In this document: piece after piece, positions 1-61,557 of the stretch
Numbering within the stretch: the first letter of the stretch is position 1
Layout of the letters: each line of letters opens with the position of its first letter
Origin: an uncultured Rhodospirillaceae bacterium
GTDB taxonomy: Bacteria > Pseudomonadota > Alphaproteobacteria > Rhodospirillales > Casp-alpha2
Direction of reading: 5' to 3'
DNA: 61,557 bases
Assembly: GCA_913030825.1 (NCBI GenBank)
Contig: CAJWCU010000021.1
Coordinates: 1-61,557 of the forward strand
Translations under genes and position numbers: made by a program
Notes under the pieces: generated by a model
Seen by the model: only the letters and a program-made list of their open reading frames with translations
The model's database searches: none
Told to the model about the DNA's origin: nothing

Positions 1-581
1 ACAAGGAGCCCGCGGGCCGCGCGGTCATCAAGCAGACCGACCGGCTGGAGGTTCACTCCAAACGGTTCCTGGCATTCTCGCCGTTCTGCCTGCTGGCGAC
101 CAACAGTGCGGCGGGTGGCACCGACGTTTCGCCGCGCGGTGAGGAGCCCGGGTTCGTTCAGGTGATCGACGATCTGACGATCGCCCTGCCCGACCGCCCC
201 GGCAACAACCGCATCGACAGCTTCCGCAATATCATCGCCAACCCGGACGTCGGCCTGATCTTCCTGATCCCCGGCGTCAACGAGACGCTGCGCATCAACG
301 GCCGAGCCGAAATCCGCGACGACGAAGACCTGATGGCCCGGTTCGAAATCAACGGCAAGCTGCCGAAGTCGGTCATGCTGATTTCGATCAAGGAGGTCTT
401 CCTGCATTGCGCCAAGGCGCTGGTGCGTTCGCAGCTTTGGGACCCGGCGGCGCAGATCGCGCGCTCGGACCTGCCGCCGACGTCGCGCATGATCGCCGAC
501 ATGGCGGGCGAAGCCGGCGCCGACCTACCCCAGGAAAGCCAGGAAGAAATGTCCCGCCGGCAAAAGGAAGTGCTGTACTGA
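1..581 (+). CDS. Pyridoxamine 5'-phosphate oxidase-family (FMN-binding PPOX) protein, 5' truncated
   Basis: The reading frame is open from base 3 at the window edge, so the start lies outside. The visible part reads SPFCLLATNSAAGGTDVSPRG, then an FMN-binding split-barrel pattern (RPGNNRIDSFRNI, LIFLIPGVNETLRINGRA) and ends KEVLY. This matches the MSMEG_1061-type subfamily of PPOX flavoproteins, small cytoplasmic dimers that bind FMN or F420; the substrate cannot be told from the sequence. An internal GTG at 162 would give a shorter protein, but the in-frame sequence upstream is clearly family sequence, so the gene is longer. It stands alone on the plus strand, convergent with the receptor gene that follows. 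Confidence 0.85.
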   Translation, partial: KEPAGRAVIKQTDRLEVHSKRFLAFSPFCLLATNSAAGGTDVSPRGEEPGFVQVIDDLTIALPDRPGNNRIDSFRNIIANPDVGLIFLIPGVNETLRINGRAEIRDDEDLMARFEINGKLPKSVMLISIKEVFLHCAKALVRSQLWDPAAQIARSDLPPTSRMIADMAGEAGADLPQESQEEMSRRQKEVLY

Positions 582-647
582 GCCTAATCGGGAACCGGCG
601 GCCGACGACAGATGCCGCCGACCGCTGGCCCTGATAGAAGGCTCAAG

Positions 648-2720
648 CTACCAGGTCGCTTGTAGCCCAACGAACATTGCCCGCCCGGTTCCGGGTTCGA
701 ATAACGCGGACGTGTCCGTTGCCGTCGCGGCGACCGACGTGCTGGCCACATATTTCTGATTCAGCAGATTACGGGCATCGAGATAGAGCGAGACGTTCTC
801 GGTCACGTCATACCCCGCCTTGAAACCCAACAAGGCGTAGGACTTGCTGGAGACCGTATTGGCATTGTCGACGTAATAGGCCTGCGGCACCCATTCCAGG
901 TTCGGCCCGGCAAAGAAACCTGTCGGGTGCTTGTACATCACCTCGGCCCGGATGAAGTGACGCGGCGCCCCCGGAAGGTCGTTATCTCCCCAACTGGCGT
1001 CATCGTCGAAGGTGAAGTGGTTCAAGGTGTAACTGGCGTTCAGCCAAAGCGCGTCGGGACGATCCCCGCCTTCCCAAAGGCCTTCCAGAAACGCCCATCC
1101 GATCCCGGCCTCGATGCCTTGATGGATGGTGTCGTCTGCGTTGGTCACACTGTAGTTGCCTCCGCCAAGATCGAAGAATTGGAATTCGTTCTTCAGATGC
1201 GCGCGGTAGACGGCAATGTCCCAGGTCAGGCCCGGGCGGCTGCCGCGGGTACCGATTTCCAGGGTCGTCGCTTCCTGGGCCTCGGTTTCCGACAAAGTCG
1301 CATTCGTAAAGTTCAGTTCACCGAAGGTCGGCGCCTCGGCGCTGCGCGACAGGTTGCCGAAGACCTGCCACTCGGGATCGACCCGCCATAGTAGGCCGAC
1401 CTTGGGATTGGCGAAGGTGTACTCGTTTTCGCCCGAGGTGTTCGTCGCGTTGTCGAATTCATCGATCCGCTCCCGCGTCGAATGCATGACCTGGAGGCCG
1501 GCGACCAAGGTCAGGTCCGGGCGCAGGTCGAAGGCGTTTTCCGCATAGGCGATGTAGTTAAACGACCGATCCTCGGACGCCGATTGCATGGCGCCCTTAT
1601 TGCCGCCCGTGTTGGTGAACTGCTTGTTGTCGACCCAGCCGCCGGAGAGCGTGACGCCCAGGGTCAAGCGGTTCTCGTGACCGGCGATCTGCCGTTCATC
1701 GACGGCGCGGGCGTAGGCGCCGAAGTCGCGGTAGTTGTAATCCAGGTATTGAAAGATGGGATGGATCAACTGCTTGGCGACGCCGTACCCGCCGACCTCG
1801 ATCGTCGTCGGGCCCAGGTTCCAGGCCGTCTTGTTGGATAGGCGCGCGGATTCGATATTCCGCTGGTAGTTCTGATTCAGGTTGTTGGTCGCCGCCGTCT
1901 TGGGCGAGGTCAACGCCGAGGTCTTGGTCACCGTGCCCGGGATATGCTGATGAATATCCGAAAGCGCCACGTAGAACCGGGTTTCCAGGTCTTCATCGAT
2001 CTTCCACCCGACATTGCCCGAGGCGCGCTTGGAATAACCGCCGCTGTGGTCGCGGAAGCCTTCCGATTGCAGGCGGGCGGCCGTCAGGAAGCCGTCGAAA
2101 TCTCCGGACACACCGCCGGTGCTGACCTGCTGCCGGTTGAAACCGAAGCTGCCGACATCGGCGCGGGCCTGCACGGCGTCGGCGTCATATCCGGTGGGCG
2201 AGACGAAGTTCAACACCCCGCCCAGGGTATTGGTGCCGTAGCGCAGGCCGTTGGCGCCCTTGTAGACCTCGACGTAGCGATAGGCCGTGGGGTCCAGTTC
2301 CTGGAAATCGGTGCTGCCGTCGGCGGCATTGATCGGCACGCCGTCTTGATACATCTGGATGCCGCGCATGTGGAAATTGCGCGACAGGCCCGATCCCCGG
2401 ATTGAGAGGCGCGTGTCCTCGCCCCATTTGGGCTGCACGAACACACCCGGAGTGTATTCGAGAACTTCTTTCAAGGTCTGGGCCGAAGTCTTTTTCCAGA
2501 CATCGTCGGGAACGATCTCGACCGCGCCCGGCGTGGTTTCGATGGCCCGGCGGGCCCCTGCGGTCGTCGGCACGGTCAAGGACGGCTCGGCCGTCCCGGT
2601 GACGGTGACCATGGGAAGTTCGACCGGCTCGTCGGCACGGGCGGATACCATCGCGACGGGGGCCGCGAGCACGGCCAGGAGGACGGCGCGCTTCGCCGCC
2701 ACATGGAAGTTATGCGTCAT
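648..2720 (-). CDS. TonB-dependent outer-membrane receptor, probable copper or metal-complex uptake
   Basis: A 690-residue protein with a signal peptide ending near ARA-DEP (about residue 29), a TonB-box-like PMVTVTGT, a plug domain (about 55-170; KEVLEYTPGVFV, SIRGSGLSRNFHMRG, DGVPINAADGS, YVEVYKGANGLRYG) and a beta-barrel to the C-terminal aromatic LQATW. Such receptors sit in the outer membrane and import metal chelates using ExbB-ExbD-TonB energy. The plug resembles FecA/PfeA-type siderophore receptors. The gene is the last of a minus-strand operon after DUF2946 and YcnI (24-base gap); those families are linked to copper, so copper is the inferred cargo. An iron-siderophore role cannot be excluded. 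Confidence 0.9.
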   Translation of the reverse strand: MTHNFHVAAKRAVLLAVLAAPVAMVSARADEPVELPMVTVTGTAEPSLTVPTTAGARRAIETTPGAVEIVPDDVWKKTSAQTLKEVLEYTPGVFVQPKWGEDTRLSIRGSGLSRNFHMRGIQMYQDGVPINAADGSTDFQELDPTAYRYVEVYKGANGLRYGTNTLGGVLNFVSPTGYDADAVQARADVGSFGFNRQQVSTGGVSGDFDGFLTAARLQSEGFRDHSGGYSKRASGNVGWKIDEDLETRFYVALSDIHQHIPGTVTKTSALTSPKTAATNNLNQNYQRNIESARLSNKTAWNLGPTTIEVGGYGVAKQLIHPIFQYLDYNYRDFGAYARAVDERQIAGHENRLTLGVTLSGGWVDNKQFTNTGGNKGAMQSASEDRSFNYIAYAENAFDLRPDLTLVAGLQVMHSTRERIDEFDNATNTSGENEYTFANPKVGLLWRVDPEWQVFGNLSRSAEAPTFGELNFTNATLSETEAQEATTLEIGTRGSRPGLTWDIAVYRAHLKNEFQFFDLGGGNYSVTNADDTIHQGIEAGIGWAFLEGLWEGGDRPDALWLNASYTLNHFTFDDDASWGDNDLPGAPRHFIRAEVMYKHPTGFFAGPNLEWVPQAYYVDNANTVSSKSYALLGFKAGYDVTENVSLYLDARNLLNQKYVASTSVAATATDTSALFEPGTGRAMFVGLQATW

Positions 2721-2744
2721 TGATTTCGTCTTTCGAAAAGTATG

Positions 2745-3275
2745 TCAGGGCTTGGGAAGAAGGCGCAGCGCCGGGGCCGGCGACGTCACATCGTGGGACG
2801 TCTTGCCCACGGGCGGTATCTCCGCCCAGTCGCGGGCACCCTGCTCGCACTTCTGCAGCACAGGAAAATGAAGAACATCGCCCGGCGCCGAGGCCGGCAG
2901 TTTCATCTGGATGCCGAATTCATCGAAGTAGGCATCCGGCAGCGGCCCGCCGGTCCAGGTGATGCGGGCGACGCGGTCGGTGATGACCTTGCCGTGATAG
3001 CCTTTGACCGGCTCCGCAAGCGGTTCGCGTTCGATCTCGATGCGCCAGCCCGGCTTGAGTTGCGGGCGGACATACATCGTGCCCATGGGCAGGGTGACGG
3101 TGATGGAAACGGTTCCCGATCCGGAACATCCGTGGCCGACCCGCAAGGCCGACTTGAAATAGCTTCCGGCGACCGCTTCGCGGGTGTCGAGAACGATATG
3201 GGCCTGGGCGCCGGTCACGGCGGCACAGGTCATGGTGGCGGCACAGACGGCCGCCTTCACGTAGTTGAAGGACAT
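2745..3275 (-). CDS. YcnI-family (DUF1775) periplasmic copper-binding protein
   Basis: A 176-residue exported protein. The signal peptide ends AQA, placing His26 (AHIVLDTREA) at the mature N-terminus; in characterised YcnI this histidine forms the mono-histidine brace for Cu(II). The domain core has YFKSALRVGHGCSGSGTVSI, the RPQLKPGW motif and a late Trp. Unlike Gram-positive YcnI it has no C-terminal membrane anchor, so it is presumably soluble in the periplasm. I chose ATG 3275 because GGGG lies about 9 bases upstream and the signal peptide starts there; a start at 3287 is possible, and longer extensions overlap the upstream gene. It lies between DUF2946 and the receptor in one operon. A copper chaperone role is inferred from the family. 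Confidence 0.88.
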   Translation of the reverse strand: MSFNYVKAAVCAATMTCAAVTGAQAHIVLDTREAVAGSYFKSALRVGHGCSGSGTVSITVTLPMGTMYVRPQLKPGWRIEIEREPLAEPVKGYHGKVITDRVARITWTGGPLPDAYFDEFGIQMKLPASAPGDVLHFPVLQKCEQGARDWAEIPPVGKTSHDVTSPAPALRLLPKP

Positions 3276-3348
3276 GGCAAACCCCATTTGCTGAAGAACG
3301 CCGGCGGGCGGCCCCCCATGGCGGAGGGCCCCGTCGGCAGGAAGAAAA

Positions 3349-3735
3349 TCAGCCGAGGTTCGCGGGAGGTGCTCTGGAACCGAGATAGGAAGAGAAGATG
3401 CGCGGGCTAGGAACCTGATCGCGCCGGATATGGTGCACAACCGCGACGGCGGCCATGCGGTGCACGTTGGGCGCATCTTCTTGGTCGACGGCCTTGGCGG
3501 CGACCTTGAAAAACGGACAGCTGAAGCCCCCCGTTTCAGGTGCCCCATCGGGGAATGCAGGGTCTACCGGCTGCCCTGTCTCATCGATGGTGATGGTTTT
3601 GAAACCGGCGCCGGTACAGATGACGACTTCGTAGATACCGGCCTTGGCGTCGGCGATATTCGGCATGAAGCCGGCGGGGACAGCAAGCTGCAGAGCGAAC
3701 AGGAACGCCGCCAAGCGCGCGACGGACCGTCGCAC
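3349..3735 (-). CDS. DUF2946-family exported protein of a copper-associated operon
   Basis: About 128 residues from a GTG at 3735, preceded by GGGGTGAG six bases upstream; that Shine-Dalgarno decided the start over a 157-codon reading from 3822. It has a hydrophobic N-terminal segment (AAFLFALQLAVPAGFMP), the DUF2946 signatures GFMP and VVICTGAG, a GGFSCPFF stretch where many members read CPFC, histidines VHH, and the SRAPPA tail seen in the family. The function of DUF2946 is unknown; members often accompany copper receptors of the OprC type. First gene of the operon with YcnI and the receptor. The loss of the last cysteine of the usual CPFC is worth noting. Confidence 0.8.
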   Translation of the reverse strand: MRRSVARLAAFLFALQLAVPAGFMPNIADAKAGIYEVVICTGAGFKTITIDETGQPVDPAFPDGAPETGGFSCPFFKVAAKAVDQEDAPNVHRMAAVAVVHHIRRDQVPSPRIFSSYLGSRAPPANLG

Positions 3736-3754
3736 CGAGAACTCACCCCTTGAT

Positions 3755-3784
3755 CTTAATCCCCATCGCATGACGGGGATTAAG
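3755..3784 (-). promoter_or_regulatory. Perfect inverted repeat overlapping the predicted -10 of the DUF2946-YcnI-receptor operon
   Basis: CTTAATCCCC, a 10-base spacer, then GGGGATTAAG: ten-base perfect arms. On the minus strand a plausible promoter has -35 TGGACA (3807-3802), a 17-base spacer and -10 CTTAAT (3784-3779), so the outer arm covers the -10. This is the geometry of a repressor operator; alternatively it folds as a hairpin just before the Shine-Dalgarno. The regulator is unknown; a metal-responsive one is inferred from the operon. Confidence 0.6.
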
Positions 3785-3821
3785 CATCCGTCCGGAAGTC
3801 TTGTCCAGGGATTATTGTGCA

Positions 3822-3841
3822 CCGCGTCATTTATGACGCGG
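3822..3841. repeat. Near-perfect 20-base palindrome between the small membrane-protein gene and the metal operon
   Basis: CCGCGTCAT, TT, ATGACGCGG: nine-base arms with a two-base centre, starting nine bases beyond the stop codon of the 3850-4326 gene. No T-run follows on either strand, so it is either a weak terminator hairpin or an operator for the operon reading away to the left. Confidence 0.5.
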
Positions 3842-3849
3842 CGACGACC

Positions 3850-4326
3850 TTATCGCGGCCAGCGCGGCAGCGCGTCCAATCCCATGTAGCTGATCGCCGC
3901 CCCCAAGATCACCGTGGCGATCATGAACCCCAGCAGCGTATAGCGGTGGAAGTTGCCTTCCTTCGCCGACTTGATCGCCTGAATTTTTCGAAACAGCGGG
4001 CTGAAATGGCGGGTCACGGCCCGGATGCGCTGCAGTTCGTTGTGCTGCCAGAATTGATAGACCACCAGCATGAAGATCGACGCGCAAGTCATCAGAATGA
4101 TCATCGCCGTCAGCTTGTTGATGATCGGGGCGCCCGCGTTGATGAATTTGGCGATCACTAGAAAGGCCGCGAAAACCGCCAAGGTCGAGCCGACCGTCCA
4201 CCATTGCTGTGCCTTGACGAACAAGAGGGCGTCGTTCGCCTTGTTGTAGATCAGTGCCAATTCATCCCGCACGGCGTCGTCGATGGGGTTTTCCTGAACG
4301 GCATCGTTATCGTCGATATCAGCCAT
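3850..4326 (-). CDS. Conserved-type integral membrane protein, function unknown
   Basis: 158 residues from ATG 4326, preceded by AAGGAG. An acidic cytoplasmic-like N-terminus (ADIDDNDAVQENPIDDAV) is followed by hydrophobic segments near residues 44-62 (WWTVGSTLAVFAAFLVIAKF), 70-92 (KLTAMIILMTCASIFMLVVY) and 130-150 (LLGFMIATVILGAAISYMG). No catalytic motif is visible. It follows the ExbB/ExbD-like module on the same strand after 113 bases and may belong to it; that link is inferred from position only. Confidence 0.7.
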   Translation of the reverse strand: MADIDDNDAVQENPIDDAVRDELALIYNKANDALLFVKAQQWWTVGSTLAVFAAFLVIAKFINAGAPIINKLTAMIILMTCASIFMLVVYQFWQHNELQRIRAVTRHFSPLFRKIQAIKSAKEGNFHRYTLLGFMIATVILGAAISYMGLDALPRWPR

Positions 4327-4439
4327 GATATTGCTCCTTCGCAAATGACCGAGATGGGAAAGACAGCGCAATATGCGTGCCAATCTCCCTATGCCTAAGG
4401 TCTAGCCCCCTGATTTCAGGGGAAAACTCGGTCAGGCCG

Positions 4440-4958
4440 TCAGATCTTGAATTCGCGCGGGTCGATGATGCGCGGCGGCACCTGCGGCGCCTTCATGGGC
4501 GGCTGGGGCGGCGGTTGGATTTCCACGTTCATATCGCCAAGGTCTTCCGGCCCCTGTTTCGAGAACGGATTGGTGATGACCAGGACCGAGTTGCGCCGAA
4601 CGGCATCTTCCAGGCCATCCTGAATCTGTTCGGCAAAGCGGGGGTTCCAGGGGATCGAAAAATACCGGGGTTCCGTCTCCCCGGCGAGGCGCAGCCAGAG
4701 AAAGATGCGTTCGCCCTCTTCGAAATCAACGCCCAGAACGATGGCCTTTTCCCGTTCCCGGTCGAACCAGGCGAAGGCCATCGGCTTAGGCCGGGACAGC
4801 ATCTCCATCATCTGCACATAGGCGAGCGGCAGAAGCAACGTCACGGCCGCGACGGCGGCGAACCGCACCCAGGTCTTGCGCGGCGCCCAGACGGCGAGTG
4901 CGCCAAGCACGAAGGCAGTCAGGGCAAGACCCGTGAAGATGTAATAGATGATGTCCAT
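4440..4958 (-). CDS. Membrane-anchored protein of the ExbB/ExbD-like module, function unknown
   Basis: 172 residues with two hydrophobic segments (about 4-25 and 32-50), then a soluble part containing WFDREREKAIVLGVDF, IFLWLRLAGETEPRYFSIPW and a proline-rich tail (PPPQPPMKAPQVPPR). The IFLWL..PRYFSIPW stretch, with alternating hydrophobic residues, suggests a small beta-rich domain, but I recognise no family. It lies 18 bases downstream of the ExbD-like gene, so is almost certainly co-transcribed, and may be the third component of that complex. The proline-rich tail could span periplasm or bind a partner; this is inference. Confidence 0.7.
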   Translation of the reverse strand: MDIIYYIFTGLALTAFVLGALAVWAPRKTWVRFAAVAAVTLLLPLAYVQMMEMLSRPKPMAFAWFDREREKAIVLGVDFEEGERIFLWLRLAGETEPRYFSIPWNPRFAEQIQDGLEDAVRRNSVLVITNPFSKQGPEDLGDMNVEIQPPPQPPMKAPQVPPRIIDPREFKI

Positions 4959-4976
4959 ACCGTCCCGCCTGTTCGT

Positions 4977-5579
4977 TCAATTCAATTCCGTGATCAGGGG
5001 CTTGCGCAGTTTGCTGACGCTGCCGTCAACCAGATGCCCGTCGTCGCTCAGCCTGAAACGAAAGGCCGTCTCTTCCTGGTTCTTGGACCGCAATTCGACC
5101 GTCGTCGCGGCGATCTGTTCCGGTTCCTCCAACGGGCGTTTGATGCTGACCACGACGCGGACGGGGATGCGGCGGCCCGGCGGCAGGGGTCCGTACATAT
5201 GCACGTTGACCACGTATTCCCCCGCCGGCACGCCGCGGCTGTAGGACATTTCGTAATTGCGGTCGGTGGCGTCGCCTTCCGTGCCCAGGTCGTCGCGCAG
5301 CAGGTTGAAGGTCAGGCCCGACTGGTTCCAGAACCCGACCGGCAATTCCCCCGGCGCCTTGACCCACAAGTCCACGTCATAGGGCATGTCATTGGGCCAA
5401 TGCATTTCGACCATGACGTTGCCGGGTGCCTTGGCTTCTTCCTGTTCTTCTTGGGGCGGCTGCAGATGGGGCAACAGCATTACCACCATCGCGACGAAGC
5501 CGATCAGGGCCAACAGGATGACGTCGCGGAAGACTGTTCCGGCGGTGTCTTCATCATCCAGGTAATCGAGGTCTTCCAT
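4977..5579 (-). CDS. ExbD/TolR-like proton-channel partner with a non-standard periplasmic domain
   Basis: 200 residues. The acidic N-terminus leads into one membrane segment, TVFRDVILLALIGFVAMVVML, which aligns with the ExbD/TolR segment PFIDVMLVLLIFF; Asp19 takes the place of the proton-carrying aspartate of ExbD, TolR and MotB. The rest is not the usual ExbD periplasmic fold: it has MPYDVDLWVKAPG and PAGEYVVNVHMYG, a pattern like the DUF2135-type beta-sandwich (DVDLxVxxP...GEYxVxV). It follows the ExbB-like gene by 30 bases. A role as the stator partner in an ion-driven envelope machine is inferred. Confidence 0.75.
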   Translation of the reverse strand: MEDLDYLDDEDTAGTVFRDVILLALIGFVAMVVMLLPHLQPPQEEQEEAKAPGNVMVEMHWPNDMPYDVDLWVKAPGELPVGFWNQSGLTFNLLRDDLGTEGDATDRNYEMSYSRGVPAGEYVVNVHMYGPLPPGRRIPVRVVVSIKRPLEEPEQIAATTVELRSKNQEETAFRFRLSDDGHLVDGSVSKLRKPLITELN

Positions 5580-5609
5580 CGCTTGGGGATCCGCCCGCCG
5601 CCGCCTGCT

Positions 5610-6338
5610 CTATTCCGCCGCCGCGCGCTGACCGGCCGCACCCTCGGCACTGTCCGGTACCGCCTGCATCGCCGTGGTCAACAGACCGACCGTGCCCGAA
5701 ACCAGGATGCGGTGATTGACGATCAGCCAGACGTAGAGGATCGCGCCGACAAGGGTGGTGTTGAGCGCGACGGACATGCCGCCGATCAGCGTCGCGACCA
5801 TGGCGCCGACCTTGTTGGCGTCGGACGCCGCCGCCGGATCAACCCCCGAAAGTGAAATGATGAACCCGATCACCGTCCCGATCAGCCCCAAGAGGACCAG
5901 CGAGTTCGCGATATGGCGCACCCCGACGATCCGATTGGTCAGGGTCAAACGCAGGACCTGGGCCGCCCGTTCGGCCGTGCGGTCGTCGCCGCCCGCGACG
6001 GTGGTGAGATAGCGCGCGACCGGCGAGCCGCCCTCGGGCCGGCGGTCGCGCAGTTCGATGGTCTGGCGGCTGATCTGCCAAACCTTCCAGGCCGCGAGAA
6101 CCGCGCCGTAAAGGAACACGGCACAAATCACACCGGTCAGTTCGAGAAGCGGTGCATCGATGATGGGATCGAGCCAGCCCTGTAAATAGGCGGCGACGGC
6201 GAACCCCAGTGCGACGACGTTCACCAGAAGAAAATGCGCAACAAGCAGATACCGGTACAGCATCGACTGGACATCCTTATCCAGCACCCGGATCCGGCCG
6301 GGCACCTCGGCCCTTATATCACGTTCGCCCGCTTTCAT
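5610..6338 (-). CDS. MotA/TolQ/ExbB-family proton channel subunit
   Basis: 242 residues with hydrophobic segments near 27-50, 62-85, 140-165 and 178-205. The last two carry the family core: NSLVLLGLIGTVIGFIISLSGV and GGMSVALNTTLVGAILYVW. Family members form pentamers in the inner membrane around a dimer of ExbD/TolR/MotB-type helices and turn proton flow into movement. The start is ATG 6338 with only a weak GAG upstream; Met26 is an alternative. It is first in the module ahead of the ExbD-like gene. No TonB, TolA, TolB, OmpA-like or flagellar gene is adjacent, so the powered partner is unknown. Confidence 0.85.
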   Translation of the reverse strand: MKAGERDIRAEVPGRIRVLDKDVQSMLYRYLLVAHFLLVNVVALGFAVAAYLQGWLDPIIDAPLLELTGVICAVFLYGAVLAAWKVWQISRQTIELRDRRPEGGSPVARYLTTVAGGDDRTAERAAQVLRLTLTNRIVGVRHIANSLVLLGLIGTVIGFIISLSGVDPAAASDANKVGAMVATLIGGMSVALNTTLVGAILYVWLIVNHRILVSGTVGLLTTAMQAVPDSAEGAAGQRAAAE

Positions 6339-6481
6339 CGCTCAATTCGCATATGCCGTGGGAACCGGCGCACCTTCGACGCCCTTCACGGAAACCGTTG
6401 GCCTGAGGATGCCGGCGCGGGTAATCTCCCGCCCAAAGAAGAACAACAATTCGGACCAACGACTAGAGGGAAGCGCCCGCC

Positions 6482-7831
6482 ATGACCCCCGGCGCCCGCG
6501 TACAGGCCTGTATCGAACTTTTGGCGCAGATCGCCGCCGAGGCACAGGATTCCAGCACCGTCATCGACGCCTATTTCCGCACCCGCCGCTATGCCGGGTC
6601 CGGCGACCGTCGCGCGGTCACGCATCGCGTATACGAAAACCTGCGCCACCGCGCGCGCCTGGATTGGTGGATACAGCGCACGGGCGTGGCGCTGGATTCA
6701 TCGCCGCGCACCCGCATCATCGCGCAGATGGCCGTCTACGAGCGCAGCTCGCCGGATGAACTGGCGCGGCTGTTTTCCGGCACCCGCCATTGCCCGCCGA
6801 CCTTGAACAACCGCGAACAGGAATTGGCGGAATCCCTATATGGCCGCCCGCCCATGCACATCGACATGCCCGATTGGGTACGCCTGGAATATCCGTCCTG
6901 GATGGGGCCCAGCCTGCGCACGATTTTCGGCGACCGCCTGGAAATCGAATTGCAGGCCCTGAGCCAGACCGCGCCTGTGGACCTTCGGGTCAACACCCTG
7001 AAATCGACGCGGGAAGAGGTTCAGGCGATGTTGGCGGACGACGGGGTCGAGGTCGAGCCGACGGACCTCTCGCCTTTGGGCCTGCGCCTGACCGGTCGGT
7101 CGCGCCTGGGCGGAACCATGGCCTACAAGCGCGGCCTGTTCGACGTTCAGGACGAAGGCTCGCAATTGATCGCCCTGCTCTGCGGCGTCCGCCCGGGCAT
7201 GACCGTGGTCGATTACTGCGCCGGTGCGGGCGGCAAGACGCTGGCCCTGGCGGCGGCGCTCGGCGACGACGCGTCATCCGGCGGCGGCGGCGGCGACCGG
7301 CGGCCGCGCGGGCGGCTGATCGCCTGCGACGTGTCGCGCTACCGCATGGACCGCATGGCACCGCGCCTGAAACGGGCCGGGGCGACCATGGTCCGCCGCC
7401 AGGTCGTGACGGCGCGCGACGACAGTTGGGTCAAGGCCAACCACGAAATGGCCGACCGCGTTCTGGCCGACGTGCCCTGCACCGGAACCGGCGCCTGGCG
7501 GCGCAACCTGGACGCCAAATGGCGGTTTCAGCCGGATGACCTGGACCATCTGATCGAGATGCAACGTCAGATCGTCGAACAGGCTGCCTCGTTGGTCGCC
7601 CCCGGCGGCCGGCTGATCTACGCGACCTGTTCTTTGCTGCGCGAGGAGAACGAGGAACAACTGGATTGGATCGCCGAGAACCTGCCGGGGTTCCGGGTTA
7701 TCCCGGTCGAAAATGTCTGGGCGGAGACGATCGGCGGCGCGCAACCGGGTCAAGGCCGGTACATGCGGTTGTCTCCGGCATCAACCGGAACGGATGGTTT
7801 TTTCTGCGCGGTACTGGAAAAATCACCGTAG
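6482..7831 (+). CDS. rsmB: 16S rRNA cytosine-C5 methyltransferase, RsmB/NOL1/NOP2 family
   Basis: 449 residues, start preceded by AGAGGGAA. The N-terminal 150 residues are helical and NusB-like; the C-terminal methyltransferase has the SAM-binding VVDYCAGAGGKTLALAAAL, the motif IV cysteine in ADVPCTGTGAWRRNLDAKW and the catalytic motif VI cysteine in YATCSLLREENEEQ. RsmB makes m5C967 of 16S rRNA in E. coli. A glycine-rich stretch (SSGGGGGDRRPRG) is inserted after the first SAM motif. RsmB itself is the best guess; RsmF and other paralogues share these motifs. It is plus strand, divergent from the ExbB-like operon. Confidence 0.85.
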   Translation: MTPGARVQACIELLAQIAAEAQDSSTVIDAYFRTRRYAGSGDRRAVTHRVYENLRHRARLDWWIQRTGVALDSSPRTRIIAQMAVYERSSPDELARLFSGTRHCPPTLNNREQELAESLYGRPPMHIDMPDWVRLEYPSWMGPSLRTIFGDRLEIELQALSQTAPVDLRVNTLKSTREEVQAMLADDGVEVEPTDLSPLGLRLTGRSRLGGTMAYKRGLFDVQDEGSQLIALLCGVRPGMTVVDYCAGAGGKTLALAAALGDDASSGGGGGDRRPRGRLIACDVSRYRMDRMAPRLKRAGATMVRRQVVTARDDSWVKANHEMADRVLADVPCTGTGAWRRNLDAKWRFQPDDLDHLIEMQRQIVEQAASLVAPGGRLIYATCSLLREENEEQLDWIAENLPGFRVIPVENVWAETIGGAQPGQGRYMRLSPASTGTDGFFCAVLEKSP

Positions 7832-7833
7832 AT

Positions 7834-7843
7834 TTGTATACAA
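7834..7843. promoter_or_regulatory. Palindromic operator TTGTATACAA upstream of the TauD-like gene
   Basis: The palindrome TTGTATACAA lies 61 bases before the dioxygenase ATG, and the flanked 12-mer TTTGTATACAAT occurs again, identical, at 20748-20759 upstream of the ThDP decarboxylase operon. The form resembles sites of GntR-family repressors. TATACA inside it could serve as a -10, so binding would block transcription. Confidence 0.5.
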
Positions 7844-7903
7844 TTCCAAACGCCGAATGAAAAAAACCTCCATCACGGCGCTCAATCCGAGTGAGGAAGC
7901 CCC

Positions 7904-8929
7904 ATGAACACCATCGCCAACGATTACCTTCCGCCGGCCGAAGGGCCATCTTGCTGGACCGGGCCCGAACTGGCCGGCTCCGGTTCCTGGATCATTGAAT
8001 TGGAAGACGCCGAGCGCGCCGCGATCATGGCGGCGCTCGACGCCACCGAAGGCCGCGAGGCCCTGGAGCTGAAGGCCGATGATTTCGAACTCGGTGCGTT
8101 CAACGACAAGCTGCGCGGGATGGCTCACGACGTCGCCTTCGGCACAGGCTTCGCCATGTTGCGGACTGGCCTGGGCGAGTTGGGCGAAGAACAGGCCCGG
8201 CGGCTAATCTGGGGCCTGGGCCAGCACATGGGCGTGCCGCAGATCCAGGACGCCAGCAACACCCTGCTTCACGACATCCGCGACACCGGCGCCGACATCG
8301 AAAAGCAGCACAACATCCGCACCTATCAGACCAATCTGGCGCAGCCGTTCCACAACGACGGCGGCGACATCTTCGCCCTGTTCTGCCGGCGCCAGTCATC
8401 AAACGGCGGTCAGTCGCAGATCGTCAGCGCCCATGCCGTGTTCAACGAAATCCTGAACCGCCGCCCGGACCTGGCCAAGGTGCTGAGCGAGCCGTTTTAT
8501 TTCGACGCCCGCGGCCAGAACCTGCCGGGCAAACCCTGGTACCAGGCGCTGCCGATTTTCCAGAACTACGGCGGCCGCTGGTTCGTCATGTACAAGCGTC
8601 ATTACATTGATTACGCTCAACGGTCGGATGAAATCCCGCGCCTGACGGAAAAGCAGATCGAGGCGCTGGACCTGATGGATGCGCTTTGCGCCGACCCCGC
8701 CTTCCATCTGGCGTTCGAGATGTCGCCGGGCGACATGGTCGTCGGCAACAATTTCACCACCCTGCATGCGCGCTCTGCCTACAAGGATATGGGCCCGACG
8801 ACCGGGGACAAGCGGCATATGCTGCGTCTGTGGCTCGGCGTGCCCGGCGGCGTGGCTTTGCCGCCGGCCTTTGAAGAGACCCGCGAGTTCGGTCCGCTTT
8901 TCCAGACGACGGAACGCATCGCGATATAA
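7904..8929 (+). CDS. TauD/TfdA-family Fe(II)/2-oxoglutarate dioxygenase
   Basis: 341 residues, the normal size. The metal triad is visible: His150 and Asp152 in QPFHNDGGD, and distal His288 in NNFTTLHARSAY; the 2-oxoglutarate-binding arginine is in HMLRLWLG. TauD/TfdA enzymes hydroxylate small acids such as taurine, 2,4-D or gamma-butyrobetaine in the cytoplasm. The substrate is unknown; the shared upstream element with the sulfo/phosphonopyruvate decarboxylase-like genes at 19.4-20.7 kb hints at organosulfonate or organophosphonate use, which is inference. It is followed by the micropeptide region on the same strand. Confidence 0.87.
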   Translation: MNTIANDYLPPAEGPSCWTGPELAGSGSWIIELEDAERAAIMAALDATEGREALELKADDFELGAFNDKLRGMAHDVAFGTGFAMLRTGLGELGEEQARRLIWGLGQHMGVPQIQDASNTLLHDIRDTGADIEKQHNIRTYQTNLAQPFHNDGGDIFALFCRRQSSNGGQSQIVSAHAVFNEILNRRPDLAKVLSEPFYFDARGQNLPGKPWYQALPIFQNYGGRWFVMYKRHYIDYAQRSDEIPRLTEKQIEALDLMDALCADPAFHLAFEMSPGDMVVGNNFTTLHARSAYKDMGPTTGDKRHMLRLWLGVPGGVALPPAFEETREFGPLFQTTERIAI

Positions 8930-9103
8930 AATTTCGCGTCTTGACACTGTCTGAGAATTTTATTATCGAACTTAACTGTTCGTTATGATATTCTTTCTAC
9001 GCTACCAGAAGGTGGAAGTGCCTTGCGTGGCGTAGCCGTCGAACGAGGCACCGGACCGGGGACCAACCCCGGCGTTGGATGTCCGTTCATCAGGAGCAGA
9101 CAG
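8930..9103 (+). promoter_or_regulatory. AT-rich promoter region and hairpin leader ahead of the first micropeptide
   Basis: Directly after the dioxygenase the base composition turns AT-rich. TTGACA stands at 8941-8946 and a good -10, TATGAT, at 8984-8989 with a poor -35 before it. A short inverted repeat CGAAC-N6-GTTCG (8967-8982) lies just upstream of that -10. Further on, CCGGGG-ACCAA-CCCCGG (9056-9072) forms a hairpin 19 bases before the AGGAG of the micropeptide gene. Exact promoter boundaries are uncertain. Confidence 0.4.
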
Positions 9104-9202
9104 ATGAGACTGACCAAGCGCGACTTTTCCGGCATTCCCGCGACGATCACATTGCCGCGTGAAAACGATCACCCTTTGGAAGGCCCGCACCCGACCGATT
9201 GA
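9104..9202 (+). CDS. Micropeptide A (32 residues), ends DHPLEGPHPTD
   Basis: A 32-codon frame with a textbook ribosome site: AGGAG (9092-9096) seven bases before ATG. It starts MRLTKRDFSGIPATITL and ends ENDHPLEGPHPTD. A second frame at 9431-9484 ends EKDHPLNGPHPTD. Over the last 14 codons, stop included, the two differ at seven codons, five of them synonymous (Asp, His, Pro, Leu, Thr), which is the mark of selection on peptide rather than DNA. No signal peptide or membrane segment; hydrophilic, rich in His and Pro in its tail. Function unknown; possibilities are a RiPP-like precursor, a regulatory peptide or a small partner protein. No recognised RiPP enzyme is adjacent apart from the dioxygenase just upstream. 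Confidence 0.6.
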   Translation: MRLTKRDFSGIPATITLPRENDHPLEGPHPTD

Positions 9203-9263
9203 CGGCGTGGCGAACCTTCCCTCGGTCGGCTTCCGATGCGCCGAACCGGGATGCCGGATGCAT

Positions 9264-9352
9264 TTGACGAATACCAGCTTTGCCCAAACAATGCTGGTAT
9301 CCGCGCCTGCGGGCCCGATAGGGTCCGGGTTGTCCGCCCCTGCAAGGCGGAC
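9264..9352 (+). promoter_or_regulatory. Putative promoter/operator and hairpin series upstream of micropeptide B
   Basis: TTGACG (9264-9269), a 17-base spacer and AACAAT (9287-9292) make a possible promoter. An inverted repeat ATACCAGC/GCTGGTAT (9271-9300) spans the spacer and -10 like an operator. Downstream are two more perfect or near-perfect hairpins, GGGCCC-GATA-GGGTCC (9311-9326, one G-U pair) and GTCCGCC-N7-GGCGGAC (9332-9352). The set could be an operator plus a structured 5' leader or riboswitch; it matches no RNA family I can name. Confidence 0.45.
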
Positions 9353-9430
9353 CACCGAACCGCCCCGACCCGGCCCTGGGCCGCAAGACGGGCACGACCG
9401 ATGGCAACCTACGGCAACGGAGCCACGCCA

Positions 9431-9484
9431 ATGACCGCGCATGAAAAAGACCATCCCCTGAACGGCCCGCACCCGACGGATTGA
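9431..9484 (+). CDS. Micropeptide B (17 or 27 residues), paralogue of micropeptide A
   Basis: MTAHEKDHPLNGPHPTD from ATG 9431, with GGAG eight bases upstream. An in-frame ATG at 9401 would give 27 residues beginning MATYGNGATP, which extends the similarity with micropeptide A (Ala-Thr shared) but has a weaker ribosome site. The frame is open further upstream to 9236, but that part overlaps strong hairpins and is probably leader. The conserved core is E-x-D-H-P-L-x-G-P-H-P-T-D at the extreme C-terminus in both copies. Function unknown. Confidence 0.55.
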   Translation: MTAHEKDHPLNGPHPTD

Positions 9485-9563
9485 GCCTCGGCCGGATTTT
9501 CCGGCGGAAGAGCATCGTCCGTTACACGGGGGTTCTACCCTGAATTCTCCCTCCCATGACGGC

Positions 9564-9599
9564 ATGCCCGTCCGGCCACAGCCCCGGCCGGACGGGCAT
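9564..9599 (+). terminator. Strong 14-bp hairpin downstream of the micropeptide pair
   Basis: ATGCCCGTCCGGCC, eight-base loop, GGCCGGACGGGCAT: a 14-bp perfect stem 80 bases after micropeptide B. No T-run follows, so if it terminates it does so without the classic U tract; it may instead protect the 3' end of the transcript. Confidence 0.45.
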
Positions 9600-9630
9600 C
9601 GCCGCGCGCCGCACGCGTCGATCGACCGAT

Positions 9631-9665
9631 GCATACGCCTGAAACCCGGACGGGTTTCAGTATGC
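9631..9665 (+). repeat. Second stem-loop between the micropeptide region and the next gene
   Basis: GCATA, three unpaired bases, CTGAAACCC, tetraloop GGAC, GGGTTTCAG, TATGC: a 9-bp stem extended by 5 bp across a bulge. It lies 72 bases before the next start codon and could be a terminator, a leader structure or a DNA-binding site. Confidence 0.4.
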
Positions 9666-9736
9666 GCATTGCAGACATTCCCCCGCCTTTACGGTAAAAC
9701 AGGCAGGTCAAGTTACGGCATCCAAGGGAGCACGAT

Positions 9737-10075
9737 ATGAGTTCCTACGAAGAAGAATTGCGCCGCCAGCAGCAGTTCCTGCGCAAGGCGGAGATGCTGA
9801 TTTCCCAGGCCAACCGGGAAATCATCGGCCCCCTGATCCCCGACATCACCGAAGCCCGGGTCATCAACTTCGCCCGGGCGGTGGCCCACCTGCGCGGACG
9901 CTACCTTCAGGCGGCCTTCAACATCACCAACGTTGCCGACGGCCACGCCCCTTCCGACGCCGAAATCACCAACCTTCGTAAGTATCGCGACATTTACGAA
10001 GAGGCCAAGAAGGCCTATGAGGAACTGACACACGCCATCGAACGGGGATATATCCATATCTCCGACGAAGAATAA
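9737..10075 (+). CDS. Small helical hypothetical protein
   Basis: 112 residues, start ATG 9737 preceded by AAGGGAG. The sequence is highly charged and helical (YEEELRRQQQFLRKAEMLISQANREI, EITNLRKYRDIYEEAKKAYEELTHAIERG), with no signal peptide, membrane segment or cysteine. It reads like a small cytoplasmic helical-bundle or coiled-coil protein. I recognise no family. It begins a run of plus-strand genes but is 116 bases from the hydrolase that follows, so co-transcription is possible but not certain. Confidence 0.75.
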   Translation: MSSYEEELRRQQQFLRKAEMLISQANREIIGPLIPDITEARVINFARAVAHLRGRYLQAAFNITNVADGHAPSDAEITNLRKYRDIYEEAKKAYEELTHAIERGYIHISDEE

Positions 10076-10191
10076 TCACCGACCACGAACAGGGCATTGC
10101 CGTCCGTTCTCCGCCATAGGTCGACGCGCGGAATACCCGTTTCGATCCTTTTCACCACGCCCATTTCCACAAAGACCGAGCCTCCTGATCC

Positions 10192-11052
10192 ATGGACCAT
10201 GACGCCCTTGCCCAAGAAGTGGCGGCCATTGCCGCCCAAGCCGAACGCCTTGAGACCCCCGGCCCGAACGGCCCCTGCATCTGGCACCGCTGGGGCCAGG
10301 GCCCGGCCCTGGTGCTGCTGCATGGTGGTTGGGGGTCCTGGACCCATTGGTATCGCTCGATCCCGCTTCTGGCGCCGCACTTCACGTTGCTGGCCGCCGA
10401 CACGCCGGGCTTCGGCGACAGCGCAGCACCACCCAAGCCGACGTCGCCCGACGATATCGCCGACATCCTGGTCGCCGGTCTGGATGAATTGATCCCGGCG
10501 GGCGACACCTTCCACCTGGCCGGATTTTCCTTCGGCGGTCTGATCGGCAGCGTCGTCGCTTCCAAGACGCCGGGCCGTTGCCGCAGCTTCGTGCCCGTCG
10601 GCGCCAGCGGCTTCGGCAGCCTGCATGCCCCGCCGCAAGGCACGGCCCTGGCCGAGGACGGCATGACCGAAGACGAGGTCGACGAGTTGCAGCGCCGCAA
10701 CCTGCAGATCCTGATGATCCATGACCCGGCCAACATCGACGACCTGGCCGTTCATATGCACCGCGAAAACCTGGCTCGCGGACGCATCCGGTCCCGGCCA
10801 ATTTCCCTGTCCGACCGCCTGCGCCGGGCCCTGCCCGACATCAAGGCGTCGATGGCCGGCATTTGGGGCGAACACGACGTCACGGTCATGGGCCGCGAAG
10901 GGTTGGAACAACGCCGCGACATCATCCGCGAGTTCCAGCCGGACGCCCCGTTCCACATCATCGAAGGGGCCGGGCATTGGGTGATGTACGAAGCGCCCGA
11001 CGAATTCGCCAAGACCCTGATCGACACGCTGAAAACCCTGGCGCCTTACTGA
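10192..11052 (+). CDS. Alpha/beta hydrolase
   Basis: 286 residues with the canonical fold: oxyanion-hole HGGWGSWTHWYR, nucleophile elbow GFSFGG (serine), acid in WGEHD and histidine in EGAGHWVMYEAP. The cap region (about 145-215) is helical and charged. The class includes esterases, C-C hydrolases and haloperoxidase-like enzymes; the serine nucleophile excludes a dehalogenase (Asp). The physiological substrate cannot be read from the sequence, and neighbours give no pathway. Confidence 0.82.
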   Translation: MDHDALAQEVAAIAAQAERLETPGPNGPCIWHRWGQGPALVLLHGGWGSWTHWYRSIPLLAPHFTLLAADTPGFGDSAAPPKPTSPDDIADILVAGLDELIPAGDTFHLAGFSFGGLIGSVVASKTPGRCRSFVPVGASGFGSLHAPPQGTALAEDGMTEDEVDELQRRNLQILMIHDPANIDDLAVHMHRENLARGRIRSRPISLSDRLRRALPDIKASMAGIWGEHDVTVMGREGLEQRRDIIREFQPDAPFHIIEGAGHWVMYEAPDEFAKTLIDTLKTLAPY

Positions 11053-11152
11053 CTCCATACCTGGCCCGGTCCGTCCGCGTTTGCTAATTCATTGCCTCCC
11101 GCCCGGCCGTTGCCGATAATCGGTTTCAAGGGAAGCAACGGAGGCACCGGAC

Positions 11153-11608
11153 ATGGCGGGTGTATTGGAAACCCTGACGGGGTTGTATCGGGAACAAGTG
11201 GCGCGGCATCAAAACCGCCCTTTTCTCGAAGCCGTCATGTCGGCGGCGGCGCTGGTCTGCGCCGCCGACGGCGAAGTGACCTTCCCCGAACGCATGCGCC
11301 TGGACCAGATCGTCGAAGCCATCAAGCAATTGGAAGCCTTCGATCCCCACGAAGCGGTCGATCTGTTCGACGAATACACCCGGGCAATCCAGGAGGATTC
11401 CGAAACCGGCCGCGAGGCCGCCTTCAAACGAATCGAGCCGATGGCCGACGATCCGGAGACCTGCGCACTGATTCTGCGAGTCTGCATCGGCATCCTGGAG
11501 ATCGAGGGCGAGGACAACATGGTCGAACAGATCGAAATCGTCAGTTTGTGTTCGCGCCTGGGCATCGATCCCAAGGAATGCGGCCTCTACGTCGACGATC
11601 TGTCGTGA
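11153..11608 (+). CDS. TerB-family (tellurite-resistance-like) helical protein
   Basis: 151 residues with the TerB helical-bundle signature: AALVCAADGEVTFPERMRLDQIV near residue 30 and a matching acidic motif EIEGEDNMVEQIEIVSLCSRLGIDPKE near 120, the two halves of the metal-binding repeat. TerB proteins are cytoplasmic and bind Ca2+ or similar ions through acidic residues; in isolated copies outside ter operons the role is not known. No terACDE genes are present, so the tellurite label should not be taken literally. It precedes the DUF4126 gene by 46 bases. Confidence 0.75.
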   Translation: MAGVLETLTGLYREQVARHQNRPFLEAVMSAAALVCAADGEVTFPERMRLDQIVEAIKQLEAFDPHEAVDLFDEYTRAIQEDSETGREAAFKRIEPMADDPETCALILRVCIGILEIEGEDNMVEQIEIVSLCSRLGIDPKECGLYVDDLS

Positions 11609-11654
11609 TCGTCATGCATCTCCCGCATTTTCTCAACGAGACGAAAGGTCGTTC

Positions 11655-12458
11655 ATGGAACCGTTGACTGCCCTCGCCCTGGCGCTCGGCTCCGCCTGGG
11701 GCAGCGGCCTGAACCTGTACGCCACCGTCTTGGTGCTCGGCGCGATGGACGCCTTCGGGGTGGTCTCCCTGCCGGACAGCATGGCCGTGCTGTCCTCGAC
11801 CTGGGTCCTGGCTGCGGCGGCTCTGATGTATTTCATCGAGTTCTTCGCCGACAAGATTCCCGGCCTGGATTCCATCTGGGACCTGATCCACACGTTTATC
11901 CGTATCCCGGCGGGTGCGTTGATGGCGGCGGGTGCGGTTGGCGGGCTCGACTTTATGAACGACGAGGTGCAGACCGCCGTGGCATTGCTGGGCGGCGGCA
12001 TGATTGCCGCCGGAACGCATGCGGCCAAGGCGGGCTCCCGCGCCGTTATCAATACGTCGCCGGAGCCGTTCTCCAACTGGTTCATGAGCCTGTTCGAAGA
12101 CGCCCTGGTCTTCGGCGGTATGGCGCTGGCGCTGTTCAACCCGGTCGCCTTCCTGATCGGTTTCGGCCTGTTCCTGCTGCTGATGATCTGGCTGGTGCCC
12201 AAGGTCTGGCGCGGCATCGCCGGGTTCTTTCGCGGCTTCAAAGACCCCGACTCTCTGCGCCGTCCCCAAGGCGCCGGACCGGCAGGCAACGCAGGCGGTT
12301 TCGCCGGCATGGGGGCGAACGGCTTTTCCGGCGGGCCCGGCGACTGGGCGCCCCCCGGCAGCGCGCCCCCAGCGGACGGCAAACCGTCCGCGTCCGGTTC
12401 CCACGAGATCGCCGAACGCCCCGGCTCGGACGCCGATTACTTCGACAAGAAGACCTGA
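11655..12458 (+). CDS. DUF4126-family integral membrane protein
   Basis: 267 residues, start ATG 11655. The N-terminal part has the family pattern ALALGSAWGSGLNLYATVLVLG and AALMYFIEFFADKIPGLDSIWDLIHTFIRIPAGALMAA, with about five membrane segments to residue 190 (last one LIGFGLFLLLMIWLVPKVW). The C-terminal 75 residues are Gly/Pro/Ala-rich, poorly conserved-looking and probably disordered in the cytoplasm. Function of the family is unknown. Likely co-transcribed with the TerB gene upstream. Confidence 0.8.
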   Translation: MEPLTALALALGSAWGSGLNLYATVLVLGAMDAFGVVSLPDSMAVLSSTWVLAAAALMYFIEFFADKIPGLDSIWDLIHTFIRIPAGALMAAGAVGGLDFMNDEVQTAVALLGGGMIAAGTHAAKAGSRAVINTSPEPFSNWFMSLFEDALVFGGMALALFNPVAFLIGFGLFLLLMIWLVPKVWRGIAGFFRGFKDPDSLRRPQGAGPAGNAGGFAGMGANGFSGGPGDWAPPGSAPPADGKPSASGSHEIAERPGSDADYFDKKT

Positions 12459-12477
12459 GCGCCGCGTACCGGAACGC

Positions 12478-13434
12478 CTAGACCAGATTGGTCGGCACGC
12501 CCTTGTGGAAATTCTCGATATTGTCGATCAGCTGGTCGACCATGGCCTTCTTGGCCGTATGGCCGGCCCAGCCCGTATGGGGCGTCAGCACGAAATCAGG
12601 CCGCCCGACCAGCGCCATGAAGGGATGATCGGCGGGCGGCGGCTCGCTCGACACCACGTCGAACCCGGCCCCCGCGATCTCGCCCGCATTCAGCGCCGCG
12701 ACAAGCGCCTCCTCATCGACCAGACCGCCCCGCGCCGTATTGATCAGGATCGCGCTGGATTTCATCCGCTTCAATTCATCCGCGCCGATCATGCCCCGCG
12801 TTTCCGGCGTCAGGGGACAATGCAGGGTCAGCACGTCCGCCGTCTCGATCGCTTCGTCCCAGGGGATCAGGCCGTCGCCCGGCATCGCGTCGCCCTTGCG
12901 GCCCGCAAAGACGATCTCCATGCCGAAGCCTTGGGCGATCCGCGCCACGCCCTGGCCCAAGGACCCGCGCCCGACGATCACCAGCCGTGTGCCGTGGAGA
13001 TCGACCAACTCATGGGTGAAGAAGGTAAAGGCACCTGCCTCCTGCCATTTGCCCGCCTTGACGTCAGCGGTGTAACCGGGGATCTGGCGGCGCAGGGTCA
13101 GGATCAAGCCGAAGGCGTGTTCCGGTACGGAATATTCCGCATAGCCGCGCACGTTGGAAACGGGAATGCCCCGTTCTTTCGCCGCCGCCACATCGACGAT
13201 GTCCGTGCCCGTGGCGCAAACCGCGATGAATTTCAGATTGGGGGCCCCCGCCATGTCGTCTGCCGAGACCGGGACCTTGTTGGTCACGACGACATCCGCA
13301 TCGGCGATGCGCGCGCCGACCTGATCCGGCCGGGTTTCATCGAAATCGACCCAATCGTGGTCGAAGGCGGGCGAGCGCAGCTCCGTGCCGGGGGCGAGGG
13401 ACGCGCGGTCGAGGAAAACGATCTTCTGTGTCAT
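12478..13434 (-). CDS. D-2-hydroxyacid dehydrogenase (glycerate/hydroxypyruvate-type)
   Basis: 318 residues. NAD(P)-binding VIVGRGSLGQGVARIAQGFGME, substrate/catalytic arginine in NTARGGLVDEEAL, glutamate in AGAGFDVVSSEPP and the acid-base histidine in LTPHTGWA. The enzyme reduces 2-keto acids such as hydroxypyruvate or glyoxylate, or the reverse. The start ATG (13434-13432) overlaps the TGA of the enolase-superfamily gene (ATGA), which decided it over an 11-codon extension. Position suggests it acts on the keto acid made from a sugar acid by that upstream enzyme; this is inference. Confidence 0.88.
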   Translation of the reverse strand: MTQKIVFLDRASLAPGTELRSPAFDHDWVDFDETRPDQVGARIADADVVVTNKVPVSADDMAGAPNLKFIAVCATGTDIVDVAAAKERGIPVSNVRGYAEYSVPEHAFGLILTLRRQIPGYTADVKAGKWQEAGAFTFFTHELVDLHGTRLVIVGRGSLGQGVARIAQGFGMEIVFAGRKGDAMPGDGLIPWDEAIETADVLTLHCPLTPETRGMIGADELKRMKSSAILINTARGGLVDEEALVAALNAGEIAGAGFDVVSSEPPPADHPFMALVGRPDFVLTPHTGWAGHTAKKAMVDQLIDNIENFHKGVPTNLV

Positions 13435-14522
13435 GGGCTGTATTCTGCGACGGCGGGCTCGTTCCATTCAATCCCGATGCCGGGCTTTTCCATAGGGCGG
13501 CAAAGCCCCCCCGCAACGAGCAGCGGCTCTGCCAGGATCGGCTCCGCCCAATCGACGTATTCCAGCCAATGGCGGGTCGGCGACGCGGCCAACAGATGGA
13601 CGCTGACTTCCGGATAGAGGTGACTGGAAAGCGGCATGCCCCGCGCGGCCGCCAGCTTGGCCGCCCCTAGCCAGCCGGTCACGCCGCCGATCTTGCCGGC
13701 GTCAGGCATGAAGAGGTCGCAGGCGTCGGCATCCAGGCATTTCGCCATTTCGCCCGGGAACCAGCAGTTCTCGCCCGTCTGGATCGGCGTTTCGACGGCG
13801 GCGCGCAAGGCCGCGTGCCCCGCGAAGTCGTCGTAGTGCACGGGCTCTTCCACCCAATAAAGGCCCTCGCCGTCCAGCGCCGAGACGCGGCGGATGACCT
13901 CGTCCACGGGCTGGCTCTGGTTGTAGTCGCTCATCAGCGGGGCGTCGGGACCGATGGCGGCGCGCACGGCCCGCACGACGGCCAGGTCTTCCTCCAGCGT
14001 CGGATAGCCCAGGCGCACCTTCACGGCCTCGAAGCCTTCGTCCTGGAGCGCTTTGGCCTCCACCCCCGCCGCTCCCGCGCCGATCATCCCCAGCCCTTTG
14101 GAATTGTACGCCGGGATATCCAAGGGCTCGGCGCCGAGCGCCTTGTAAAGCGGCTCGCCCCGCGTCTTGGCGAAGGCATCCCAAGCCGCCATGTCGAGGC
14201 CCGAAATCGCCTGCCCCGCCACGCCCTTCGCACCGATCAGGCGACAGGCGGCCCAGAGATGGGCCTGCAGGGCTTCCGGTTCGAGCGGACGGCCGACGAT
14301 CTTTTCCGCCAGCACGTCGAACATGGCGACCAGTGGCCCGAGGCTCCAAGCGTGGTAGGCGAAGGAATAGGCCCGCCCGACCGTGCCGTCGGAACAGTCC
14401 AGATCGACCAAGACCAATGGGGCTTCGGAGACTGCACCGCCAGCGGTCGCCAAAGGACGGCGCATGGGCACGACGACGGGCCGTGCGCGGACGGCGGAAA
14501 CGGCGGGCGTATCGGTGGTCAT
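13431..14522 (-). CDS. Enolase-superfamily enzyme, mandelate racemase/muconate lactonizing type
   Basis: 363 residues from ATG 14522, whose ATGA overlaps the stop of fetB. It carries the Lys-x-Lys/Arg-type motif KVRLGYP, metal-ligand acids in LMSDYNQS, YWVEEPV and TGENCW, and the histidine region SSHLYPEVSVHLL. These residues bind Mg2+ and abstract the proton alpha to a carboxylate. Mandelate racemase-like sugar acid dehydratases are the likeliest subgroup, but racemase or cycloisomerase activity is possible. It is translationally coupled to genes on both sides, an odd pairing with an iron-exporter-like ABC system. Confidence 0.85.
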   Translation of the reverse strand: MTTDTPAVSAVRARPVVVPMRRPLATAGGAVSEAPLVLVDLDCSDGTVGRAYSFAYHAWSLGPLVAMFDVLAEKIVGRPLEPEALQAHLWAACRLIGAKGVAGQAISGLDMAAWDAFAKTRGEPLYKALGAEPLDIPAYNSKGLGMIGAGAAGVEAKALQDEGFEAVKVRLGYPTLEEDLAVVRAVRAAIGPDAPLMSDYNQSQPVDEVIRRVSALDGEGLYWVEEPVHYDDFAGHAALRAAVETPIQTGENCWFPGEMAKCLDADACDLFMPDAGKIGGVTGWLGAAKLAAARGMPLSSHLYPEVSVHLLAASPTRHWLEYVDWAEPILAEPLLVAGGLCRPMEKPGIGIEWNEPAVAEYSP

Positions 14523-15328
14523 TGGTCGGGGTCTTCCAATCTGTCGAGGCGCAGGCGGTGGCGCGTATCGGTGATCCGCCAGGCGGCGGCATAGACCGCT
14601 GTGCCGGCGCCGATGCCCGTCGCTCCGCCGATCAGGAACATGACCAGCAATTGGTATTTCACGGCCTCGACCGGATCGAGCCCGGCCAGAATCTGGCCCG
14701 TCATCATGCCCGGCAGGAAAACCAGGCCCGAGGCCGACATGGAATTGATCGAGGGCGTCAGGGCGTTGCGCAAAGCCCGGCGCAGGAACGGCCGAAGGGC
14801 GATCTCCCGCCGGTGGCCCAGCGCGATCTGCGCCTCGACCGCCCATCGGTCGCGGGTCACCGCCGTCAAAAGGTTGTTGAGCCCCAGGCTGATCCCCGTC
14901 ATGGCGTTGCCCAGCATCATGCCGAGCAGAGGAATGGCGTAGCGCGCATCCCACCAGGGATCGGGGCGAAGCTGCGTCGCCAGGGCCAGCACGGTGACCG
15001 AAACGGCGGCGAAGGTCATGGTCGTCACGCCGATGCCGTAGGACCAAAGACCGGAGAGTTTGCGGTCCTGGCGGTTCATGATCTCGTAGCCCGCGAAGCA
15101 GACCATCAGCAAAACCACGCCCAACGTCAGCCAGGGGGATTCGACCGCGAACAGATATTTGAGAACCATCCCGACCAACAACAGCTGCACCACCATGCGC
15201 GTTGCCGCAATGGCGATCGATTTGGTCAGCCCCAGGCCGAGCCAGATCGACAGCCCGCCGTTGATGACCAGCAGCAGCGCCGCCAACGCGAGATCGAACG
15301 GGGCGAGATGAAGAGCCTGTTCGGTCAT
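14519..15328 (-). CDS. fetB: FetB-like ABC transporter permease (UPF0014)
   Basis: 269 residues with about seven membrane segments and the family signatures PLLGMMLGNAMTGISLGLNN, RNALTPSINSMSASGLVFLPGMMTGQILAG and VKYQLLVMFLIGGATGIGAG. In E. coli FetAB exports iron and raises resistance to oxidative stress. The start (15328) overlaps the fetA stop by ATGA, so the subunits are made together. Assignment to the family is firm; iron as substrate is by analogy. Confidence 0.9.
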   Translation of the reverse strand: MTEQALHLAPFDLALAALLLVINGGLSIWLGLGLTKSIAIAATRMVVQLLLVGMVLKYLFAVESPWLTLGVVLLMVCFAGYEIMNRQDRKLSGLWSYGIGVTTMTFAAVSVTVLALATQLRPDPWWDARYAIPLLGMMLGNAMTGISLGLNNLLTAVTRDRWAVEAQIALGHRREIALRPFLRRALRNALTPSINSMSASGLVFLPGMMTGQILAGLDPVEAVKYQLLVMFLIGGATGIGAGTAVYAAAWRITDTRHRLRLDRLEDPDQ

Positions 15329-15912
15329 GCCGACAACCTACCGGCGGCCATGGACAGCGTCCGCGTACCCAGGCGCGCGGCCTGGTCCTTGGAATGGGTC
15401 GCCATCAGGACGATGCCCTTATCCATCAGGAAATCGTGGATGACGCCTTCGACCAATGCCGTCGCCGATTGATCCAAAGCGCCCGTCGGCTCATCCATCA
15501 GCAAGACCCGCGGCCCCCGGTCGAAGGCCCGGGCGATGGCGAGACGCTGGCGTTCGCCGGTCGACAGACGAGAGACCGGCCAGTTCAGCGTGTCGGCCTT
15601 GAAGCCCAGTCGCTGCAACATGCCGACGGTGGCTTCCGGGTCCTCGAAATGAGCGCCGACACGGTCCTCCCACCAGCCCGATTCCGGGCCGACGTACATG
15701 ACCTGCCGCCGCCATTCGGGGCCGGTCATGGTCATCCGCTCCCGCCCGTCGAGCGAGACCTCGCCCTCGGCCGGGTCCAGATCGGCGACGGCCCGCAGCA
15801 TCAGACTTTTCCCGGACCCCGACGGGCCCATGACGGTAAAGCAATCGCCCGCGTCCAGGTCCAGGTCGTCAACCTGAACATGGCGGGCACGAAGGTTTCT
15901 GATCGACAGCAT
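15325..15912 (-). CDS. fetA: FetA-like ABC transporter ATPase
   Basis: 195 residues, short but complete: Walker A MGPSGSGKS, signature LSTGERQRLAIARAF (LSTGE rather than LSGGQ), Walker B VLLMDEPTGALD and switch histidine MATHSKD. Partner of the FetB permease, with which its gene overlaps by four bases. First gene of a four-gene operon running fetA-fetB-enolase superfamily-hydroxyacid dehydrogenase. No obvious Fur or other regulator box was seen in the 74 bases before it. Confidence 0.9.
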   Translation of the reverse strand: MLSIRNLRARHVQVDDLDLDAGDCFTVMGPSGSGKSLMLRAVADLDPAEGEVSLDGRERMTMTGPEWRRQVMYVGPESGWWEDRVGAHFEDPEATVGMLQRLGFKADTLNWPVSRLSTGERQRLAIARAFDRGPRVLLMDEPTGALDQSATALVEGVIHDFLMDKGIVLMATHSKDQAARLGTRTLSMAAGRLSA

Positions 15913-15986
15913 CCAGGGAGTTTAAGCGCCGGCGGCGGACCTGACCAGCGGCCATAACGCCGCCCGAAACGGCGCGGCGGATCGGC

Positions 15987-16469
15987 CTACTGACCACCCA
16001 TTTCCCATAAGCCGCGGCGGGCGGCCTTGGCCTGCGCTTCGTAGCCCGTATAGCGTTCGGTCTGCGCCGGATCGGCCTTGGCGAAACCGTGTTCGACCAT
16101 GTATCGGCCGATGTCCTCGTCCCCCAGGAAACACTGGGCGACGATGACGCCGCCGAACTTGGTTTCCTTCTCCTCGCAGCGGATGTCCTTGGTCTTCACT
16201 TTTTCCTGCAACATGGCCGCCGAATAGAGCCCGCACCGGACCATATGGCCCGACGGGTGTGGACAGAGTTGATCCAGGCGAAAGGCCGAAATGCCCCAGA
16301 TATCGACGATCTGGCCGTCGGCGCATTTGGTATGGCGGCGCGTACCGCCGATCATCACCGTATCGCCGTCCATGACGCAGACGCGGCCGTTCAAGCCTCC
16401 TTCGTCATCCGGCGAACAGGCGATCAGGCCGATCAACAGCCAAGCCGCTAGGATCAGGCGCTTTTTCAT
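15987..16469 (-). CDS. Thermonuclease (SNase-like) family lipoprotein
   Basis: 160 residues. The N-terminus MKKRLILAAWLLIGLIAC ends in a lipobox with Cys18 (LIAC), predicting a lipid-anchored exported protein. The SNase-like fold shows VCVMDGDTVMI, IWGISAFRLDQLCP, and the C-terminal YTGYEAQAKAARRGLWEM. Family members cleave DNA or RNA using Ca2+. Several extra cysteines (C29, C49, C69, C79 region) probably form disulfides in the periplasm. Some catalytic positions of staphylococcal nuclease are not obvious, so activity is uncertain. It is divergent from thiC. Confidence 0.8.
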   Translation of the reverse strand: MKKRLILAAWLLIGLIACSPDDEGGLNGRVCVMDGDTVMIGGTRRHTKCADGQIVDIWGISAFRLDQLCPHPSGHMVRCGLYSAAMLQEKVKTKDIRCEEKETKFGGVIVAQCFLGDEDIGRYMVEHGFAKADPAQTERYTGYEAQAKAARRGLWEMGGQ

Positions 16470-16576
16470 GGTGAAATTTTACCAGCATCCGAAAAAACCG
16501 GCGATAGAACCAAAGCCCAGGGCCCGGGCCTGCCGGAATCCCTTGACCTCGCCCGCGATACCCCCCAGATTCCAGG

Positions 16577-16706
16577 TGTTCCGATGGGGGGCCCCGATAG
16601 GGGGCTGAGATTCCGCCGGCCCGATGTGATTTATGACATGCACCATCGGGAAACGCGGTGACCCTTCGAACCTGATCCGGAGCGACACCGGCGTAGGGAA
16701 CGGAAC
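16577..16706 (+). ncRNA. TPP (thi-box) riboswitch
   Basis: All conserved blocks of the thiamine-pyrophosphate aptamer are present: GGGGGCTGAGA near 16600, ACCCTTCGAACCTGATCCGG (16661-16680), and ACCGGCGTAGGGAA (16687-16700), closed by GTTCC/GGAAC. It sits about 90 bases before the thiC start, the usual position. High TPP should reduce thiC expression, probably by blocking translation, since no clear terminator follows. Confidence 0.97.
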
Positions 16707-16776
16707 CCCCGAAGGGGCCATTCGCATTCCCATTTCAATCGCCGCTCTGCCTCCCGGATCGTCATGCAACGACTGA

Positions 16777-18654
<1,878 letters not shown>

Positions 18655-18682
18655 GTCCCCTCACCTTTCAGACCGAATACGG

Positions 18683-18714
18683 AAAGGCCGGGCACATGCC
18701 CGGCCTTTTTCTTT
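18683..18714 (+). terminator. Rho-independent terminator after thiC
   Basis: AAAGGCCGGGC, ACAT loop, GCCCGGCC and TTTTTCTTT: an 8-bp GC stem with an A-tract/T-tract flank, 28 bases after the thiC stop codon. Confidence 0.95.
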
Positions 18715-18811
18715 ACGCGTCCCGCCTGATGACCTTGGTCAATGCGCCCTGCCTTTGCCTAAGCGATCCTATGGCTTCGACCCGATCTTCAAGATACAAG
18801 GCCCACAAGAC

Positions 18812-19399
18812 ATGTCCGTATCAGACACCCCCCATAAAATCAGCCGCTATCCCGTGCCCGACGTCATGGACCTGCCGGAGGACCTGCGCGAGATGATCCT
18901 GGGCGTACAGGAAAAGGCGGGCTTCATCCCCAATGTGTTCCTGGCCCTGGCCCACCGGCCGGACGAGCTCCGCGCCTTCGTGGCCTATCACGACGCGCTG
19001 ATGGAAAAAGACAGCGGCCTGACCAAGGCCGAGCGGGAAATGATCGTCGTCGCGACCTCGGCCCGGAACGAATGCCAATACTGCGTGGTGGCGCATGGCG
19101 CGATCCTGCGCATTCGGGCGAAGAACCCGTTGATCGCCGACCAGATCGCCGCGAACTATCGCAAGGCCGACATTACCCCGCGCCAGCGGGCGATGCTGGA
19201 TTTCGCGATGAAGGTGTCGCAGGACGCCGGGGCGGTCGAGGACGCGGATCTGGTCGCGCTGACGGCACACGACTTCAACGACGAGGACATTTGGGACATC
19301 GCCGCCATCGCCGCCTTCTTCGCGCTGTCGAACCGCATGGCCAATTTCACGGCCATGCGGCCCAACGACGAATTTTATTCTCTGGGGCGGGGTATGTAG
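18812..19399 (+). CDS. Peroxidase-related AhpD-like (carboxymuconolactone decarboxylase family) protein
   Basis: 195 residues from ATG 18812. The AhpD-type active-site motif is NECQYCVVAHGAILR (Glu-x-Cys-x-x-Cys-...-His), as in alkylhydroperoxidase-like proteins that reduce peroxides with the cysteine pair. The N-terminal region (GFIPNVFLALAHRPDELRAFVAYHDALM) and C-terminal NRMANFTAMRPNDEFYSLGR fit the uncharacterised peroxidase-related subgroup. I set the start at the SVSDTP methionine; upstream in-frame sequence runs back into thiC in another frame and is not coding. It ends 21 bases from the convergent decarboxylase gene. Confidence 0.85.
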   Translation: MSVSDTPHKISRYPVPDVMDLPEDLREMILGVQEKAGFIPNVFLALAHRPDELRAFVAYHDALMEKDSGLTKAEREMIVVATSARNECQYCVVAHGAILRIRAKNPLIADQIAANYRKADITPRQRAMLDFAMKVSQDAGAVEDADLVALTAHDFNDEDIWDIAAIAAFFALSNRMANFTAMRPNDEFYSLGRGM

Positions 19400-19420
19400 C
19401 CCACCGGCAGGGGGCGGCCC

Positions 19421-20002
19421 TTAAGCGCCCAGATAGGCTTCCCGGAACCGGATACGGCAGAACGCCGGATCGAAGTTGCGCTTGAAGTCGGTCGGATCGC
19501 CCGGCAGCACCCGGCACCAGAGGAAACGCGGGCCCGTGGCCGTGCGGATGAAATCGTGGGCGTCGGCGATCTGATCGGCCGAGGTGATTTCCTTGACGCT
19601 CGGGAAGCCCGCCCCCTGGGCGATCATGCCCAGATTGGTGCGGTGGACCGTATGGCCTTCCTGGCCGCCGGTCTCGCCATGGGTGCCGTTGTCGATGCAG
19701 ACGACGGTCAGGTTGGCGGGGGCTTGCGTGGCGACGCTGTTGAGCGAGCCCAGGCCCATCTGCAATTCCCCGTCGCCGGTGATGACGGCGACGTTGCGGT
19801 CGGGGGCCGACAGCGCCATGCCCAGCCCCGTGGCCACGGCCGAGCCCATGCAGCCCGCCATGGTGAACAGGTTGGCGCCGTCCTGGGTCAGCCCGGCGGC
19901 GTCCTTGGACGATCCGGCAAGGCCCGAGACGAACAGCCAGTCTGCCTGGTCGGGGAACAACGGGGCGAGAAGTTCGCGGCGGTCGAGAGTGATGTTTGTC
20001 AT
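19421..20002 (-). CDS. Sulfopyruvate/phosphonopyruvate decarboxylase-like, beta (ThDP-binding) subunit
   Basis: 193 residues forming a lone thiamine-diphosphate PP domain: the GDG...N motif runs from Gly76-Asp77-Gly78 (VITGDGELQMGLGSLNSV) to Asn105 (VVCIDNGTHGETGGQEGH). It needs the alpha subunit (20144-20665) to make an active site. The pair resembles ComE/ComD of coenzyme M synthesis and split phosphonopyruvate decarboxylases, which convert a 3-sulfo- or 3-phosphonopyruvate to the aldehyde. Start codon overlaps a small upstream frame (TAATG). The substrate is not decided by the sequence. Confidence 0.82.
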   Translation of the reverse strand: MTNITLDRRELLAPLFPDQADWLFVSGLAGSSKDAAGLTQDGANLFTMAGCMGSAVATGLGMALSAPDRNVAVITGDGELQMGLGSLNSVATQAPANLTVVCIDNGTHGETGGQEGHTVHRTNLGMIAQGAGFPSVKEITSADQIADAHDFIRTATGPRFLWCRVLPGDPTDFKRNFDPAFCRIRFREAYLGA

Positions 20003-20130
20003 TATATTTTCCCCTCATTCGCCGGGCGGGCGCATCCGCGCCCTTGGCTTTCGCGCTGACCGCGCGGCGCCCGGTCGGGCTTGCCATCTGCGCCTGCGGC
20101 TTGATGGTTTGTCGTCTGCATGGCTTTCAT
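20002..20130 (-). CDS. Possible 42-residue linker gene between the decarboxylase subunits
   Basis: ATG 20130 follows GGAGG by five bases and starts 13 bases after the alpha-subunit stop; the frame ends TAA overlapping the beta-subunit ATG (TAATG). It begins MKAMQTTNHQAAGADGKPD and is Gly/Arg/Gln-rich, with no recognisable fold. Such spacing is what translational coupling needs, so it may be translated only to load ribosomes for the beta subunit, or it may be chance in GC-rich DNA. Confidence 0.35.
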   Translation of the reverse strand: MKAMQTTNHQAAGADGKPDRAPRGQRESQGRGCARPANEGKI

Positions 20131-20143
20131 TTCGACCTCCATC

Positions 20144-20665
20144 TCAGAACGCCTTCGCGCCCAGGAATTTTTGCGTCAGCACCAGGGCCGCGCCCTGGCT
20201 GTTGCGGAAGGCGGCGTTGATCGCCGCCGTGGCGGCGCCTTCCAGGTCTTCGCGGCGGTCGACCTTGAACACGGCGACGCCCATGGCGTCGAAGATGCCG
20301 TCGACGGCCGTCCCCATGGGGTACTGCCAGGGGTTCTGCTCCCCATAGTCGCCGCGCATGGAAACCATCATCAGGCAGGGAAAGCGCCCGCCCTTGGAGA
20401 AGCTCAGGTAATTGGGGCAGTTGCCGACGCCCGACGACTGCATCATCAGCACCGACTTCTTGCCGACCAGATCGGCGCCCGCCGCCATGGCGACGCCCTC
20501 TTCCTCGGTCGTCAGCAGGACCAGGCGGGTTTCGTTGTCTTCCTCGGCCAGTTCGGCAAGGCGCGCGTTACCGGCGTCGGGGATATAGGTGAACAGGTCG
20601 ATGCCCGCGTCCTTGAACTGACGGAACAGGGACTGCGACCATTCATCATGCGGATGCGATGACAT
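20144..20665 (-). CDS. Sulfopyruvate/phosphonopyruvate decarboxylase-like, alpha (PYR-domain) subunit
   Basis: 173 residues from ATG 20665; AAGGAGG lies about 11 bases upstream, and the 31-codon Arg-rich extension to 20758 is not family-like. The cofactor-activating glutamate is in VLLTTEEEGVAMAAG (residues 54-56); further family sequence is SVLMMQSSGVGNCPNYLSF and the FPCLMMVSMRGDYGEQNPWQYPMG block. Works with the beta subunit at 19421-20002. An upstream palindrome shared with the distant dioxygenase gene suggests repression by a common regulator. Phosphonopyruvate, sulfopyruvate or a related 2-oxo acid are possible substrates. Confidence 0.82.
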   Translation of the reverse strand: MSSHPHDEWSQSLFRQFKDAGIDLFTYIPDAGNARLAELAEEDNETRLVLLTTEEEGVAMAAGADLVGKKSVLMMQSSGVGNCPNYLSFSKGGRFPCLMMVSMRGDYGEQNPWQYPMGTAVDGIFDAMGVAVFKVDRREDLEGAATAAINAAFRNSQGAALVLTQKFLGAKAF

Positions 20666-20748
20666 GGGACGTGGGTTCCTCCTTGGGCCGGGCGGCGCAT
20701 CCCGGGCCGGCTTGTGCCGTCCTCTCCGGCGCCGCCTTCGGACCCTGT

Positions 20749-20758
20749 TTGTATACAA
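20749..20758. promoter_or_regulatory. Palindromic operator TTGTATACAA upstream of the decarboxylase operon
   Basis: Same palindrome and same flanking bases (TTTGTATACAAT at 20748-20759) as upstream of the TauD-like gene. It lies 84 bases before the alpha-subunit ATG and includes TATACA, usable as a -10 on the minus strand. A GntR-type repressor is the natural candidate; none is encoded in the window. Confidence 0.5.
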
Positions 20759-20836
20759 TCCCGGCGGCGCGGGCGGAACCCCTCACCTGCGGCTTCCGCC
20801 GTCCGCCGCGCGCCCGGCTGGACCCCTGCGCCAAGG

Positions 20837-20848
20837 GGGTTTAAACCC
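20837..20848. promoter_or_regulatory. Perfect 12-base palindrome GGGTTTAAACCC
   Basis: Lies 40 bases upstream of the cysteine-rich exported protein gene and about 80 bases from the TTGTATACAA element, in the divergent promoter region. It is the most AT-rich spot in a very GC-rich stretch and is a candidate operator or -10 region. Nothing else recognisable is in this interval. Confidence 0.35.
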
Positions 20849-20888
20849 TTATGGACGGTATCGGATCGGCAAGACGGGAGGCAGAACC

Positions 20889-21230
20889 ATGAGATTCATT
20901 TCAAGCCTGTTCGCGCTGGCGGCGCTGGCCCTGGTCCTGGGGACCGGCCCGGCCCCCGTGCGGGCCCATGACAGCGGCGCCCTGCATTTCCACGGCGAGC
21001 AGTTGAGCCAGGACCAGAACCACGTCTGTTTCCGCAACTGCATCGAGCAGAACGGCACCAGCGCCAAGGCGTCCTGCGCCATGCAATGCGGCGTCGCCGG
21101 GAATTCGGGCCAGGGCATGGGCGGCGGCCAGCGCGATTGCGGCACAATCTACAAGAATTGCCGTCAGGCCTGCGGCGCCGACAAGGCGTGCAAGGACGAA
21201 TGCCGCGCCGCGCGCAAGCAATGCTATTAG
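20889..21230 (+). CDS. Exported cysteine-rich protein with symmetric CX3C pairs
   Basis: 113 residues; GGGAGG lies eight bases before ATG 20889. A signal peptide of about 26 residues ends PVRA, leaving His27 as the likely mature N-terminus, followed by a His-rich stretch (HDSGALHFHGEQ). Ten cysteines follow in two symmetric blocks: C47-x3-C51-x11-C63-x3-C67, and C84-x6-C91-x3-C95-x5-C101-x3-C105-x6-C112. Twin CX3C pairs usually mean disulfide-linked antiparallel helices. A glycine-rich linker (about 68-81) joins the blocks. I recognise no named family; metal binding or a small structural periplasmic role is possible. Confidence 0.8.
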   Translation: MRFISSLFALAALALVLGTGPAPVRAHDSGALHFHGEQLSQDQNHVCFRNCIEQNGTSAKASCAMQCGVAGNSGQGMGGGQRDCGTIYKNCRQACGADKACKDECRAARKQCY

Positions 21231-21261
21231 GCTGAAACGTTCGGCTTAAAAGGTCGGTCGG

Positions 21262-22272
21262 CTATCTCTTGCCGCCGGCAAGGATTTCCTTGCAGATCAC
21301 GGCCAGTTCGCCGGTCGCGGCGTCGTTCAACGGCTGACCGTTGAAGGTCATCGCCCCGGTGGCGACGTTGAAGCGCACGGTGCCGACGTTCAGCGTCATC
21401 CCGGAACTTTTCGCGACCTTATCCGCCGCCTGAAGCGCCGCCGCATCGGCCGAGACCGCATCCGCCGCGGTCGAACTCGCGGTGGCGCTGGCCGTCTGGG
21501 CCGTCGCGTCCTGCGTATAACCCAGGGATTCTGCGGCGCTCAGCGCCGATTGGGACTGTGACAGCGCCGTGGAATAATCCCCCGTCGCCGCCGCCGATTC
21601 GACCGCGTCATACGCCGATTGCGCCGACGCCAAGGTCGAGGCGGCGGCATCCGCCGTCGCCTGGGCCGAACTTGCTGCGCTCGCAGCATTTTCCGCCGCA
21701 ACTTCCAGACTATGGTCGGTGGGGGCCGCATCGGCCGCCGCTTGTGCCGCTGCCGCCGCCGTCGCGGCCGTATCGGCATCGGTCTGGGCGGTCGCGGCGG
21801 CCGTCTCCGCACCGGCCACGGACAGCTCCGCCGAAGACAAGGCGGCGTCCGTCGCCGTCGTCGTCTTTTGCGCCGCCAGTGCCGCCGCCTTATCGGCGGC
21901 CAATTGATCCTCGGCGCCGCCCAGATAGGCGCTCAGATCCTTGGTGATGTTGAATTCGTAGACATCCGGCAACGGGATGGTGAACCCGCCCGAGAGATCA
22001 GCGGGCGCCACGGCCTTACCGCGCACGTCGACACCCGGTTTGTAGGCCACATCGGCACTGACCTGATGGCGGACGACGCGGCGGCAATCCTTCTTGGTGA
22101 TGCGCATCCTGGGCGTCTCGGCCGCACTTTCAGCGGCCGGCGCGGTCGTCGTGGATTGTGCCGATGACGTCGGCGCGCCGACAACCGCCGCAAGAAGGCC
22201 CAGCGCAAATCCCGCCACCGGCGCCGCCTGGTGCCGCCATTCGACGCTGAATCGATCAGATGGCTGTGTCAT
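21262..22272 (-). CDS. Exported alanine-rich helical protein, function unknown
   Basis: 336 residues. A hydrophobic stretch near 18-38 (APVAGFALGLLAAVVGAPTSSAQ) looks like a signal peptide after a longer N-terminus. Residues 55-125 look globular (MRITKKDCRRVVRHQVSADVAYKPGVDVRG, FTIPLPDVYEFNITKDLSAYLG). Residues 125-290 are an Ala/Ser/Thr/Asp low-complexity stretch of imperfect repeats (e.g. AATAQTDADTAATAAAAAQAAADAA), likely a long helix or coiled coil. A conserved-looking end, MTLNVGTVRFNVATGAMTFNGQPL, follows. The two cysteines (one near 63, one near the end) might pair. No family recognised; a surface or periplasmic spacer is plausible. Confidence 0.7.
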   Translation of the reverse strand: MTQPSDRFSVEWRHQAAPVAGFALGLLAAVVGAPTSSAQSTTTAPAAESAAETPRMRITKKDCRRVVRHQVSADVAYKPGVDVRGKAVAPADLSGGFTIPLPDVYEFNITKDLSAYLGGAEDQLAADKAAALAAQKTTTATDAALSSAELSVAGAETAAATAQTDADTAATAAAAAQAAADAAPTDHSLEVAAENAASAASSAQATADAAASTLASAQSAYDAVESAAATGDYSTALSQSQSALSAAESLGYTQDATAQTASATASSTAADAVSADAAALQAADKVAKSSGMTLNVGTVRFNVATGAMTFNGQPLNDAATGELAVICKEILAGGKR

Positions 22273-22551
22273 GTCTCAAACGCCTTTCCCCGTAAATATG
22301 GGGGTTCTGGGTGAGAAATTCATTAACGGCCAAAAAGCTATTTATTTTCAATCAAGTAAAAGGATCGCGAAACGAGTGACAGCTTATGGAATTCGTCTTT
22401 TACCACCCCGACGAATTTCCCGGATTCATCCAATTGTGCAACCTGTCACTTCGAATGTAAGAAGTATCTAACACAATAAAAATGTTATTATTGACCCATG
22501 GTCCTTGGGAGTTTGGATGGGGGGCAAGGTCAAGAATAAGGGGAGCAAACG
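22273..22551. promoter_or_regulatory. AT-rich intergenic region with a nested stem-loop
   Basis: The divergent region between the alanine-rich gene and the next plus-strand gene is strikingly AT-rich compared with its surroundings. It contains a nested fold at 22373-22453: an outer stem CGA-GTGACAG/CTGTCAC-t-TCG enclosing GGAATTCGTC/GACGAATT-t-CC. The plus-strand gene is preceded by AGGGGAG at 22539-22545. Promoters for both genes must lie here; I could not place them with confidence. Confidence 0.5.
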
Positions 22552-23028
22552 GTGAATCTTTATATTGCAGGCGCAGCCCTGGGCGCGACCACGACGGCGG
22601 CCGTTACCGCCATGTGGATCCTGGGCTCCGGCGGCGATTTCCAGGGCTCCGGCTCCGGCGCCGCCTCACGAAACAGCCAGATATACGATATGCAGGTCCC
22701 GCCCTATATGGCGCGGGTCGATTATCAAGGCGGATCGTCCGCCCTGGTGCCGATTTCGATCGCCTTCCGGGTGACCAGCAAGCAAGCGGGCGAGACGTTC
22801 TGCCGCGACCTGGGCCGGGTCCAGCATGAGACCAAATCCTTCATGCGTGCCAAGATCGGACGGACGTTTTCATGGAACAACGTGGGCGCCACCGGGCTCG
22901 ACCGGGAACTGACGGTGCGCGTCAACCAGGCGCTCGGCAGCCGCCTCGTCGATCGCGCCTTCATCGCCGCCGGTGACCAGGGCGTGGGCGAGCGCCCCAT
23001 GAGCTGCACCCGCCTGGCGCGGCAATAG
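22552..23028 (+). CDS. Membrane-anchored hypothetical protein
   Basis: 158 residues starting at GTG 22552, six bases after AGGGGAG. One N-terminal membrane segment (IAGAALGATTTAAVTAMWILGSGG) is followed by a soluble part with a beta-strand-like core: PPYMARVDYQGGSSALVPISIAFRV, then QAGETFCRDLGRVQHETKSFMRAKIG and LTVRVNQALGSRLVDRAFIAAG. The plan (anchor, a strand, then helices ending in a basic stretch) recalls FliL-like proteins, but similarity is weak and I do not assign it. Two cysteines (C85 region and near the C-terminus). It lies upstream of guaA by 110 bases. Confidence 0.7.
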   Translation: MNLYIAGAALGATTTAAVTAMWILGSGGDFQGSGSGAASRNSQIYDMQVPPYMARVDYQGGSSALVPISIAFRVTSKQAGETFCRDLGRVQHETKSFMRAKIGRTFSWNNVGATGLDRELTVRVNQALGSRLVDRAFIAAGDQGVGERPMSCTRLARQ

Positions 23029-23138
23029 GCCCCGGCACCGATCCGGGCGTTCGCCGCTCCCATCAGGCATGCTATTTTCCTGCGCCTCGGGGCATCTCCG
23101 CGCGTGACTCACGCGGGGGTTCGGGATAGAAGCACCCC

Positions 23139-24731
23139 ATGTCCGAGACGTCCCATACCGACCTCCACGCGGAGAAAATCCTGATCGTCGATTTCGGGTC
23201 TCAGGTGACGCAATTGATTGCGCGCCGGGTCCGGGAATCGGGCGTCTATTGTGAAATTCACCCGTTCAACGCGGTCGACGACGCCTTCATCACGGCGTTC
23301 AACCCGAAGGGCGTAATTTTGTCCGGCGGGCCGGCCTCGGTGCACGAGCAGACGACGCCGAGGGCACCCCAGGTGCTGTTCACCGGCCCCGGGCCGTTGG
23401 GCGAGCTTCCTGTACTGGGCATCTGTTACGGCGAGCAAACCATGGTCGCCCAGAACGGCGGCGAAGTCGAAGCCTCCAACCACCGCGAATTCGGTCGTGC
23501 CTTTATCCAGGTCACCGAGGATTGCGCGCTGTTCGACGGCGTCTGGTCCAAGGGCGAAACCCATCAGGTCTGGATGAGCCATGGCGACAAGATCATCCGC
23601 GTGCCCGACGGCTTCCGCCCCGTGGCCGTTTCCGACGGCTCGCCCTTCGCCGCCATCGCTCATGATACGGGGCGCATGTTCGGCGTGCAGTTCCATCCCG
23701 AAGTCGTGCACACGCCGGACGGCGCCAAGCTGCTGGCGAATTTCGTGCACAAGATCGCTGGCTGCGCCGGCGACTGGACCATGGCCGCCTTCAAGGACGA
23801 AGCCATCGCCCAGGTCCGCGATCAGGTCGGCGAGGGCCGGGTGATCTGCGGCCTGTCGGGCGGGGTCGACAGCTCCGTCGTCGCAGTGCTGCTGCACGAA
23901 GCGATCGGCGATCAACTGACCTGCGTCTTCGTCGACCACGGCCTGATGCGCGAAGGCGAGGCCGATCAGGTCGTGAACCTGTTCCGCGATACCTACAACA
24001 TCCCGCTAGTCCATCGCGACGCCTCGGATTTGTTCCTCGGCGCGCTAGAGGGCGTGACCGACCCCGAGGTCAAGCGCAAGACCATCGGCAAGCTGTTCAT
24101 CGACGTGTTCGAGGAAGAAGCCAAAGCCGTCGGCGGCGCCAAGTTCCTGGCTCAGGGCACGCTCTATCCCGACGTCATCGAAAGCGTCTCGTTCACCGGC
24201 GGGCCCAGCGTGACCATCAAGTCGCACCACAACGTGGGCGGCCTGCCGGAACGCATGGACATGGATTTGGTGGAGCCCTTGCGCGAACTGTTCAAGGACG
24301 AGGTCCGCGACCTCGGCCGGGAATTGGGCCTGCCCGACGTCTTCGTCGGACGCCACCCCTTCCCAGGCCCGGGCCTGGCGATCCGCGTGCCCGGCGAGAT
24401 CACGCGGGACAAGCTGGAGATCCTGCGCAAGGCCGATGTGATCTACCTGGACGAAATCCGCAATGCGGGCCTCTACGACACCATCTGGCAGGCCTTCGCC
24501 GTGTTGCTGCCGGTGCAGACGGTCGGCGTCATGGGCGATGCGCGGACCTACGATTACGTCTGCGCCCTGCGCGCCGTGACCTCGACCGACGGCATGACCG
24601 CCGACTATTTCCCGTTCGACCATGAATTCCTCGGCCGCACGGCCAATCGCATTATCAACGAGGTCAAGGGCATCAATCGCGTGGTCTACGACGTCACGTC
24701 GAAACCGCCCGGCACGATCGAGTGGGAATAG
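23139..24731 (+). CDS. guaA: GMP synthase (glutamine-hydrolysing)
   Basis: 530 residues, full length. Class I glutamine amidotransferase domain (about 14-205): nucleophile Cys in [10 protein letters not shown], triad His and Glu in [13 protein letters not shown]-pyrophosphatase P-loop [15 protein letters not shown] near 245. C-terminal dimerisation domain with [16 protein letters not shown] and the terminal KPPGTIEWE. It converts XMP to GMP with glutamine and ATP in the cytosol. No purine-type regulatory element was recognised upstream; guaB is not in the window. Confidence 0.97.
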
Positions 24732-24799
24732 CCCTTGGGCGGTGAGAGCTCAGGCGTGGCTTTATTGACTTGCACCGAAACGGTTCATAGCGTTCCTCG

Positions 24800-25768
24800 A
24801 TGAGCATAAACTCCACGCCCTTGATCCATATCCTTATCTCCGTTTTCGAGGATCGCGAGTCCGTCGTCGAGTTATTGAAGCGGATTGACGCCCTGGCGGC
24901 AGCCGAAATGCGGTTTCGAGCCTTGCTGGTCGATAACGGATCGCTCAATGCGCCGATCCGCCCGGAAGACTTGGTCGACCTGGGCTTCGAAAGCGAGGTC
25001 CTGACCCTCAATCTGAACCTCGGGCAGCAACGGGCGTTGGCGGTCGGCCTGGCACATCTCGCTGAACGCGAGGACGCGGAGGTCGTGGTAGTCATGGATG
25101 GCGACGGCGAAGATCGCCCGGAAGACATTCCTGAATTGGTGGCGAAGATCATCAGCGGGGAAACGCCGATTACCGTCGCCGGCCGCGGCCGGCGCCAGGA
25201 CAGCATGGTCATGAAAGTCCTGCGCGGCGCCTATCGTGCGGTTTTCGCCCTGATGACGGGCCAGACTCTGCCCTATGGAAACTTCTCGGCCATTAGCGGC
25301 GCGGTTTTGCGGCGCTTGGTGCGCATGGAAGAACTCTGGACCCACTATCCGGCGACCCTGCGCTGTTCGGGCTTTCCGATCCTGATCATTCCGTTCGACC
25401 GAGGAAAGCGCTATGCCGGAAAATCCCGCTATAATCTCGTGTCGCTGACTGTACATGCCCTTCGGTCGTTCGTTCCCTTCGCTGAGACTCTGCTTGCCCG
25501 GGTCTTATGGGCCTGCGGCATCATCGTCGGCCTGGGCTTGGCAGCCATCGTCGTCGGCGCCGTGATCAAGGTGCTGGGCTATGCTTCGCCCGGCTGGCTG
25601 ACTTTGGTCGCTGGCTCCGTCCTGATTGTCGTTCTTCAAGTCGCAGCCATCGCCTTGATCACCTTGCTGCTGGCATCGACCGGCCAGCCGCGGGTGACCA
25701 CGATTCCTGCAACGATCGGCCGTTCGTTCGTCCAAAAAGCCGACGTCGTTCCCGCTCGAAAGCGCTGA
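24800..25768 (+). CDS. Family 2 glycosyltransferase with two C-terminal membrane segments
   Basis: 322 residues. GT-A domain: IHILISVFEDRESVVELLKRID at the N-terminus, and the nucleotide-sugar/metal motif VVVMDGDGEDRPEDIPEL. The C-terminal 90 residues hold two membrane segments (LWACGIIVGLGLAAIVVGAVIKVLGY and LTLVAGSVLIVVLQVAAIALITLLLAS). This layout is that of GtrB/DPM1-type enzymes, which load a sugar onto polyprenyl phosphate. The next gene, four bases away, is a polytopic membrane protein of the kind that would use such a lipid-linked sugar. Confidence 0.87.
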   Translation: MSINSTPLIHILISVFEDRESVVELLKRIDALAAAEMRFRALLVDNGSLNAPIRPEDLVDLGFESEVLTLNLNLGQQRALAVGLAHLAEREDAEVVVVMDGDGEDRPEDIPELVAKIISGETPITVAGRGRRQDSMVMKVLRGAYRAVFALMTGQTLPYGNFSAISGAVLRRLVRMEELWTHYPATLRCSGFPILIIPFDRGKRYAGKSRYNLVSLTVHALRSFVPFAETLLARVLWACGIIVGLGLAAIVVGAVIKVLGYASPGWLTLVAGSVLIVVLQVAAIALITLLLASTGQPRVTTIPATIGRSFVQKADVVPARKR

Positions 25769-25771
25769 AGT

Positions 25772-27184
25772 ATGACGGCGTTGAACCGAGTTTCCAGATG
25801 GGCTGTTGTACTGAGCGTAGGCGCTGTCATCGGGCTGGCTGCCGTGCTGCTGCAGTTTGCGGTCCCCTTGGCCGACGATTATTGCCGGGGCGCGGTTTCC
25901 GACGCTTTTCGCCAATTTCAGAACAACTATTTCTACTGGTCAGGCCGCTGGCTGAGCATCGGACTAGGGATTGAGGTTCTGTCGAAACCGTCGGTTCTTC
26001 GGCACTATCCTGTGGTCTTAGGGGTCATGTTCTTCTTGGCCTGGGCCATGTGGGCGTCGGTCGCCGCCGTACTGTTCCAGGGACTTTCCTCACGGCGCGC
26101 CGTCGTCACCTGGGGCACCGTCCTGTTTGCCGTGTATTGGACGGGAATGCCGTCCCCCGGCGAATCCTTCTATTGGGTCAGCGGTTCTTTTGAAAATCTC
26201 CTTGGCCCCATATTGGCGGCCGGATGCCTAGCGTGCATGGCAGGTTACGCGGGCTGGAAAACAAGGCGATCACGAGCGGCAATCCTATGTGCCGCTGCGC
26301 TGTTCGGTTTCGCGTCGACAGGCATTCACGAGGTCACCGCCCTGGGATTGGGGCTGGCCTGCACCACCATAACGGCGACTATGATCTGGTCCCGTCATCC
26401 CGACCGAAATGCTTGGATAGTGTTGACCTTGGTGATCGCCGTCGGCGCATTGATCACCATCGGGGCTCCCGGCAATTTCAACCGCACCCGATTCTTTCCC
26501 GAAAGCGGCAGCGTCTTGCGCAGCCTGCAAATGACGGGTTGGGCGGCGATGACCATCGTCGTTCCCTGGATTCTCGATATCAAGGTCCTGACAGCGTCGG
26601 CGTTGATCCTCCTGCTGCCCGAATTAAACGGCACCGCGCCGACTTGGCTATCCCGCTCGGTTCTGCCGTGGCGTTGGATCATCCCGGGGGCGACGCTCTT
26701 GCTTATGGTCGGTATTTTCCTGGCAACGGGTTGGGGATCGGGCAGCATGGGACCACCGCGATTGCACAACCAGATATACGCGATGTTCCTGATGGGATGG
26801 ATGGCGTCCCTCATGGCCTGGAGGGGCCGCTTGGCCCCGGCATTTCAGGATTCAGCCCGGCAAGCGCCCGCCACGGCGATCACCGCTTTCGCTTTGGCGG
26901 CCAGCCTGATGACAGCACCGAACACGATCAACGGACTGCACGATTTCCTGCGTGCGCCGAGTCATAATATCGTTGCCTGGCATGACGCGATACAACAGAG
27001 GTATGCGCAGATCGCCTCTGCCGCGGCCACCGGCGAGACGGACCTAGACCTGTCACCATTGCCCATGTCACCCTTGTCTTTCGGCGACCTCGGACTGACA
27101 ACGGTGAAAGGTAACGCCCGAAATGCCTGTACCGCTCGGTACTTCAAGTTGAACACCGTCGTCGTAAAAAAAGACGGGCGCTGA
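25772..27184 (+). CDS. Polytopic membrane protein, probable GT-C-type glycosyltransferase
   Basis: 470 residues with about ten hydrophobic segments. After the first membrane helix comes an acidic pair in a loop, VPLADDYCRGAVSDAFRQFQNNYFYWSGRWLS; acidic residues in the first periplasmic loop followed by Trp-x-Gly-Arg-Trp are typical of GT-C and DUF6056-like enzymes that take sugars from polyprenyl phosphate. A short soluble C-terminus has two cysteines. With the GtrB-like gene just before it, it likely decorates a surface glycan; specificity is unknown. Confidence 0.65.
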   Translation: MTALNRVSRWAVVLSVGAVIGLAAVLLQFAVPLADDYCRGAVSDAFRQFQNNYFYWSGRWLSIGLGIEVLSKPSVLRHYPVVLGVMFFLAWAMWASVAAVLFQGLSSRRAVVTWGTVLFAVYWTGMPSPGESFYWVSGSFENLLGPILAAGCLACMAGYAGWKTRRSRAAILCAAALFGFASTGIHEVTALGLGLACTTITATMIWSRHPDRNAWIVLTLVIAVGALITIGAPGNFNRTRFFPESGSVLRSLQMTGWAAMTIVVPWILDIKVLTASALILLLPELNGTAPTWLSRSVLPWRWIIPGATLLLMVGIFLATGWGSGSMGPPRLHNQIYAMFLMGWMASLMAWRGRLAPAFQDSARQAPATAITAFALAASLMTAPNTINGLHDFLRAPSHNIVAWHDAIQQRYAQIASAAATGETDLDLSPLPMSPLSFGDLGLTTVKGNARNACTARYFKLNTVVVKKDGR

Positions 27185-27215
27185 CCGTCGCCGCTCTGCC
27201 GCGCTTAGCCGTAAT

Positions 27216-28373
27216 ATGATGCGGACCAAAATGGATGACCCGAAAACCATGACCTCGTCGTTATTGGACAAAGCCAGACGCGTGGCCGACTTGGCGTCAT
27301 TCGCCAAGAACATCTATCTGACGCGCGCCCATCCGGTCAGCTTCGTGCATTTCGTCACCAACCGATGCAATGCGCGCTGCGATTTCTGCTTCATCGATTT
27401 CGACGACCCGGCGACGCGGGTCGGTGAACTGACCCTGGACGAGATCGACCGGCTGAGCCGGACCCTGGGCCCCAACCTGAAGAACGTGAACCTGACCGGC
27501 GGCGAGCCCTTCGCGCGCAAGGACATGACCGAGATTGCGCGTCTGTATCTGCGCAATACCAACGTCGAGAGCCTGTTCATCACGACCAACGGCAGCCTGC
27601 CCGACCGCATCCAATCCTTCATTGCCGACCTGCAGACGGAATTCCCCGACCGCAAGCTGATCTTTTCGTTCTCCATCGACGCCCTGGGACAAAAGCACGA
27701 CGAGATCCGCAAAATCGACGGCCTGTTCGAGTCTTGCCTGGAATCCTTCCGCATCACCCGTAATTCCGGGCCCAACGTGTTCGGCAACATCTCGATCACC
27801 GTTTCAGCCGATAACCGCGACGAAGCGGTCGAAACCTACGAAGCCCTGATCCATGAGCACGGGGTCGATGCCATGACCGCCGTGATCGTGCGTGACGCAG
27901 GGGTCTACAAGACGCCCGAACCTGTCAAACAAGGCATCCAGGCTGCCTATGCCGAGGTCACCCGGCGCATCGTCCGCGATCTGAAATCGGGCCGCCTCGC
28001 GGGCTACAACGATGAAACCCTGCAAGGCCGGCTGATGAACCGCAAGAACGAGATCATGTACGACGTGATCAAGGACATGTACCTGGCGCCGGAATACATC
28101 AGCCCCTGTCATGCCGGATCGCTTTTCGGAATCATGGCGCACAACGGCGACGTTCATCCCTGCGAAATCCTCGACAAGCCCATGGGCAATCTTCGCGATT
28201 GGAACATGGACTGGATGGCGTTGTGGAATGGACCGGCGGCACAGGAAACCCGCGCCTTCATTCGCGACACCAAGTGCCATTGCACTTATGAATGCGCCTG
28301 GAGTTTCAACATCCTGGCAAATTACCGATATCTTCCGCGCATGGCGGCGGCCGGCCTGAAGGCCGGGCGTTGA
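27216..28373 (+). CDS. Radical SAM/SPASM-type protein in the glycosyltransferase cluster
   Basis: 385 residues. The radical SAM cluster motif is RCNARCDFCF (Cys51, Cys55, Cys58; CX3CX2C) and LTGGEPFARKD is the SAM-binding glycine motif. The C-terminal part has cysteines in SPCHAGSLFGIMAHNGDVHPCEIL and TKCHCTYECAWSFN, a SPASM-like auxiliary cluster region. SPASM proteins modify peptides, proteins or carbohydrates. Starts at the first of paired ATGs (27216); Met6 or Met12 are alternatives. It lies 10 bases before another glycosyltransferase. The substrate is unknown; a sugar or lipid-linked glycan is inferred from neighbours. Confidence 0.85.
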   Translation: MMRTKMDDPKTMTSSLLDKARRVADLASFAKNIYLTRAHPVSFVHFVTNRCNARCDFCFIDFDDPATRVGELTLDEIDRLSRTLGPNLKNVNLTGGEPFARKDMTEIARLYLRNTNVESLFITTNGSLPDRIQSFIADLQTEFPDRKLIFSFSIDALGQKHDEIRKIDGLFESCLESFRITRNSGPNVFGNISITVSADNRDEAVETYEALIHEHGVDAMTAVIVRDAGVYKTPEPVKQGIQAAYAEVTRRIVRDLKSGRLAGYNDETLQGRLMNRKNEIMYDVIKDMYLAPEYISPCHAGSLFGIMAHNGDVHPCEILDKPMGNLRDWNMDWMALWNGPAAQETRAFIRDTKCHCTYECAWSFNILANYRYLPRMAAAGLKAGR

Positions 28374-28383
28374 CGCCGGCGCC

Positions 28384-29376
28384 ATGAACGACGAACAGGA
28401 CGCGGCAATCGTCATCCCGGCGATCGAGATCAACCCCCTGGTCGATCGCTGTATCGCCGAATGCCGTGCCGACAGTCCCGGCGCCGATATCATTCTGCTG
28501 CTCGACACAGCGCCTCCTGAAATCGGCGGCGATGACACCTATGGCGGCGCCCGCGTCATCGTGACCGGCCCGGTGACGATTTCGGCCAAACGCAACCGCG
28601 GTGCCGAAGCAACGGACCGGACCTTTCTCGCCTTCATCGACAGCGACGCCTATCCGGCGCCGGGATGGCTTGGCAATGCGATCCGCGAATTGGAAAAAGA
28701 CCCGATGCTCGGAATCTGCGGTGGACCGAATGTGTCCCCGCCGGATGCGCGCGGCAGTGAACGCTACGTCGGCCTGGCCCAAAAAAGTGTCCTGGTAACG
28801 GGCCATTTAAACTTCCGAAAACAGAAAGCGGCGGCGCGGTATTGCGACGACCTGCCCAGTTGCAACATGGTCATGCGCCGCACCGACTACCTCGCGCTCG
28901 GCGGTATGGATGAAAGTCTCTACATCTACGAAGACAAGGACCTGTGCCGAAAGGCCGTCGAGGCCGGAAAACGCATTCTCTTCACGCCGGACGTTCTGGT
29001 CTTTCACCGTGATCGTCCCTTAAATCTCTTTATCAACCAGCGCCTCGTCTGGGGCGCCAATATTTGGACGACGGCACCCCGTGCCCGCCGGGCCTCCGAC
29101 CTGATCGTCTTTCTGCCCGTTACCGCCGTGGTGTTCTTCCTCAGCGGCGCGGTTCTACCCTGGCTTTCCATCTGGGGCTGGGTCTGGGGGCCGGTCGCCG
29201 GTCTCTACGGCGCCCTTATCGCGGTTGAGACGGTTCGCCGGGCCGAGCGCCCCGGCGACTTGCCCGGGTTGGCCCTGGCCTTGGTGATCGGAAATCTAGG
29301 GCCGGGGGTCGGCGCCGTTCTCGGCCCGCTCGGCCTTCTTCCCGATCAACGCCGCCTCTACCGTAATTTCGAGTAG
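28384..29376 (+). CDS. Family 2 glycosyltransferase
   Basis: 330 residues. GT-A fold: N-terminal AAIVIPAIEINPLVDRCI, TFLAFIDSDAYPAPGWLGNAI (acidic DSD motif), then a catalytic-type ED in SLYIYEDKDLCRKAVEAGKRILF, preceded by SCNMVMRRTDYLALGGMDE. Two or three C-terminal membrane helices (about 240-305). This resembles rhamnosyl or galactosyl transferases of surface polysaccharide assembly. It is downstream of and probably co-transcribed with the radical SAM gene. Confidence 0.87.
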   Translation: MNDEQDAAIVIPAIEINPLVDRCIAECRADSPGADIILLLDTAPPEIGGDDTYGGARVIVTGPVTISAKRNRGAEATDRTFLAFIDSDAYPAPGWLGNAIRELEKDPMLGICGGPNVSPPDARGSERYVGLAQKSVLVTGHLNFRKQKAAARYCDDLPSCNMVMRRTDYLALGGMDESLYIYEDKDLCRKAVEAGKRILFTPDVLVFHRDRPLNLFINQRLVWGANIWTTAPRARRASDLIVFLPVTAVVFFLSGAVLPWLSIWGWVWGPVAGLYGALIAVETVRRAERPGDLPGLALALVIGNLGPGVGAVLGPLGLLPDQRRLYRNFE

Positions 29377-29443
29377 CACAGAAATACCGCGCGGGGACCG
29401 GACAAAGCTGCCCGGCGCGGCGAAAAGGATTTAGACTGTCGCC

Positions 29444-30070
29444 ATGTCTCCGCTCGAACGTTTTCTTTTCATTTCCATCCTGTTCCTGCTGGCCGTGCGC
29501 GTCCTCTTCTTCACGGGCGACGTCCCGACGTTGGAAAACAACCCGAACGCCGTGCGTTCCGGCGACCGGGGCGACTTCAACACGCCATCGGGCGTCATCG
29601 GCGCCCCCGCGCCCGAAACGGCTGAACACGACACGGCCTTCGACTGGAACCCCGCGTCGTTCGACCGGCGCGGCATTCCGAAAAAGCTGACCCTGGCCCC
29701 CGACGGACGCATTCCCGAGATCATGCGCCTCAACGATACCCAGAAGGCGTTCGTCTACGCGACCATGGTGGAAACCTACGACGTTCTATTGACGCGGGCG
29801 CGTGACGAATGCCCGCAGGACGTAAAGCTCGACGTGACCCGTTGGCAGGCGCGCCATGCCCGCACCATCGCCGACGCCCGGGCGATACTGGATATTCTGG
29901 CGCCCGGCCGCGATACCCGGCGCAAGGTCCGGGACGGGATGCCGGCCATCCTGTTTCAGAAGCGAATCTGCCCCACGGTCGATCACTATCTGCGGACCGG
30001 TGCGTATGAGCCGCACCGCGAAGCCGTGGCCCGCCTGGCCCATGCGGCCCGCGGTGCACAGCCCGAGTAA
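29444..30070 (+). CDS. Membrane-anchored hypothetical protein
   Basis: 208 residues. One N-terminal hydrophobic helix (FLFISILFLLAVRVLFFTG) then a soluble part with a low-complexity linker to about residue 85 and a helical C-terminal domain (LNDTQKAFVYATMVETYDVLLTRARDECP, KVRDGMPAILFQKRICP). The two cysteines in that domain could form a disulfide outside the membrane. No recognised family. It follows the glycosyltransferase by 67 bases and may be its operon partner. Confidence 0.65.
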   Translation: MSPLERFLFISILFLLAVRVLFFTGDVPTLENNPNAVRSGDRGDFNTPSGVIGAPAPETAEHDTAFDWNPASFDRRGIPKKLTLAPDGRIPEIMRLNDTQKAFVYATMVETYDVLLTRARDECPQDVKLDVTRWQARHARTIADARAILDILAPGRDTRRKVRDGMPAILFQKRICPTVDHYLRTGAYEPHREAVARLAHAARGAQPE

Positions 30071-30102
30071 CGGAACGATACGTTCGTCGCCGCGCACCTA
30101 AT

Positions 30103-30263
30103 TTATCCACAGAATCAATGGGTACGCCGTGTTTCGGGAGCATAGCCCGAAACACAATATATCGCGATGCGACACCCTTAGCGTGGCCATATTTCCATAT
30201 GACTTTCGGAATACATACTTAAGGCTTATTGAATGTCTTAGCGTGCGGGCGTAGTTATCCACA
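30103..30263. promoter_or_regulatory. Two perfect DnaA boxes flanking an inverted repeat and a direct repeat
   Basis: TTATCCACA, the consensus DnaA box, occurs at 30103-30111 and 30255-30263 in the same orientation. Between them lie an inverted repeat GTGTTTCGGG-N7-CCCGAAACAC (30129-30155) and two copies of CTTAGCGTG exactly 60 bases apart (30177-30185, 30237-30245). The stretch is AT-richer than its surroundings. It could be a DnaA-controlled promoter, a DnaA-titrating site or part of a replication origin; no origin-associated gene (dnaA, hemE, parA, repA) is adjacent. Confidence 0.55.
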
Positions 30264-30276
30264 GACCTTGACATGA

Positions 30277-30291
30277 GAACAAAATAAGAAC
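30277..30291 (+). promoter_or_regulatory. LexA (SOS) box GAAC-N7-GAAC in the promoter of the 101-residue gene
   Basis: GAAC (30277-30280), AAAATAA, GAAC (30288-30291) fits the alphaproteobacterial LexA recognition sequence (GTTC-N7-GTTC on the other strand). It falls between a TTGACA -35 (30268-30273) and the start of the -10 region, 28 bases before the ATG at 30319, which is the usual place for LexA repression. Confidence 0.65.
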
Positions 30292-30318
30292 ATTCTAAAG
30301 GTCAGATTGGAGTTTGCC

Positions 30319-30624
30319 ATGACCGCCCTTCGTCATAACTACGCCGTCGCGGACCTGCTGCCGGATACTTTTTCGGAAATGTCGTCCGAGTCCGATACGG
30401 ACGCACAGACCACCGACCAGGAAACGGTCTCGGTGACCTACTACCCCGTGCTCAAGAATCGTGCGCTGGGTCGTCGCATGACCCGCACCTTCGCCGCCCG
30501 CCGCGGCGAGAACCCCTTCAAAGCCGCTGAACGGGAACTGGCGCGCCGCTATAAAGTGCGCGATTACCTGATCTTCGACGCCTATCTGACGCAGACCGGA
30601 TTTTTGGATCGTTCGGAAATCTAG
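30319..30624 (+). CDS. Small hypothetical protein, predicted SOS-regulated
   Basis: 101 residues from ATG 30319, preceded by TTGGAG. The N-terminal 45 residues are acidic and Ser/Thr-rich (SEMSSESDTDAQTTDQETVS); the C-terminal half is basic then structured: YYPVLKNRALGRRMTRTFAARRGENPFKAAERELARRYKVRDYLIFDAYL. No membrane segment, cysteine or known domain. A LexA box and two DnaA boxes lie upstream, so it may be induced by DNA damage; small SOS proteins of other alphaproteobacteria inhibit division, but I see no similarity to those. Confidence 0.7.
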   Translation: MTALRHNYAVADLLPDTFSEMSSESDTDAQTTDQETVSVTYYPVLKNRALGRRMTRTFAARRGENPFKAAERELARRYKVRDYLIFDAYLTQTGFLDRSEI

Positions 30625-30657
30625 GGGCGCCGGGGGCCGGGCGCCGGAACAGCGGCG

Positions 30658-31143
30658 TCAACCGGCCTCTTGATCGGTGACCTTGGCGCGGAAAGCGCCC
30701 AGCAATTGATGCAGTTCCTTGCTCAGGCCGCCCTGGTGGCCCTTCAGGCCCTGACGGAAGATCGCCTTCATCGCCATGATATGGACCCGGACAACGTCCA
30801 GGTCGCGCGCTTTCAGGCGCGGCCGGCCATCCAGATATTTGCACAAGGAATCGCCGACCACGGAAATCAGCGGGAAGCCGAAGCTGCCACCCTGGCCACG
30901 CGCCTCGTGCGTCATATCGTAGAGTTCCTTGAGCTTGGCCGGATCGGCGCGGCCGGTGCGCGAGGTGTCGACGAAAGACTGCCACAGCTTTTCCAAGTCA
31001 TCGACGGCCCAGCCCTGATATTGCCCGATCAGATCGTCGGCCGCATTGACGGCGGCGAGAATGGCCACCTCCATCGAGGGGCCGCCGCGGCGGACTTTCT
31101 GACTGATATGTTTCTGAGGCTTGAGAAAGCGGGTTTCGGCCAT
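30658..31143 (-). CDS. Hpt-like phosphotransfer protein
   Basis: 161 residues, all helical. The stretch DMTHEARGQGGSFGFPLISVVGDSLCKYL matches the Hpt pattern His-x-Leu-Lys-Gly-x-x-x-x-x-Gly, with His79 as the likely phosphate acceptor and Arg in place of the usual Lys. The long later helix (LKARDLDVVRVHIMAMKAIFRQG) fits a four-helix bundle. It lies nine bases downstream of a CheY-like receiver gene, so the two probably form part of a phosphorelay. Hpt assignment rests on this motif and position. Confidence 0.65.
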   Translation of the reverse strand: MAETRFLKPQKHISQKVRRGGPSMEVAILAAVNAADDLIGQYQGWAVDDLEKLWQSFVDTSRTGRADPAKLKELYDMTHEARGQGGSFGFPLISVVGDSLCKYLDGRPRLKARDLDVVRVHIMAMKAIFRQGLKGHQGGLSKELHQLLGAFRAKVTDQEAG

Positions 31144-31152
31144 TGCGTTGTC

Positions 31153-31707
31153 TTACTCGCTCCCGCGCCGTTCCTTGCCGTGAAAATCACGGCGCTTTGG
31201 CGAGCGGCGATCGGGCCCGAAATAACCACCGGTGGATTCGACGTATTGGCGATTGTCCTGCACCGCCGTGACCAGGCGCTTATAAAGAGACGCCGCCGAA
31301 ATCGGTTTGGCCAGGAAGGAATTGATGCCGGCATCGCGGGCTTCCTCGACGCGCTTCATTTCCGTATAGCCGGTCAGCATGATGATCGGCACGAAACGGT
31401 TCGGCACGCTGGCGCCCTTGCGGATGCTCTCGACGAATTCAAGGCCCGAGACCGGCGCCATGTTCCAATCCGTGATCACCAGATCGGGATCCATACTGGT
31501 CAGCAGGTCATAGGCTTCTTCGGCATCGGACGAGACCGTCACTTCCTTGATCCCGAAGCCTTCGAGAAAGGTCCGCACGAGTTCACGCATGTGGAAACTG
31601 TCATCCACCACCAAAACCCGCAATGCACTGAAGTCGTATCCGTCGCTCATTGACGATTTTTGACCGGCTTGCGCCGGGGCGATGTCCCAGTTTGTTTCAA
31701 CGTTCAT
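31153..31707 (-). CDS. CheY-like response regulator receiver protein
   Basis: 184 residues. Receiver domain from about residue 28: acidic pocket LVVDDSFHMR, phosphorylation Asp in DLVITDWNMAPVSGLEF, Thr/Ser switch in IIMLTGYTE and conserved Lys in FLAKPISA. No output domain follows, only a basic tail (FGPDRRSPKRRDFHGKERRGSE). The start could be ATG 31707 or Met20. It is operonic with the Hpt-like gene; the kinase is not adjacent. Targets may be the flagellar motor, another kinase or a relay; undetermined. Confidence 0.88.
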   Translation of the reverse strand: MNVETNWDIAPAQAGQKSSMSDGYDFSALRVLVVDDSFHMRELVRTFLEGFGIKEVTVSSDAEEAYDLLTSMDPDLVITDWNMAPVSGLEFVESIRKGASVPNRFVPIIMLTGYTEMKRVEEARDAGINSFLAKPISAASLYKRLVTAVQDNRQYVESTGGYFGPDRRSPKRRDFHGKERRGSE

Positions 31708-31943
31708 TGCCCATCATCCGAATTTTTGCCGCTACGCGCAATCCTACAGCTTAAACTGACAAAAGCCTGAACAGGTGAACACGTTTTCGTGGTGCGGATT
31801 TTTCATGGTCCGCCATTCGCGCGGGACTATACACACATCGTGCCCCTGGACCGATATGACTTTCGTCAAGATCATGACTTGCACCCAGCCCCCTAAGCCC
31901 CACTTATTAGACCTCCAGACAACTTCCGGACTCCCCCCATCCC
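31708..31943. promoter_or_regulatory. Divergent intergenic region between the receiver gene and the ABC exporter
   Basis: No gene seen in these 236 bases. The part nearer the receiver gene is AT-richer and should hold its promoter; a short CACG-TTTT-CGTG hairpin occurs near 31780. The exporter start has no Shine-Dalgarno in front of it, so its transcript may be leaderless or start elsewhere. Confidence 0.35.
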
Positions 31944-33812
31944 ATGCGGCGTGATTATTCAGACCCGGGCGACACGGCCCGCCGGAACGATTGGCAGACC
32001 ATAAAGACGTTGTTCCCCTATCTCTGGCCCGCCAGAGAAACGGGGTTGCGTTGGCGCGTGGTCTGGGCAGTGATCTTCCTTGCCGCCGCAAAGGGAGCCA
32101 GCGTGGCGGTCCCGCTGATCTACAAATACGCGGTCGACGCATTGGACAGTAAGGCCGGCGCCATGATCGCCGTGCCGGGGATGCTCCTGCTGGCCTATGG
32201 CCTGACGCGGGTCATCAGCCAGGCGTTCGGCGAACTGCGCGATGCCGTATTCGCCAAGGTGGCGCAGCGTGCCATTCGTCTTGCCGGACTGAAAACCTTC
32301 CGCCATCTGCATCAATTGTCCCTGCGGTTTCATCTCGACCGCAAGACCGGCGGCATCAGCCGTGCCGTCGAACGCGGCACCAAAGGCATCGATTTCCTGC
32401 TGCGGTTCATGCTGTTCAATATCGTGCCGACCCTGTTCGAGATCGGCCTGACCTGCGGCATCCTGTGGTATCTGTTCGGCCCGCTGATGGCCGGGGTCAC
32501 CTTCGTGACCATCGCGCTTTATATAGCGTGGACGCTCTGGGTCACGGAATGGCGGATCCAATTCCGCCGGACCATGAACCAGACCGACAACGAAGCCAAT
32601 ACCAAGGCCATCGACAGCCTGCTGAACTTCGAAACGGTCAAATATTTCGGCAACGAAGATCACGAAGGCCGCCGTTTCGACAAGGCATTGGCGCGCTACG
32701 AGGACGCGGCGGTCAAATCGAACACCTCGCTCGCCATGCTGAATATCGGGCAGGGCCTGATCATCTCGGTCGGATTGACCATCATGATGTGGATGGCGGC
32801 GGCGGGCGTCGCGGCCGGGACCATGACCATCGGTGATTTCGCCATGGTCAACGCCTACCTGATCCAATTGTACATGCCGCTCAACTTCCTGGGCTTCGTC
32901 TACCGCGAGATCAAGCAGAGCCTGATCGACATGGAACATATGTTCCGCCTGCTCGACGTCGAGGCCGAAGTCGCGGACAAACCGGACGCCCCGGCCCTGA
33001 ACCTGGACGGCGCGGAAGTCCGCTTCGAGGACGTCTCCTTCGCCTACGATGCCCGCCGGCCCGTCCTGCAGGACGTCAGCTTCACCGTCCCGGCGGGTAA
33101 GACCGTGGCCATCGTCGGCCCTTCGGGGTCGGGCAAGTCGACCATTTCGCGCCTGCTGTTCCGGTTCTACGACGTCTCCGGCGGGCGGGTCGTCGTCGAT
33201 GGTCAGGACGTGCGCGACGTGACACAGGAAAGCCTCCGCGCGGCCATCGGCATGGTCCCGCAGGACACGGTGCTGTTCAACGACACCATCTTCTACAACA
33301 TCGCCTACGGACGCCCCGGCGCCAGCCCGGCCGAGGTCGAGGCCGCCGCCCGCACGGCACAGATTCACGATTTCATCATGGACCTGCCCGACGGCTATCA
33401 GGCGACGGTCGGCGAACGGGGCCTGAAGCTGTCCGGCGGCGAGAAACAACGCGTCGCCATCGCCCGCACGGTTCTGAAGGACCCGAAGATCCTGATCTTC
33501 GACGAAGCGACCTCGGCTCTCGACAGCCGCACGGAACAAGACATCCTGGCCGCCCTCAAGGCCGTCGCTCAGGGCCGCACCACGGTGACCGTCGCCCACC
33601 GCCTGTCGACCGTGGTCGATGCCGATGAAATCCTGGTCCTTGAATCCGGCCGCATCGAAGAACGCGGCCGACACGACGACCTTCTGAAGATGAACGGCCG
33701 TTATGCCGAGATGTGGGCCCGCCAGCAGCAGCAGGAACAAGCCCGCGAAGCGCTCGTCGACGACGACGGACCCAGCATTCGCGAGACCCAGGAGAACCCG
33801 GCGGCGCAATAG
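31944..33812 (+). CDS. Atm1/HMT1-type ABC exporter (fused permease-ATPase)
   Basis: 622 residues. Six-helix exporter domain (about 40-330) with the Atm1-typical SRAVERGTKGIDFLLRF and NFETVKYFGNEDHEGRRFDKAL, then an ATPase: Walker A VGPSGSGKSTISRLLFRFY, Q-loop MVPQDTVLFN, signature LSGGEKQRVAIARTV, Walker B ILIFDEATSALD and switch His VTVAHRLSTV. The family includes mitochondrial Atm1/ABCB7 and bacterial NaAtm1, which export glutathione-linked sulfur species or metal conjugates. It is about 5 kb from the ISC operon, consistent with a sulfur/iron role, which remains inference. Confidence 0.9.
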   Translation: MRRDYSDPGDTARRNDWQTIKTLFPYLWPARETGLRWRVVWAVIFLAAAKGASVAVPLIYKYAVDALDSKAGAMIAVPGMLLLAYGLTRVISQAFGELRDAVFAKVAQRAIRLAGLKTFRHLHQLSLRFHLDRKTGGISRAVERGTKGIDFLLRFMLFNIVPTLFEIGLTCGILWYLFGPLMAGVTFVTIALYIAWTLWVTEWRIQFRRTMNQTDNEANTKAIDSLLNFETVKYFGNEDHEGRRFDKALARYEDAAVKSNTSLAMLNIGQGLIISVGLTIMMWMAAAGVAAGTMTIGDFAMVNAYLIQLYMPLNFLGFVYREIKQSLIDMEHMFRLLDVEAEVADKPDAPALNLDGAEVRFEDVSFAYDARRPVLQDVSFTVPAGKTVAIVGPSGSGKSTISRLLFRFYDVSGGRVVVDGQDVRDVTQESLRAAIGMVPQDTVLFNDTIFYNIAYGRPGASPAEVEAAARTAQIHDFIMDLPDGYQATVGERGLKLSGGEKQRVAIARTVLKDPKILIFDEATSALDSRTEQDILAALKAVAQGRTTVTVAHRLSTVVDADEILVLESGRIEERGRHDDLLKMNGRYAEMWARQQQQEQAREALVDDDGPSIRETQENPAAQ

Positions 33813-33925
33813 CCGCCCGGCACGGTACGGCGGTCGCCGAACGAATGGCCCTACCCTTCCCGGCCGTTCCGGCGTAGCGTCTTGCTCCCACCTATTTCGC
33901 CTCTTCATCGGAACAAGCAGACACC

Positions 33926-34666
33926 ATGGGGTTGATTGAACTCACCATCCTGGCGGGCGCGCTTGCCGGTGGTTTCGTGTCCGGCCTGACCGGCTTCGGC
34001 ACGGGCATCTCGGCGCTCGCCATCTGGCTGACGGCGGTCGAGCCGGTCATCGCCGGCCCATTGGTCGTCGTCTGCTCACTGATCTCCCAGGTCCAGAACC
34101 TGCCGTCGATCTGGCACGCGATATCCTGGCCCCGGGCGCTGCCCTTCGTCATCGGTGGGGTCATCGGCATCCCGCTCGGCACCCTGGCCTTGCCGCATGT
34201 GTCCATGGAAGGCTTCAAGCTGGGCGTCGGGTCCATCCTGATCGTCTATTGCTCGATCACCTTGTTCCGCCGCGCCGCCCCGAAAGTCTCCTGGGGCGGG
34301 AATTGGGCCAACGGGGTCGTCGGCCTGAGCGGCGGCGTTCTGGGCGGCCTGGCGGGCCTGTCCGGCCCCCTGCCGACCATCTGGGCCACGCTGCGGGGTT
34401 GGACCAAGGACGAGAAACGCGGCGTCTATCAGGCCTATAACACCGCCATGCTGGCCTTGGCACTCGCCAGTCAGGCGATCGGCGGGTTCATGACGATGGA
34501 AGTCGGCCGACTCTGTCTGATCGCTTTCCCGGCAACCGTAGCGGCATCCTGGATCGGGCGTCGGGTCTACGACCGCCTAGGCGATGGCCTGTTCAACCGG
34601 GTCGTCATGACGCTGCTGCTGTTTTCCGGCATTTCCCTGGTCGTCACGGCGCTCTGGCAGGGGTGA
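33926..34666 (+). CDS. TSUP (TauE/SafE) family permease
   Basis: 246 residues with about eight membrane segments and the internal duplication usual in TSUP proteins. The two motif regions are GFVSGLTGFGTGISALAIWL near the N-terminus and VGLSGGVLGGLAGLSGPLPTIWATLRGW in the middle. Members export or import sulfite, sulfonates, sulfoacetate or other small anions; substrate is not readable. It follows the exporter by 113 bases on the same strand. Confidence 0.88.
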   Translation: MGLIELTILAGALAGGFVSGLTGFGTGISALAIWLTAVEPVIAGPLVVVCSLISQVQNLPSIWHAISWPRALPFVIGGVIGIPLGTLALPHVSMEGFKLGVGSILIVYCSITLFRRAAPKVSWGGNWANGVVGLSGGVLGGLAGLSGPLPTIWATLRGWTKDEKRGVYQAYNTAMLALALASQAIGGFMTMEVGRLCLIAFPATVAASWIGRRVYDRLGDGLFNRVVMTLLLFSGISLVVTALWQG

Positions 34667-34720
34667 AAACACAGGGATAAGGGCCCCCTCAAGCTCGCGA
34701 ATATTTCTGTTGGCGAACAG

Positions 34721-34738
34721 GGTCCATTGGCATGGACC
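34721..34738. repeat. Inverted repeat upstream of the BLUF gene
   Basis: GGTCCAT, four-base spacer, ATGGACC: perfect seven-base arms, 52 bases before the BLUF start and 55 after the TSUP stop. It may be an operator for the BLUF gene or a terminator-type hairpin lacking a T-run. Confidence 0.4.
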
Positions 34739-34789
34739 TTGCTTCTCCAATCGCTAAAATGCTGATGCCTTTCAAACAGAGATATAGAC

Positions 34790-35230
34790 ATGGGCCTCCG
34801 TCAAATCCTCTACACCAGCCAATCCGCGCGCCCCATGACAGAGATCGGCTGTCGCAATATTTTGGCGAAATCGCACGAAAACAATCGGCGCGACGGCATC
34901 ACCGGCCTGCTCGTCTTGTTGCCCAACGGCACGTTCGTTCAAATTTTGGAAGGCGAGCAGAGCGTTTTGCAAAGCACGATGCAACGCATTGAGCGTGATC
35001 CCCGCCACAATAACGTCGGCGTCATATTCGACATCGAGGTCCCTGAGCGGTCCTTCGCCGGCTGGGAAATGGGATTTCGGGCACCGGGAGAAGATGAAGT
35101 CGCCGATATGGCCGGCCACCGCAACACGGCAAGCGCCGGCGAACTGCGGGCATTGTTCGATTGCAACTCACCCGCCCACGCCGTGATGCGCACGATTTGC
35201 AACGCCAATCTATCGAAGTTGTCCGCCTGA
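34790..35230 (+). CDS. BLUF-domain blue-light photosensor, short
   Basis: 146 residues, essentially a BLUF domain (1-95) plus a short helical tail. The flavin-site residues are in place: Tyr8 (LRQILYTSQS), Asn32 (NNRRDGITGLLV), Gln51 (FVQILEGE) and Trp92/Met94 (FAGWEMGF). BLUF proteins bind FAD and sense blue light through the Tyr-Gln pair. There is no attached output domain, so it presumably acts by protein contact. No partner gene is evident next door; the kinase at 37.3 kb is a guess at most. Confidence 0.93.
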   Translation: MGLRQILYTSQSARPMTEIGCRNILAKSHENNRRDGITGLLVLLPNGTFVQILEGEQSVLQSTMQRIERDPRHNNVGVIFDIEVPERSFAGWEMGFRAPGEDEVADMAGHRNTASAGELRALFDCNSPAHAVMRTICNANLSKLSA

Positions 35231-35270
35231 ACGCGGGGCGCGCTTCACTGTCTATCCAACTACCGGCTGA

Positions 35271-36398
35271 TCACCCGGCATCATCGCGCGCGATCCAGCC
35301 CCCGCCCAAAACCCGATCGTCCTGATAAAACACACAGGCCTGACCCGGCGCGACGCCGTTCTGCGGTTCGTCGAATTTGACCTGGGCGCGATCGTCGCCG
35401 GTGCCGAACAGCACGGCGGGCACCGGTTTGAACATGGACCGGATCTTGACCTGCACGCGGTGGACCTTGGCCTTCAACGGGCCGTCGCCCAACCAATTGA
35501 CCTCGGTCACCGACAGGCTCTTGCGGCCCAGGGCATCCCTTGGGCCGACGACAACCCGGCGGGTTTCCGGCTCCAGCTTGATGACGTAAAGCGGATCGCC
35601 CATGCCGCCGATGCCCAAGCCCTTGCGCTGGCCGACGGTGAAATGGATGATCCCGTCATGCTGGCCCAACACGGTCCCGGCCTGATCGACGATTTCGCCG
35701 GGATCATGGGCTTCCGGGCGCAGGCGTTCAACGATGCGGGCGTAGTCGCCGTCGGGCACGAAACAGATATCCATGCTTTCCGGCTTGTCGGCGACGGCCA
35801 GGCCCAGACGCTGGGCATGGGCGCGGGTTTCCGCCTTGTCCATGCCGCCCAAGGGAAAGCGTAGGAAATCCAGCTGCTCACCCGTCGTCGCAAAAAGAAA
35901 ATAGCTCTGATCCTTGGAGGCATCGGCGGCACGGTGCAATTCCGAGCCGCCGGGCCCCGCGACACGCTGCACGTAATGCCCGGTGACCAGGGCATCGGCG
36001 CCCAGTTCGCGGGCCTGGCCCAACATGTCTTTGAACTTCACCGTCTGATTGCAGCGCACGCAGGGAATGGGCGTTTCACCGCGCAGATAGGTATCGGCGA
36101 AGTCATCCATGACCTGTTCCTTGAACCGGCTTTCATAGTTCAGAACGTAGTGAGGAAAGCCCAATTGGTCGGCAACGCGGCGGGCGTCGTAGATATCCTT
36201 ACCGGCGCAGCAGGTCTTCTGCCCCGGCATCGCCTCGCCTTGATCATATAGCTGCATCGTCATGCCGACGGTGTCGTAGCCCGCTTCCTTGACCAGCGCG
36301 GCCGCGGTCGAGCTATCGACGCCGCCCGACATGGCGACGACGACGCGGGTTTCGCCGGGCGGCTTGCCCAGACCCAGATCGAGAAACGGTGCGTTCAT
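35271..36398 (-). CDS. mnmA: tRNA-specific 2-thiouridylase MnmA
   Basis: 375 residues. P-loop [17 protein letters not shown], catalytic cysteine region [14 protein letters not shown] and the second catalytic cysteine in [19 protein letters not shown]. It thiolates U34 of tRNA Glu, Gln and Lys in the cytoplasm, using sulfur passed from a cysteine desulfurase (IscS), which is encoded about 7 kb away. Full length. The PYMGGG-type insertion region is as in bacterial MnmA. Followed on the same strand after DUF599. Confidence 0.96.
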
Positions 36399-36440
36399 GG
36401 GGCGGAATATAGGGATTCCAACGCCCGGGTGAAAGGGGCG

Positions 36441-37202
36441 TCAGACCCGCCCGTCTTCAGGGTCGGGCAACGGCGTTTCCGCATCCGCCAGATCGCCCAG
36501 GGTCTGCAGGGTCACGGAGCGGAAATCCCGGCGATAGAGCACCAGAATGACCCAAACCGTGGTGATGAACAGCAACACCGGATGGACGAACCAGGGCAGC
36601 AGGGCCAAGGCGAAATAATAGGACCGCAGACCTCGGTTGAAGTTGGCCTGCGCGCGCGACAGGATCAGCGCCGCGCGGGCGGGAAAGGCTTTCAGTAGGG
36701 CCGGATCGCATTGCCCGGCCTGGGGTGCCGCCCCGATCATGACCAGCGTGTAATTGAACTGACGCAGACACCAGGCGAATTTGAAGAAGGCATAAACGAA
36801 GACCAGGACCAGCACGAAGACCCGGAGTTCCATCAGCCGCCGTGACGCCGGATGCGACATGGAAAGGTCATGGATGATCACGCGCAGGTCTTCGATCTGC
36901 CCGAAGATTGCCGCGATCCCGGCCATGACCAGCAACGTCGTCGAAATGAACAAACTGCCCGAACGGATATAGGCGTTGACGATTTGCACGTCGGCCATGC
37001 GGTTTTCCCGCTCCAACATGCGCTCCATCCAGCGCAGGCGATAATCGTGCAGCACCACCGCCATGGGTCGCTTGCCCCAGGCGATCTGATCGGCGAGCGC
37101 CGTATAGAGCGTGGCCCCCAGCAAGAACCAGGCGAGCGCCAGGGCATCCAGCAGGGGAATGGAGTCGAAAAACATGAACTGGCTCAGGGTCGTTTCGCTC
37201 AC
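36441..37202 (-). CDS. DUF599-family membrane protein
   Basis: 253 residues with about four membrane segments (17-38, 78-100, 118-142, 205-230). Family sequences include RRLMELRVFVLVLVFVYAFFKFAWCLRQFNYTLVMIGAAPQ and ANFNRGLRSYYFALALLPWFVHPVLLF. The RWMERMLERENRMADVQIVNAYIRSGSLF block after the first helix is typical. Function is unknown; it stands 42 bases upstream of mnmA and may share its transcript. Confidence 0.85.
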   Translation of the reverse strand: MSETTLSQFMFFDSIPLLDALALAWFLLGATLYTALADQIAWGKRPMAVVLHDYRLRWMERMLERENRMADVQIVNAYIRSGSLFISTTLLVMAGIAAIFGQIEDLRVIIHDLSMSHPASRRLMELRVFVLVLVFVYAFFKFAWCLRQFNYTLVMIGAAPQAGQCDPALLKAFPARAALILSRAQANFNRGLRSYYFALALLPWFVHPVLLFITTVWVILVLYRRDFRSVTLQTLGDLADAETPLPDPEDGRV

Positions 37203-37332
37203 GGGGCGGCGTCCTCATCCGGTTGATCGGCGTTCCAGTACCCGGAACGCCGATCCCATTATCGATCTATGTCTTTCGATCCGCAAATAGCCGACTTACC
37301 ATAGGTCCCTTATCCAGCCTCCGGGAGTTCCA

Positions 37333-38949
37333 ATGACGGACCGGAAGAAACTGCAGGCCCAAACCAAGTCGGCGTTGATCGAGAAAATCGAAGCGCTGGA
37401 GCGGGAGATGTCGGACCAGCGCGGCGGAAATTCGCCTATCAGCGCGACCGACGGCCTGATCGACGCCTTGAACCGGGTCGACGACGGAGTCGTTCTGTAT
37501 GACGCGGACGACAGTCTGGTCTTCGTCAATCCAGCCTATCTGAAACGCCTGCCCGAAGATTTGAAAGCGCTTTACGTTCCAGGTGCCAGCTTCATCGATC
37601 TGGTGCGCGCCCATACGGACCGCGGCCTGATCGATCCCGCCGTCGGCCGCGAGGAAGAATTCATTCAGGAGCGCTATGCCCGTCACCAGGAGGCCAAGGG
37701 CCTCCCGGCGCATCGCTTTTCCGACGGCACCTGGTACGAACTGCAGGAATACCGATTGCCCGACGGCGGCATCCTCAGCATCCGCCGCAACGTCAGCGAA
37801 TGGATGGCGCTGACCTCGGCTTTGCGCGAAAACGAAGAACGGTTTCGCGATTTCGCCGAAGCCTCCCAGGATTGGTTCTGGGAAATGGACGAGAACCTTC
37901 GCTTCATCTACTTCTCCGACCGCTTTTATTGGGCGTCCGGCGTGCGCCCGGAACAATTGCTGGGCCGATCGCGGCGGGAAACCATATGGGACGACCCGGA
38001 GAAAGAACCCTGGAAAAGTCATATCGCCGATCTGGAGGCACACCGGTCGTTCCGCGATTTCATCCATTCCCGTGTTCGCCCGGATGGCGAGATCAACTAT
38101 CTCTCAATCAGCGGCAAACCCGTCTACGACAAGAACGGAAATTTCACCGGCTACCGCGGCACGGGGCGCAACATCACGAAACAATGGCGTGCCGAACACG
38201 AACTGGCCCTGGCCAAGGATACGGCCGAACGGGCAAACCGGGCCAAGACCGAATTCCTGGCCAACATGAGCCACGAATTCCGCACACCGCTGAATTCCAT
38301 CATCGGCTATTCCGAGATGATCACATCCGCCATGTTCGGTCCGATCGAAAACGAAAAGTACGAGGAATACATCTCGAACATTCAGCAATCGGGACGGCAC
38401 CTGTTGGAATTGATCAACGACGTCCTCGACATCTCACTGATCGAAGCCGGCGAAATTCACACCTACGAAGAAACGTTCGATTTGTCGGAATCGATCTTGG
38501 CCGCGATCAGCGTGATCGAGGAAGAAGCCAAAAAAGCCGGCATCGCCGTGATCACCAGCTTGAGCGACCTGCCGCCCTTTTTCGGCGATCAACGCCGCTT
38601 TCGCCAGATCGTTCTGAACCTCCTGTCCAACGCCATCAAGTTTACGCCGTCGGGCGGCACCGTCCGCGTCGCCCTTGGCCTGGCGTCGACCGGCGGCCTA
38701 GAGGTATCCGTCACCGATACGGGCATCGGCATCGAGGAAAAGGATCTGGAGATGGTTCTGAGCCCCTTCGGACAGGCGGAAGGGCCGTTCGTCCGGCGTT
38801 ACAAAGGCGTCGGGCTGGGCTTGCCGCTGGTCAAGAATTTGACGGAACTACATGACGGCACGCTGCGGTTGGACAGCACGCCCGGAAAGGGTACCTCGGT
38901 GACATTGAATTTTCCGGCGTCGCGGCTGCGCGCGGAAGAAGCGACTTAA
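37333..38949 (+). CDS. Soluble PAS-domain sensor histidine kinase
   Basis: 538 residues without a membrane segment. A short N-terminal coiled coil, two PAS domains (about 43-155 and 165-285), a HisKA dimerisation helix with His314 ([23 protein letters not shown]) and an HATPase domain with N-box [25 protein letters not shown] and [12 protein letters not shown]. It autophosphorylates on His314 in response to a cytoplasmic signal, possibly redox, light or ligand through the PAS domains. No response regulator follows; its last four bases overlap the convergent iscX end. The receiver/Hpt pair at 31 kb is a possible but unproven partner. Confidence 0.92.
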
Positions 38950-39146
38950 TCCCGTTCGTCGAGCCAGGCCATCTGGATGGCTTCCAGAACCTTCTCATTC
39001 GACTTCTGGGGGTCGTCCTCGAAATCGGGGAGTTCCTGCACCCATTGCCAAAGGTCCGTAAACCGCAGGTTCACGACATCCGCGTTGGGATGGGCGTCTT
39101 CCAGTTCGATGGCGATGTCGATGGTGTCGGTCCAGCGCAGTCCCAT
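38946..39146 (-). CDS. iscX: IscX, Fe-S assembly acidic adaptor
   Basis: 66 residues, exactly the usual size, from the ATG at 39146 (MGLRWTDTIDIAIELEDAHP). Contains the LRFTDLWQWVQELPDFEDDP block and the acidic surface (DAHPNADV, DERD end) by which IscX binds IscS and iron. In E. coli it tunes desulfurase activity with frataxin-like CyaY. Last gene of the isc operon, 42 bases after fdx. The stop overlaps the end of the convergent kinase gene by four bases. Confidence 0.95.
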   Translation of the reverse strand: MGLRWTDTIDIAIELEDAHPNADVVNLRFTDLWQWVQELPDFEDDPQKSNEKVLEAIQMAWLDERD

Positions 39147-39188
39147 GGATACTTCCCCTTGCTTTCCGGTTATCAGGCCTTGCGCCAC

Positions 39189-39539
39189 CTAAACCTTACG
39201 ATCAACCATCATGTTACGGGTCGCCTTGGGCAGGGTGACCTTGAGGCCGTCCAGTTCCGCGCTCATGACGATCTGACAGCCGAGGCGCGAGGTATGGGTC
39301 AGGCCAAAGGCCAGATCGAGCATGTCTTCCTCGTCCTCGCTGGCTTCGCCCAGCTTGTCGAAGAAGGCATCGTCGACGATGACGTGACAGGTCGAACAGG
39401 CGAGCGAGCCTTCACACGCACCTTCCAAGTCGATCCCGTTGCGGTGCGCAACCTCCAACACCGACAGGCCCTCGGGCGCATCCACTTCCTGGGCCTTGCC
39501 GTCCGGCAGCACGAAGGTCATCTTAAACATCTGGGTCAT
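39189..39539 (-). CDS. fdx: ISC-type [2Fe-2S] ferredoxin
   Basis: 116 residues, adrenodoxin/Isc-ferredoxin type. Cluster cysteines are in [16 protein letters not shown] (CX5CX2C) with the fourth in [10 protein letters not shown]. It gives electrons to the IscU-IscS complex for persulfide reduction and cluster maturation. GAGGAA upstream of ATG. Sits between hscA (23-base gap) and iscX as in other proteobacterial isc operons. Confidence 0.95.
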
Positions 39540-39562
39540 GGTTGTTTTCGTTCCTCGATGGT

Positions 39563-41530
39563 TCAGTCGCCGGCTTCGGCGGACTTGGGCCGGTCGTCGG
39601 GCGACGCGGCCTGCTCTTCCCCCTGTTGATCTCTTTCATGAGCGGCCTTGTCCAGCCGCTCCACCTCGACGCCGCGCAGGGCGGCGCGAATGCCCCGGTC
39701 CATCCGCTGTTCGGCGAAGACGCGAGTCCCCTCCTCCAGCTTTTCGACGGCGGCGGAAATCGCATCGCGGTCTTCGCCGGCGACGGCGGCTTCGGTCTCG
39801 GCGACGATGGCATCAATGGCCTTTCGGTCGTCGTCTGTCAGCAAGTCGCCGTCGATCTCCAGTGCCGCCTTCACCGCCCCCACGGCACGGCCGGCCTCGA
39901 CCCGGGATTCCGCCAGCAGGCGCAAGGTCATGTCGTCCTTGGCGTGCTTCATGCTGTCGTAAAGCATCTGCGACATCTCGTCTTCGGACAGACCGTAGGA
40001 CGGCTTGACCTCGATGCTCTGCTCGGTCCCGGTGGTTTCTTCCCGGGCACTGACGGTCAGCAGGCCGTCGGCGTCGACGGCGTAGGTCACGCGGATCCGG
40101 GCCGCCCCCGCCGTCATCGGCGGAATGCCGCGCAGGGTGAAGCGCGCCAGCGACCGGTTCTGATCGACCATTTCCCGCTCGCCCTGAACGGCATGAATGG
40201 CCATGGCCGATTGACCGTCCTGATAGGTCGTGAATTCCTGTGCCTTGGCGACCGGGATCGGCGTGTTGCGCGGAATGATCTTTTCCGTCAGGCCGCCCAT
40301 GGTCTCGATGCCCAATGACAAAGGCGTCACGTCCAGCAGCAGCGTATCGGAGCCGACGGTCAACGCCTCGGCCTGAAGCGCCGCACCCACGGCGACAACC
40401 TCGTCCGGGTCGATATCGGCGAGCGGTTCGCGACCGAACAGGCCGGCGACCATCTTGCGCACCAAGGGTACCCGGGTCGACCCGCCGACCAGCACCACGC
40501 CCTTGACCCGGTCCGGGGTCACGTCGGCGTCGTCCAAAACGTCTTCACAGATGCGGATGGTACGTTTGACCAGAGGCTCGATCATCGCTTCGAAGGCCGC
40601 ACGGTCGAGGGCGAAGGATTGTTCCTCGCCGTCCAGTTCCAATGTCCAGGTGCCCTGGTCCTCGGCACTGAGCGCCTCCTTGACCTCGCGGGCCATGGCG
40701 ACCGCCTGTTTGACGGCGCCCGAGCCCGGCGTCTTGCCGGTCCAGTCCTTGAGGAAATGTTCGGCCACGGCATGGTCGAAATCGTCCCCCCCCAGGGCCG
40801 CGTCACCGCCTGTGGACAATACCTGGAACACGCCTTTTTCCATGCGCAGCAGAGAAATGTCGAAAGTGCCGCCGCCCAGGTCGTAGACGGCGTAAAGGCC
40901 CTCTGCCTCCTTATCCAAGCCGTAGGCCAGCGCCGCCGCCGTCGGCTCGTTGACCAGGCGCAGAACTTCCAATCCCGCCAGGCGGGCTGCATCCTTGGTC
41001 GCCGTGCGCGCGGCGTCGTCGAAATAGGCCGGGACGGTGATGACGGCGCGGGAGACCTCGCGGTCGAGCACGCCTTCCGCCCGTTCCTTCAAGGCCGTCA
41101 GGATATGGCTGGAAATCTCGACCGGCGTCAGCTTGTGGCCGTCGACGTTGAGGCGAACCATGCGGGACGCGCCCGCCGCCTCGCCTTCCGGCGCCGGCTC
41201 GACCGTGAACGGCAGATGCCCGGCGACGGATTTGATGTCTTCGATGCCGCGGCCCATCAGGCGCTTGATCGAGCTGACGACACTGTCCGGGCGCATGGCT
41301 ATCAGGCTTTTGGCAAGGCCGCCGACAATCGGCGATCCGTCCGGTGCATAGGCGACGACGGAGGGCACCAGGGCCTGACCGTCCTCGTCGCGCAAAACCT
41401 CCGCCTTGCCGTCGACGGAGACCGCCGTCACGGAATTGGTCGTGCCCAGGTCGATGCCGACGGCGACGTCGGCGTCGTTTTCGTGGGGTGCCGGGGTTTC
41501 GCCCGGCTCATAGATCTGCAGTAATGCCAT
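39563..41530 (-). CDS. hscA: HscA, Hsp70-type chaperone for Fe-S cluster transfer
   Basis: 655 residues. Nucleotide domain with [40 protein letters not shown] and [13 protein letters not shown]; linker [19 protein letters not shown]; substrate domain recognising the LPPVK motif of IscU. Works with HscB and ATP to release clusters. Gap of three bases to hscB upstream, so co-translation is likely. Length somewhat above E. coli HscA (616). Confidence 0.96.
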
Positions 41531-41533
41531 GTC

Positions 41534-42202
41534 TTACGCCATGCTCCGCAATTCGGCGCGGCGGAACCGCGTCTCATCGGCCAGCTTGCGCAGGTACTTC
41601 AAGCGCGTGATCAATGTGCCGATATGGTCCATGTCCGTGCCCAGGAAGGCGCTGGTCAATTCCTTCTCGCAATCGGCGATATCGCCCTGGGCGCGGCGGG
41701 TCAAGTCGCTGACCTCATCCGCGCTTTCCGCTTCGGCGAGGGCTTCGCGCATCTCCATGGCCTCCATCAGGATGACCGGATCGTTGAGCGCGTTACAGCC
41801 TTCCTTCAACACGTCGAGACCTTTGAGGTGCGCCAGATAGACGGCGCGGTCCAGCGGGTCTTTCAGCGTCTCATAGGCATCGTTCAGGCTGGTCGCCTGT
41901 TGCTGGCTGAGTGATTTTTCCTTAGGCGTTTTGGTCGCAAAACGATCGGGATGCAGGTCGCGCTGCATCCGGAAATAGGCTTTCTCCAACGCGTCGATAT
42001 CGACATCGAAGGACCGCTCCAGGCCCATCCGCTGGAAATGATCCGCCTGTCCAGGCGGCTGCACGGCCTTGCAGCTCGAGCAGAACGGATCGCCCACGGC
42101 CACCGGCCCATGACAGGACCAGCAGGCCTGGACGATGTCTTGCTCGGCGGCCGCGTTGTTGCTCCTGGCGGCACCTTCAGCTTTCGCTTGCACCAGCGTC
42201 AC
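41534..42202 (-). CDS. hscB: HscB, J-domain co-chaperone with N-terminal four-cysteine domain
   Basis: About 222 residues. The N-terminal part holds Cys27-x2-Cys30 (CWSC) and Cys41-x2-Cys44 (CSSC), a zinc-finger-like domain absent from E. coli HscB but typical of mitochondrial HSC20/HSCB. Then a J-domain with HPD (DLHPDRF, residues 84-86) and a C-terminal helical domain that binds IscU. The start is GTG 42202; AAGGA is very close to it, so GTG four codons in (42193) fits the ribosome site better. Stimulates HscA ATPase and delivers IscU. Confidence 0.93.
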   Translation of the reverse strand: MTLVQAKAEGAARSNNAAAEQDIVQACWSCHGPVAVGDPFCSSCKAVQPPGQADHFQRMGLERSFDVDIDALEKAYFRMQRDLHPDRFATKTPKEKSLSQQQATSLNDAYETLKDPLDRAVYLAHLKGLDVLKEGCNALNDPVILMEAMEMREALAEAESADEVSDLTRRAQGDIADCEKELTSAFLGTDMDHIGTLITRLKYLRKLADETRFRRAELRSMA

Positions 42203-42286
42203 TTTCCTTTTTCTTTCGAATGCTCCGGATTGGACGCGCCCGGACGAATGGGAAATGTCCGGGCGGCGAAGGTCACAGACACACCA

Positions 42287-42628
42287 TCAAATGTGGAAGG
42301 ATTCACCGCAACCGCAGCGCCCTTTTTCGTTCGGATTATTGAAGACGAAACCGGATTCCAGCTTGTCCTCGACGAAATCCATTTCCGTGCCGATGATGAA
42401 CATCGTCGCCTTGGGGTCGATGAAGATCCGCACACCCTTGTCCTCGACGACTTCGTCGAACTCATTCTTCTCGTCCGCGAATTCAAGGGTGTAGGACATG
42501 CCCGAGCATCCCTTGGTCCGGATGCCGACGCGCACGCCGGCGGAATCCTTCCCCCGTCCGGCCAGCAGCGCTTTCACGCGCTCGGCGGCGTGGTCGGAAA
42601 TGGTCATCATTTGCGGTCGTTCAGTCAT
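42287..42628 (-). CDS. iscA: IscA-type A-type Fe-S carrier
   Basis: 113 residues from ATG 42628, preceded by GGAAG. The three cysteines of A-type carriers are present: CSGMSY and the C-terminal GRCGCGESF. IscA takes clusters or iron and hands them to [4Fe-4S] targets. Position after iscU and before hscB is canonical. Apart from a 15-codon upstream in-frame extension that I left out, nothing odd. Confidence 0.95.
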   Translation of the reverse strand: MTERPQMMTISDHAAERVKALLAGRGKDSAGVRVGIRTKGCSGMSYTLEFADEKNEFDEVVEDKGVRIFIDPKATMFIIGTEMDFVEDKLESGFVFNNPNEKGRCGCGESFHI

Positions 42629-42713
42629 GGTCGTCTGCTTCCGTTTCGGGCCTTTCCTTAACCCCGCCGACACGCAGGAGGCAAGTGCCTCCTGCCGCGC
42701 CGGGAGGATCGGA

Positions 42714-43097
42714 TCAAGCGCCCTTCTTGGTTTTGTAGTCGGAGATCGCCGCCTTGATGGCGTCTTCGGCCAGCACCGAGCAGTGAATCTTCACCGGCGG
42801 CAGGGCCAATTCTTCGGCGATCTGCGTGTTCTTGATCGAACCGGCTTCGTCGATCGTCTTGCCCTTCACCCATTCGGTGATGAGCGACGACGAGGCGATG
42901 GCCGAGCCGCAACCGAAGGTCTTGAACTTGGCGTCTTCGATGATGCCGTCCTCCGACACCTTGATCTGCAGCTTCATGACGTCGCCGCAGGCCGGCGCAC
43001 CGACAAGGCCGGTCCCGACGCTGACGTCGTTCTTGTCCATCGTGCCGACGTTGCGCGGCTTTTCGTAGTGGTCGATGACTTTATCGCTATAGGCCAT
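42714..43097 (-). CDS. iscU: IscU, Fe-S scaffold
   Basis: 127 residues. Cluster ligands Cys37, Cys63 and Cys106 with Asp39 and His105 are all in their standard positions, and the HscA-binding motif LPPVK is at 99-103. AGGAG before ATG. It receives sulfur from IscS and builds [2Fe-2S] clusters. Confidence 0.98.
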   Translation of the reverse strand: MAYSDKVIDHYEKPRNVGTMDKNDVSVGTGLVGAPACGDVMKLQIKVSEDGIIEDAKFKTFGCGSAIASSSLITEWVKGKTIDEAGSIKNTQIAEELALPPVKIHCSVLAEDAIKAAISDYKTKKGA

Positions 43098-43150
43098 TTA
43101 ATCAGTCTCCTGTTCCTGAGAACGAAATTACGTTGTTGCGGTCGGGCGGT

Positions 43151-44416
43151 TCAGTGTTCCGCCCATTCGATCGAGGAGATGTCGATCCCCTCGTTATGCA
43201 TTTCCCAAAGCGGGCTCATCTCACGCAGGCGCTCGACCTCCTTGATGATCGTCTCGACGGCATCGTCGACTTCTTCCTCGGTCGTGAAGCGGCCAAAGCC
43301 GATGCGCAGGCTGGTATGGGCCATCTCCACGTCGACGCCCAAGGCGCGCAGCACATAGGACGGCTCCAACGAGGCCGAGGTGCAGGCCGACCCGGACGAC
43401 ACCGCTAGGTCCTTGATGCCCATCATCAGGCCCTCGCCCTCGACGAAGGCGAAGGAGATGTTCAGGTTGCCGGGGATGCGCTGATCCATGTCGCCGTTCA
43501 GGTAAACCTCCGGCAGGCGGCCGACAATGCTTTGGTACATGCGGTCGCGCAGGCGGCGCAGACGTTCGTTCTCCGCCCCCATTTCCTTTTCGGCGATGGC
43601 GCAGGCTTCGCCCAGGCCGACGCAAAGCGGCGTCGGCAGGGTGCCGGAACGCATGCCGCGTTCCTGGCCACCGCCGTTGATCATCGGCACCAGGCGAACC
43701 CGCGGGCGGCGGCGTACGTAAAGGGCGCCGATGCCCATCGGGCCGTAAATCTTGTGGCCGGAGATCGACATCAGGTCGATATTCATCTCTTCCACGTCCA
43801 GCGGGATCTTGCCGACGGCCTGGGCGCAGTCCGTGTGGAAGAACGTGCCCTTCTCGCGGCAGATGGCGCCGATTTCCTTGAGCGGCTGGATCACGCCGAT
43901 TTCATTGTTCACGCCCATCACGGAAACGATGGCCGTCTTATCGGTGATGGTGTTGCGCAGCTCGTCCAGATCGATCAGACCGTTCGGCTGAACCGGCAGA
44001 TAGGTGACCTCGAAGCCGTCCTGTTCCAGGTGGCGGCAGCTGTCGAGCACGCATTTGTGCTCGGTCACCACGGTGACGATGTGGTTCTTCTTTTCCTTAT
44101 AGAACTGGGCCACACCCTTGATCGCCAGGTTGTTCGATTCCGTCGCACCCGAGGTGAAGATCACTTCCTTCGGGTTGGCACCGATGATCGAGGCGATCTG
44201 TTCGCGGGCGATCTCGACGGCATCCTCCGCCTCCCAGCCGAAGAAGTGGCTGCGGGAATGGGGGTTGCCGAACTGTTCGGAAAAGAACGGCAGCATCTTT
44301 TCCACCACCCGCGGGTCCGTCGGCGTCGTTGCCTGATAGTCCAGGTAGATGGGGGCCTTCCGGTTCTGAATGGTATGCGGAAGGTCGTGCTTTTGTTGGT
44401 CGGTCGTCGCGCTCAT
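43151..44416 (-). CDS. iscS: IscS, cysteine desulfurase
   Basis: 421 residues from ATG 44416 ([11 protein letters not shown]). PLP lysine Lys222 in [10 protein letters not shown] and persulfide cysteine Cys345 in [10 protein letters not shown] on the mobile loop; the C-terminus ISSIEWAEH is the IscS signature that docks IscU. Turns cysteine into alanine and enzyme-bound persulfide, supplying IscU, MnmA and thiamine/molybdenum pathways. A longer upstream reading has no family sequence. Second of two desulfurases in this operon. Confidence 0.97.
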
Positions 44417-44466
44417 GAGCGTGTCACTTTCCTTTAGGTCCTTAAGTCGTTCGTCTTTGTTTTTGT

Positions 44467-45618
44467 TCAAGCCGCCAGGCTGCCCCCGCCCACGCGGGCG
44501 TTTAGGGTTTTCCAGGCGGCGGTGAATTGGTCGATCTCTTCTTCGGTGGTGGTCCAACCGAGGCTGACGCGGATTGCCGATTTGACGGCGTCCTCATCGG
44601 CCCCCATGGCGGTCAACACGTGGCTTTCCGCCACCTTGCCGGACGAACAGGCGCTGCCGGCGCTGACGGCGATGCCGTCCAAATCGAAAGCCATGACCTG
44701 GGTCTCGGACGAGACGCCCGGCATGGTCAGGCAGCTGGTGGTCGCCAGGCGCTCGCGGCCCTTGGCGAATACGGTGGCCTCAGGCCGGGCCTGCAGGATC
44801 GCGGTTTCCATGCGATCACGCAGAACGCCCAGGCCCTGCAGGCGGGCAATGTCGGCCTTGGCGGCCTCGGCCGCCGCGCCGAAACCGGCGATCCCGGCGA
44901 GGTTTTCCGTCCCGCCGCGCCGCGACCGTTCCTGGCCGCCGCCGCGGATCGCCGCCGTGGCCTTATGGCCGGGGGCAACGATCAAGGCGCCCACGCCGGC
45001 AGGTCCGCCGATCTTGTGGGCGGACAGGCTCATCATATGGCAGCCCAGCGTCTTGAAATCGATGTCCAGCTTGCCGGCGGCCTGAACCGCGTCGCAATGG
45101 AACAGGGCGTCGTTGTCGGCGGCCAGGGCCGCGACCTCGGCCACCGGCTGAATCACGCCCGTTTCGTTATTGGCCAGCATGACCGAGACCAATGCCCGGC
45201 CCGCTTCCGGGCGTTTGAGCGCGTCCTTGAGCTGCATGTCCAGCGCCGCCAGATCGATCACTCCGTCACCGTCGACGTCGATACGGATGACGTCGTCCTG
45301 GTTCATCGGAGTGCCGTCGAGAACGGAGATATGTTCGACCGCCGAGGCGAAGACCGGGCCTTCGGCGCCGCCTTTCGGCGCGTTGGCGAGGGCCAGGTTG
45401 TTGGCCTCGGTCCCGCCGGAGGTGAAGATCACGTCTTCCGCCCGCGCACCGACCAGCGCCGCGACCTTCTCGCGCGCGTCCTCGACCAGACGGCGCGCCG
45501 CGCGCCCGGCGCCGTGCACGGACGACGGATTGCCCGTGATGCCCAGCGCGGCGGCCACGGCTTCGGCGGCAACGGGCCGAACCGGTGTGGTCGCGTTATG
45601 GTCGAGATAGATGATCAT
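44467..45618 (-). CDS. Second cysteine desulfurase (NifS/IscS-like) of the isc operon
   Basis: 383 residues from ATG 45618 ([12 protein letters not shown]). PLP lysine Lys202 in [10 protein letters not shown] and cysteine Cys324 in [10 protein letters not shown]. It lacks the IscS C-terminal ISSIEWAEH docking tail, ending RVGGGSLAA, so it probably serves another acceptor or works with an accessory partner. Two adjacent desulfurase genes also occur in rickettsial isc clusters. Placed between iscR and iscS with short gaps (32 and 50 bases), so under the same control. Confidence 0.93.
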
Positions 45619-45650
45619 GTCGGTTGCTAAGGGTCCTTCGGAAATCGGTT

Positions 45651-46133
45651 CTACTGGGCCGCCACGGTGGCGGCGGTGGTGCGTTCCTGTTCCTGCTGAT
45701 AGAGACGGCCGGAGGTGCCCAGCACCTTCTTTTCGACAACGTCTTCCAGAGAAACGGAGGAAAGGTAGAGGTAAATCTGGTTGCCCAGTTCCTCCCACAA
45801 ATCGTGCGTCAGGCAGCGCGCCCGGTCCGCCTGGCAGCCCTGGGGCGAGCCCGGGGTACAGCGGGTCGTCTGGATCGGCTCGTCCACCGCCATGATGATG
45901 TCGGCGACCCGCGTGTCGGTCGGGCCGTGGGCCAGCAGGTAACCGCCACCCGGGCCGCGCACGCTTTTGACCAGACCGGCCTTGCGCAGCTTGCCGAACA
46001 ACTGTTCCAGGTAGGACAGCGAGATGTCCTGCCGGTCGGCGACGTCGGCCAGGGCCACGGGCTTGGCCGAGGCGTTGGCGGCGAGGTCGACCATCGCCAT
46101 CACGGCATAGCGGCCTTTGGTTGAGAGTTTCAC
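45651..46133 (-). CDS. iscR: IscR-type Rrf2-family regulator
   Basis: 160 residues. Winged-helix N-terminus MKLSTKGRYAVMAMVDLA, recognition helix ISLSYLEQLFGKLRKAGLVKSVRGPGGGY, then [2Fe-2S] ligands Cys92, Cys100, Cys107 and His110 (RCTPGSPQGC..RCLTH), spaced slightly wider than in E. coli IscR (92, 98, 104, 107). With a cluster it represses isc; without, it derepresses. It lies just after cysE, so cysE and the isc genes share a promoter that IscR probably binds. Confidence 0.95.
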   Translation of the reverse strand: MKLSTKGRYAVMAMVDLAANASAKPVALADVADRQDISLSYLEQLFGKLRKAGLVKSVRGPGGGYLLAHGPTDTRVADIIMAVDEPIQTTRCTPGSPQGCQADRARCLTHDLWEELGNQIYLYLSSVSLEDVVEKKVLGTSGRLYQQEQERTTAATVAAQ

Positions 46134-46172
46134 GTTCCGTCTCCTTACAATCGAACTTGTATCGGACGCCGC

Positions 46173-46934
46173 TTAGGCGTCGCCGGCGGATGCGGCGCGG
46201 GGCCGCGCATCGCCTTCCGTTTCGTCGTCGCGGGCCGCCAGGGCGGCCGACTTTTCCGTCTCCAGATCGTTCACCCGGTCCATCAATACGTTGATCTGCG
46301 AACGAAGATTTTCAATGGTCTGCATGACCGGATCCTGGCCGTCGGTCGGCGTGCCGTAGGCCTGGAACGCCTTGGCGCGTTCCTTGTCCTTGGGCAGGAC
46401 GACCTGCGCCGGGTTGCCGACGGCGGTCACGCCCGGCGGCACGTCCTTGGTCACCACGGCATTGGCGCCGACACGGGATTCCCGGCCCACGACGATGGGC
46501 CCCAGAACGGCCGCACCACAGCCGATGATCACGCTGTCTTCCACCGTCGGGTGGCGTTTCTGGCCGCGCTGCGCATCGGAATCGACCGATGGCGCTACGC
46601 CGCCCAGGGTCACCTGGTGGTAGATCGTCACATCGTCGCCGATCACGGCGGTCTCGCCGATCACCACACCACCGCCATGGTCGATGACCAGACGCTTACC
46701 GATTTCGGCCCCCGGGTGGATTTCGATCAACGTTACCCAGCGCGCGAAGTTGGACACCAAGCGCGCGATGAAAAACAATTTATGGCCCCAGAACCAATGG
46801 GCGAGGCGATGCCAGACCACGGCATGGAATCCGGGATAGGTGAAGAAGATTGCCAACGGCCCCTTGGCCGCCGGGTCGCGCTCCTGAAAAGCGCGGATAT
46901 CTTCTTGAATATTCTTGAAAATCATCGGCTTCAC
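46173..46934 (-). CDS. cysE: Serine O-acetyltransferase CysE
   Basis: 253 residues. N-terminal helices (IQEDIRAFQERDPAAKGP) and left-handed beta-helix with hexapeptide repeats (GAEIGKRLVIDHGGGVVIGETAVIGDDVTIYHQVTLGG; HPTVEDSVIIGCGAAVLGP). Active-site His in DHGGG. Short CysE class as in EpsC/NifP. It makes O-acetylserine, precursor of the cysteine used by IscS. First gene of the operon; the charged tail (LETEKSAALAARDDETEGD) is unlike E. coli CysE. Start at 46934 or Met4. Confidence 0.95.
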   Translation of the reverse strand: MKPMIFKNIQEDIRAFQERDPAAKGPLAIFFTYPGFHAVVWHRLAHWFWGHKLFFIARLVSNFARWVTLIEIHPGAEIGKRLVIDHGGGVVIGETAVIGDDVTIYHQVTLGGVAPSVDSDAQRGQKRHPTVEDSVIIGCGAAVLGPIVVGRESRVGANAVVTKDVPPGVTAVGNPAQVVLPKDKERAKAFQAYGTPTDGQDPVMQTIENLRSQINVLMDRVNDLETEKSAALAARDDETEGDARPRAASAGDA

Positions 46935-47003
46935 ACTATGTTATCGGGGCTTTCCGCTAGGCGCTTTCCAGCGCCCTTGGGCGGCTCAAGCATCGGTACC
47001 CGG

Positions 47004-47032
47004 AATATAAGATGTCCTACTAACGCGATCAA
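47004..47032 (-). promoter_or_regulatory. Predicted promoter of the cysE-isc operon
   Basis: On the minus strand, -35 TTGATC (47032-47027), a 17-base spacer and -10 TATATT (47009-47004), about 70 bases before the cysE start. The preceding ATACTTGA and the spacer with AGTAGGAC slightly resemble an IscR-type site, but the match is weak. No second strong promoter was found further down the operon. Confidence 0.55.
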
Positions 47033-47138
47033 GTATTTCCAGGCAACCGGCGGCAAAGATAAGGCCGCGCGCACATAAAGCCAGACCCCAATGCTCGGAT
47101 ATTAACCGGCAAAACCCGTTTCGAGGACGCTTTTTCCC

Positions 47139-47789
47139 ATGCCAGAAGTCATTTTCAATGGGCCCGAAGGCCGCATCGAAGGCCGCTATCACCACGCCAA
47201 CGACCCGAATTCCCCCGTCGCCCTGCTGCTGCATCCGCATCCGGAATACGGCGGCACGATGAACAACCGCGTCGTCTACGCGATGTATCAGTCCTTCGTG
47301 AAGCGCGGTTTTTCGACCCTGCGCTTCAATTTCCGCGGCGTCGGCCGCTCCCAGGGCACGTTCGACAACGGCCAGGGCGAGCTGAGCGACGCGGCGACGG
47401 CGCTGGACTGGATGCAGGGCCACAACCCCAATGCCTCGACCTGCTGGATCGCCGGATTCTCTTTCGGCGCCTGGGTCGCCATGCAGCTGATGATGCGCCG
47501 CCCGGAAATCTCGGGCTTCATTTCGGCCTCGCCGCCGGCGTCGATCTACGATTTCTCGTTTCTCGCCCCCTGCCCGGCCTCGGGCCTGATGATCCACGGC
47601 AAGACCGACGATGTCGTTCCCGTGGGCTCGGTCGACAAGCTGGTCGAAAAGCTATCGGCGCAGAAGAACATCGAGATCGATTACCGCACCATCGACAAAT
47701 GCGACCACTATTTCTCGGAACACCTGGAAAAGCTGATCGGCCACGTCGAGGACTATCTCGACAAGCGCCTTGTCGAAAAAGCGGCCTGA
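47139..47789 (+). CDS. Alpha/beta hydrolase (COG2945-like)
   Basis: 216 residues, compact. LLLHPHPEYGGTMNNRVVYAM near the N-terminus, LRFNFRGVGRSQGTFDNG, nucleophile elbow GFSFGAWVAMQL (serine), acid in GKTDDVVP and histidine in KCDHYFSEHLE. Small uncharacterised esterase/acyl-hydrolase class. Divergent from cysE-isc; in related genomes a similar gene often adjoins this operon, but the functional link is unknown. Confidence 0.85.
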   Translation: MPEVIFNGPEGRIEGRYHHANDPNSPVALLLHPHPEYGGTMNNRVVYAMYQSFVKRGFSTLRFNFRGVGRSQGTFDNGQGELSDAATALDWMQGHNPNASTCWIAGFSFGAWVAMQLMMRRPEISGFISASPPASIYDFSFLAPCPASGLMIHGKTDDVVPVGSVDKLVEKLSAQKNIEIDYRTIDKCDHYFSEHLEKLIGHVEDYLDKRLVEKAA

Positions 47790-47791
47790 GC

Positions 47792-48889
47792 CTAAGCCTC
47801 TTCGCCCGATCGATAGTGCCGGCCACCCGACAGCGGCTCGGCAACCCCCGTGGTGCCCGGATAGGTCAGCGCCAGCCCCTTCAGTGCGCGCACGGCGAGG
47901 AAGGCAAACGCCTGGGCTTCCAGCGCGTCGCCGCGCCATCCGGCGGCCTCGACCGGGTCGACGTCGGCACCCAGCACCCGACGCAGACCTTCCATGATCG
48001 TCGCGTTGTGCCGCCCGCCGCCGGTCACCAGCCAGCGCGCCGCCGGCGTGGGGAAGAACCGCGACGCGCGCTCGACCGAGGTTACGGTGAAGGCCGTGAG
48101 GGCCGCCGCGCCATTGGCCGGTGACAGGTTCCGCACGGGATCGAGGTTGAAATCATCGCGGTCCAGGGATTTGGGTGGGAGCTTTTCGAAATAATCGTTA
48201 TCCATCAAGGCTCTAAGGACGTTCGGATCGACCTTTCCTTGGGCCGCCAGGGCCCCGCCTTCGTCCATCGTTTGCCCGGTTTTCTCCAACACCCAATCGT
48301 CCAGCAGGGCGTTGCCCGGCCCCGTGTCGAAGGCCAGCAGCATGCCGTCCGGCGCGATCCAGGTGACGTTGCCGACGCCGCCCAGGTTGAGCACCGCCAG
48401 GGGCTTGGGCTGATCCGCCGCGAGGGCCCGGTGATAAACCGGCGCCAGGGGGGCGCCCTCGCCACCCGCAGCCACGTCGTTCAGCCGCATATCGCCGACC
48501 ACGTCGATGCCGACCATTCGCGCCAGTTGCTGGGAATCGCCGATCTGCCGCGTCACCCCCATGTCCGGGCGATGCAGCACCGTATGACCGTGAAAGCCGA
48601 CGATGCGGATGTCTTCGGGTGCTTTGCCGGCCTCGGCCAGGACGGCCCGCACAGCCTCGGCATGGCGTTCGGTAAGTGCCGCGATCAGGCCGTTCTCCGG
48701 CGGACGGATCAACGGGTCATGGCCCAGGGCCGCACGCAAATCGCGGCGGAAATCGTCGTCGTAAGGGTGGGTCAGCGACGGGCCCTGCCAGGTCACGGCC
48801 TCGCCGTCCGTCTCGATGATCGCGGCGTCGATGCCGTCCATCGAGGTGCCGCTCATCAGGCCGATGGCGAGGCTGGTGTCGTCTGGCAT
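47792..48889 (-). CDS. anmK: Anhydro-N-acetylmuramic acid kinase AnmK
   Basis: 365 residues from ATG 48889 with GGGGAGA before it. Phosphate-binding [16 protein letters not shown] at the start, [11 protein letters not shown], and [14 protein letters not shown] near the end. It opens 1,6-anhydro-MurNAc and phosphorylates it, recycling peptidoglycan in the cytoplasm. The frame reads on upstream through tyrS on the other strand, but that extension is an artefact. Convergent with the hydrolase, divergent from tyrS. Confidence 0.94.
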
Positions 48890-49012
48890 GGGTTCTCCCC
48901 GGAAGTGGTGGGCGCAGATTGTGTCGGCCAGCCCGATCCCGGGCAAGAGTGGAATACGCCCGACAAGGCCAAGGAATATTGCCGAACCCGCGTGGGCGGG
49001 GTAAAAGCCGCC

Positions 49013-50263
49013 ATGACCAACGTTAAATCCCAGTTTCTGAACGACGCCCAGGCGCGCGGCTTCATCCATCAATGCACGGATATGGAGGCACTGGACGCGC
49101 TCGCGGCCGATAAACCCGTCACCGCCTACATCGGATTCGATTGCACGGCGCCGTCGCTGCATGCGGGGCACATGGTCTCGATCATGACCCTGCGCCTGTT
49201 GCAGCGCTCGGGCCACAAACCGATCGTCCTGATGGGCGGCGGCACGACCAAGGTCGGCGACCCGTCCGGCAAGGACGAAATGCGCAAGGCCCTGACCGAC
49301 GACGACATCGCCGCCAACATGGCCGGGATCAAACAGGTCTTCGCCAAGTACCTGACCTTTGGCGACGGCCCGACCGACGCCGTGATGGTCAACAACGCCG
49401 ATTGGCTGGACAAGCTGAACTACATCGAAATGCTGCGCGACGTCGGCCGTCATTTTTCGGTCAACCGCATGCTGACCATGGACAGCGTCAAGCTGCGCCT
49501 GGAACGCGAGCAGCCTTTGTCGTTCCTCGAATTCAACTACATGATCCTGCAGTCCTACGATTTCCTGGAATTGTCGCGCCGCCATGCCTGCACCTTGCAG
49601 ATGGGCGGCTCCGACCAATGGGGGAACATCGTCATGGGCGTCGAGCTGGGCCGCCGCGTCGACAACCGCCAGCTTTACGGCCTGACCACGCCGCTGCTGA
49701 CCACGGCGTCCGGCGCCAAGATGGGCAAGACCGCCGCCGGGGCCGTCTGGCTGAACGAAGACATGCTCAGCGCCTATGATTTCTGGCAGTACTGGCGCAA
49801 CACGGAAGACGCCGACGTGGGCAAATTCCTGCGCCTGTTCACCGATCTGCCGCTGGACGAGATCGCGCGTCTGGAGGCCCTGGAAGGGGCCGAACTGAAC
49901 GACGCCAAGAAGATTCTGGCGACCGAGGTCACGCGCCTCTGCCACGGAACGGACGCCGCCGAAAGTGCCGCCGAGACGGCCCGGAAGACCTTCGAACAGG
50001 GGGCTCTTGGCGACGACCTGCCGACCATCGAGGTTCCGGCCGCCCGCCTGGGCGACGGCATCCCGGCCTATGAGCTGTTCCGCGAAGCCGGTCTCGCGTC
50101 GTCGAACGGCGAGGCCCGGCGCCTGATCAAGGGCGGTGGCGGACGGCTGAACGACGCGAAGATCGACGACGAGAACACCGCCATCGGGTCCGGCGACCTG
50201 AAAGACGGCGTCATCAAACTGTCTGCCGGCAAGAAACGCCACGCCCTGGTGCGGGCCGTGTAA
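49013..50263 (+). CDS. tyrS: Tyrosyl-tRNA synthetase
   Basis: 416 residues from ATG 49013. Class I motifs: HIGH-like [10 protein letters not shown] and KMSKS-like [11 protein letters not shown]; tyrosine-site [10 protein letters not shown] and [13 protein letters not shown]-terminal S4-type RNA-binding domain with [20 protein letters not shown]. Full length, as in the E. coli-type enzyme. The frame extends upstream but overlaps anmK on the opposite strand and lacks family sequence. No T-box leader seen. Confidence 0.96.
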
Positions 50264-50270
50264 ATCCGTC

Positions 50271-51824
50271 ATGGCGGAAAGCGCATCGCGTCTCGGCCGC
50301 CTACTTTCGCACAATCTCGCGGTCCTGACCGACCGGCCCGGCCCCGGCGCGGTTATCTGTGCCGTCATGCTTGCGCTGCTGGTCCTGCGCGCGGTCCTGT
50401 TCCCCGGCACGGGCGGCGACGACGGCGAGCAACTGATCTTCTCGCAGTTTTTCCAATGGGGTTATCAAGTCCGAAACCCGCCGCTTTACACCTGGCTGGT
50501 CATGGCCGTGGCCGAGGTCACAGGGCCCGGCCTCTGGGCCGTCAACATCGTCAAATTCGCCCTGCTGACCGCCATGTACCTGTTCCTTTGGCGGGCATCG
50601 CTGCGGCTGTTCGCGACGCCGGTCATGGCGGGATTGGCGGCGCTGTCGCCGGTGCTGATGTATTTCGTCGCCTGGGAAGTCGTCACCGGGTTCAGCCATA
50701 CGGTGCTGACTGCCTGTCTTTACGCGGCGGTGCTCTGGCTCTTGCTGCGCCTTCGGGACGGCGGGCAAGGCCGTGTCGGCGACTATGCGTTGTTGGGCCT
50801 GGTCATCGGCCTGGGGGCGATGTCGAAATACGTGTTCTGGCTGTTCCTGATCTCCCTGATCGCAGCCGCGATGACCGACCGCGACCTGCGCCGCCGCCTG
50901 ATCTTACCGCGCATAGCGGTGACCCTGGCCGTGGCGGCGGCCGTGATGGCCCCACATTACCACTGGCTGCTGCCTCGCTTGGGCATTCTGGAAGGCCAGG
51001 CGGGCGACGTCGCGGGGGAAGGTGCTGCCTTCTCGCTACGCGGACTGGGCCATGCGGCCAAAGCGGCCGCCGGGTTCTTATCGCCGTACTGGCTGATCAT
51101 GCTCGCCTGTTTTCCGGCGGCCTTCAAACGTCTGCCCGTAGGCTCCCCACTCCATCCCATGGCGCGGGTCATCGGATTGCAGATCGCGCTGGTCTTGATC
51201 ATGACGGTGATCGGAACATTGACCCTTCCGGAATTCCGCATCCGCACCCATTACATGTTCGTTCTTCTATTCGCGCCGCTCTGGATGCTGTTACGGGCCG
51301 AAGCGGCGGGCGCCGCGCCCGGCCGCCAAGGGGCCTATGGCTTGGCCCTCTCGGCTGCATTGATTGCCGCCCCCCTGGGCCTGGCCGGCAAGTTCCTGTT
51401 CGAACCGCTGTTCTGCGGCCGCTGCCAACATCACATTCCTTATGACGCCTTGGCCAAGGGCATTCGCGATCTGGGATTCACGGGCGGCACCATCGTTGCC
51501 CACTGGCACCCCGACCCCCTGCCCGGCAACCTGCGCATCCGATTTCCCGACGCCCGCGTGATATCGACCAAGCACGGCGATGTCATCCCGCCCTTGAAAG
51601 ACGGCGCCAACGATCAATGTTTGGTGGTGTGGTCGGCAGACGCGCCGCGCGACGGTCGGCCACCGGCCGTCGGCGGGGCCAACCAATTGCTCTCTGCGGG
51701 GATTCCAAAGGATGCGCCGACCCGTCTGATCGCCGCACCGCTGGCCGGGCCGTCCCTCCTGACCGGGGGCAAGACAGCGGTATTGGGGGTCGTCTTGACC
51801 CCTGGGAACGGAAGCTGCCGCTAA
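50271..51824 (+). CDS. GT39/ArnT-like membrane glycosyltransferase A
   Basis: 517 residues with about ten membrane helices. First periplasmic loop holds the catalytic acidic pair DDGEQLIFSQFFQWGYQVRNPPLYTWL, typical of polyprenyl-phosphate-sugar transferases (PMT/ArnT family). After the last helix a periplasmic region has CGRCQHHIPYDALAKGIRDLGFTGGT and a beta-rich domain ending SCR. The C-x-x-C-x-x-x-I-P-Y motif recurs in the neighbouring paralogue. Acceptor unknown; lipid A or another surface glycan is plausible. Starts eight bases after tyrS. Confidence 0.85.
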   Translation: MAESASRLGRLLSHNLAVLTDRPGPGAVICAVMLALLVLRAVLFPGTGGDDGEQLIFSQFFQWGYQVRNPPLYTWLVMAVAEVTGPGLWAVNIVKFALLTAMYLFLWRASLRLFATPVMAGLAALSPVLMYFVAWEVVTGFSHTVLTACLYAAVLWLLLRLRDGGQGRVGDYALLGLVIGLGAMSKYVFWLFLISLIAAAMTDRDLRRRLILPRIAVTLAVAAAVMAPHYHWLLPRLGILEGQAGDVAGEGAAFSLRGLGHAAKAAAGFLSPYWLIMLACFPAAFKRLPVGSPLHPMARVIGLQIALVLIMTVIGTLTLPEFRIRTHYMFVLLFAPLWMLLRAEAAGAAPGRQGAYGLALSAALIAAPLGLAGKFLFEPLFCGRCQHHIPYDALAKGIRDLGFTGGTIVAHWHPDPLPGNLRIRFPDARVISTKHGDVIPPLKDGANDQCLVVWSADAPRDGRPPAVGGANQLLSAGIPKDAPTRLIAAPLAGPSLLTGGKTAVLGVVLTPGNGSCR

Positions 51825-51837
51825 CCGGATCGGCCGC

Positions 51838-53391
51838 TCAGCGGCACTCGCCCATCCCGTCCATCACCAGATACGACCAGGTCAGCCGCCGATCGCCGTT
51901 GCGCGGCAAGGGCAAAGTCACACGGCGGCGCGTCACGTCGTCGGGGATCGGCGCCCCGCGCAGTTTCGTCGCCAAGGCAAGCGCCCCGCCGCCGCCATCA
52001 CCAAGCCAGATCACCAGACACTTACCCGGTGCCGATTGCGGCGGCGATTTGGGAAGCGGGGGGCGGTAATCCCGCCAACGCGTACTGATAGTCCGGGCCT
52101 TGGGAAAATAACGCCGGAGGTTTCCGGCCAACTGGTTGGGCCGATCCTCGGCGACGACGGTTCCGGTGGTGAACCCCGCGCTGGCCAGGCTCCGCGCCAA
52201 GTCGCCATACGGTATGAAGAAATTGCACTTGCGGCAGGTTTCCGGGCCGACCGCGCCGCGCACGATCAGGCCGACCGGCACCGCCAAGGCGATGACCAGC
52301 AAGCACACCGCAAACCAATGAAGCCGCCCGGCCAACGCCCTACCCCGATCACCCGATGCGGCGTCCGTGAAGACCTTGATCCGCAGCAACAGGTAAAACG
52401 CCGCCGGGAACCAGACAACCAACCAGTTGTTGCGCACGTCCGACGCACCGGTCACCAGGATCGCCGCGACGGCCAGAAGGACAAGCGTCACCAGATAGGC
52501 TTCGAGGAAGCGGCCCGACTGGATCAGCCGAGGCATCGGATGCGGCAATGGTCCCATGGCCCGCGGAAACATGAAAACGGCGAGCGGCAGCAGCGGCGAG
52601 ACCATGCCCAGGGACGACACGGTGAATTGGGTCAGCCCCCGCACAGCGGCGGCAAGCCGGTCGTCGACCGGCGGGAACAAACGGCCCGCGCCGACCGCGC
52701 CGGAGACCGCACCGGCATCGCCCAGGAACGCGGCCAACGGGGCCGCCGCAAGAAGGCCAGCCAGAGCCAGGGCAATCCAGAACGTCGGGCAAAAAACCCG
52801 TGGCCTCAGACCGCCGTGCCGCCAGGCCCCCGCCAGCAGCGGCAGCAGGAACAGGGCGAAATTGTATTTCGCCAACATACCTGCCGCGATCGCCAGGGCG
52901 AGCCACAGGTAATCCGTCCAGCCGTTCCGGTTTTCCAGACGCAAGGTCAGCCAAAGCACCGCCGCCATGGCGGCCAGCAACAGGATCGTGTGGGAATAAT
53001 TGACGACGGCGTCCCAGCCGATGAAGAAACAGGCGACCAGGGCAAGCGGTGCCAGGGCCGCGAACAAGCCGTCCGCGAACAACCGCCGCCCAGCCAGGTA
53101 AGCGAAGGCGTAGAACGTCCCCAACAACAGGAATTTGACGGCCAGGACCGCCGCCATGACCGGCCCGGCCACGGCCTCGGCCGCAAGGATCAACCAAGCA
53201 TAGAGCGGCGGCTGATTGCCTTTGTAAAGAAGCCCCCAGGACTGGGTGTAATAGAGGATTTCACCGTCGTCGTCCGAAGCCCCCGGAAAGAGGCTTAGAC
53301 GCAGGACGAACAGAACGGCGATGAAAGTCGCCAGTGCGACGGACAGACGGGCCGGCCCCGCGCCGATGATCCCACGTGTCAGGCCGCTCAT
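51838..53391 (-). CDS. GT39/ArnT-like membrane glycosyltransferase B
   Basis: 517 residues, the same length as its tail-to-tail neighbour. Matching features: DDDGEILYYTQSWGLLYKGNQPPLYAWL in the first loop, ten or so helices, CRKCNFFIPYGDLARSLASAGFTTGTVV and a terminal ECR. Start ATG (53391) overlaps the stop of the AsmA-like gene by ATGA, so it is translationally coupled to it. Acts at the outer face of the inner membrane on a lipid-linked sugar donor; the acceptor is unknown. Confidence 0.85.
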   Translation of the reverse strand: MSGLTRGIIGAGPARLSVALATFIAVLFVLRLSLFPGASDDDGEILYYTQSWGLLYKGNQPPLYAWLILAAEAVAGPVMAAVLAVKFLLLGTFYAFAYLAGRRLFADGLFAALAPLALVACFFIGWDAVVNYSHTILLLAAMAAVLWLTLRLENRNGWTDYLWLALAIAAGMLAKYNFALFLLPLLAGAWRHGGLRPRVFCPTFWIALALAGLLAAAPLAAFLGDAGAVSGAVGAGRLFPPVDDRLAAAVRGLTQFTVSSLGMVSPLLPLAVFMFPRAMGPLPHPMPRLIQSGRFLEAYLVTLVLLAVAAILVTGASDVRNNWLVVWFPAAFYLLLRIKVFTDAASGDRGRALAGRLHWFAVCLLVIALAVPVGLIVRGAVGPETCRKCNFFIPYGDLARSLASAGFTTGTVVAEDRPNQLAGNLRRYFPKARTISTRWRDYRPPLPKSPPQSAPGKCLVIWLGDGGGGALALATKLRGAPIPDDVTRRRVTLPLPRNGDRRLTWSYLVMDGMGECR

Positions 53392-56300
53392 TGCGTCGTA
53401 AGGAGGGAACTCGGGTCCTCCACCGGCGCGGGCGCGGACTCGCCGAACACGCCGAACAAACGACGCAGGAAGCCGGGCGCCAACGCCGACAGGGGATTAA
53501 CGTCGACCTTGGGGTCTTCCTGGGGACCGGTCATACGGAAATTGGCGGCGAACAGGCCGCTGCCCTTCTCGCCCCCGGTGAAGATGTTGCCGATGATCGG
53601 AATGCGCCCGAGCGCCGAATTCAGCGCATAGGCTGGCACCACCGTCCCCTGAAGGTCGACCACGTCGGCATGTGTATAAACCGTGCCCGAAGCCGTGAAG
53701 CCGAGCGAGGTGCCGGCGGCCCGGGCATCGGTGATCTCGATAACGCCCGAGCGCATGGTGAACGGAATGTCCAACACGGCGAATCCCAGCCCGTCGCCTT
53801 CCAAAGCATCGAGAATGCCGGTCAGCGCCATGATGCTGACCAGATGGGCCAGCGCCGGAGCCTTGAGCACGCGGTAGTCTCGGACGATCAACTGGCCCTT
53901 CAACGGCCGGTCCGGCTGATTGTCGGCGAAGGTCCCGGTCAACTGCATCAGGCCGCCCTGCATATTCTCGTAAAGACCCAGGGTCCGCAGCACCACGCCC
54001 GCGTCGGCAGCGTCGATTTCAAGCGTCCGATTGCCGTCGGCGCCCGGCTTGAGGCTGACATTGAGCGCCGTCTTATTATCCAGCATGGTTTGCAGGTAGA
54101 CGGTCCGCCAAATCTGATCTTCCCGTTGGAACGTTCCAGAGACATCGGCCAACGACCGGTCGGCATCGATCCAGACCTTTTCGAATTCGGCGGCGAGCAC
54201 GAAATCGCCGAAAACCTCCTTGCCGCCACCATCCATCAGGTCCTTCCACACCGGCGCCAAATCAAGCGACGCGCCATGGAACCCCAGGTCCCAGGCACCG
54301 TCGGCGCGACGGATGAGTGCTCCCTTCATGTCGGTACGACCATGGTTGATCTGCGTAAAATCGATCCGCTGAACGGCGGTGCCTTCGTCTTCGAAGCTCG
54401 CCCGACCGGCAACGGCGAGGTCCTCGGCATAAAGGGCGAAATGGGTAATCTGGCGCGGCTTGTCGTCCTTGAACGTCAGGTTCATTTCGGCCCGGCCGGT
54501 CGCGCCCAACGGTTTCGTCCATTTGACGCGGTCTATGTTCAGTTCGGCTTCTTCCAGATCGGCGCGCACCTCGACCTTGGTTTCGTTGTCGTTCAGGACC
54601 GTGAACCGGACGTTCGCGCCGACGGCCCCCCGGACATGATCTTCGTGCAGGATGCCGACGTTCAAACCAAGTTCTCGCAGATGGGCGACATCCGGGATAC
54701 GGCCCGCCAGATCGAGAATGGTACGGAACGGGACCTTGTCGCCGAAGTTCTCACGCCAGGAAATATCGGCCGGCATGCCGGCGACATTGCCACGCCCCTT
54801 AACCTCCATGCCCCGCTTGTCGACGGCCAGGTTCAGGTCCGCATGGTCCAGGTCGAACCCATGCAAGGCCCCGGGAATGGCGGCCCCCCGTAAACGCGCA
54901 TCGGCGGCGATCTGCACATCCTGAAGATCGAGATCCAGGATCAAAGGCAAGGCGATGCGCAGATGCACCTTGGCCGTTCCCTCCGCATCTTCCGGCGCGA
55001 TCCCCATTTCGGTCGCATAGCCCAAGGGCGGATGATCGATCAGCGCCAAGGCCTTGGACAGAGGGCCGTTTACGGCGGCATGAATCTCGGCCTGCTCCCG
55101 GCCGGTCGCCAGACCGGTAATGAACAACTGGCCTTCGCCCAGGTCGAGACCGGCCGATTGCGCGCGGTCGATGAATACGTCGAACCGTTTATGGGTGAAA
55201 CTGGCCCGTCCCGCCCCGCCGGTGATGATCGGCATGCCCTCGAGATAGGTGATAGAGACATCGCGGAAGTCCATATCGCCGACGACCGAGGTCAACGCCA
55301 TGCCGTCGGCCCCGCCGCGCGTCCGGACGGTCATTTCAACCTCAGGCACGAAGCCGTCCTTCACGTTCTCCACCCACCAGGCATGAACGTCCGGCGCCCA
55401 TTCCGGGGCCCAGTACCGTTTGATGTCTTTCAGCCGCGTATTCTTCAACGACACGTCGAAAGCGCCGTCGGCACCGCGGGTCAAATCCTCGACCGTACCC
55501 GAAGCGGACAACAGCGGACCGCCCGTGTCCAAGGTCATACGGGCGACCTCGAGCCGGTCGTCGTCCATCCAGTAAGTGCCGGAAAAGCTCATGCCCGCAA
55601 CGGGCAGACGATGGTCCGCCGCGCCGGGCGACCGGATGGATTCCCCTTCCTTGGCGACGACGATGAAATCGCTGATCGCCGCCGTGCGGGCGGCGCCGTC
55701 GTATCGCCCGGCCATGACCAGGGATTTGACGGCAATCGATTCCTCGTAAGGATCCGGGGTCAGAACGACGCCTTCGCCGCCGGTAAACCGGAAGCCGATC
55801 TCGTCCGGCGGGCCGGACACGTTCATGGCCAGGGTCACGGTTCCCTGCAGCGGCAGTTGTATACGCTCGAACGGTTTCAGGGACTCATGGAATTCGGCCA
55901 GCGCCTTGGGGTCCAGGTCGGCGAAATCGACACTGACCGCAAGACGGCCCTCACCGACCTGATAGTTGCCTCTGGCGACGACTTCGGAGCGCCGTCCTTC
56001 CAGGTCCATCTGCAAAGATATCTCACCGTCGATCCCATCGGCATGCCGTTCCAGGCGGATATCCGCGACCGGCGCACTCCATCGTCGGCCCAAAACCTCG
56101 TCGACGATGACCGTCTCGGCACCGATGATGTTGAGCCGCGTCAAATAGGCCAATTGCGCCTCGCCATCGGCGCGCGTTCCGGCCTTGGCGATCAACAGGT
56201 CGAGCAACCCACTGCCCAGCAGACGGCCGTCGGTTTTCCCTCCTCCCTGATCGGCGGATTGCCCGCCGCCCAGATTGACCTCGAATTCGCCGTTCGCATT

Positions 56301-56741
56301 ACGCCGCAGAACCAGACGCGGGCCAAACAATTCGACGCTTCTCGGCACGATGGCGCCGCGCCGGACAAGCGCCTGCGACGACAGGGAAAATGAAACTTCG
56401 GGAATGGCCGCGACGATGGCGCCCGGATTGTCATAGACCAGAACGTCCAGAACGCGGATATCGAGGGCGCGCTCCCAGCCGGCCCAGGTCAGGATGGTAT
56501 CCCCCAGATCGACCTTCATGTCGGCGCTGCGCTCGTTAAGAGCCTGCTCGATATAAGGCGTCAGAAAGCTGAGCGAAATCGGGCCCTTGGACAACTGCCA
56601 GGACAGCAGGCCCGCAACGATCGCGATGCCGGCGACCAATCCGCCGACTAAGTGCATCAGGCCCCGAAAACATTGCCGCACGACCCCGCTGCCCCGGGGC
56701 TCGGCCTTCGGTTGCCCTTGATTTTCGTCGTTTGTCACCAC
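53388..56741 (-). CDS. Large AsmA/YhdP-like (DUF3971) envelope protein
   Basis: 1117 residues. One N-terminal membrane helix (LMHLVGGLVAGIAIVAGLLSW) followed by a long beta-rich region of repeating AsmA-type segments, with a C-terminal part (GVVLRTLGLYENMQGGLMQLTG, PVVPAYALNSALGRIPIIGNIFTGGEKGSGLFAANFRMTG) typical of YhdP. YhdP-type proteins form a periplasm-spanning groove that carries phospholipid toward the outer membrane. A lipid-transfer role is by family. Coupled by ATGA to the glycosyltransferase downstream. Confidence 0.85.
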   Translation of the reverse strand: MVTNDENQGQPKAEPRGSGVVRQCFRGLMHLVGGLVAGIAIVAGLLSWQLSKGPISLSFLTPYIEQALNERSADMKVDLGDTILTWAGWERALDIRVLDVLVYDNPGAIVAAIPEVSFSLSSQALVRRGAIVPRSVELFGPRLVLRRNANGEFEVNLGGGQSADQGGGKTDGRLLGSGLLDLLIAKAGTRADGEAQLAYLTRLNIIGAETVIVDEVLGRRWSAPVADIRLERHADGIDGEISLQMDLEGRRSEVVARGNYQVGEGRLAVSVDFADLDPKALAEFHESLKPFERIQLPLQGTVTLAMNVSGPPDEIGFRFTGGEGVVLTPDPYEESIAVKSLVMAGRYDGAARTAAISDFIVVAKEGESIRSPGAADHRLPVAGMSFSGTYWMDDDRLEVARMTLDTGGPLLSASGTVEDLTRGADGAFDVSLKNTRLKDIKRYWAPEWAPDVHAWWVENVKDGFVPEVEMTVRTRGGADGMALTSVVGDMDFRDVSITYLEGMPIITGGAGRASFTHKRFDVFIDRAQSAGLDLGEGQLFITGLATGREQAEIHAAVNGPLSKALALIDHPPLGYATEMGIAPEDAEGTAKVHLRIALPLILDLDLQDVQIAADARLRGAAIPGALHGFDLDHADLNLAVDKRGMEVKGRGNVAGMPADISWRENFGDKVPFRTILDLAGRIPDVAHLRELGLNVGILHEDHVRGAVGANVRFTVLNDNETKVEVRADLEEAELNIDRVKWTKPLGATGRAEMNLTFKDDKPRQITHFALYAEDLAVAGRASFEDEGTAVQRIDFTQINHGRTDMKGALIRRADGAWDLGFHGASLDLAPVWKDLMDGGGKEVFGDFVLAAEFEKVWIDADRSLADVSGTFQREDQIWRTVYLQTMLDNKTALNVSLKPGADGNRTLEIDAADAGVVLRTLGLYENMQGGLMQLTGTFADNQPDRPLKGQLIVRDYRVLKAPALAHLVSIMALTGILDALEGDGLGFAVLDIPFTMRSGVIEITDARAAGTSLGFTASGTVYTHADVVDLQGTVVPAYALNSALGRIPIIGNIFTGGEKGSGLFAANFRMTGPQEDPKVDVNPLSALAPGFLRRLFGVFGESAPAPVEDPSSLLTTQ

Positions 56742-56818
56742 GCCTCCGTCAGCGCGCTTGACCCCAGAAATCCCTTACCGCAGTCTTCTCGCCCCTTGGG
56801 TCTGAAGAATTGGTTAGT

Positions 56819-59800
56819 ATGCCTGAAATCGCGGCCACCGGCAGTAAAGCTGATCTACCGACGCCCGGAAACCCCGAATCCCTTGCGATTGGCTGGGAAT
56901 CGTGGGATTCCGCCACCTCCCGGTCCGATGATCCTATGGTCGAATCGGCGGCGCGCGCCCTTGCCGGGAACGCGCGGGCCAAGGCCCTGCTCGATGCCGT
57001 CTTCGCGCACAGCCCGTTTCTTAGCCAATTGGCAACCTCGGACGCAAGGTTCACGACCGGCCTTTTGACCGGTGGGCCGGATGCCGCCCTGGACGGTATC
57101 CTGGCGGGGGTCGCAGAAGCCCCCGAAGGCGAGACCGAGGCCGCCCTAAAAACCCGCCTTCGCATCGCCAAGAAGCGCGCCGCCCTGACCATCGCGCTGG
57201 CCGATATCGGCGGCGACTGGCCGCTGGAGAAAGTCACCGGCGGCCTGAGCGCCATCGCCGAAAGCTGCCTCAAGGCGGCCTGCGATTTCTGCCTGCGCGA
57301 GATCGCCCGGCGCGGGGCCATCGACCTGCGCCATGAAAACGATCCCAGCCTCGAATCGGGTCTGGTCGTTCTCGGCATGGGCAAGCTGGGCGCCAGGGAA
57401 CTGAACTATTCGTCGGATATCGACATCATCCTTTTGTTCGATCCCGACGTGATCCAGACCAGCCAACCCGGCGAGTTGCAATCGGCCATGGTGCGGCTGG
57501 CCCGCCAAATGCTGCGGATCATGGACGAACGCACGGCCGACGGATACGTCTTCCGCACGGACCTGCGCCTGCGCCCCGATCCGAGTGCGACGCCGTTGGC
57601 GATCTCGGTCCTGGCGGCGGAAGCCTATTACGAGAGCCTGGGTCAGAACTGGGAACGGGCGGCGATGATCAAGGCCCGGCCCGTGGCTGGCGACCTGGAG
57701 GCCGGCGCCCGGTTCCTGGAATGGCTGCGCCCCTTCATTTGGCGCAAGCACCTGGACTTCGCGGCGATCCAGGACATTCATTCCATCAAGCGCCAGATCA
57801 ACGCCCATCGCGGCATCGGCGGCATTCAGGCGCTGGGCCACAACGTCAAGCTGGGCGGCGGCGGCATCCGCGAGATCGAGTTTTTCGCCCAGACCCAGCA
57901 ACTGATCTGGGGCGGGCGCATCCCCGACCTGCGCATCAGCCGAACCAAGGAGGCCATCGACGGACTGGTCGAACAGGGCCAAGTCGAACATGAGACGGCC
58001 GCCGACCTGAAAACCGCGTACGATTTCCTGCGCCGCGTCGAACACCGCCTGCAGATGGTCGCCGACGAACAGACCCATGAACTGCCAGACGATCCCGAAG
58101 ATTTCACCCGTTTCGCCGGGTTCCTGGGCTATGCCACCGGCGACGACTTCGCGGCGGACCTGACCGCCCATCTGAAGAAGGTTCAAAGCCATTACGGCAT
58201 GTTGTTCAACGATGCCCCGGCACTCAGCGCCGAAGCCGGGATGGATGGACTGGACGGCGGGAATTTGGTGTTCACCGGCACGGACCCCGATCCGGACACC
58301 CTGGAGACCATCCGCAAGATGGGCTTCGCCGAACCGGAACGGGTCGATGCCCTGATCCGTACCTGGCACCACGGTCGTTACCGCGCCATGCGGTCGACCC
58401 GGTCGCGCGAATTGCTGACGGAATTGATGCCGGTGCTGCTGCGCGCCCTGGCGGACACGCCGGAGCCCGACAAGACGATCCTGCGCTTCGACGGGTTTCT
58501 CAAGGTGCTGCCCGGTGGGGTGCAGTTGTTTTCCATGTTCCATTCCAACCCGCACCTGTTGGGTTTGGTCGTCGAGATCACCGGCAAGGCGCCGCGTCTG
58601 GCCGGACACATGGGCAATCACGCCGGTATTCTGGACTGCGTCCTGACCGCCGATTTCTTCGACCCGCCGCCGGACCGGGCCGCCTTGGCCGAGGAACTGG
58701 AAGAGGCCCTGGCGTCCTGCCGAGATCTGGAGGATACCCTGCTCGCCGTCCGCCGCTGGGCCAACGACCGGCGGTTCCAGGTCGGCGTGCAACGCCTGGA
58801 CAAACAAATCGCGCCGCTGGACGCGTCGCGCGCGCTGTCCGATATCGCCGAGACGGCCTTGGGCGGGTTGCTGCCGCGCATCGCGGAAGACTTGGCGGAT
58901 ACCTACGGCCATATCCCGGGGGGCGAGATCGCCATCGTCGCCATGGGCCGGCTGGGATCGCGCGAGATGACGGCGGCCTCGGATCTGGATTTGATCTTCG
59001 TCTACGACACGGCGGAGGGCGCGGCGGAATCGGATGGGCCCAAGGCCCTGGCCCCGGGCCAATACTACGGCCGCTTGACCCAACGCATGATCAACGGCGT
59101 CACGGCGATGATGACCGAAGGGCCGCTCTATGAAGTCGATATGCGCCTGCGCCCGTCGGGCACCAAGGGGCCGTTGGCGACCTCGTTGACCGCGTTCCGC
59201 CAATACCACGATGAAAGTGCCTGGACCTGGGAACGCATGGCCTTGGTCCGCGCCCGCGCCGTCGCCGGGACCGGCGACCTCAAGGATCGCGTCAACCGTG
59301 CCATCGACGCGGTGCTGCACGAGCCCGTGGACCCGGAAAAGCTGTTGCGCGACGCCGCCGACATGCGCGCCCGGATCGCCAAGGAGAAGGTCTCTGACTG
59401 CATCTGGGACGTCAAGAACCTGCGCGGCGGTCTGGTCGATATCGCCTTCATCATTCAATATCTGACCCTGCGCCATATCGGCGATCATCCGGATATCCGC
59501 GACCCCAACACCATGGACAGCCTCGCCAAGTTGCGGGACGCGCGTGTCCTCGCCCCCCACCATTGCGAGACGATGATGCGGGCACAGGAACTTTGGATGG
59601 GATTGCTCGGCATTCTCGCCGAGACGATCGAAGGCACCCTGACCAAGGACAAGGAAGAACAAATTTCCCGCGCGCTCGCCAACGACCTGGTGAGGGTCGC
59701 GGGGGCCGCCGACTTCGACGGCCTGAAACGGATGATGATGGAGACGGCACAGGCCGTGTTCGATATATACCGGGAACTGGTGGATGAACCGGCGGCGGAA

Positions 59801-59905
59801 CTGCCCCCGGTCGAAGAAGACGCGCCGCCCGCCCCGGTGCGGCCCGACCCCCGGCCCACGCCCAGTCCCGCCAAACACCCCCTGCTTAGAAGGAGACCCA
59901 AATGA
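56819..59905 (+). CDS. glnE: GlnE, glutamine synthetase adenylyltransferase/adenylyl-removing enzyme
   Basis: 1028 residues from ATG 56819; a TTG three codons earlier is possible. Two nucleotidyltransferase domains: LVVLGMGKLGARELNYSSDIDIILLFD (about 185) and AIVAMGRLGSREMTAASDLDLIFVYD (about 705), each with the Gly-...-SDxDxxx metal motif. The N-terminal domain removes AMP from glutamine synthetase, the C-terminal one adds it, under PII control. The proline-rich C-terminal tail is unlike E. coli. The glnB and glnA genes are not in the window. Overlaps prxQ by ATGA. Confidence 0.96.
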   Translation: MPEIAATGSKADLPTPGNPESLAIGWESWDSATSRSDDPMVESAARALAGNARAKALLDAVFAHSPFLSQLATSDARFTTGLLTGGPDAALDGILAGVAEAPEGETEAALKTRLRIAKKRAALTIALADIGGDWPLEKVTGGLSAIAESCLKAACDFCLREIARRGAIDLRHENDPSLESGLVVLGMGKLGARELNYSSDIDIILLFDPDVIQTSQPGELQSAMVRLARQMLRIMDERTADGYVFRTDLRLRPDPSATPLAISVLAAEAYYESLGQNWERAAMIKARPVAGDLEAGARFLEWLRPFIWRKHLDFAAIQDIHSIKRQINAHRGIGGIQALGHNVKLGGGGIREIEFFAQTQQLIWGGRIPDLRISRTKEAIDGLVEQGQVEHETAADLKTAYDFLRRVEHRLQMVADEQTHELPDDPEDFTRFAGFLGYATGDDFAADLTAHLKKVQSHYGMLFNDAPALSAEAGMDGLDGGNLVFTGTDPDPDTLETIRKMGFAEPERVDALIRTWHHGRYRAMRSTRSRELLTELMPVLLRALADTPEPDKTILRFDGFLKVLPGGVQLFSMFHSNPHLLGLVVEITGKAPRLAGHMGNHAGILDCVLTADFFDPPPDRAALAEELEEALASCRDLEDTLLAVRRWANDRRFQVGVQRLDKQIAPLDASRALSDIAETALGGLLPRIAEDLADTYGHIPGGEIAIVAMGRLGSREMTAASDLDLIFVYDTAEGAAESDGPKALAPGQYYGRLTQRMINGVTAMMTEGPLYEVDMRLRPSGTKGPLATSLTAFRQYHDESAWTWERMALVRARAVAGTGDLKDRVNRAIDAVLHEPVDPEKLLRDAADMRARIAKEKVSDCIWDVKNLRGGLVDIAFIIQYLTLRHIGDHPDIRDPNTMDSLAKLRDARVLAPHHCETMMRAQELWMGLLGILAETIEGTLTKDKEEQISRALANDLVRVAGAADFDGLKRMMMETAQAVFDIYRELVDEPAAELPPVEEDAPPAPVRPDPRPTPSPAKHPLLRRRPK

Positions 59906-60366
59906 CATTGACCGTCGGCGACAAAGCCCCCGCCTTCAACCTGCCCACGGACGGCGGCGGAACCCTGGCCCTCAAGGATTTGAAAGGCAAGACGGTGGTC
60001 CTCTATTTCTATCCCAAGGACGACACGCCGGGCTGCACGACCGAGGCCCAGGGCTTCCGCGACGCGATCAAGGATTTCGAGAAAGCCGGTGCCGTCATCG
60101 TCGGTGCGTCCAAGGATTCCGTCGCCCGCCACGACAAGTTCAAGGCCAAATACGATCTGCCCTTCCATCTGGTCTCGGACGAGGACGGCACGCTTTGCGA
60201 GGCTTACGGCGTCTGGGTCGAAAAGAACATGTACGGCCGTAAATACATGGGCATTCAGCGCGCGACCTTCCTGATCGACGGCACCGGCGTGATCCGCGAG
60301 ATCTGGCCCAAGGTGAAGGTCAAGGAACACACGGCCGAGGTCCTAGCCGCCGTCCAGGCGCTCTAG
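59902..60366 (+). CDS. bcp: PrxQ/BCP-type thiol peroxidase
   Basis: 154 residues; AAGGAG lies six bases before ATG 59902, inside glnE. Peroxidatic Cys45 is in YPKDDTPGCTTEAQGF. The usual resolving cysteine five residues later is Gln50 here; instead Cys99 (DEDGTLCEAYGV) may resolve, as in a PrxQ subgroup that pairs across helices. It reduces hydroperoxides with thioredoxin in the cytosol. Overlapping start with glnE gives coupled translation. Confidence 0.92.
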   Translation: MTLTVGDKAPAFNLPTDGGGTLALKDLKGKTVVLYFYPKDDTPGCTTEAQGFRDAIKDFEKAGAVIVGASKDSVARHDKFKAKYDLPFHLVSDEDGTLCEAYGVWVEKNMYGRKYMGIQRATFLIDGTGVIREIWPKVKVKEHTAEVLAAVQAL

Positions 60367-60379
60367 GCCGCCGGCGGCA

Positions 60380-61192
60380 ATGGCCGAGGCGCCCCTTCCC
60401 GCGACATTGGCCGAGGCCGCCCGCCAGGTCATCACGACGGCGGACCCAGCGGCCAAGGTCGCCCTGACCCGCACCTATACGGATGCCTGGGCTTCGGGGA
60501 ATATCACCGAGGCCGGAACTGCTTCCCTGCCCGACCGCCCGGCGCGCCCGGCCCGGCCGGACCTACGCGCCCCGCGCGACATGCCGAAACGCAAACTGGG
60601 CGGCGACGTGGGCCGTGCCGCCTTCGTCCATGCCATCGCCCATATCGAACTGAACGCCATCGACCTGGCCTGGGACATCACGGCGCGGTTCACCTCGACG
60701 GAAGACATGCCCCGCGCGTTTTACGACGACTGGGCGGGCGTGGCCCGGGACGAGGCCGCGCATTTCGACCTGCTGGCCAACCGGCTCCATGACCTGGGAT
60801 ATGCCTACGGCGACCTTCCCGCCCACGACGGCCTGTGGCAGGCGGCGGCGGATACCATGGACGACCTGCTGGCGCGCTTGGCCCTGGTGCCGATGGTGCT
60901 GGAGGCCCGGGGTCTGGATACGGCGCCGGAGGCGGTAACCCGCCTGAAAGGGGCCGGCGACGACGCCACGGCGGCGATCCTGGCCAAGATCGGCGTGGAG
61001 GAAATCCCCCATGTGGCAGCGGGCGTGCGCTGGTTCGATTTCCTCTGCGACCGGCGCGGCCTGGACCCGGCAACGACCTTCCAGAACCTGATCCGCGCCC
61101 GCTTCAAGGGCCGCCTCAAGGGCCCCTTCAACCGGGCCGCCCGCGACGAGGCGGGTTTCCCGGAAACCTACTACCTGCCGCTCGCCGCCTAA
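60380..61192 (+). CDS. DUF455-family ferritin-like protein
   Basis: 270 residues. The four-helix ferritin-like region has carboxylate/His metal-type motifs: FVHAIAHIELNAIDLAWDITARF, VARDEAAHFDLLANRLHDLGYAYGDLPAHDGLW and later EEIPHVAAGVRWF. The spacing Glu...Glu-x-x-His appears twice, as in di-iron proteins. Some family members were named as tRNA hydroxylase-like, but most are uncharacterised; I do not assign a substrate. It follows prxQ by 13 bases, so probably the same transcript. Confidence 0.85.
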   Translation: MAEAPLPATLAEAARQVITTADPAAKVALTRTYTDAWASGNITEAGTASLPDRPARPARPDLRAPRDMPKRKLGGDVGRAAFVHAIAHIELNAIDLAWDITARFTSTEDMPRAFYDDWAGVARDEAAHFDLLANRLHDLGYAYGDLPAHDGLWQAAADTMDDLLARLALVPMVLEARGLDTAPEAVTRLKGAGDDATAAILAKIGVEEIPHVAAGVRWFDFLCDRRGLDPATTFQNLIRARFKGRLKGPFNRAARDEAGFPETYYLPLAA

Positions 61193-61365
61193 GCCAAGCC
61201 GCCCCGGTTCCGGCGCCTGCCCGGCCTGTTGGTCGGCCTGGGCCCGCAAGGCCCGTTCGGTCGGCCAGCCGGGTGTCAACAGACCATCGACCTTGAGCCC
61301 GCGCCCGGCCTGGAAATCCCGCAGACCGGTTTCCACCGGCGCGTCGTACAGCCCCCGCGCCGCCG
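61193..61365 (-). pseudogene. Remnant of a peptidoglycan-binding-domain protein
   Basis: Between the DUF455 gene and the last gene, the minus strand encodes LYDAPVETGLRDFQAGRGLKV followed by DGLLTPG and TERAL: the body of a PGBD-1 repeat (Phe-Gln...Gly-Leu-x-Val-Asp-Gly...Pro-Gly...Thr). A stop lies shortly upstream and the frame runs on into the antisense of DUF455, so this is a fragment left from a larger gene. The rest of the 315-base gap holds no other gene. Confidence 0.4.
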
Positions 61366-61507
61366 ATCAACCGGGCGGCAGGTTGGCGCTGTCGAACCTC
61401 GACCATTGGGTGGTTTTGACGGGGCGGATTTTGCGCTAGGCTCCGGCCACGAAACTCAGCAGACAGGCCGCCCGTTGGCGGCCGCGACCGTTCCCCGGGG
61501 GATATCC

Positions 61508-61557
61508 ATGGCCGACGCAAAAGACGACGAGATCGAAGAAGACGAAGACGGCGAGGA
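61508..61557 (+). CDS. Start of an acidic protein, truncated by the window edge
   Basis: ATG 61508 with GGGGGA upstream begins MADAKDDEIEEDEDGE and runs off the end. A very acidic N-terminus just before a membrane helix is usual in FliL, the flagellar basal-body protein, of this group, but only 16 codons are visible, so this is a guess. Confidence 0.45.
   Translation, partial: MADAKDDEIEEDEDGE

Follow-up and report, generated by a model that had tools for sequence, protein, structure and literature searches.

The window is a 61,557-nt stretch of DNA from an uncultured Rhodospirillaceae bacterium, and its forward strand carries two very short genes whose products both end in [DE]HPLxGPHPTD. 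Copy 1 (9104..9202) runs from an ATG at 9104 to a stop codon at 9202 and encodes the 32-aa peptide MRLTKRDFSGIPATITLPRENDHPLEGPHPTD behind a forward-strand Shine-Dalgarno sequence, AGGAG (9092..9096), with a 7-nt spacer; an in-frame TTG upstream, at 9023, is a possible alternative start and would give 59 aa. Copy 2 (9431..9484), from an ATG at 9431 to a stop at 9484, encodes the 17-aa peptide MTAHEKDHPLNGPHPTD, or 27 aa from the other in-frame ATG at 9401, and follows the sequence GGAG (9419..9422, forward strand) with an 8-nt spacer. A first-pass annotation had proposed both frames with these ribosome sites, and its coordinates agree with ours. Its comparison of the copies over the final 14 codons, stop included, was reproduced as well: seven codons differ, and five of the differences are synonymous. 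Copy 1 was found in all eight genomes of the window's genus, with the ATG aligning in 8/8 and the ribosome site kept as RGGAG in eight members. Copy 2 was found only in the window's genome and in G046, where the 17-mer is identical. In the genome of the window, searching recovered both copies and, within a frame of 349 aa, a single weak match (E 0.1, 64% identity). The matches in relatives and the codon pattern agree with the earlier proposal of a paralogous pair of real peptide genes, maintained at the peptide level; that observation is confirmed as correct and understated.

The two genes lie in a gap of 807 nt, previously put at about 800 bases, between the stop of a TauD-family dioxygenase gene (7904-8929, Pfam PF02668) and a gene at 9737-10075, which encodes 112 aa, is conserved in the genus and gave no Pfam match above cut-off and no NCBIfam or PADLOC match. 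A dyad, CGAAC-N6-GTTCG (8967..8982), is a possible operator and stands just upstream of a -10-like TATGAT (8984-8989), both within a block conserved across the genus; among eight genus sequences the dyad reads CGAAC/GTTCG in four and CGAAT/ATTCG in two (L036, L039) and is broken in two (L037, L043). Two hairpins are predicted on the forward strand in the 5' leader of copy 1 (9018..9073), where the fold of 9010-9104 is weak (MFE -38.1 kcal/mol, z -1.8). The spacer preceding copy 2 (9205..9431, forward strand) is structured, with the hairpins ATACCAGC/GCTGGTAT and GTCCGCC/GGCGGAC and an MFE of -105.3 kcal/mol (z -3.2), and may itself act as an independent regulatory RNA. A large part of this spacer resembles G046. 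After copy 2, the segment 9484-9620 folds with z -3.1, and a perfect 14-bp inverted repeat with no T-run (9564..9599) is a possible transcript 3' end. The window and G046 are nearly identical in 9484-9620. Rfam 15 gave no match at gathering score for the window, the six sub-threshold matches in 8930-9740 all being far below it.

Further copies, for which a tblastn and profile search had been advised, were found in number across the order, in a second order and in phages. With the 17-mer as query, 22 of the 317 genomes of the order matched at E<=0.01, one of them (G027) through a longer protein, and a profile matched 33/317 at E<=0.005, so that the window's peptides are beyond chance. Inspection of translations in the window's family placed the short form in 30 of 48 genomes and 10 of 14 genera, including G033 at E 0.02; the motif is thus present in related genomes, on which the earlier reading had been made to depend. 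The long form alone was found in G027, of the same family, and in G008 and G010 (family f2). The peptide was not detected in 18 of the 48 family genomes, some of which are incomplete. In a second alphaproteobacterial order the profile matched 20/43 genomes at E<=0.01, distributed by family as f135 8/14, f202 8/11, f203 0/7 and f204 4/11. A class control of 385 genomes contained three motif carriers, namely the window's own genome, G691 and G343; two weaker, partial matches in the same control, LQGPHPTDQ (G411) and DHPLGGPHG (G552), were judged to be chance. The phylum control (398 genomes, E<=0.01) gave, beyond the window's own genome, three matches, all partial and without the PTD-stop ending.

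At least 25 of 52 pattern matches in a named collection were confirmed, including Pacificispira spongiicola, Marivibrio halodurans and Rhodospirillaceae MAGs, and counting in the RsmH fusion and one long form described below. This figure is a lower bound, because the tblastn step dropped true phage copies (2 confirmed, against 19 with another first row). Contigs L082 and L085 are labelled 'Candidatus Uhrbacteria' and 'Mesoflavibacter'; their units are like the alphaproteobacterial ones described here, and the labels look wrong. Plasmids and INPHARED phages gave no match when searched with the peptide, which is a weak test, as tblastn with 21-24 residues is insensitive.

In total, 58 distinct units were collected. 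Their short forms have about 14-34 residues (e.g. MDQEHPWSGPHPTD, MYEKDHPLDGPHPTD and MPDEEHPLNGPHPTD), these lengths being approximate since start codons were picked by the best ribosome site; at least five of the six bases of AGGAGA precede the chosen start in 32/58 units. The heads are variable, not conserved between most genera and as short as 4-5 residues, and the tail is nearly fixed. Selection at the peptide level, which the first-pass annotation had singled out for checking, was assessed over nine core codons in 54 short units picked by the motif, giving a pS of 0.71 against a pN of 0.034. The units left out were those of more than 40 aa (L048, L094, L160 and L084), L084 through a wrong automatic start, being in fact a normal short unit; some of the units come from near-identical genomes, such as L114/L115 and L120/L121. 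The tail residues G, P, H, P, T and D are invariant in the 54 short units, and this conservation of GPHPTD is ascertained, because the expression by which the units were gathered required them. Variants outside the collection include GPFPTD, GPRPTD and GLHPTN in short forms and GPYPTD and RPHPTD in long forms. The first half of the motif also varies, with HPT, HPA, HPC, HPW, HTL and YPM occurring. Some members carry 2-5 extra residues after the motif, and therefore a free C-terminus is not required.

The first-pass annotation knew of no family with this motif, and we also found none. One to three short forms each were compared with Pfam, NCBIfam, PHROGs, PADLOC and PDB with no match, a weak test with such very short peptides; a profile of the peptide gave 0 matches in the databases against which it was tested, and Rfam likewise offered no family. 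The strings GPHPTD and HPLxGPH (with D, N, E, Q or K at x) are absent from the full text of 5.39 million open-access papers. The HPLxGPHPTD micropeptides are apparently a new, undescribed family.

Upstream regions of 53 units were scanned for sigma-54 -24/-12 boxes, one more unit having less than 60 nt upstream. Sixteen regions scored at least 6 of 8 and twelve at least 7, where dinucleotide shuffles gave expectations of 1.0 and 0.08 and random native windows of the same loci 0.84 and 0.08, respectively. Fourteen of the 16 boxes, in units of f135, f202, f204 and genus g6, are found 41-47 or 83-88 nt upstream of the start used; the remaining two (L161, L040) are spaced differently and could have arisen by chance. 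Four variants outside the collecting expression (L117, L118, L119 and L123), scanned apart, score 6-7. No box scoring at least 6 of 8 was found for 37/53 units, the window's two among them. Of 19 genomes examined, 18 encode RpoN, four of them from the window's genus; the exception, G709, is an incomplete MAG. On these sequence grounds, the units of f135, f202, f204 and genus g6 would belong to a sigma-54 regulon, and the window's own copies would not. Sites for NtrC, NifA, NorR and FlbD were each found upstream of 0/14 sigma-54-type units (expected 0.26, 0.81, 0.17 and 0.00, respectively), and a search for a common activator site upstream of the 16 units found no 8-mer in more than four and no dyad in more than two. 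Terminator-like hairpins follow 15/54 units against 2.9 expected, in a loose scan of which several hits are doubtful by eye. In several of the family's genera (L155, L156, L030, L031, L064, L067) a short inverted repeat, GCC-AGAAY-GGC, was noticed by eye directly before the ribosome site.

The neighbourhoods of 44 loci, several with short flanks, were compared. The earlier question whether homologues always follow a TauD-like gene is answered in the negative: TauD lies beside the peptide in 8/44 loci, all of the window's genus, and TauD as a partner was rejected on this ground. Upstream lies guaB-rsmB in much of the window's family (RsmB being identified in the window by Pfam and GuaB by eye), and RsmB relatives occur in 19/44 loci. 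Other neighbours, identified by eye and often on the opposite strand, include MsrA, DehI-like, YaiI-like, LipB, acylphosphatase and SpmA-like genes, among more, and the peptide gene occupies several unrelated chromosomal loci. Of the classes first guessed for the window's peptides, a RiPP-like product with TauD as modifier is not supported, because TauD adjoins the peptide only in one genus; a small regulatory peptide or a partner in a larger complex remains the best class.

The motif also stands on larger proteins. In a single genome of another family (G343) it forms the N-terminus of RsmH (TIGR00006), behind a ribosome site. A role in 16S rRNA maturation, considered for the rsmB neighbour and this fusion, was not adopted, as it rests on two single events. 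The long form, present in four genomes (G008, G010, G023 and G027), has 132-153 residues of the pattern MLNIAPL...HPLxGPHPTDLxxLF; one example gave no Pfam match. Between them, its loci contain a sensor kinase, a c-type cytochrome, a beta-propeller, a Rieske protein and a heavy-metal-binding/YHS protein. Fourteen more distant relatives of the long form were found, and the ten inspected all have no motif. In the order, apparently disordered proteins of ~100-160 aa (L176-L191) start with M-x-IAPLxYERxAVLVSPL; HPLxGPHPTD or a close variant is present in four members of this family and absent from the ten others inspected.

Phage copies encode a 16-residue peptide, MKPKN[DE]HPLDGPHPTD, without a hydrophobic stretch by eye. 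Two IMG/VR contigs were first found with MKPKNDHPLDGPHPTD, between an 84-aa holin-like gene and Rz/Rz1; the term holin-like was assigned by eye, with no PHROG lysis call, and the Rz/Rz1 spanins were identified by PHROGs. A phage-led alignment placed the peptide between the holin-like and Rz/Rz1 genes in 19/19 motif contigs. These contigs contain seven DNA versions of the peptide, with only a D to E change, and their identity to the first phage falls to 59% in the holin-like protein and 74% in Rz. When cassettes were found independently of the motif, through holin-like or Rz similarity, the peptide was intact in 12/19; of the seven without it, four have a shorter holin-like gene and three a different upstream gene. 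The peptide is therefore not needed for lysis, and by eye it has no membrane segment or enzymatic domain, so that among lysis-gene criteria only its location in the cassette was seen. Within the lysis cassette, judged from these contigs, the peptide gene is accessory yet strongly conserved.

Searches for the identity of the phage gave one weak match, with 29% identity across one third of the query, and no INPHARED match. Its ribonucleotide reductase matched 201 records, 127 of them from Streptomyces phages; an alphaproteobacterial host is likely, because the best ten of the 201 matches are all from alphaproteobacterial phages, with Puniceispirillum phage HMO-2011 ranking first (67%). The clade (L098, L192-L202 and L225-L243) carries genes for ribonucleotide reductase, thymidylate synthase, Hsp20 and, by eye, a glycosyltransferase-like protein, and has no close INPHARED relative by the queries tried.

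The best reading of these data, to which we give a probability of roughly 0.55, is that the family, which phages carry too, would consist of trans-acting docking peptides for a conserved partner. We infer a soluble ligand working in trans, the decapeptide of which would bind in a groove on a conserved cytoplasmic partner; docking would change the activity or location of that partner. The peptide would be made when its regulated promoter fires; phages would bring along the ligand of the host and express it at a late stage of infection, with the same effect, and on RsmH and the longer, apparently disordered protein the same ten residues would serve as a docking tag. Carriage beside cell-lysis genes suggests that the tail docks on an important cell component. 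A wider form of this idea is tentative and in our estimate doubtful: HPLxGPHPTD may be a portable ligand for one conserved putative receptor, made as a free peptide under sigma-54 or other regulated promoters, attached as a tag to RsmH and to a disordered protein of a redox/metal locus, and captured by a phage clade in its lysis cassette so as to work that receptor when infection ends. If true, it would mean a micropeptide-receptor control system common to host and phage and invisible to annotation through its size.

Unlikely, in our judgement, is a precursor peptide whose invariant tail would be the substrate for a modified peptide or cofactor, as in PqqA or RiPPs. The small size, fixed C-terminal part and variable head would suit such a role, which would fit the phage cassette also, and in the one phage locus scanned the upstream DNA encodes a 753-aa protein weakly similar to DNA methyltransferases; however, no modifying enzyme common to the loci was seen among the neighbourhoods compared, with heads of 4-5 residues there is no space for a leader, and the motif occurs at the N-terminus of an rRNA methyltransferase and inside longer proteins. 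PqqA-type precursors resemble the window's family in having a gene of ~20 residues with a conserved core that can be freestanding, as some pqqA genes are, and differ in that here no shared modifying enzyme or leader is seen and the core is also fused to RsmH.

The position of all 19 aligned phage copies between the holin-like gene and Rz/Rz1 could also point to an effector of lysis or of the envelope, acting on the holin, the spanin or wall synthesis and timing lysis in phages and an envelope response in cells. We consider this quite unlikely, given that no signal or membrane segment is visible by eye, that seven of 19 related cassettes do not have the peptide and that no common envelope neighbour was seen beside the cellular copies.

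Very unlikely is a cis-acting leader or dual-function small RNA, in which translation of the frame, or ribosome stalling at the tail, would control the transcript or the next gene. The next gene varies between lineages and often points in the opposite direction; leader peptides were rejected on the ground that downstream genes differ in family and direction. The structured leader and spacer of the window, the proline-rich end and the short inverted repeat that recurs, by eye, in the leaders of several genera are what such a mechanism might show, but by eye the leaders of most genera cannot be aligned beyond that repeat, whereas the peptide can, and the motif also occurs in mid-protein or 2-5 residues before a stop. 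TnaC and SpeFL are likewise short and strongly conserved at the C-terminal end, beside the stop codon; in contrast to them, no conserved downstream gene is found here, and part of the units have promoter-like and terminator-like ends of their own.

Binding of metal through the two histidines and flanking acids is highly improbable: although the H-x5-H spacing with its flanking acids, and long-form loci with c-type cytochromes, a heavy-metal-binding/YHS protein and a sensor kinase, would be compatible with it, the first histidine is naturally replaced by Y and the second by F or R in short forms and by Y in a long form, and a metal ligand as the main role was rejected on these variants of both positions. 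Chance or artefact, for which only the very short frames and the abundance of open frames in GC-rich DNA speak, is refuted by conservation across two orders and phages and is practically negligible.

That a core of ten residues persists in two orders and in phages makes an important binding target probable, and the ligand could itself serve as the bait for it. The units also point to a layer of genes below 20 codons in length and missed by annotation, some of them apparently behind regulated promoters. The phage copies suggest that some control point of the host makes such a gene worth its place in a lysis cassette. As putative trans-acting docking peptides, members of the family would be comparable to MciZ, SgrT and Sda, trans-acting bacterial small proteins of ~40 residues or more that are freestanding, regulated and soluble and have a single target; the window's family differs from them in its ~14-34 residues, in loci that vary by lineage and in the presence of the motif on larger proteins. 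NblA and CP12, small host regulators borne by cyanophages, are longer proteins with known partners. They share with the window's family that a small host protein is phage-carried and docks on a partner, as proposed here, and differ in that the conserved part here is ten residues, the partner is putative and the phage copy lies in a lysis cassette.
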